Below are positions 1-22,416 of a stretch of 22,416 nt of DNA, in pieces; the stretch's first letter is position 1, and every line of letters starts with the position of its first letter. Location: IMG/VR virus record IMGVR_UViG_3300009593_000134, positions 1 to 22,416 of that record; one strand, 5' to 3'. The stretch comes from a virus. Below the pieces are notes generated by a model that saw only the letters and a program-made list of their open reading frames with translations, was not told the DNA's origin and ran no database searches. A program made the position numbers and the translations under genes.

Positions 1-1937
1 ATATACCATATCTTGTAAACAGAATGACTTTATTATTTGACGAATCATTTGCATTTGCATTATCACCTTGGAATTTTGTGAGTGAAAGAACAGTCATGGG
101 ATTTGGTGGTGCAAAACAACAACAAGCATATGAAATTATGGGTGTTGGAACTCTTGATTACTTGGATCTATTTAAGAAATTTACATACACCAATCAAGAA
201 TCTTACAGATTAGATCATATTGCTCACGTTGAATTAAATGAACGAAAATTAGATTATTCTGAGTATGGTTCTTTACATACTCTTTGGAAAGAAGATTATC
301 AAAAATTTATAGAATATAATGTAAAAGATGTGGAACTTGTAAATCGGTTAGAAGATAAAATGAAACTAATCGAAATGGCGATTGTTCTTGCTTATGATGC
401 GAAAGTTAATTATACAGATGTTTATACACAAGTGAGAATGTGGGACACATTGATTTATAATGAATTAAGATCAAAAGGAATACAACTTCCTCCTAAGACA
501 ACTTCTTTAAAAGACAAACCATACGAAGGTGCTTATGTAAAAGAACCCATTCCTGGAATGTATGAGTGGGTTGCTAGTTTCGATTTAGATAGTTTGTATC
601 CTCATTTGATTATGCAATACAATATATCGCCAGAAACTTTACTTACACAATATCCTCAAAAGTCTCTATCAGTTTCTAAACTTTTAGATAGAGATATAGA
701 AACAGATTATGCTAAAGATGAAAATATTTGCATGGGTGCTAATGGATTTCATTTTTCAAATGATTTTCAAGGGTTTCTTCCTAATATGATGGAGAGAATG
801 TATGCAGAACGAAAAAAGTTTAAAAAAGACATGCTCAAGACAAGTCAATTATTAGAAAATGAAAAGGAAGAGGGTGAGAGATTTCGATTAATAAAAGAGG
901 TTTCACGTTTGAATAATATGCAGATGGCTAGAAAGATTCAACTCAATTCCGCTTATGGTGCCTTGGGTAATCAGTATTTTAGATTCTATGATGAGAGACA
1001 AGCAACTGCAATTACTACTGGTGGTCAGTTATCAATTCGATGGGTTGAAAATGATGTTAATCGATATTTAAATAAAATTCTTAAAACTGAAGATAAAGAT
1101 TATATTGTAGCCGCTGATACTGATTCAATTTATATTTGCTTAGATAGTTTAGTTAAGTCAGTTTTTCCTGATACAAATGATAAAGAAAAAGTTATCAAAT
1201 TCTTAGACAAAGTATGCGAAACAAAAATACAAGAATGTATAAATGAGTCTTTCAAATCATTACGTGATTATATGAATGCGTTTCAGCAAAAAATGAATAT
1301 GTCTAGAGAAGTTCTTGCTGATAAAGCGGTTTGGACTGGTAAGAAACATTATATTATGAATGTCCATAATAGTGAAGGTGTTCAATATGCAAAACCTAAA
1401 CTAAAAGTAATGGGTATAGAATCAGTTAAATCTTCAACTCCTGCAGTTTGTAGAGAGAAATTAAAAAAATCTTTTGATATTCTTATGAATGGTACTGAAG
1501 AACAAATGCAGAAATTTATTGAAGAATTTAATGAAGAATTTAAAACACTTCCTCCTGAAGATGTTGCTTTTCCAAGGTCTGTTAAGGGGATTGACAAATA
1601 TAGTGATAGTGTGTTACTCTATAAGAAAGGTACACCGATACATGTAAAAGGAACTATTATACATAATAAGTTACTAAAACAACATAAACTTACAAAAGCC
1701 CATCAAATGATTCAAGAAGGCGAAAAGATTAAGTTTTCTTATCTCAAAGAACCAAATCCTGCAGGAGATACTGTAATTAGTATGTTGACAACATTGCCTA
1801 AAGAATTTGGTTTACACGAATACATAGATTACAATATGCAATTTAACAAGTCCTTTTTAGAACCATTGAAAAATGTTTTAAAATGTGTTGGATGGGAGCA
1901 TGAAAAACGAAGTACACTTGAAGATTTTTTTATATAA
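1..1937 (+). CDS. 43: T4-type family B DNA polymerase (gp43), 5'-truncated
   Basis: Replicative DNA polymerase with 3'-5' proofreading. The frame is open from base 3 through the first ATG at 24, and the residues before that Met (PYLVNR) match the T4 gp43 Exo II neighbourhood (VPYIMNR). The gene therefore begins upstream of the window, and the ATG at 24 is internal. Counting from that Met, I see Exo III Y98-x3-D102, polymerase motif A (FDLDSLYP, D187), motif B (K304-x3-NSAYG) and motif C (DTDS, D365 and D367), so all catalytic residues in view are present. The C-terminal end STLEDFFI resembles the T4 clamp-binding tail. About 644 residues are visible out of roughly 900 in T4. The stop lies 9 bases before uvsX, whose Shine-Dalgarno AAGGAG overlaps it. 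No intein or split is seen in this part, unlike some T4-like phages. Confidence 0.97.
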   Translation, partial: IPYLVNRMTLLFDESFAFALSPWNFVSERTVMGFGGAKQQQAYEIMGVGTLDYLDLFKKFTYTNQESYRLDHIAHVELNERKLDYSEYGSLHTLWKEDYQKFIEYNVKDVELVNRLEDKMKLIEMAIVLAYDAKVNYTDVYTQVRMWDTLIYNELRSKGIQLPPKTTSLKDKPYEGAYVKEPIPGMYEWVASFDLDSLYPHLIMQYNISPETLLTQYPQKSLSVSKLLDRDIETDYAKDENICMGANGFHFSNDFQGFLPNMMERMYAERKKFKKDMLKTSQLLENEKEEGERFRLIKEVSRLNNMQMARKIQLNSAYGALGNQYFRFYDERQATAITTGGQLSIRWVENDVNRYLNKILKTEDKDYIVAADTDSIYICLDSLVKSVFPDTNDKEKVIKFLDKVCETKIQECINESFKSLRDYMNAFQQKMNMSREVLADKAVWTGKKHYIMNVHNSEGVQYAKPKLKVMGIESVKSSTPAVCREKLKKSFDILMNGTEEQMQKFIEEFNEEFKTLPPEDVAFPRSVKGIDKYSDSVLLYKKGTPIHVKGTIIHNKLLKQHKLTKAHQMIQEGEKIKFSYLKEPNPAGDTVISMLTTLPKEFGLHEYIDYNMQFNKSFLEPLKNVLKCVGWEHEKRSTLEDFFI

Positions 1938-1946
1938 GGAGTTATA

Positions 1947-3002
1947 ATGGATTTTTTGAAAGATATGATTAAGGAGACAGGAAATGAATATGCTGGATTG
2001 GTTTCAGATGGTATTGAAGCAGGTGATGTTGAATCCTTTATTGATACCGGTAGTTATGCTCTTAATGCTTTACTCTCGGGAAGCATTTACGGAGGACTTG
2101 CATCAAACAAGATTACCGCTTTTGCTGGAGAATCGGCTACAGGAAAAACATTTTTTGTACTTGGTATTGTCAAACAGTTTTTGTCAGACAATCCTAGCGG
2201 TGGTGTTCTTTATTTTGAGTCTGAGTCTGCAATAACAAAAGATATGATCGAAACAAGAGGTATTGATGCTTCTCGTATGGTCATGTTACCAGTTGCATCG
2301 ATTCAAGAATTTGCTCATCAAGCATCAAAAATTCTTGATAAGCATCTTGCAAGTGAAGATCAAAAACCTTTAATGATATGTCTTGATAGTCTTGGTATGC
2401 TATCAACAACAAAAGAATTAACAGATATTGCTGATGGTAAAGAGACTAAAGACATGACAAGAGCCGCCCTTGTAAAGGGTGCGTTTAGAGTATTAACACT
2501 TAAAGCAGGTAAGGCAAAAGTACCAATGCTTGTAACGAATCATACTTATTCACAAGTTGGAGTTATGTTTCCACAACAAGTTATGGGTGGCGGAACTGGT
2601 TTATATTATGCATCAAGTAATATTGTTTTTCTTTCGAAACGAAAAGAAAAAGATGGAACAGAAGTTATTGGAAATATTATTCATTGTAAGAATCATAAAT
2701 CTAGATTGACTGTAGAGAACAAAAAAGTAGATGCATTGGTGACTTATGATAAAGGATTAGATCGATGGCACGGAATGCTTGAACTTGCTGAAGAAGCAGG
2801 TCTCTTTAAAAAAGTTTCCACACGTTTTGAATTACCTGACGGAGCAAAATTGTTTGGTAAGCAAATCATGCAGGATCCAGAAAAACATTTTACTGAAGAC
2901 ATAATGAAAAAAATTGACGAATATTGTCAGGAGAAATTTCTATATGGAACAACAACAGAAGATGACGAAGTGGTACAAGATGGTGAGGAATCCTCAGAAT
3001 GA
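1947..3002 (+). CDS. uvsX: UvsX RecA-like recombinase
   Basis: Strand-exchange recombinase that coats single-stranded DNA and drives recombination-dependent replication and repair in T4-like phages. At 351 residues it is close to T4 UvsX (about 390). It has a Walker A GESATGKT at 61-68, an acidic strand YFESES near 89-94 where RecA carries its catalytic glutamate, and a Walker B LMICLD at 142-147. A segment reading TNHTY followed by [10 protein letters not shown] matches the T4 NHTY/VMTGGTG region closely. The C-terminus is acidic, as in RecA-family proteins. AAGGAG lies 6-10 bases before the ATG. The gene follows polymerase and overlaps the next gene, reproducing the T4 order uvsX-40-41. Confidence 0.96.
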
Positions 3003-3303
3003 GGATGATGTACAATATGCTTTTGCCATAGTTAAAGGTAAATTTAAAGATGTAATTTACAAATATAATCGATTCGGACTAATAGAACCTGAAAAAGGGG
3101 AAGAAGAGTTGAAATATCGTTTTGAGTATGATATACTAGAAATACCTGAAGGAATTAGAGAAAAGAAATATTCTGATACTGAAGGTATAGAATTTGAAAA
3201 GTTAATTGGTGATATTTTAATCGAAGTAATTCAAGAAAACATAGACATGGATACGCATGATGAGGATCGAGGACACGATACTGAGGAATCTATTATTCTC
3301 TGA
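2944..3303 (+). CDS. small acidic protein between uvsX and 41, likely gp40-like head-vertex chaperone
   Basis: A 119-residue protein, starting within the uvsX 3' end and ending inside the helicase gene. I chose the ATG at 2944 because AGGAG sits about 10 bases upstream; ATGs at 2962 and 2980 are alternatives with poorer ribosome sites. In T4 this slot holds gene 40, whose product (about 114 residues) helps assemble the gp20 portal initiator at the membrane. The position, size and a [11 protein letters not shown] segment recall gp40-like proteins of marine T4-like phages, but that match is from memory. The C-terminus is rich in Asp, Glu and His. No transmembrane segment is visible. Identity is inferred mainly from synteny. 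Confidence 0.6.
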
Positions 3304-4696
3304 TGAGTTTACTAGAAAATCCTTACCCTATTTAAAAAAAGATTATTTTTCAGATCATACTGATCAATTTCTTTTTGAAGAAATACAAAAATACGTTAAT
3401 AACTATAATGTACTTCCTACAAAAGAAGCACTCATTATAGAAGTTGGAAATAATACTAGAATTACAGAAGATCAATTTGGTACAGTTTCCAATAAAGTAA
3501 CGGAATATTTTGATAGTAGAGAAGATACAGAAGTTGAATGGTTGCTTGAATCTACTGAAAAATTTTGTCAAGATAAAGCAATTTATAATGCAGTTCTTGA
3601 GTCAATAGGTATTATTGACAATGAAAAAGATACTGAAAAAGATAAAGGAGCAATCCCTGCAATTTTATCTGATGCTTTAGCAGTATGTTTTGATCCTAAT
3701 ATTGGTCATGATTATATCGAAGATTCTGATGAACGATTTGAGTCTTATCATAGAGTCGAAGAAAAATTGGCTTTCGATTTAGATTACTTTAATAAAATTA
3801 CAAAAGGCGGTTTATCTAAAAAGACTTTAAATGTTGCACTTGCTGGTACAGGTGTTGGTAAATCTTTATTCATGTGTCATCATGCGGCCGCTTGTTTATC
3901 TCAAGGTTTAAATGTATTGTATATTACACTTGAGATGGCGGAAGAAAAGATTGCAGAAAGAATTGATGCTAATTTAATGAATATAACAATAGATGATTTG
4001 CATGATATTCCTAAAGACTTATATGATAGAAAAATGAAGAAAGTTGTGAAGTCTACACAAGGTAAATTGATCGTGAAAGAATATCCGCCTGCTTCTGCAA
4101 ATGTAAATCATTTTAGAAATTTATTGAATGAATTAAAATTAAAAAGAAAATTTGTTCCTGAAATTATATTTGTAGATTATTTAAATATCATGGCTTCATC
4201 TAGATTGAAGTATGGTAATACTGTAAATTCTTATAACTATATCAAATCAATTGCAGAAGAAGTTCGTGGTCTTGCAGTTGAAAACAATCTTCCTGTTGTT
4301 TCTGCAACCCAAACGACAAGATCAGGTTTTACAAATACTGATCTTGGATTAGAAGATACATCTGAATCTTTTGGTCTTCCTGCAACTGCTGATTTTATGT
4401 TTGCTTTGATTAGTACAGAAGAATTGGAAGAACTTGATCAAATTCTTGTTAAACAGTTGAAAAATCGATATAGTGATCCTGGAACTCATAAAAGATTCGT
4501 GATTGGAATTGATAGAGCCAAGATGAAATTGTATGATCTTGAAGAAACTGCACAAGATGATTTAGTTGCAAGGTCTGCACAAAAGAAAAAAACACCTTGG
4601 AATAAGAAAAAACAAGAAGATACTCCTGTATTTGATGTCGGAACCGACAATAGAATGACCAAAAAGAAGGATTTTTCTGAATTTTCCTTCAATTAA
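3257..4696 (+). CDS. 41: DnaB-family replicative helicase (gp41)
   Basis: Hexameric 5'-3' replication helicase that works with the gp61 primase (also in this window) on the lagging strand. The 479 residues align along their length with T4 gp41 as I remember it: an N-terminal helical domain (PYLKKDYF, about 24-31), GHDYIED at 150-156 (T4 GHDWMDD), and ITKGG followed by the Walker A GTGVGKS at 197-203. The catalytic-glutamate segment ITLEMAEE is near 223-230, KRKFVPEIIFVDYL near 296-309 holds Walker B, and ESFGLPATADFM matches T4 ESAGLPATADFM. The C-terminal 60 residues are basic and Gln/Lys-rich. It starts inside the preceding gene (47-base overlap) with a weak ribosome site; ATG 3260 is an equally possible start. 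Confidence 0.95.
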   Translation: MMRIEDTILRNLLFSDEFTRKSLPYLKKDYFSDHTDQFLFEEIQKYVNNYNVLPTKEALIIEVGNNTRITEDQFGTVSNKVTEYFDSREDTEVEWLLESTEKFCQDKAIYNAVLESIGIIDNEKDTEKDKGAIPAILSDALAVCFDPNIGHDYIEDSDERFESYHRVEEKLAFDLDYFNKITKGGLSKKTLNVALAGTGVGKSLFMCHHAAACLSQGLNVLYITLEMAEEKIAERIDANLMNITIDDLHDIPKDLYDRKMKKVVKSTQGKLIVKEYPPASANVNHFRNLLNELKLKRKFVPEIIFVDYLNIMASSRLKYGNTVNSYNYIKSIAEEVRGLAVENNLPVVSATQTTRSGFTNTDLGLEDTSESFGLPATADFMFALISTEELEELDQILVKQLKNRYSDPGTHKRFVIGIDRAKMKLYDLEETAQDDLVARSAQKKKTPWNKKKQEDTPVFDVGTDNRMTKKKDFSEFSFN

Positions 4697-4698
4697 AC

Positions 4699-4726
4699 TT
4701 GACATATTCTCCCCTTTTGATATAAT
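4699..4726 (+). promoter_or_regulatory. consensus extended -10 sigma70 promoter
   Basis: TTGACA at 4699-4704 and TATAAT at 4721-4726 are exact consensus hexamers with a 16-base spacer, and TG-A directly precedes the -10 (extended -10). Transcription would start near 4733 and read into the secreted-protein gene at 4783. It lies in the only real gap after the replication cluster. It would be served by unmodified host RNA polymerase, which suggests early expression. Confidence 0.85.
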
Positions 4727-4740
4727 AGTAGTTGTAATCG

Positions 4741-4755
4741 GGTGGTGTTACCACC
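4741..4755 (+). other. 5' leader hairpin (GGTGGT-gtt-ACCACC)
   Basis: A perfect 6-bp stem with a 3-base loop lies between the promoter and the start codon, followed by a short T run (4757-4760). It would form about 8 bases after the predicted transcription start. It could stabilise the 5' end of the mRNA, or act as a weak attenuator. The T run is short, so I do not call it a terminator. Confidence 0.45.
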
Positions 4756-4782
4756 ATTTTGTTAATCTCAAAGAGAGGTGAT

Positions 4783-5424
4783 ATGTATAGATTCATGATG
4801 ATAGCAATGCTATTTGTAATGTCAAGTACGGTTTTTGCAATGGAATTTGGTACTGTTATAGACCTTGGTGGTACTAAAATGATTGTTGTCAGTCAAGAAG
4901 GAGAAGAAATTAGATTGAAGCCCTTTGTGGTGAAAAAAGCAACTGTAGCAAAATCTGCTATTCCAAAACCAGAATGGGATTCAAAAACAGTTGTTACAGA
5001 GGGCGTAAAGAATGTTCAAGAGTGTCATAATCCCCTAGGTTGTCCCCAAAATGTTAAAACAGGCGAATGTCTTGAAGGTTGTAGTGAACAAAAAGTACAT
5101 GTTAAAGTAGAAGAACGAATTATATCTGAAAATGAAGAAATGACAGATATAAAAAACTATGATCTACTTTTACAATCATGGCTTACTTTAGACAATTCTG
5201 GTGGTCATTTAAAATATTTGTATGGAAAGTATTACGGAACTATTACTTGGTTATGTGTTCTTTCTAATTTTTTTAATACCACTGAAGCAGTCCGTGTCAA
5301 TATAGCAAGACTTATATATTCCAACCCCAAGTTTCTAAATAATTGCAACACCCAACCGTTTTTTAAAGGTGAACGCAATGGTAAAAATCAGTGGCTCTGG
5401 TATCAAAAAGAGTACAATTTATAG
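4783..5424 (+). CDS. secreted cysteine-containing protein of unknown function
   Basis: A 213-residue protein with a clear signal peptide: a short basic start (MYR), a hydrophobic core through residue 18 and a likely signal peptidase I site after VFA (residue 19). The mature part has six cysteines (81, 87, 96, 100, 158, 188). The first four are clustered as C-x5-C-x8-C-x3-C, which suggests disulfide bonds in the periplasm. An aromatic-rich C-terminal half follows. I do not recognise the family. The ATG at 4783 is preferred over a TTG at 4759 because GAGGTGAT immediately before it matches the 16S anti-Shine-Dalgarno over eight bases. It is the only gene between its own strong promoter and a downstream palindrome, so it looks like an independent unit. 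A host-envelope role such as superinfection exclusion is possible but unproven. Confidence 0.8.
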   Translation: MYRFMMIAMLFVMSSTVFAMEFGTVIDLGGTKMIVVSQEGEEIRLKPFVVKKATVAKSAIPKPEWDSKTVVTEGVKNVQECHNPLGCPQNVKTGECLEGCSEQKVHVKVEERIISENEEMTDIKNYDLLLQSWLTLDNSGGHLKYLYGKYYGTITWLCVLSNFFNTTEAVRVNIARLIYSNPKFLNNCNTQPFFKGERNGKNQWLWYQKEYNL

Positions 5425-5444
5425 CCCACCAAACTCCTCATATT

Positions 5445-5469
5445 CATAAATAGTTAGTGACTATTTATG
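5445..5469. promoter_or_regulatory. 25-base palindrome containing a T4-late-type octamer on each strand
   Basis: CATAAATAGT at 5445-5454 and its exact reverse complement at 5460-5469 surround a 5-base loop. CATAAATA differs from the T4 late -10 octamer TATAAATA only at the first base, and it occurs on both strands because of the symmetry. On the + strand it would start transcription near 5458 for the gene at 5505. The same structure could end the transcript of the secreted-protein gene, but the T run after it is weak. The rest of the 80-base gap (5425-5504) holds nothing else I can name. Confidence 0.5.
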
Positions 5470-5504
5470 TTTATATTACGATTAGAGGACAATGCTAAAG
5501 AAAT

Positions 5505-6737
5505 ATGCTGAAATTCAAAGATTTTTTAGTGGAATCTCAAGGTGCTAATAAGCATCTTGAGCATATAGAAGATGAGGTTTTGAATAGCGGTTTTAATGGA
5601 GTTAAAAAAGCAATTACTTATTTAAGTTCATTAGGTTCTACGTTAAAAGGTGATTCCTCTAAAAAGATAAAAATAACGACAAAATGGGATGGGGCACCAG
5701 CAATATTGGCTGGTGTTGATCCTGAAAGTGGAAAGTTTTTTGTTGCAACTAAGCATGGTGCTTTTGCGAAAGAACCAAAATTAAACTTTTCAAATAAAGA
5801 TATAGACGAAAATCATGAAGGTGATTTAAGAGACAAATTAAAGTATTCTTTAATGTATCTTAAAGACATTGGAATGGATGGTGTATATCAAGGAGATTTG
5901 TTATTCAGTTTACCAAATCATAAATCGGTAGAAAATATCGATGGTGAACCCCATATTGTTTTTAAACCTAATACTATTGCATATGCAGTTAAGTTGCGAA
6001 GTGAATTAGGAAAGAAAGTAAATGCTTCAAAGTTGGGTGTTGTTTGGCATACGAAGTATGAAGGTGAACGAGTAAACCAGATGGATGCAACATTTAATGT
6101 TGATGTTTCTCGTTTTAAAGAGTCGGATGATGTGTGGTATAAAGATGCTGAATATGAAAAAATGGATGGAATAGCATCTTTTACAAAGGAAGAAACAGAG
6201 AAGTTTTTCGCCATACTTTCAATGTCAGGTAGGATATTTAGAACACTTGATAAGAATATGTTGAACAGTATTGCGGAAGATAAATATTTAAATACACAGA
6301 TTAAGGCGTACACTAATTTAAAGATTAAAGAAGGAATGCCCATTGGTAATGTTAATAGTCATGTTGTTGGTTTGATTAAATACTTAAATAATAAGTTAAA
6401 TAAAGAGGTTGATAAATTAAAGTCTGAAAAAGGTAAACAAAAAAGGCGTGAAAAGAATGATCAATTTTTAACATTTTTTAATAAGAATAAAAATGCTTTG
6501 AAAAATATGTTTCAAATGCAAAATGTTCTTATAGCCGCTAAAATGATGATTGTTCAAAAGTTACAAGACATTCAACCTTTGACAAAAACATTTATACGAA
6601 CCGATAGTGGTTTTGAAGTTACAAATCCAGAAGGATTTGTGGCAGTTACATCAGACGGTGGAGCAGTAAAATTAATAGATAGACTAGAATTTTCTAGACA
6701 AAATTTTTTAGCACTAAAAACATTTGGGAGTAGTTAA
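5505..6737 (+). CDS. ligase-fold nucleotidyltransferase-like protein with capsid-targeting-like N-terminus
   Basis: A 410-residue protein. Residues 1-11 (MLKFKDFLVES) have the form of T4 capsid-targeting peptides (MKTYQEFIAE in internal protein III), with a possible prohead-protease cut after VE. The core has K60-WDG-AP, which resembles motif I (KxDG) of ATP-dependent DNA/RNA ligases and capping enzymes, where the lysine is adenylated. VYQGDLLF near 127-134 could be motif III, and IVFKPNTIAYAV at 151-162 resembles the motif III-IV region. From memory, related T4-like phage proteins are annotated only as a family of unknown function (possibly DUF6267). A nucleotidyltransferase activity is my inference. 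The C-terminal third is Lys-rich and helical. The ribosome site is weak: AGAGGA lies 15 bases upstream. The last base of its stop codon is the first base of the next start (TAATG). Confidence 0.7.
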   Translation: MLKFKDFLVESQGANKHLEHIEDEVLNSGFNGVKKAITYLSSLGSTLKGDSSKKIKITTKWDGAPAILAGVDPESGKFFVATKHGAFAKEPKLNFSNKDIDENHEGDLRDKLKYSLMYLKDIGMDGVYQGDLLFSLPNHKSVENIDGEPHIVFKPNTIAYAVKLRSELGKKVNASKLGVVWHTKYEGERVNQMDATFNVDVSRFKESDDVWYKDAEYEKMDGIASFTKEETEKFFAILSMSGRIFRTLDKNMLNSIAEDKYLNTQIKAYTNLKIKEGMPIGNVNSHVVGLIKYLNNKLNKEVDKLKSEKGKQKRREKNDQFLTFFNKNKNALKNMFQMQNVLIAAKMMIVQKLQDIQPLTKTFIRTDSGFEVTNPEGFVAVTSDGGAVKLIDRLEFSRQNFLALKTFGSS

Positions 6738-7147
6738 TGCGACAAGAAGAACAAGGTCTCTTAGACACATTAAATGAAAAGTATTTGGACATTGCATTGA
6801 ATGAAGATGTCGATGCACGATTGAAAAGATTAGCCCGAGAAGGTCTAATTGGCGAAGGAGAATACGCATTATTTCTCAAAACAATGAAAGATTTAGAAGA
6901 AGGTAAAAAACCAACTCCTAAACAAAGAATGATGATTTTGAGAATTTTTGATAAAATGCTAGGTCTTATAATGGGCGATAAAGTTGTATATCAAAAGATT
7001 CTTCAAACAGTTAAGAAGAGTAAAAAAGATAAAGCAAAAGTAAAGGAAGAAGCCTTTAGGGACACACATACTATGGTCATGCATAAGGGCGTGGAAATGT
7101 ATGTAGATGATGAGAACCAGTTACAAGAAGTACCATCATTTGAATAA
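6737..7147 (+). CDS. conserved-looking small protein, function unknown
   Basis: A 136-residue, mostly helical protein whose ATG overlaps the stop codon of the ligase-like gene (TAATG), so the two are probably co-translated. The middle (about 34-75) has a G-E-Y/L-x-L-F pattern followed by TPKQRMMILRIFDKML, then a strongly basic stretch (KKSKKDKAKVKEE, about 89-101) and a short acidic tail. I vaguely recall similar small genes next to the same ligase-like gene in other T4-like phages, but no function is known to me. It has no capsid-targeting peptide, signal peptide or membrane segment. Confidence 0.75.
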   Translation: MRQEEQGLLDTLNEKYLDIALNEDVDARLKRLAREGLIGEGEYALFLKTMKDLEEGKKPTPKQRMMILRIFDKMLGLIMGDKVVYQKILQTVKKSKKDKAKVKEEAFRDTHTMVMHKGVEMYVDDENQLQEVPSFE

Positions 7148-7150
7148 ATA
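7143..7150 (+). promoter_or_regulatory. possible T4-late-type promoter octamer (AATAAATA)
   Basis: AATAAATA resembles the T4 late octamer TATAAATA and ends 5 bases before the ATG at 7156. T4-type spacing (start about 6 bases after the octamer) would place transcription initiation at that ATG. The gene has no Shine-Dalgarno sequence. In AT-rich DNA such an octamer can arise by chance, and it overlaps the preceding stop codon. Confidence 0.25.
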
Positions 7151-7155
7151 CTTAA

Positions 7156-8352
7156 ATGAAGTTATACAAGAATTTTTTAACAGAATCAAAGCAAGGGAAA
7201 ACGGCAATTGCGACCTACGGTAGAATGAATCCTCCTACTATAGGGCATGTCAAACTTGCGAAAAAAATTCAAACGGAAGCACGAAGGAGAAAAGCAGAGC
7301 CTTACATTTTTCTATCTCCTTCACAGAATGCTAAAAAGGATCCTTTAGATCCAGATAGAAAAGTTGTTTATGCTGAAAAAACGCTAGGACAACATATTAA
7401 TATTGATGTTAAACCTAACATCTTTAAAGCATTATCTGATCTATATTCAGAAGGTTTTAAAGAAGTTGCTATAGTAGTTGGTAGTGATAGACTAAATGAG
7501 TTCTCCAAAATGATTCCTAAATATAATGGAGTCGAAGGAAAGGCTCATGGATTTTATGATTTTACAAATATTGATTTTGTTAGTTCAGGAGAACGTGATC
7601 CTGATGCTGAAGGAGTCTCTGGAATGTCCGCATCAAAACTAAGAGGATTTGCGGTTTCTGGTGACTTTAATAATTTTAAAAAGGGTACAAAGTTATCTGC
7701 TAAAGACTCTAAATCAATGTTTAACGAAATAAGAAAGGCTATGAAAGTGGAATCTGTTACAGAACAAGTCGGTGTACGTAAAGTAGATTTTGTAGATGGA
7801 GTAGAAGAACAGGGTGCTGAATATCCAAAAACAGATGCAGATAAAAAGGCCCATTTACAAAAGATATTTAAAAAAATGTCAGATGTTAGAAAAGCAAAAG
7901 AGAAAAAAATGGGTGTAAAGATAACAGATGTAACGCCTAAGGGATATGGTCCTAATGAAGATGCGGGTGCTAGAATAAAAGCAAGAAATACTGCATTTGC
8001 ATTAAAGAAATCAAGAGATCATGAATATGAAATGAAGTATGGAAGAAAGAAAGATAAAAGGGCAATTGGTGAAGATGCAAAAATGGGAAAGCAGTCCGAT
8101 TCTACTTTAAAAAAGATGCATAAAAAATTCTCTTCAATGGATATGTCTTCACCAGCCAATAAACACATGCATAAACGCATTGAAAAAGAAATGAAAAGAC
8201 GAGGACAAGTTGCGTTTCCATCTGGAGTAGACGAAGTTGCACCTCCAGGAAGAGAAAAACAAGTAAAAGCATTAAAGAAAAAAGTTGGTACAGATAAAGC
8301 ATATGCATTTGCTTGGGCTCAACATAACAAACATGGATTACCTGAGGAATGA
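7156..8352 (+). CDS. NMN-adenylyltransferase-like protein with capsid-targeting-like N-terminus and basic tail
   Basis: A 398-residue protein in three parts. Residues 1-11 (MKLYKNFLTES) again look like a T4 capsid-targeting peptide with a protease site after TE. Residues about 16-200 are a cytidylyltransferase-like domain: GRMNPPTIGH at 22-31 is the nucleotide-binding (H/T)xGH motif, VVGSDR at 107-112 is typical, and SGMSASKLR at 155-163 is the second ATP motif. This suggests transfer of AMP to nicotinamide mononucleotide or a similar nucleotide. Residues 200-398 are a Lys/Glu-rich tail with short modules, ending with AYAFAWAQHNKHG, which I have seen in virion proteins of marine T4-like phages. 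There is no clear ribosome site. The frame ends at a TGA after LPEE, but stays open past it (see 8353-8472). The substrate is uncertain; the fold is fairly secure. Confidence 0.82.
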   Translation: MKLYKNFLTESKQGKTAIATYGRMNPPTIGHVKLAKKIQTEARRRKAEPYIFLSPSQNAKKDPLDPDRKVVYAEKTLGQHINIDVKPNIFKALSDLYSEGFKEVAIVVGSDRLNEFSKMIPKYNGVEGKAHGFYDFTNIDFVSSGERDPDAEGVSGMSASKLRGFAVSGDFNNFKKGTKLSAKDSKSMFNEIRKAMKVESVTEQVGVRKVDFVDGVEEQGAEYPKTDADKKAHLQKIFKKMSDVRKAKEKKMGVKITDVTPKGYGPNEDAGARIKARNTAFALKKSRDHEYEMKYGRKKDKRAIGEDAKMGKQSDSTLKKMHKKFSSMDMSSPANKHMHKRIEKEMKRRGQVAFPSGVDEVAPPGREKQVKALKKKVGTDKAYAFAWAQHNKHGLPEE

Positions 8353-8472
8353 ATATTAGAAGCCATACTTGTAAATAGAGATTACAAATATGATGGAAAG
8401 AAAATTCACATTTCTAAAAAGAATTTTAGTAAGGTTCACAAAGATTTTAAGAATTCTACTAAGGGTAAAGAA
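8353..8472 (+). other. open in-frame stretch after the TGA, coding-like but without a start codon
   Basis: Forty codons in the same frame as both flanking genes are open and contain no ATG, GTG or TTG. The translation reads ILEAILVNRDYKYDGKK and continues with HISKKNF; it resembles two domains in the protein at 9179. This argues that the stretch is, or recently was, translated, either by TGA readthrough from 7156 or as the lost N-terminus of the 8473 gene. ILE-A would also be another [IL]-x-E protease site. Confidence 0.55.
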
Positions 8473-9177
8473 ATGATGATAACTTATGATTCAAAATGGG
8501 GAACAATTTCAGTTCCAGTCGAATTTACTGAAGAAGTTGTTAAAGAAGATCATTTAAAGACAGGTGCAAGAGTAAAAGTTGCTCATCCAGCAAAAGGAAA
8601 GGGAATGGTAACAGGAAAGATTGTACGATATGACAATCAAGGACCAGGGAGTCCATTCTATATGGTTTCTATTCCAGGACTTGCAAGATCGGAAAAAGTA
8701 CCTGCACATAAACTAAAAGAAGAATTTGATCCTTTGAGACTAAAAGCAGAACAAACAGGAGTACCTTTTAAAATTTTAGAAAAAGTTTACAAACGAGGAC
8801 TTAGTTCTTGGAAAGTAGGTCATAGAGCAGGAACTACGGCAGAACAATATGCAGAAGCAAGAGTTAATTCCTTCTTAACTGGTGGAAAAACAAGATTAAC
8901 TGCTGATGATGATTTGTGGTCTAATGTTAGTTCAAATAACAGTAGAGTAAAGGAAGAGATGGATACAAATCATGCATTTAAAAAATGGCTTGCTTTAAGT
9001 GAAGCGGATGTTGTTGTAGACACACCTCAAGGTAGATATGTAAAAAAAGGATCTGTTTCTAAAGCAAAAACCGATGCACAAAAAAGATTTGTTAAGACAA
9101 AAGATAAAAAATCAGTACAAACTAGAACTGCAACCCCAATAGAACGAAAGTATCTTCAACGCAAGGATGAGGAATAA
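8473..9177 (+). CDS. basic virion-internal-type protein, possibly the second half of a readthrough product
   Basis: As a separate gene it encodes 234 residues from ATG 8473, with AAGGG 7 bases upstream. The frame is continuous with the 7156 gene apart from one TGA at 8350. Residues 30-84 (GARVKVAHP, GKIVRYD, SPFYMVSIP, KVPAHKLKEE) form a beta-rich domain. Residues 85-150 contain KVYKRGLSSWKVGHRAGTT and ARVNSFLTGGKTR followed by ADDDLW, segments I recall from structural proteins of marine T4-like phages. FKKWLALSE-A at 169-178 looks like an internal capsid-targeting/protease site. The C-terminal 55 residues are very basic. It probably belongs to the head-internal set with its neighbours; no enzymatic function is recognised. 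The stop overlaps the ribosome site of the next gene. Confidence 0.72.
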   Translation: MMITYDSKWGTISVPVEFTEEVVKEDHLKTGARVKVAHPAKGKGMVTGKIVRYDNQGPGSPFYMVSIPGLARSEKVPAHKLKEEFDPLRLKAEQTGVPFKILEKVYKRGLSSWKVGHRAGTTAEQYAEARVNSFLTGGKTRLTADDDLWSNVSSNNSRVKEEMDTNHAFKKWLALSEADVVVDTPQGRYVKKGSVSKAKTDAQKRFVKTKDKKSVQTRTATPIERKYLQRKDEE

Positions 9178-9178
9178 T

Positions 9179-12100
9179 ATGTCAGATATTTACTTAGACG
9201 AAGAATTTAAAACATTTGTTCCAGGACCATTTGTAGATCCCGAACAAGATGCGGTATATAAAGAATTTCTAAAACTAAAACAGACTCAAACTGAAGAAAC
9301 TTCTGAAGAAAAAACAGAGCCTGATGCTTTAAATGAACAAGGAGATGTTCATCATCACCATTATGCTAAGGGAGACAATCCTGACGATAAAAAGAAACGT
9401 GAGAAGGATGCTCAAGCAAAGGCGAAAGAGAAAACAAATGGTAATGGGGAAGCAAAAGCAAAGAGTAATGGTGAAGAAAAACCAAAATTAGATCCTGTTG
9501 GAAAAGAAGATGGGGATATTGATAATGATGGTGATAAAGATAAATCTGACAAATATCTTGCGAAGAAAAGAAAAGCAATTGGGAAATCCATCAAAGCACA
9601 GAAAAAAACTAAGAATGAGAAACCTATAAAATTATCAGGTGAATCAGACAAAGTGGAAGTGCATAAGGGAGTTGAAGAAGGAACACGTTTACAGGTAAAA
9701 ATGGCTTTAGGTGATGCTGGAGTAGAAGGGGACTTTGATGGTAAAAATGTTAAAGTTCATAAAAAGAATATTAAAAAAGCACAAAAAGCATTAAAGGGAA
9801 ATGTCTATCATAAAGGAAAAGCACCTAATGTTGTAGCACATGAAGATGTTCAAATAGATGAAATGCCTAACAGAGCATATAAAGAAAAGATTAATGCTTT
9901 GTTGAAAGACTATCATGGAAAATTTAAGTGGAAGGGCGAAGAACTATATGTTTCTAAAGAAATAGAAAAAGATGTTAGAAATATAATTTCTAAAGACAAA
10001 GGACATTCATATATGATCAAAGTTTCTTCCAATCCAATGAGAGAAGAGATTCAAATAGATGAAAATGTTCGAAGAAAATTACGTGATTTTGCTACAGATT
10101 TGGCCGCTTATGCTAAATCAAAAGGTGGAATCGATAAACAATATTTTGAAAAGATTGCACAAATAGCCGCTTCAGGACAAATACCAGCCGCTAAAGATAT
10201 CGATAATGATACAGATCCAAGAGATTTTGTTTTGGGTATGATGGCTAAAAGTTTTCCAAAACAAGTTATGAAAAATTATACAGGAATCTCACCTGCACTA
10301 TCTCATCATTTTGAGGAAAGTGTAGATTTTGATGCTTTTATTCTTGAATCAACTGAAGCATATGCTAAATCTTTGAAGAAAATTGCTAGGGATAAAGCAA
10401 TTAAGATGTTAAAACCTGGAGAGCATGATAAGATTAGAAAGATTCGTGATATGATGAAACATGCAAATGAAGAAAAAACATTAGGAAAATATTTAAAACG
10501 TGAAGGCGTAAATCATCCTGCCGATAAGAAAAGCGGTTGGGTTGCAAAATCAGTTCAGGCTTACAAAGCACAAAAAAAGAAGTTGAAAAAACCAAGTCAT
10601 CCTGGATATGGGACAGAAGAATCTGTTGAAGAAAACATAGCATATTTAAAGAATAAAGATGGACATGTTTTTCATATTTCAAAAAGAGATAAAAAAGGTG
10701 ACAAATTTTCAATGAGTGTTAAAGATAAATCTGGTAAAACAATTAAAGATTGGGGTTCTCATCCATCACTTGATGGTGCAAAGAAATTTGCAGGAAATCG
10801 TGGTTTTACTGAAGAAGTAAATACAGGAAATAATAGGTTAAAAGCAATTGAAAAAGATATTGATAAACTTCATAGTCGAACAAAACATATGAAATATCTT
10901 AAAGGAAAGGATCGTGATCAAATGCGTGATTTGTCAAGAAAAAGAGATGAAATTTTGAAATCACGTTCTATTAAAGGACAATTTGAAGGAACAGAAACCG
11001 TAGACGAAATTGCACCTGTAGTTGCGGGAGCCGCAAGACTTGCAGTTTCAGCAGGAAGAGGTTTAGCAAAAGTAGGTATGAGAGTGGCGAAGAAAGTGGG
11101 AAGGGAAGTGAGAGACAGATTTCCTGCTTCTACTAATAATAATGAGAAAACAGAAGGAACCGTTCCTAAGTATGCAAATAGAAAAACTGCTCAAGCCGAG
11201 AAAAAAGCAAGAGAAGATGCACAAAGAAAAAGAGCAGGGTTAGATGAAGCAAGAAAATCTGACTATCAACTTTATCATAAAGATTTTTCGTCCGCTATGC
11301 AACATGCTTATGAAGTTGCAAAGAAACGAGGATATATAGTCGATAAAGATGATATCGATAACAAAGTTGCAACAGGCCCAAGAAAACCATCTAACGGTAA
11401 AACAAATCGTTATATTCTAGGTACTGACAAAAAGCAAAACGTACATATTCAAGTTGCAAATTTAGACAATAAACGATATGAACTTAACATGTATGTCGAA
11501 GAAGTTGATCTTGATGAAAAACAACAACATCATATAAGTGGTAATAGCATGGTCAACAAACTGTATTTAATGAATCAAGCAAAAGCCATTGCTAAAGAAA
11601 AAGCAGGACCAGACAAAGAACATAAAATTTCTGACTGGGAAAAATTGGCTAAACAAATGGGATTTAGCAGGAGGAAATACGAAGAAATTGGTGATCACCA
11701 AGGAATCTATGAATCCGCTACTACACAAGAAAAGGAAGATATGGCCAATAAAGGATCATTAAAACTTGAAAAGGTTTTAAGTGCTAGAAAGAAATTCGTT
11801 GAGCCTGAAAAAAGAGCAGGAGAATGGGGTACTGACGAATTATCAGATAATTACAAAGAAGAAACTCCTGGACAGAATGTCAAAGAAGGAAATGTCATTA
11901 TGAATGACAGAGATCCATATAGAATCTTTGAACAAATGGTTCATTATTTAATGGGAACTTCTATTAAGAATATAGAAGACTATTCTTTTTACAAGATCGA
12001 ATCAACTCCTGATAAGTTAAGATTAGAAAACAAAGAAGGAGCATTGGCAACTATTACATTATCGGATGTACAAAATTTTTACGATGATAATGACATGGCA

Positions 12101-12328
12101 ATGGATGAATTCATTGAAATGATGGTTGGATTCGGTGTTAAGGAATTGAGTGAAAAGGAGAACAGTATTGTTGGAGATGAAGGTACTCCTGCAATCGGTA
12201 AAGAAAAGTTAGGGCACGGTATCTATACTACAGATCCGCCTCGAACTTTTGAAAGTATGGACGTATACTCGGAGTTCATATCATCAAATGAAAAAAATCA
12301 AAAAAATGGTTTTACAGTAACTAAATAA
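9179..12328 (+). CDS. large modular head-internal-type protein (possible polyprotein)
   Basis: A 1049-residue, Lys/Glu-rich multi-domain protein. I start it at ATG 9179 rather than 9167 because GAGGA lies 5 bases before 9179. Numbered from that Met, a dockerin/EF-hand-like loop with Asp at 113, 115, 117, 119, 121 and 124 comes first. Two related small domains follow (DFDGKNVKVHKKN about 185-197; KWKGEELYVSKE about 250-261). Next come helical modules (about 295-380), AYAKSLKKIARDKA (about 394-407), a Gly/Ala helix (about 614-640) and a module near 700-775 with RGYIVDKDDIDNKVATGP. Short acidic linkers ending in IDE, ILE or LDE recur between modules (226-228, 293-295, 388-390, 688-690, 778-780) and fit the T4 prohead-protease consensus [IL]-x-E. 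That suggests cleavage into many packaged peptides, which is inference. A His run (VHHHHYAKG) lies near residue 57. Confidence 0.75.
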   Translation: MSDIYLDEEFKTFVPGPFVDPEQDAVYKEFLKLKQTQTEETSEEKTEPDALNEQGDVHHHHYAKGDNPDDKKKREKDAQAKAKEKTNGNGEAKAKSNGEEKPKLDPVGKEDGDIDNDGDKDKSDKYLAKKRKAIGKSIKAQKKTKNEKPIKLSGESDKVEVHKGVEEGTRLQVKMALGDAGVEGDFDGKNVKVHKKNIKKAQKALKGNVYHKGKAPNVVAHEDVQIDEMPNRAYKEKINALLKDYHGKFKWKGEELYVSKEIEKDVRNIISKDKGHSYMIKVSSNPMREEIQIDENVRRKLRDFATDLAAYAKSKGGIDKQYFEKIAQIAASGQIPAAKDIDNDTDPRDFVLGMMAKSFPKQVMKNYTGISPALSHHFEESVDFDAFILESTEAYAKSLKKIARDKAIKMLKPGEHDKIRKIRDMMKHANEEKTLGKYLKREGVNHPADKKSGWVAKSVQAYKAQKKKLKKPSHPGYGTEESVEENIAYLKNKDGHVFHISKRDKKGDKFSMSVKDKSGKTIKDWGSHPSLDGAKKFAGNRGFTEEVNTGNNRLKAIEKDIDKLHSRTKHMKYLKGKDRDQMRDLSRKRDEILKSRSIKGQFEGTETVDEIAPVVAGAARLAVSAGRGLAKVGMRVAKKVGREVRDRFPASTNNNEKTEGTVPKYANRKTAQAEKKAREDAQRKRAGLDEARKSDYQLYHKDFSSAMQHAYEVAKKRGYIVDKDDIDNKVATGPRKPSNGKTNRYILGTDKKQNVHIQVANLDNKRYELNMYVEEVDLDEKQQHHISGNSMVNKLYLMNQAKAIAKEKAGPDKEHKISDWEKLAKQMGFSRRKYEEIGDHQGIYESATTQEKEDMANKGSLKLEKVLSARKKFVEPEKRAGEWGTDELSDNYKEETPGQNVKEGNVIMNDRDPYRIFEQMVHYLMGTSIKNIEDYSFYKIESTPDKLRLENKEGALATITLSDVQNFYDDNDMAMDEFIEMMVGFGVKELSEKENSIVGDEGTPAIGKEKLGHGIYTTDPPRTFESMDVYSEFISSNEKNQKNGFTVTK

Positions 12329-12336
12329 GGAGTATC

Positions 12337-12510
12337 ATGGCTGAAGAAGTCGCAAAAGAAGAAGTAGTGTCAAAACCGGTTGTTAAGAAGGAAGCACCTA
12401 AAGCGGCTCCTCCTGCACCTAAGAAAGCAGTATCTTCTTCATCAGATTGGTCTGACAAAGGATTTTCATCCGAAGAAAGATACAAAATTTTTCAAAGAAA
12501 ATTTAATTAG
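12337..12510 (+). CDS. 57-residue Lys/Ala/Pro-rich protein
   Basis: A small gene with a strong ribosome site (AAGGAG, 5-base spacer) directly after the large protein and directly before the next gene, whose own ribosome site overlaps this stop. The first 35 residues are low-complexity (MAEEVAKEEVV, then APKAAPPAPKK). The last 22 look folded or binding-like (DWSDKGFSSEERYKIFQRKF). It may be a tether or virion accessory peptide; its function is unknown. Spacing, ribosome site and third-base A/T preference support real coding. Confidence 0.7.
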   Translation: MAEEVAKEEVVSKPVVKKEAPKAAPPAPKKAVSSSSDWSDKGFSSEERYKIFQRKFN

Positions 12511-12519
12511 GAGATAACA

Positions 12520-12993
12520 ATGCCTTTATGGGGAAATAACGATGGTACTGATACAGGATTGACAGTTACCGTCACAACTGCAGGAAATACTCATACCGTT
12601 TTTAATAGTGATCCATCTGCAAAAGTATCAATCGGTGATGTAATTGTTGCTGATTCTGATGGAGGCGGCAATGGACCTGAACACAGAGTTGTAACAAGTG
12701 TTCAAGGAACAACTGTTTTGGTTTCTGAGGGATGGACTGCCGCACATGCTGGAGGTACAGATTGTTGGGTATCAGAGCCACCTAAATATGTCAGTAAGAC
12801 AGACATCAAAAATCAAGTGATTATTGGTGCTGACACAACTGAAACCGGAGTTTCTGATTCTGTAACACATGCAGGTTGGATAAAAAAGCATACTAAGTCT
12901 AGGCTTGGTGCATCATCAACTTGGTACGAAACATTAGTCGCATCAAGTTCTATTAGTGGTGACGAAGAAACTGGAGGCTTGGCTGATAGTTAA
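12520..12993 (+). CDS. probable virion structural protein
   Basis: A 157-residue Gly/Thr/Val-rich protein with no signal or membrane segment. The start MPLWGNNDG and the later segments PKYVSKTDI, HAGWIKKH and WYETLVA resemble a small structural protein common in T4-like cyanophages and pelagiphages, as far as I remember. An inserted beta-rich part (about 12-85, with THTVFNSDPSAKVSIGDVI) looks like a small barrel. TAGGAG lies 7 bases before the ATG. It sits at the head of the fibre/structural block, consistent with a neck, head-surface or tail accessory role that cannot be settled here. Confidence 0.65.
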   Translation: MPLWGNNDGTDTGLTVTVTTAGNTHTVFNSDPSAKVSIGDVIVADSDGGGNGPEHRVVTSVQGTTVLVSEGWTAAHAGGTDCWVSEPPKYVSKTDIKNQVIIGADTTETGVSDSVTHAGWIKKHTKSRLGASSTWYETLVASSSISGDEETGGLADS

Positions 12994-13017
12994 TATTAAT
13001 GTTTAATTGAGGATATT

Positions 13018-13326
13018 ATGTTTAAAGATACGTTTAATAAAGTAAAAGATGTGAACGATGATCCTGTTGGATCTGTTCCAGAACTTAAAGTAGATGATGT
13101 TGAAGATAATGAGGCTCCCAAAAAGGAGTCTCATATTTCTATTCTAGAAAAAAAGTTAGTAGAAATAGAAGAAATGTTTATTGAGCAAGAAACTAAATTA
13201 AATGATATTACAAGTGAAAAGAGAGAACTAAATAAAAGAGAGGAAACCGTCAAATACGAATTATCGGGTTTGCACGGTGCTAAAGTAGTTTTAGAACAAT
13301 TAATTGAAGAAGCACAAAACTCATAA
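13018..13326 (+). CDS. small coiled-coil protein
   Basis: A 102-residue acidic protein. After a disordered N-terminal third (DVNDDPVGSVPELKVDDVEDNEAPKK), residues about 40-100 form a heptad-like helix (ISILEKKLVEIEEMF, then KREETVKYELSGLHGAKVVLEQL) typical of a dimeric or trimeric coiled coil. GAGG lies about 8 bases before the ATG. The 56-base gap after it holds an AAGGAG ribosome site for the next gene. A similar coiled-coil gene follows the long fibre (16638). Function unknown; it could be a fibre assembly helper. Confidence 0.7.
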   Translation: MFKDTFNKVKDVNDDPVGSVPELKVDDVEDNEAPKKESHISILEKKLVEIEEMFIEQETKLNDITSEKRELNKREETVKYELSGLHGAKVVLEQLIEEAQNS

Positions 13327-13382
13327 CCGCCTTGGTCGAGTCCCGGCAACTTCACATAACTTAGTAGTAAGGAGTTAAAGCA

Positions 13383-14174
13383 ATGGCTGATAAAAAAATG
13401 ACGGATTTAACTGATCTTTCCACTGGAGTAGCATCAGATGATATCGTTCATATAGTCGATGATCCAACAGGCAGTCCTGTAAACAAAAAAGTTTCTGTTT
13501 TTAATCTATATGGAAACTTGAATCACACAACGAATTCAGGAGATGCTTCTGGACGAGCATTCGTTTCAACAACCATTTCAACTGCTACTGATGCAACTGC
13601 AGGTGATGTTGTCGCCCTAAACGCACAGACAACTCATGATCACCGAACTGGTGATGCTAACTCAGTAGTTAATATTTTTGGCGCCAAAATTGATGCCAAT
13701 CTTTCAGGAAGTAACACAAAAGTTACAACAACTGCCGCTGGTGCAAAGATTACATTGAATATGACCAATGCTCTTGCATCACAGAATGTAAATACTGCAT
13801 ATACAGGTGGTTCAGCAAGAGTTTACGGTTTAATGATCGATGTAAATGATACTAATAAAGGATCATCTGCAAGAGCAACAAAACCTGATGCTTTTCTTAG
13901 TTTGAGAGATCAAGGTGGATATACTGCCGCTAATCATCCTGCAGGACAAGCAGTACATTACTTTGCAGAACTCGGTACACCAGTAGGTGGTGCATCAAAT
14001 ACTGATGCTTACATTGCCGCTTCGGTTGCCGCAAATACAACTGCTCACGGTTCAAATCTTGTGATGTTCTCAACCGCGGTTGCAGATACATCTTCAAATG
14101 CAAGACTAAGAATCAAAGTTAATGGCACAGAATATTGGTTGTTAGCAACGAGTAATACAAGTATAACCGCTTAA
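13383..14174 (+). CDS. short fibre/appendage protein
   Basis: A 263-residue Ala/Thr/Asn-rich protein. The first ~46 residues (MADKKMTDLTDLS, then VDDPTGSPVNKKVSVFNLYGN) are nearly the same module as the start of the next gene and probably anchor both proteins to one virion site. The middle is beta-rich and low in charge (THDHRTGDANSVVNIFGAKI, then AKITLNMTNAL), fitting a trimeric beta structure. The end (ARLRIKVNGTEYWLLAT) resembles C-termini of fibre-like proteins in pelagiphages, from memory. AAGGAG precedes the ATG by 8 bases. No catalytic motif is seen. The receptor-binding role is inferred from composition and context. Confidence 0.7.
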   Translation: MADKKMTDLTDLSTGVASDDIVHIVDDPTGSPVNKKVSVFNLYGNLNHTTNSGDASGRAFVSTTISTATDATAGDVVALNAQTTHDHRTGDANSVVNIFGAKIDANLSGSNTKVTTTAAGAKITLNMTNALASQNVNTAYTGGSARVYGLMIDVNDTNKGSSARATKPDAFLSLRDQGGYTAANHPAGQAVHYFAELGTPVGGASNTDAYIAASVAANTTAHGSNLVMFSTAVADTSSNARLRIKVNGTEYWLLATSNTSITA

Positions 14175-14191
14175 TAGAGAAGTGAAGTAAT

Positions 14192-16630
14192 ATGGCAGAC
14201 AAACGTATTTCGGGTCTGCCTGCTCTAGCATCTGCGGCCAGGGAAGATTTATTACTGGTCGTGGATGATCCAGCAGGGACTCCTACAAATAAAAAAGTAT
14301 CATTAACTAATTTCTTTGCTAATGTTGAACCCGAAATAGTATTTGCTAATACTAAAGCATTGGGTAGTTCCTCCAATGCATCTGTTATTTTTAAAGGTGG
14401 TGTTGCAGTTAATGACAGTATTAAAGTCGATACAGACTTAACAGTAAATGCTAACGCAACTATAAATGTTGTCTCAATTTCAGCAGTACATTCTAATGTA
14501 CAACCAGGAACTAATAATAGTCATGATTTAGGTAATACAACTTTTGGTTGGAAAAATGCATATGTAGGTACAATTAGTGGAGACACTTCTTCTAATCTAC
14601 TGCTTGCCGCCAATACTAATGCATCATCAAATGTCACATTCACAGGTCCATTAGTTCATATAAAAAGCAATTCTACAATTGCTGGTACTGATACCACAGT
14701 TACATCAAATGCAACATTCTCAGGAGCAAATGTAGTTGTTTCTGGAACAAACGCACACATAACATCGAATTCTACAATTGCTGGTGGTGTAACAACTGTT
14801 ACTGCAAATGCCACTTTTAGTGGTGCAAACGTAAGTATTGCAGGTACTAATGCACACATAACATCGAATTCCACAATTGCAGGTGCAATATCTACCACTA
14901 CTGCAAACGCCACTCTTAGTGGTGCGAATGTAAATATTACAGGCACAAATACTCACATAACATCAAATGTATCAATTGGTGGAGGTACTGCTACTATTAC
15001 ATCTAATGTAACTTTGTCTGGTACAAATACTCACATAACAAGTTCAAATGTATATTCTTCTGCAAATGTTACTCTAGCAGGGGCCGCCGCTACTATAGGT
15101 TCTAATGTAACGATGAGTGCAAATGTAGCATTATCTTCTACAATTAATTCTGTTAGTAATACTACAGGAGCATTAACAGTTGCAGGTGGTGTAGGTGTAT
15201 CTAAAAGTGTAGTTGTTGGAGAAAATTTAAATGTACATGGAAACATTCATGCAAATGGAAACATTACATCTGATGGTGGAACGATAACATTAGGTGATTC
15301 TAATGCAGATACAGTATCGTTTAATGCTGATATTGGTTCAAATATTGTCCCAAATACAGATTCTTCCCATGATTTAGGAAATACCACACATCGTTTTGCA
15401 AATGCATATATTGATGATATCACAGTAACAGGAAATGTTGTTGTTGCTGGTGCAGTTGCGGCCACAGGAAATGTAAGTGCCGCATATGGTGCTTTTTCAG
15501 ACAATGTAAGTATATCAGGAACGAAAGAATTAACTTTTAGAGATGCAACTTTAGCAATAAATTCACCTGCAGATGGAGAATTAGAAATTTCATCTGATGA
15601 TCTTATTACTTTAACTGCAACTGCAAACGTAGAAATAGCATCCGCAATCTTAAACGTGATTGCTAATACAACAATTGCAGGAACAAATACGACAATTGGT
15701 TCAAATGTTACAATTTCTGGTGCAAATACCGTTATTAGTAGTGCAAACTTAAATATTACGGGTGCTGGTGCAACTATAGATGGTACGTTGATGAATGTTA
15801 AGTCTAATGTAGACATGACAGGAATAGTTTCAATTGGAGTTGATGGATCTGGTAAAGATTTTACTCTAAGATCATTAACGGCTGGTGCAAATATTAATTT
15901 AAAAGCAAATACTGATCAATTAAAAGCAAATTTACAAATAGAAAATAGTCAAAAAATTAGATCGGATGGAAAACTTCAAGTATCAAATGATGCTTCTATA
16001 ACATTTGGAAGTCAAGTTAAAATTATGAGTAATACAACATCTTCTGGTTTTCTATTACAAGAGGATGGAACTGCGGCAGGAAGTGGAACAACTGGTGGTA
16101 GAATGGATTTAGAAAGTGGATCCGAAGCAACTTTGACTCATAATTCAACTGCTGGTTTTATTTTTAGTGATCATGTAAGAGCAACTGCAATTAATGTTTC
16201 ATCAACAACTAATTCTACATCTACTACAACAGGATCAATAAAAACTGCTGGAGGTTTAGGTGTTGCAGAATCAGCATGGTTTGGTGGAAAAGTGTATGCT
16301 CAAACTTCTCTAGCACTTGCAGGAGCAGTTTGTAATACTGGGTATGTTGGATCAGCGGCAGGTATTCTTGCTATTAAAAATGGAACTGCACCAACTGCTC
16401 AAGGAGCAGATCAAGCATATTTGTATGCAAAAGATGACTCTGCTGAATCACACATATATACAATGGATGAGGGAGGAAACGAAACGAAACTCGGTCCTCA
16501 CAATGAAGAAGGGGAATGGGAGTTTTATTCTAGAAATGTTAAAACAGGAAAAGTTATGCGTGTTAATATGGAACGCATGATAAGAAAATTAGAGGAATTT
16601 ACAGGAGAAAAATTTATAACAGAGGAGTGA
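14192..16630 (+). CDS. long tail-fibre-like repeat protein
   Basis: An 812-residue Asn/Thr/Ser/Ala-rich protein. It begins with the same anchor module as the preceding gene (MADKRISGLPALA, then VVDDPAGTPTNKKVSL). Repeats with the pattern TxITSNxTIAG / TVTANATFSGANV follow at a 33-residue period, likely forming a beta-solenoid or triple-stranded shaft. Two typical fibre motifs each occur twice: SHDLGNTT with (K/A)NAY (bases about 14520 and 15366), and TTGALTVAGGVGV / TTGSIKTAGGLGV (about 15160 and 16225). The C-terminal 60 residues (GNETKLGPHNEEGEWEFYSR, then MERMIRKLEEFTGE) form a charged alpha/beta cap unlike the shaft. The ribosome site is weak (AGAAGTGAAG). Fibre identity is well supported; the receptor is unknown. 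Confidence 0.82.
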   Translation: MADKRISGLPALASAAREDLLLVVDDPAGTPTNKKVSLTNFFANVEPEIVFANTKALGSSSNASVIFKGGVAVNDSIKVDTDLTVNANATINVVSISAVHSNVQPGTNNSHDLGNTTFGWKNAYVGTISGDTSSNLLLAANTNASSNVTFTGPLVHIKSNSTIAGTDTTVTSNATFSGANVVVSGTNAHITSNSTIAGGVTTVTANATFSGANVSIAGTNAHITSNSTIAGAISTTTANATLSGANVNITGTNTHITSNVSIGGGTATITSNVTLSGTNTHITSSNVYSSANVTLAGAAATIGSNVTMSANVALSSTINSVSNTTGALTVAGGVGVSKSVVVGENLNVHGNIHANGNITSDGGTITLGDSNADTVSFNADIGSNIVPNTDSSHDLGNTTHRFANAYIDDITVTGNVVVAGAVAATGNVSAAYGAFSDNVSISGTKELTFRDATLAINSPADGELEISSDDLITLTATANVEIASAILNVIANTTIAGTNTTIGSNVTISGANTVISSANLNITGAGATIDGTLMNVKSNVDMTGIVSIGVDGSGKDFTLRSLTAGANINLKANTDQLKANLQIENSQKIRSDGKLQVSNDASITFGSQVKIMSNTTSSGFLLQEDGTAAGSGTTGGRMDLESGSEATLTHNSTAGFIFSDHVRATAINVSSTTNSTSTTTGSIKTAGGLGVAESAWFGGKVYAQTSLALAGAVCNTGYVGSAAGILAIKNGTAPTAQGADQAYLYAKDDSAESHIYTMDEGGNETKLGPHNEEGEWEFYSRNVKTGKVMRVNMERMIRKLEEFTGEKFITEE
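14654..15049 (+). repeat. 99-bp tandem repeat array inside the long fibre gene
   Basis: Equivalent points of four copies fall at 14654, 14753, 14852 and 14951, exactly 99 bases (33 codons) apart. The next related unit starts after only 78 bases, at 15029. The best-matching block is ACATCGAATTC(T/C)ACAATTGC, shared by copies two and three. Less regular units continue (for example near 15660-15790). Exact periodicity with good DNA identity suggests recent duplication and a source of fibre-length change by recombination. Confidence 0.85.
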
Positions 16631-16637
16631 TAATATT

Positions 16638-16871
16638 ATGATTGATAAAATTGCTATACAAAATGAAATTGAAAAATTAAGTAATGATAGAAACTCAGCG
16701 GTTCAAAAAATACAGACCTTTGAAGCAGAGTTGATTAATTTAAGAAAAAGTCTTAACATGATCGATGGTGCTTTACAAACTTGTGATTATTTTTTAGGAC
16801 AAACCGAAGAGCAAGAACTTAAAACTAATGAAACAGAAGAAGTGAAGAAAGTAGAAGAGGAAAACTTTTAG
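16638..16871 (+). CDS. small coiled-coil protein downstream of the fibre
   Basis: A 77-residue protein. Residues 1-50 form a heptad-type helix (IAIQNEIEKLSNDRNSAVQK, then AELINLRKSLNMIDGALQTC), followed by an acidic tail (TEEQELKTNETEEVKKVEEE). GAGG lies upstream of the ATG. The stop codon TAG shares its G with the GTG start of the next gene. Similar small coiled-coil genes follow fibre genes in other marine T4-like phages, from memory. A fibre chaperone role is possible; nothing in the sequence proves it. Confidence 0.7.
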   Translation: MIDKIAIQNEIEKLSNDRNSAVQKIQTFEAELINLRKSLNMIDGALQTCDYFLGQTEEQELKTNETEEVKKVEEENF

Positions 16872-17269
16872 TGTTTGACGATTTGAATAAAGATAACTTT
16901 ATCTTATATGCTATGAAAAATTATGATAATCCTCAATGTATAAAAGAACAAGATTTTCATGATGATTTAAAAATCATAAAGTATTTGAAAAGATTATTAA
17001 ATAGATATCATTTGGGTGGTGATTTAAAAGAAAGATTAATTTTAAATCATCTAATAACTCTGGGAAATGTTTTTCCTATTGAAGTATTAGCAAGAATATT
17101 GTTTTTAAAAATGAATTCGAAATACTGGAGTTATTTAAAAACCTTTTTAATCTATTTGGACTATATGCCTGATCATATTCCGAGTGTAGATGGTGTAAGA
17201 GTAATCAGTAATGATATAAGAGTAGATTTAAAAATAGCAGAAAAATTAAGAGAGATAAAGAAGCAATAA
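16871..17269 (+). CDS. conserved T4-like phage protein of unknown function (GTG start)
   Basis: A 132-residue helical protein beginning with GTG, whose first base is the last base of the upstream TAG. AGAGG lies 10 bases before it. The pattern DNFILYAMKNYDNPQC, then KYLKRLLNRYHLGGDLKERL and ILNHLITLGNVF, matches a small protein that I remember as widely conserved in marine T4-like phages without a known role. The high conservation I recall suggests an essential virion or regulatory function. No metal site, signal or membrane segment is seen; the hydrophobic parts are amphipathic helices. The next gene starts in its stop codon (TAATG). Confidence 0.78.
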   Translation: MFDDLNKDNFILYAMKNYDNPQCIKEQDFHDDLKIIKYLKRLLNRYHLGGDLKERLILNHLITLGNVFPIEVLARILFLKMNSKYWSYLKTFLIYLDYMPDHIPSVDGVRVISNDIRVDLKIAEKLREIKKQ

Positions 17270-18030
17270 TGGGAATAGCATCATCAGCAGGTAATATATT
17301 TTTCGTTTATCAATTTATTAAGAGGCTAGTAACCCCTTTTGAAAATACAGATGCCTATAAACTTGGTATAATTGATGAAAAAGGAAAAGTTCTTAGAAAA
17401 AGAAGCACGTTAAAAACTAAAGAAGAAAAAGAAGCATATACAATTTCTGATACAATGGTTTTTAATTTAAAAAAGATTTTAGCAAAAGTTCCTGGAGGTG
17501 GTACAAAGTTTGGAACTTTTACTGCGGCTTTATTTTTAATAAAAGAACAAGAAACAAGAGATGCTAAGTTGCATTATGATCAAACGTACTTAGAAAAAGA
17601 ATACACTTCTTTCTTACAAGAATGTCGTTATAATAAAAAAGAAATGAACCAATTAATAGAAGAAGTTGAACATAAGGCAGAAGAATTAGATGAAGAAGGA
17701 TTAGCCGCAGGTGGTGGAGGAATCGCAGGTCTTGGGGTTGATAATCCATCTAAACCTGGACAAGCAGAACCAGGAGTTCGTAGGAAAAAGAAAAAGTTTG
17801 CAGGTTCAGAAGTGTTTTTAGTAAAACCTGAAGTTTATATGAGAGCCAGATTCGGCAAAAAAAGATATGGTAAGTATGAGAATTACGTAGGAAATGATGA
17901 AACAGGGGAAGCAATTAGACAATATGGAAGGTCTAATCCAGGAAAACCCATTATATTGCAAGACGAATTAACTGGGGGTATGATATATCTCAAATATGGA
18001 AGGCAACATGCAAAACTTCACAGCATTTAG
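17269..18030 (+). CDS. conserved T4-like phage protein, probably virion-associated
   Basis: A 253-residue protein starting in the stop codon of the previous gene. Residues 1-100 (GNIFFVYQFIKRLVTPFENT, DAYKLGIIDEKGKVL, TVFNLKKI-type segments) resemble a family I remember from cyano- and vibriophages next to the upstream gene. Residues 100-145 are a charged helix. A Gly-rich linker (GLAAGGGGIAGLGVDNP, about 144-160) then leads to a basic C-terminal domain with RARFGKKRYGKYENYVG and an end (GGMIYLKYGRQHAKLHSI). No enzyme motif is visible. It lies in the structural block, so a baseplate or head accessory role is likely but unassigned. Confidence 0.72.
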   Translation: MGIASSAGNIFFVYQFIKRLVTPFENTDAYKLGIIDEKGKVLRKRSTLKTKEEKEAYTISDTMVFNLKKILAKVPGGGTKFGTFTAALFLIKEQETRDAKLHYDQTYLEKEYTSFLQECRYNKKEMNQLIEEVEHKAEELDEEGLAAGGGGIAGLGVDNPSKPGQAEPGVRRKKKKFAGSEVFLVKPEVYMRARFGKKRYGKYENYVGNDETGEAIRQYGRSNPGKPIILQDELTGGMIYLKYGRQHAKLHSI

Positions 18031-18337
18031 GGAACAAATAACGTATCATGAAAATATTCAAGATTTAGCAGAACGATACGATATCGAATTTAAGATAGCA
18101 AAGTATGTCTATGATGAGTTAAAAGAAAAAAATATAAATTCAGATGATACTGATATGGTGTCTCCAATAATTAGAGTAATAAAATTACGAGAAGAACCTA
18201 AAAGTAAAAAACAACTAAGGTCAGAAGAAAAGCAACAAAATATCGAATTTCTAAGAACAAAATTCAAGAATGAAAAATTGAGAAAAGAAAGTATCGATAA
18301 AAAATTTAAATCGATGTTTGGACATGATGAGGTATAA
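18008..18337 (+). CDS. small basic helical protein
   Basis: A 109-residue protein. I chose ATG 18008 over 17996 because GGAAGG sits 5 bases before it. It overlaps the upstream gene by 23 bases and its stop overlaps the next start (TAATG). Residues 10-45 (ITYHENIQDLAERYDIEFKI, then AKYVYDELK) look like a compact helix-turn-helix-shaped domain. Residues 60-109 are a highly charged helix (EEPKSKKQLRSEEKQQNIEF). It might bind nucleic acid or act as a scaffold. I do not recognise the family. Confidence 0.68.
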   Translation: MQNFTAFREQITYHENIQDLAERYDIEFKIAKYVYDELKEKNINSDDTDMVSPIIRVIKLREEPKSKKQLRSEEKQQNIEFLRTKFKNEKLRKESIDKKFKSMFGHDEV

Positions 18338-19005
18338 TGGCAGATATAGGAGTTATAGCAAGAGATACTATTTCTCTGTTAAACTATGAGGAAGGTAGTA
18401 GAGAAGATTATCGTGCAACTGAAATAAATTTTCAAGGTTATGCTAACACACAAAATGATGCTAACGATGCGTTTGCAGGTTATGAATTAGCCTCTTCTCA
18501 ACATATTGGGACTGGTTTAGATGATGCTACATTTGGTGGAGTTTATGACACAACTACTGCAAATACTTTCTATGTTAAAATAACCGGTGCTGATGAAACT
18601 CCTGAACAATTTGTATGGTCTAAAAATAATTTTGTAGGTGATACTTCAGGTAACATAAACATAACAGGAGCGGCACAAGAACTTGCCAATGGAATGACTG
18701 TTACGTTTGGTGCAACTACTGGACATACAAATGGAGATATTTGGACTTTATCTACAGTAGTTACTGTAGATGATGCTCATACAATGGCACAGATTAAAGT
18801 AGCCCATGAAGGTGCATCAAATGATGAAAAAGGATATATTAAATTTAAAACAAATGATGGTAATGATGCACAAAATCCTGCTTCAACCGTTTGTACAATG
18901 CACGCCAATGGTGATGCAACATATCATAATAAATGTTATAATAGTGATGGTGCGAGAGGACTATTAACAGTACGAGATGTTAATGGTACAATTCTAAACA
19001 CATAA
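18337..19005 (+). CDS. fibre-like or surface virion protein
   Basis: A 222-residue Asn/Thr/Gly/Asp-rich, beta-type protein with the composition of the fibres upstream but no MADK-type anchor module. Segments such as TAQIK-type beta strands (HTMAQIKVAHEGASNDEKGY, then IKFKTNDGNDAQNP) and a closing LLTVRDVNGTI resemble repeats in phage appendage proteins. GAGG lies a few bases before the ATG, which overlaps the preceding stop. Two cysteines near the end (CTMHANG, NKCYN) are unusual in this set. Probably a minor virion surface component; the exact site is unknown. Confidence 0.65.
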   Translation: MADIGVIARDTISLLNYEEGSREDYRATEINFQGYANTQNDANDAFAGYELASSQHIGTGLDDATFGGVYDTTTANTFYVKITGADETPEQFVWSKNNFVGDTSGNINITGAAQELANGMTVTFGATTGHTNGDIWTLSTVVTVDDAHTMAQIKVAHEGASNDEKGYIKFKTNDGNDAQNPASTVCTMHANGDATYHNKCYNSDGARGLLTVRDVNGTILNT

Positions 19006-19022
19006 TTTAATGGAGATATAAA

Positions 19023-19376
19023 ATGTCTGAAAGAGGCGTAAAAGAAACTAAAGAAGTGTTAGCATTTGTTTTTAGTTTTGCAAATGCAATGAAAGTAAGT
19101 TTATCAGATGGTGATTTTGATTTTTGGGATGCAAAAAACTTTGTAGAACCTCTAAAAAAACTTGCTCCTGCAGTAGAAAATATAGATGAAGTAATCCCAG
19201 AACTTGAAGATTTAGAGTGGGACGAAATTCTAGAACTTGCTAAATATTCAATGACCGAGTTGGGTTTAGGCGGCAATATCGATGTTGAAGCAGAAGTTGA
19301 AGAGGCCGCAGAGAAAGTAGAAGATGCTATCGAAATGGGTAGAAGTCTTTTAAAACTTGTAAACGGACTAGGGTAA
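19023..19376 (+). CDS. small acidic helical protein
   Basis: A 117-residue acidic protein: an N-terminal helix (KETKEVLAFVFSFANAMKVS), an FDFWDAKNFVEPLKKL segment, then very acidic helices (ELEDLEWDEILELAKYSMTE, EVEEAAEKVEDAIEMG). From memory, similar small proteins sit near lysis or late genes in marine T4-like phages, without an assigned function. The ribosome site is GGAG about 7 bases before the ATG. Its stop codon is immediately followed, with no gap, by the membrane-protein gene at 19377, suggesting translational coupling and a possible joint role. Confidence 0.7.
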   Translation: MSERGVKETKEVLAFVFSFANAMKVSLSDGDFDFWDAKNFVEPLKKLAPAVENIDEVIPELEDLEWDEILELAKYSMTELGLGGNIDVEAEVEEAAEKVEDAIEMGRSLLKLVNGLG

Positions 19377-19616
19377 ATGGCAGAAGACACAGAAAAGCAA
19401 TTGAAACATATGAATCATTTACAATTTATAGTTACTCCCATGGTAGCCGCCATTATTGCAATAATGGGGTGGATGCTTATGACCGTGGTAGAACTTAAAG
19501 AAGACATATCTACAGTAAAAACAGATGTTAAATACATCACAAAACAAATAGATATGATTGAATCAAAATTAGCCATAAGAGAGTTTAACGAGACTGAAGA
19601 TTATGCAGTTAAATGA
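19377..19616 (+). CDS. single-span membrane protein with coiled-coil tail
   Basis: A 79-residue protein. Residues 1-17 are polar, about 18-36 (FIVTPMVAAIIAIMGWMLM) form one transmembrane helix, and 40-72 form a charged helix with heptad character (LKEDISTVKTDVKYITKQID). This shape fits small holin, spanin-like or membrane-anchor proteins. With only one span and no lysozyme nearby, a lysis role is only a suggestion. It starts immediately after the preceding stop, and its last 14 bases overlap the next small gene. Confidence 0.72.
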   Translation: MAEDTEKQLKHMNHLQFIVTPMVAAIIAIMGWMLMTVVELKEDISTVKTDVKYITKQIDMIESKLAIREFNETEDYAVK

Positions 19617-19761
19617 AAACGAACAAAAAGTATACAAATTAGCCACATCTATAAAAACCAAAAATAAAGTAAAAGATGTGGTTCCTGTTTACAATTATGC
19701 TTACAGTCTAAATTTAAATGACGAATCCATACAAAAGGTTTTAAAAATGGTAGCCTGGTGA
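19603..19761 (+). CDS. 52-residue basic protein
   Basis: A short gene overlapping the membrane-protein gene by 14 bases and ending one base before the -35 element of the next promoter. The product (MQLNENEQKVYKLATSIKTK, ending VLKMVAW) is basic and probably two-helical. An open frame of this size filling the whole gap, with start overlap as elsewhere in this region, supports coding. The ribosome site is weak (GAAG). Function unknown. Confidence 0.55.
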   Translation: MQLNENEQKVYKLATSIKTKNKVKDVVPVYNYAYSLNLNDESIQKVLKMVAW

Positions 19762-19790
19762 TTGACTTTTTTCGTAATATTTGATATACT
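19762..19790 (+). promoter_or_regulatory. sigma70-type extended -10 promoter for the primase-thyX-nrdJ group
   Basis: TTGACT at 19762-19767, a 17-base spacer and TATACT at 19785-19790, preceded by TG-A (extended -10), give a strong host-type promoter. The -10 surroundings (TTGATATACT) match those of the 4699 promoter (TTGATATAAT). Transcription would start near 19797, giving a leader of about 20 bases before ATG 19818. Confidence 0.8.
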
Positions 19791-19817
19791 TTTAATTAAA
19801 CTAAATTAAGAGGTATC

Positions 19818-20819
19818 ATGTCCATTTATATTGATGTAAAATATTTGAATCTCCTATCTAATCGTCTCCCGATATTTAAGCAAAAAAGAGAATATCTTTG
19901 GAATTTTAGATGTCCTATCTGTGGTGATTCACAAAAAAAATTAACTAAAGCAAGAGGCTATGTTCATAGAAAAGAGAATGATCTTTTCTATAAATGCCAC
20001 AATTGTGGTGTGGGGAAATCTTTCTCTAATTTCTTAAAAGAATTAGATATGAGATTACATTCTGAATATGTCATGGAAAGATATAAGTCAGGTGAAAACA
20101 AATTTAGTAATTATAAAGAACCAGAATTTAAATTTGAAACTCCTACCTTCAACAAAATTGAATTAGACATACCCTGTGTCTCTACTTTAGAAGATGATCA
20201 TTTCTGCAAGCAATATGTAAAATCCAGAAATATCGACCTTGGTAAATATAAGTATCTTTATTTTGCACAAGACTTTAAACAATGGGTAAAAAGTTTAAAT
20301 CTTGACACAGAATATGAGTTAATTGAAGATGATCCTAGATTAGTTATACCTTTTTTTGATAAGGATTATAATATGATTGCCGCTCAAGGAAGATCATTGA
20401 GAGGTGGTTCTAAATTAAGATATGTTACAATAAAAGTTAAAGAAAATGCTCCCAAAATTTTTGGGTTGAATACCTGGAACGAAAATAAAACGACCTACAT
20501 AGTCGAAGGTCCAATCGATTCCTTATTCGTAGAAAATTCTATTGCTATGGCTGGTGCTGATTTATCTGCGTATATGAAAATGTTTACTAATACTGATGTT
20601 GTATTCATATATGATAATGAAAGAAGAAATAAAGAAATCATTAAAAAGATGGACGGAATTATTTCAGACAACTATAAAATAGTTATCTGGCCTAAGCATG
20701 TTGTACAAAAAGACATTAATGATATGATTTTAAATGATGTAAATGTTATGGATATTATTGAAAAGAATACCTATCAAGGTTTAACTGCGAAAACAAAATT
20801 ATTGGAATTTAAATTATGA
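19818..20819 (+). CDS. 61: DNA primase (gp61-type)
   Basis: Makes the RNA primers for lagging-strand synthesis together with the gp41 helicase encoded at 3257. The 333 residues match T4 gp61 (342) in order: an N-terminal zinc site with C32-x2-C35 and C60-x2-C63 (CPICGDS, CHNCGVG), KARGY at 44-48, and RLVIPFFD near 174-181. The Toprim catalytic segment IVEGPIDSLF follows (E230, D234), then the metal-binding VFIYDNE (D266 and E268). AAGAGGT lies about 6 bases before the ATG. Its stop overlaps the thyX start (ATGA). Confidence 0.94.
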   Translation: MSIYIDVKYLNLLSNRLPIFKQKREYLWNFRCPICGDSQKKLTKARGYVHRKENDLFYKCHNCGVGKSFSNFLKELDMRLHSEYVMERYKSGENKFSNYKEPEFKFETPTFNKIELDIPCVSTLEDDHFCKQYVKSRNIDLGKYKYLYFAQDFKQWVKSLNLDTEYELIEDDPRLVIPFFDKDYNMIAAQGRSLRGGSKLRYVTIKVKENAPKIFGLNTWNENKTTYIVEGPIDSLFVENSIAMAGADLSAYMKMFTNTDVVFIYDNERRNKEIIKKMDGIISDNYKIVIWPKHVVQKDINDMILNDVNVMDIIEKNTYQGLTAKTKLLEFKL

Positions 20820-21649
20820 TAAGTGAGCAAGAAGTACATAAACATGGTTTTGTGAAATTATTAGAAGTGATGGGCACCGATGAAGAAGTCGAGAATGCCG
20901 CAAGAATTAGTTACGGAACTGGAACACGAAAAGTATCACAGACAACAAATCTAATTCGATATTTAATGAGACACAAACACACATCCCCATTTGAGATGTG
21001 TGAAGTGAAGTTTCATTTGAAACTGCCTATATTTGTGATGAGACAACTTGTTAGACATAGGACTGCTAACATAAACGAATATTCGGGTCGTTATTCTATA
21101 ATGAGTGACGAATTTTATTTGCCTGCGGAAAAAGATGTACATGAACAATCAGAACAAAATAATCAAGGTCGAGGAAAAGAATTAGATGAAGGTAATAAAC
21201 AACTTGTCCTTGGACGAATGTATGATGTTAATGAACATGCGAAAAGTTGTTATAGGCAAATTGTAGAACCCAACAATTTAGATGGATTTTATGAAGGGTT
21301 CAAGGGAATTGCTAGAGAACTAGCAAGAGTAATTTTACCAGTTTCAAATTATACAGAATGTATCTGGAAGATAGATTTAAATAACTTTTTTCACTTCTCT
21401 AAATTACGTATGGATTCTCATGCACAACAAGAGATTAGAGATTATGCCGTAGCAATGTATGAACTGGTTAAGCCTTTATTTCCTATATGTTGTGATGCAT
21501 TTGAAGATTATGTCTTAAATGCAAGAACTTTTTCCGCTAAAGAAATGAAAATTATCAAAGATAATCTTAATGGAAGTTGGGTTATGTCGAAATATGGATT
21601 ATCAGAACGAGAATCAAAAGAATTTTTAGAGAAATTAAAAGGAGTTTAA
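20816..21649 (+). CDS. thyX: flavin-dependent thymidylate synthase ThyX
   Basis: Converts dUMP to dTMP using FAD, methylene-tetrahydrofolate and NADPH; the non-homologous alternative to T4 gene td. The ThyX signature RHR-x7-S is intact (R80 H81 R82 to S90, RHRTANINEYSGRY). HTSPFE at 55-60 is the usual dUMP/FAD-site segment, and MDSHAQQEIRDYA near 199-211 is the conserved C-terminal motif. At 277 residues it is of ordinary family size, with an extra linker about 105-130. It overlaps the primase stop by 4 bases and is separated from nrdJ by one base, so nucleotide supply is translated together with priming. Confidence 0.95.
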   Translation: MISEQEVHKHGFVKLLEVMGTDEEVENAARISYGTGTRKVSQTTNLIRYLMRHKHTSPFEMCEVKFHLKLPIFVMRQLVRHRTANINEYSGRYSIMSDEFYLPAEKDVHEQSEQNNQGRGKELDEGNKQLVLGRMYDVNEHAKSCYRQIVEPNNLDGFYEGFKGIARELARVILPVSNYTECIWKIDLNNFFHFSKLRMDSHAQQEIRDYAVAMYELVKPLFPICCDAFEDYVLNARTFSAKEMKIIKDNLNGSWVMSKYGLSERESKEFLEKLKGV

Positions 21650-21650
21650 A

Positions 21651-22416
21651 ATGCCTCTACCTACAGAGTATCAATCATTTATTCATTTATCAAGATATGC
21701 AAGATGGAATTATGATCTTAAAAGACGGGAAACATGGGAAGAAACAGTTGACAGATTAATAGGTTTTTTTAAGGATCATTTGGATTCTAAACACGATTTT
21801 AAACTTGATAATGGATTAGAGGCAGATTTGAGATCGGGTATTACTAATCTTGATATAATGCCATCTATGAGATGCTTAATGACTGCAGGAGAGGCCCTTA
21901 AAAAAGAAAACATTGCAGGATATAATTGTTCATATGTAAAGGTAGACAGTCCGAGATCGTTTGATGAAATTCTTTATGTTTTGATGAATGGAACAGGTGT
22001 AGGATTTTCAGTCGAAGAAGAATATGTTGCACAACTACCTGTTGTTGCTGAAGAATTTCATGAAACGGACACTACGATTGTTGTAGCAGATTCAAAATTG
22101 GGGTGGGCAAAAGCATATAAAGAGTTGCTTTCATTAGTATGGCAAGGACAAATACCTAAATGGGATTTGTCTGGTGTACGACCTGCAGGAGCCCCCCTTA
22201 AAACTTTTGGTGGAAGAGCATCAGGTCCTGAACCATTAGACGATCTTTTTCACTTTACCATAAATACTTTTCAGAACGCCTCAGGGCGAAAAATGAAACC
22301 AGTGGAGGCTCATGATATTGTCTGTAAAATTGCAGAAATTGTTGTTGTTGGCGGTGTTCGTAGGTCCGCTCTTATCAGCCTTAGTAATTTGGGTGATGAA
22401 ACCATGCGACACGCAA
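21651..22416 (+). CDS. nrdJ: class II (B12-dependent) ribonucleotide reductase, 3'-truncated
   Basis: Reduces ribonucleotides to deoxyribonucleotides without oxygen or a separate radical subunit, using adenosylcobalamin. 255 codons are visible before the window ends. The early part (SRYARW, then MPSMRCLMTAG, the active-site NCSYV and MNGTGVGFSVEE) and the later SGVRPAGAPLKTFGGRASGP and VVGGVRRSALISL match the monomeric class II type (Lactobacillus leichmannii RTPR) better than class I NrdA. The N-terminus has no ATP-cone. GGAG lies 6 bases before the ATG. Later catalytic residues are outside the window. No intein is seen so far. Confidence 0.9.
   Translation, partial: MPLPTEYQSFIHLSRYARWNYDLKRRETWEETVDRLIGFFKDHLDSKHDFKLDNGLEADLRSGITNLDIMPSMRCLMTAGEALKKENIAGYNCSYVKVDSPRSFDEILYVLMNGTGVGFSVEEEYVAQLPVVAEEFHETDTTIVVADSKLGWAKAYKELLSLVWQGQIPKWDLSGVRPAGAPLKTFGGRASGPEPLDDLFHFTINTFQNASGRKMKPVEAHDIVCKIAEIVVVGGVRRSALISLSNLGDETMRHA

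Follow-up and report, generated by a model that had tools for sequence, protein, structure and literature searches.

The window analyzed here, a virus record of 22,416 bases, shows the gene order of a T4-like marine phage (family matches, synteny) and encodes two enzyme-like proteins whose first ten residues very probably represent capsid-targeting sequences (CTS) of the T4 type. Both proteins would thus constitute enzyme cargo that is marked by a portable tag, packaged into the head and processed there. Packaging into the capsid had been proposed in the preliminary description of this DNA, and the sequence data strongly support capsid targeting by both peptides because they match the functional CTS positions, are selectively conserved among homologues, recur on unrelated proteins and co-occur with virion detection in other phages.

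The two peptides form the N-termini of open reading frames located on the plus strand at positions 5505-6737 and 7156-8352. The first peptide (MLKFKDFLVE, 5505-5534) is the predicted propeptide of a DUF6267 protein with a predicted cut before Ser-11 at 5535, and the second (MKLYKNFLTE, 7156-7185) is followed by a predicted cut before Ser-11 of a cytidylyltransferase-like protein at 7186. Since the stretch from the preceding in-frame stop to each ATG (5505 and 7156) holds no alternative start codon, both starts are unambiguous. T4 IPIII begins with MKTYQEFIAE followed by Ala, and this 10-residue propeptide is annotated in X04567. Mutagenesis of the T4 CTS assigned residues 4 and 7 to targeting and residues 8 and 10 to processing, and ten residues were found to be sufficient (PMC9026906). 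Here, we found that both window peptides agree with T4 at all four positions (F4/F7/L8/E10 in the DUF6267 protein, Y4/F7/L8/E10 in the cytidylyltransferase-like protein) and that the processing site [LI]8-x-E10 is present as LVE and LTE, respectively. When we scanned the N-termini of the 26 window ORFs for this signature, two matches were observed versus 0.06 expected (Poisson P = 0.0017). For this expectation the signature regular expression was run on non-terminal positions within the same ORFs; amino acid composition alone predicts about 0.001 N-terminal matches. These data confirm the T4-style N-termini described earlier on two enzymes. The remaining parts of the proteins are indeed unrelated, with PF19782/DUF6267 in one and a cytidylyltransferase-like domain (phrog_3041/395) in the other.

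The DUF6267 protein (5505-6737) matched the PF19782 profile with an E-value of 4.9e-104 (349 bits versus a curated cut-off of 27) and is probably a covalent nucleotidyltransferase of the ligase-like type. In alignments of 57-64 sequences the residues K60xD62G63, Q129G130D131, E376G377xV379 and K389 are invariant, and we take KxDG, QGD, EGxV and K389 to be motif I, the acidic motif III, motif IV and motif V of covalent nucleotidyltransferases. An AlphaFold (AF2) model calculated with 57 homologues reached a pLDDT of 84 and contains a large helical insertion; residues 1-15 are below a pLDDT of 50 and lie, disordered, outside the confidently folded domain. This model replaced a single-sequence prediction, which was uninformative (pLDDT of 32). 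The best Foldseek matches of the model were DNA ligase IV chains, a weak similarity (E 0.044, prob 0.72, TM about 0.2), and a profile search of PDB sequences did not return a credible match. With invariant nucleotidyltransferase motifs and a weak structural match to DNA ligase IV, the term "ligase-like" used in the preliminary description is reasonable but unproven, and the protein is more precisely a member of a named Pfam family of unknown function. For DUF6267 no paper was found in a search of freely accessible literature.

The second protein (7156-8352) is a cytidylyltransferase-like (NMNAT-like) nucleotidyltransferase and candidate cargo with a basic C-terminal extension (phrog_3041, E=1.6e-49; phrog_395, E=3.3e-39). 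The HxGH superfamily motifs GxxxPPxxGH and S(A/S)xxxR are present as the conserved sequences GRMNPPTIGH and GMSASKLR, and PF01467 matches homologues of the protein. Its earlier assignment to the NAD pathway as an NMN adenylyltransferase proved weak. The window protein gave no NMNAT family match above the curated cut-off, with just TIGR00125 matching below it, and its homologues matched TIGR00482 and nadR far below the cut-off. In a profile search of PDB sequences we obtained no credible match for this protein.

Alignment of the window DUF6267 protein with 57 homologues (35-79% identical to it) indicated that the CTS positions are kept and that their neighbors vary. Column 4 is F, L or Y in 53/53 sequences, column 7 is F or Y in 50/55, column 8 is L, I or V in 55/56 and column 10 is E in 55/56. 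No such constraint is seen in columns 2, 3, 5, 6, 9 and 11, and the homologues differ in the length of the linker that leads to the folded domain. DUF6267 loci were also gathered from IMG/VR via internal motifs, and 60 of the best 80 of about 600 loci carried the signature. This fraction applies to nearer relatives of the window protein since the 80 loci are those that scored best against it, and many of the untagged loci among them show a degenerate signature. Among cytidylyltransferase loci, 41 of 71 carried the signature; a search of IMG/VR that used just the window cytidylyltransferase yielded one locus.

In some lineages the cytidylyltransferase/DUF6267 genes are kept in place without the tag (Syn1, MED4-213, S-PM2 and the cytidylyltransferase of HTVC008M), and DUF6267 is untagged in S-SM1, S-SZBM1, S-CRM01, Syn1, MED4-213 and S-PM2. 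Melnitz and Phage C48C1, on the other hand, have a tagged DUF6267. Thus, homologues that share the gene context and lack this N-terminus, which the preliminary description had named as evidence against targeting, do occur, but the S-PM2 homologue also went undetected in virions. In S-PM2 the cytidylyltransferase forms a fusion with an untagged DUF6267 and was not detected in the virion (PMC3037559), a result that fits a function of the tag. The untagged DUF6267 of S-SZBM1 was not detected in virions either, which fits as well but is not positive proof. As failures to detect a protein, both cases count for less.

When we extended the scan to seven related records, we obtained 18 tagged N-termini versus 1.7 expected (P about 6e-13). 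Unrelated proteins at the same locus of related phages bear the tag, and its carriers include DUF6267, cytidylyltransferase, SAM hydrolase and kinase proteins as well as others. In a 64-kb relative (G001) the tag is confined to the genes of DUF6267 and the cytidylyltransferase, and in another relative (G007) four consecutive genes carry it. A prohead protease of the gp21 family (PF03420) is encoded by G001, G007, G008, G009, G010, Melnitz, C48C1, HTVC008M, syn9 and DLP_6. The 22-kb window does not contain a gp21 gene since the contig is a fragment that stops short of that region.

Published virion proteomes of cyanophages provide independent data on tagged proteins. For S-CREM2, 52 of 219 proteins are on the virion mass spectrometry list (PMC10665884). 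With a strict motif, which was fixed before the proteins of this phage were read, we found the tag on 3/52 virion proteins and on 0/167 others (P = 0.013). The regular expression of the genome scan marked 5 of the 28 virion proteins that the authors do not list as structural versus 2 of the 167 undetected proteins (P = 7e-4). The loose first motif gave 6/52 versus 7/167 (P = 0.059), so that the enrichment depends on the aromatic pattern being required. A weight matrix trained on other phages, without S-CREM2, agreed with the strict-motif result: the virion proteins gp154, gp14, gp6, gp136, gp13 and gp12 were in the top 10 of 219 N-termini, four of them named enzymes (MWU P = 2e-7). All three enzymes that the authors call regulatory are tagged (SAM hydrolase, MKDFDSFLEE; kinase, MKRFDAFLTE; cytidylyltransferase, MKNFSSFLTE), and the Cas9-like nuclease of the virion carries the tag FASFMAE about 17 residues into its annotated N-terminus. 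Most S-CREM2 virion proteins are untagged, as structural ones should be.

Cytidylyltransferase/NMNAT-like proteins have been reported in the virions of S-SM1, S-SCSM1, S-SZBM1 and S-CREM2, in some cases with speculation on NAD (PMC3037559, PMC9602691, PMC9146016, PMC10665884). They share a family with the window protein and all four are tagged; those of S-SM1 (MKKFSAFLNE), S-SCSM1 (MKSFLQFLKE) and S-SZBM1 (MRFRQFIIE) are encoded at the gp41-gp61 locus, as in the window. The S-CRM01 kinase, which was also reported in virions, starts with MISFDQFLSE. The tag is not the sole route into the virion since S-SCSM1_89, 90 and 92, encoded at the same locus, are virion proteins without an N-terminal tag. 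Packaging of the window cytidylyltransferase-like protein is likely because tagged relatives were detected in virions of four cyanophages and the tagless S-PM2 protein was not; for the DUF6267 protein, the sequence comparisons make packaging probable.

It might be argued that the cytidylyltransferase alone is packaged and that DUF6267 is a cytoplasmic protein, the peptide of which is a family relic or serves another role such as oligomerisation. The direct mass spectrometry support falls entirely on the cytidylyltransferase and other cargo, and the six phages with untagged DUF6267 listed above are in line with this possibility. However, down to 23% identity the DUF6267 peptide is kept at the CTS positions and not around them, and it is interchangeable with the peptide of unrelated proteins of the locus, so that we regard this scenario as unlikely. 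Considerably less probable still is that the binding partner of the peptide is some other structure of the phage or host (e.g. replication complex, membrane site) and that virion detection reflects co-purification of abundant proteins. Carry-over of this kind would be blind to the tag, yet tagged proteins are enriched in the S-CREM2 virion (5/28 vs 2/167), their detection was repeated for the S-CRM01 kinase and for the cytidylyltransferases of three further phages, and the S-CREM2 list is devoid of replication proteins such as UvsX, the clamp and the single-stranded DNA-binding protein. These observations have to be balanced against the statements of the S-CREM2 and S-SCSM1 authors, who left open that abundant proteins had been carried over (PMC10665884, PMC9602691), and against the position of the genes between the replication genes gp41 and gp61. 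Finally, ten residues are short and isolated false positives do occur (MKKTFQTFVDE in a clamp-loader-like protein of Melnitz, gp30 and gp175 in S-CREM2), but with 2 matches versus 0.06 expected in the window, 18 versus 1.7 in relatives and conservation in dozens of homologues, a chance resemblance among short N-termini is extremely improbable.

The gene order of the window is DNA polymerase, UvsX and the gp41 helicase, a block of unusual genes, fibre-like genes, the gp61 primase and ThyX; genes without a family match were named by synteny. The gp41-to-gp61 block is also present in the Kyanoviridae-type phages Melnitz, HTVC008M, syn9, S-PM2, Syn1, S-SZBM1, S-SM1 and S-CRM01. Between the tagged genes there is a small plus-strand ORF (6737-7147) with no CTS and no family match. 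A DUF5824-containing ORF (8473-9177, plus strand; PF19141, E=1.1e-13) follows, and in G001 parts of it sit within one tagged cytidylyltransferase ORF of 764 aa. The cargo locus also encodes a modular basic protein of 1053 aa (9167-12328, plus strand), whose relative S-SCSM1_92 (52% identity over 72 aa) is the virion protein mentioned above. This protein has more [LIV][DE]E motifs than expected (9 vs 2.5), which is only a lead. Its interpretation as a polyprotein cut at [LI]xE was unsupported, as raw [LI]xE counts were 10 vs 9.4 expected.

Upstream of the DUF6267 gene we found a perfect palindrome (CATAAATAGT-TAGTG-ACTATTTATG, 5445-5469) with a late-promoter-like ATAAATA on both strands. It is near-identical across 21 related contigs, the flanking intergenic DNA of which has diverged, and it may function as a late promoter. 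A weak late-promoter-like ATAAATA is located just upstream of the cytidylyltransferase gene (7144-7150, plus strand) and also in G001, where the motif precedes head genes as well. Conservation of these sites is suggestive of late promoters. We did not count them as support since ATAAATA is under-represented across the whole window (5 vs 13.6) and the 7144 site overlaps coding sequence at the end of the preceding ORF.

The window peptides resemble the CTS of T4 IPI, IPII and IPIII, which is a ten-residue N-terminal peptide with aromatic residues 4 and 7 and [IL]8-x-E10 (Mullaney and Black 1996; PMC9026906). As in T4, the peptide is portable between unrelated proteins and a gp21-type protease is encoded in the lineage. 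In contrast to the small basic anti-defence proteins of T4, the cargo here consists of enzyme-like proteins that are about 400 residues long or longer and encoded at another genomic locus, and targeting and cleavage are experimental findings for T4, whereas the window peptides are known from sequence comparison. T4 Alt ADP-ribosyltransferase is likewise a head-packaged enzyme, the N-terminal propeptide of which is cut by gp21 before ejection into the host (PMC9026906), but it belongs to another enzyme family and its propeptide has 7 residues; according to a 2010 review, cyanomyoviruses are without alt (PMC2984593). The inner-body and ejection proteins of phiKZ-like phages (SPN3US, phiKZ) are similar in that many cargo proteins are cut after glutamate by a gp21-related protease, with S/A-x-E as the phiKZ cut motif (PMC9026906).

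By analogy with T4, residues 4 and 7 may dock the two proteins onto the scaffold core of the prohead late in infection, and a gp21-type protease would cut after Leu-x-Glu at residue 10, so that the enzymes would start at Ser-11. The freed enzymes may remain in the head with the DNA, as mass spectrometry of tagged cytidylyltransferase relatives suggests, and may be delivered on infection like the T4 internal proteins. From this analogy we also infer the steps envisaged in the preliminary description, namely a cut behind Glu-10, injection and activity ahead of transcription. The tag behaves as a portable module, which occurs on a changing set of enzymes in T4-like (Kyanoviridae-type) phages, many of them encoded between gp41 and gp61. 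The present cargo would consist of a covalent nucleotidyltransferase-like and an NMNAT-like protein, plausibly for repair of nucleic acids or NAD+ or for other early takeover chemistry. Phages do restore NAD+ against NAD-depleting defences, for instance by NARP1 (PMC12774641), and repair of NAD+ or nucleic acids by the window proteins at the onset of infection is speculative.

The presence of a cytidylyltransferase in cyanophage virions has been known since S-SM1 (2010), and CTS-driven packaging is established in T-even phages. Among the freely accessible papers searched, we found none tying the virion cytidylyltransferase of cyanophages to a CTS, and this link, the spread of the CTS and DUF6267 as predicted cargo appear to be new. 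Authors who detected NMNAT-like proteins, a SAM hydrolase and kinases in virions were unable to separate cargo from contamination (PMC10665884, PMC9602691). The targeting tag would provide a sequence-level criterion for cargo, from which the enzymes that uncultured T4-like phages deliver can be predicted. By this criterion DUF6267, whose function as a Pfam family is unknown, is likely to be part of the cargo delivered. Related phages probably pack ready-made enzymes together with their DNA. The enzymes named in a reading with a shared tag are nucleotidyltransferases, NMNAT-like proteins, SAM hydrolases, kinases and a Cas9-like protein. On balance, we favor the view that marine and freshwater T4-like phages load lineage-specific enzymes via one ten-residue tag, that injected protein may carry out the first reactions of the infection and that N-termini may reveal the cargo.

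The window carries two ORFs (398 and 234 aa) at positions 7156-9177, whereas its 64-kb relative G001 has a single 764-aa ORF in which the domain segments follow a different order. This single ORF with its reordered segments indicates that modules of the locus have been shuffled between ORFs. In S-PM2 (L006, 8989-10768), cytidylyltransferase and DUF6267 form one fusion, the DUF6267 part of which is split by a frameshift or sequencing error in the deposited annotation. For Phage C48C1 (L002, 10622-12031), the annotated cytidylyltransferase start appears to be too far downstream, and a start further upstream brings back the capsid-targeting tag (IKNFSQYLLEE). Upstream of the DUF6267 gene of the window, we found a palindrome (5445-5469) with perfect 10-bp arms and a 5-base loop, which presents ATAAATA on each strand. 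It is nearly invariant in 21 related contigs, but the DNA upstream of it differs.

A cassette of tagged genes encoding a kinase, a Cas9-like protein or the N-terminal part of one, and small proteins adjoins the cytidylyltransferase in S-CRM01 (gp131-127; L186, 3749-8327). In S-CREM2 (gp12-gp15; L011, 7704-13331), the same cassette is located in a different genome region from the cytidylyltransferase and its tags are retained. C-terminal to the tag, a module of about 45 residues (K..GL..DGHG.Y.D..G..V..T..G.L..Y) is common to many of the cargo proteins, including S-CREM2 gp12 and gp14, S-CRM01 gp128 and the proteins encoded in S-SCSM1 (L071, 8820-10049), L004 (8782-9930) and L185 (5770-6933). 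CTS-like peptides were also seen at the C-termini of the virion protein S-SCSM1_93 (RTFKEFLEYIE; L071, 11627-11836) and of S-CREM2 gp12 (KTFRDFLN; L011, 7704-10313); they may represent a form of the tag placed at the C-terminus.

The window further encodes a modular basic protein of 1053 aa (9167-12328), in which [LIV][DE]E motifs are overrepresented and which contains a calcium-loop-like segment (DGDIDNDGDKDKSDKYL). Its homologue in G001 starts at 20313 on the minus strand, and an S-SCSM1 virion protein is a relative. The 1053-aa protein could be a packaged polyprotein.
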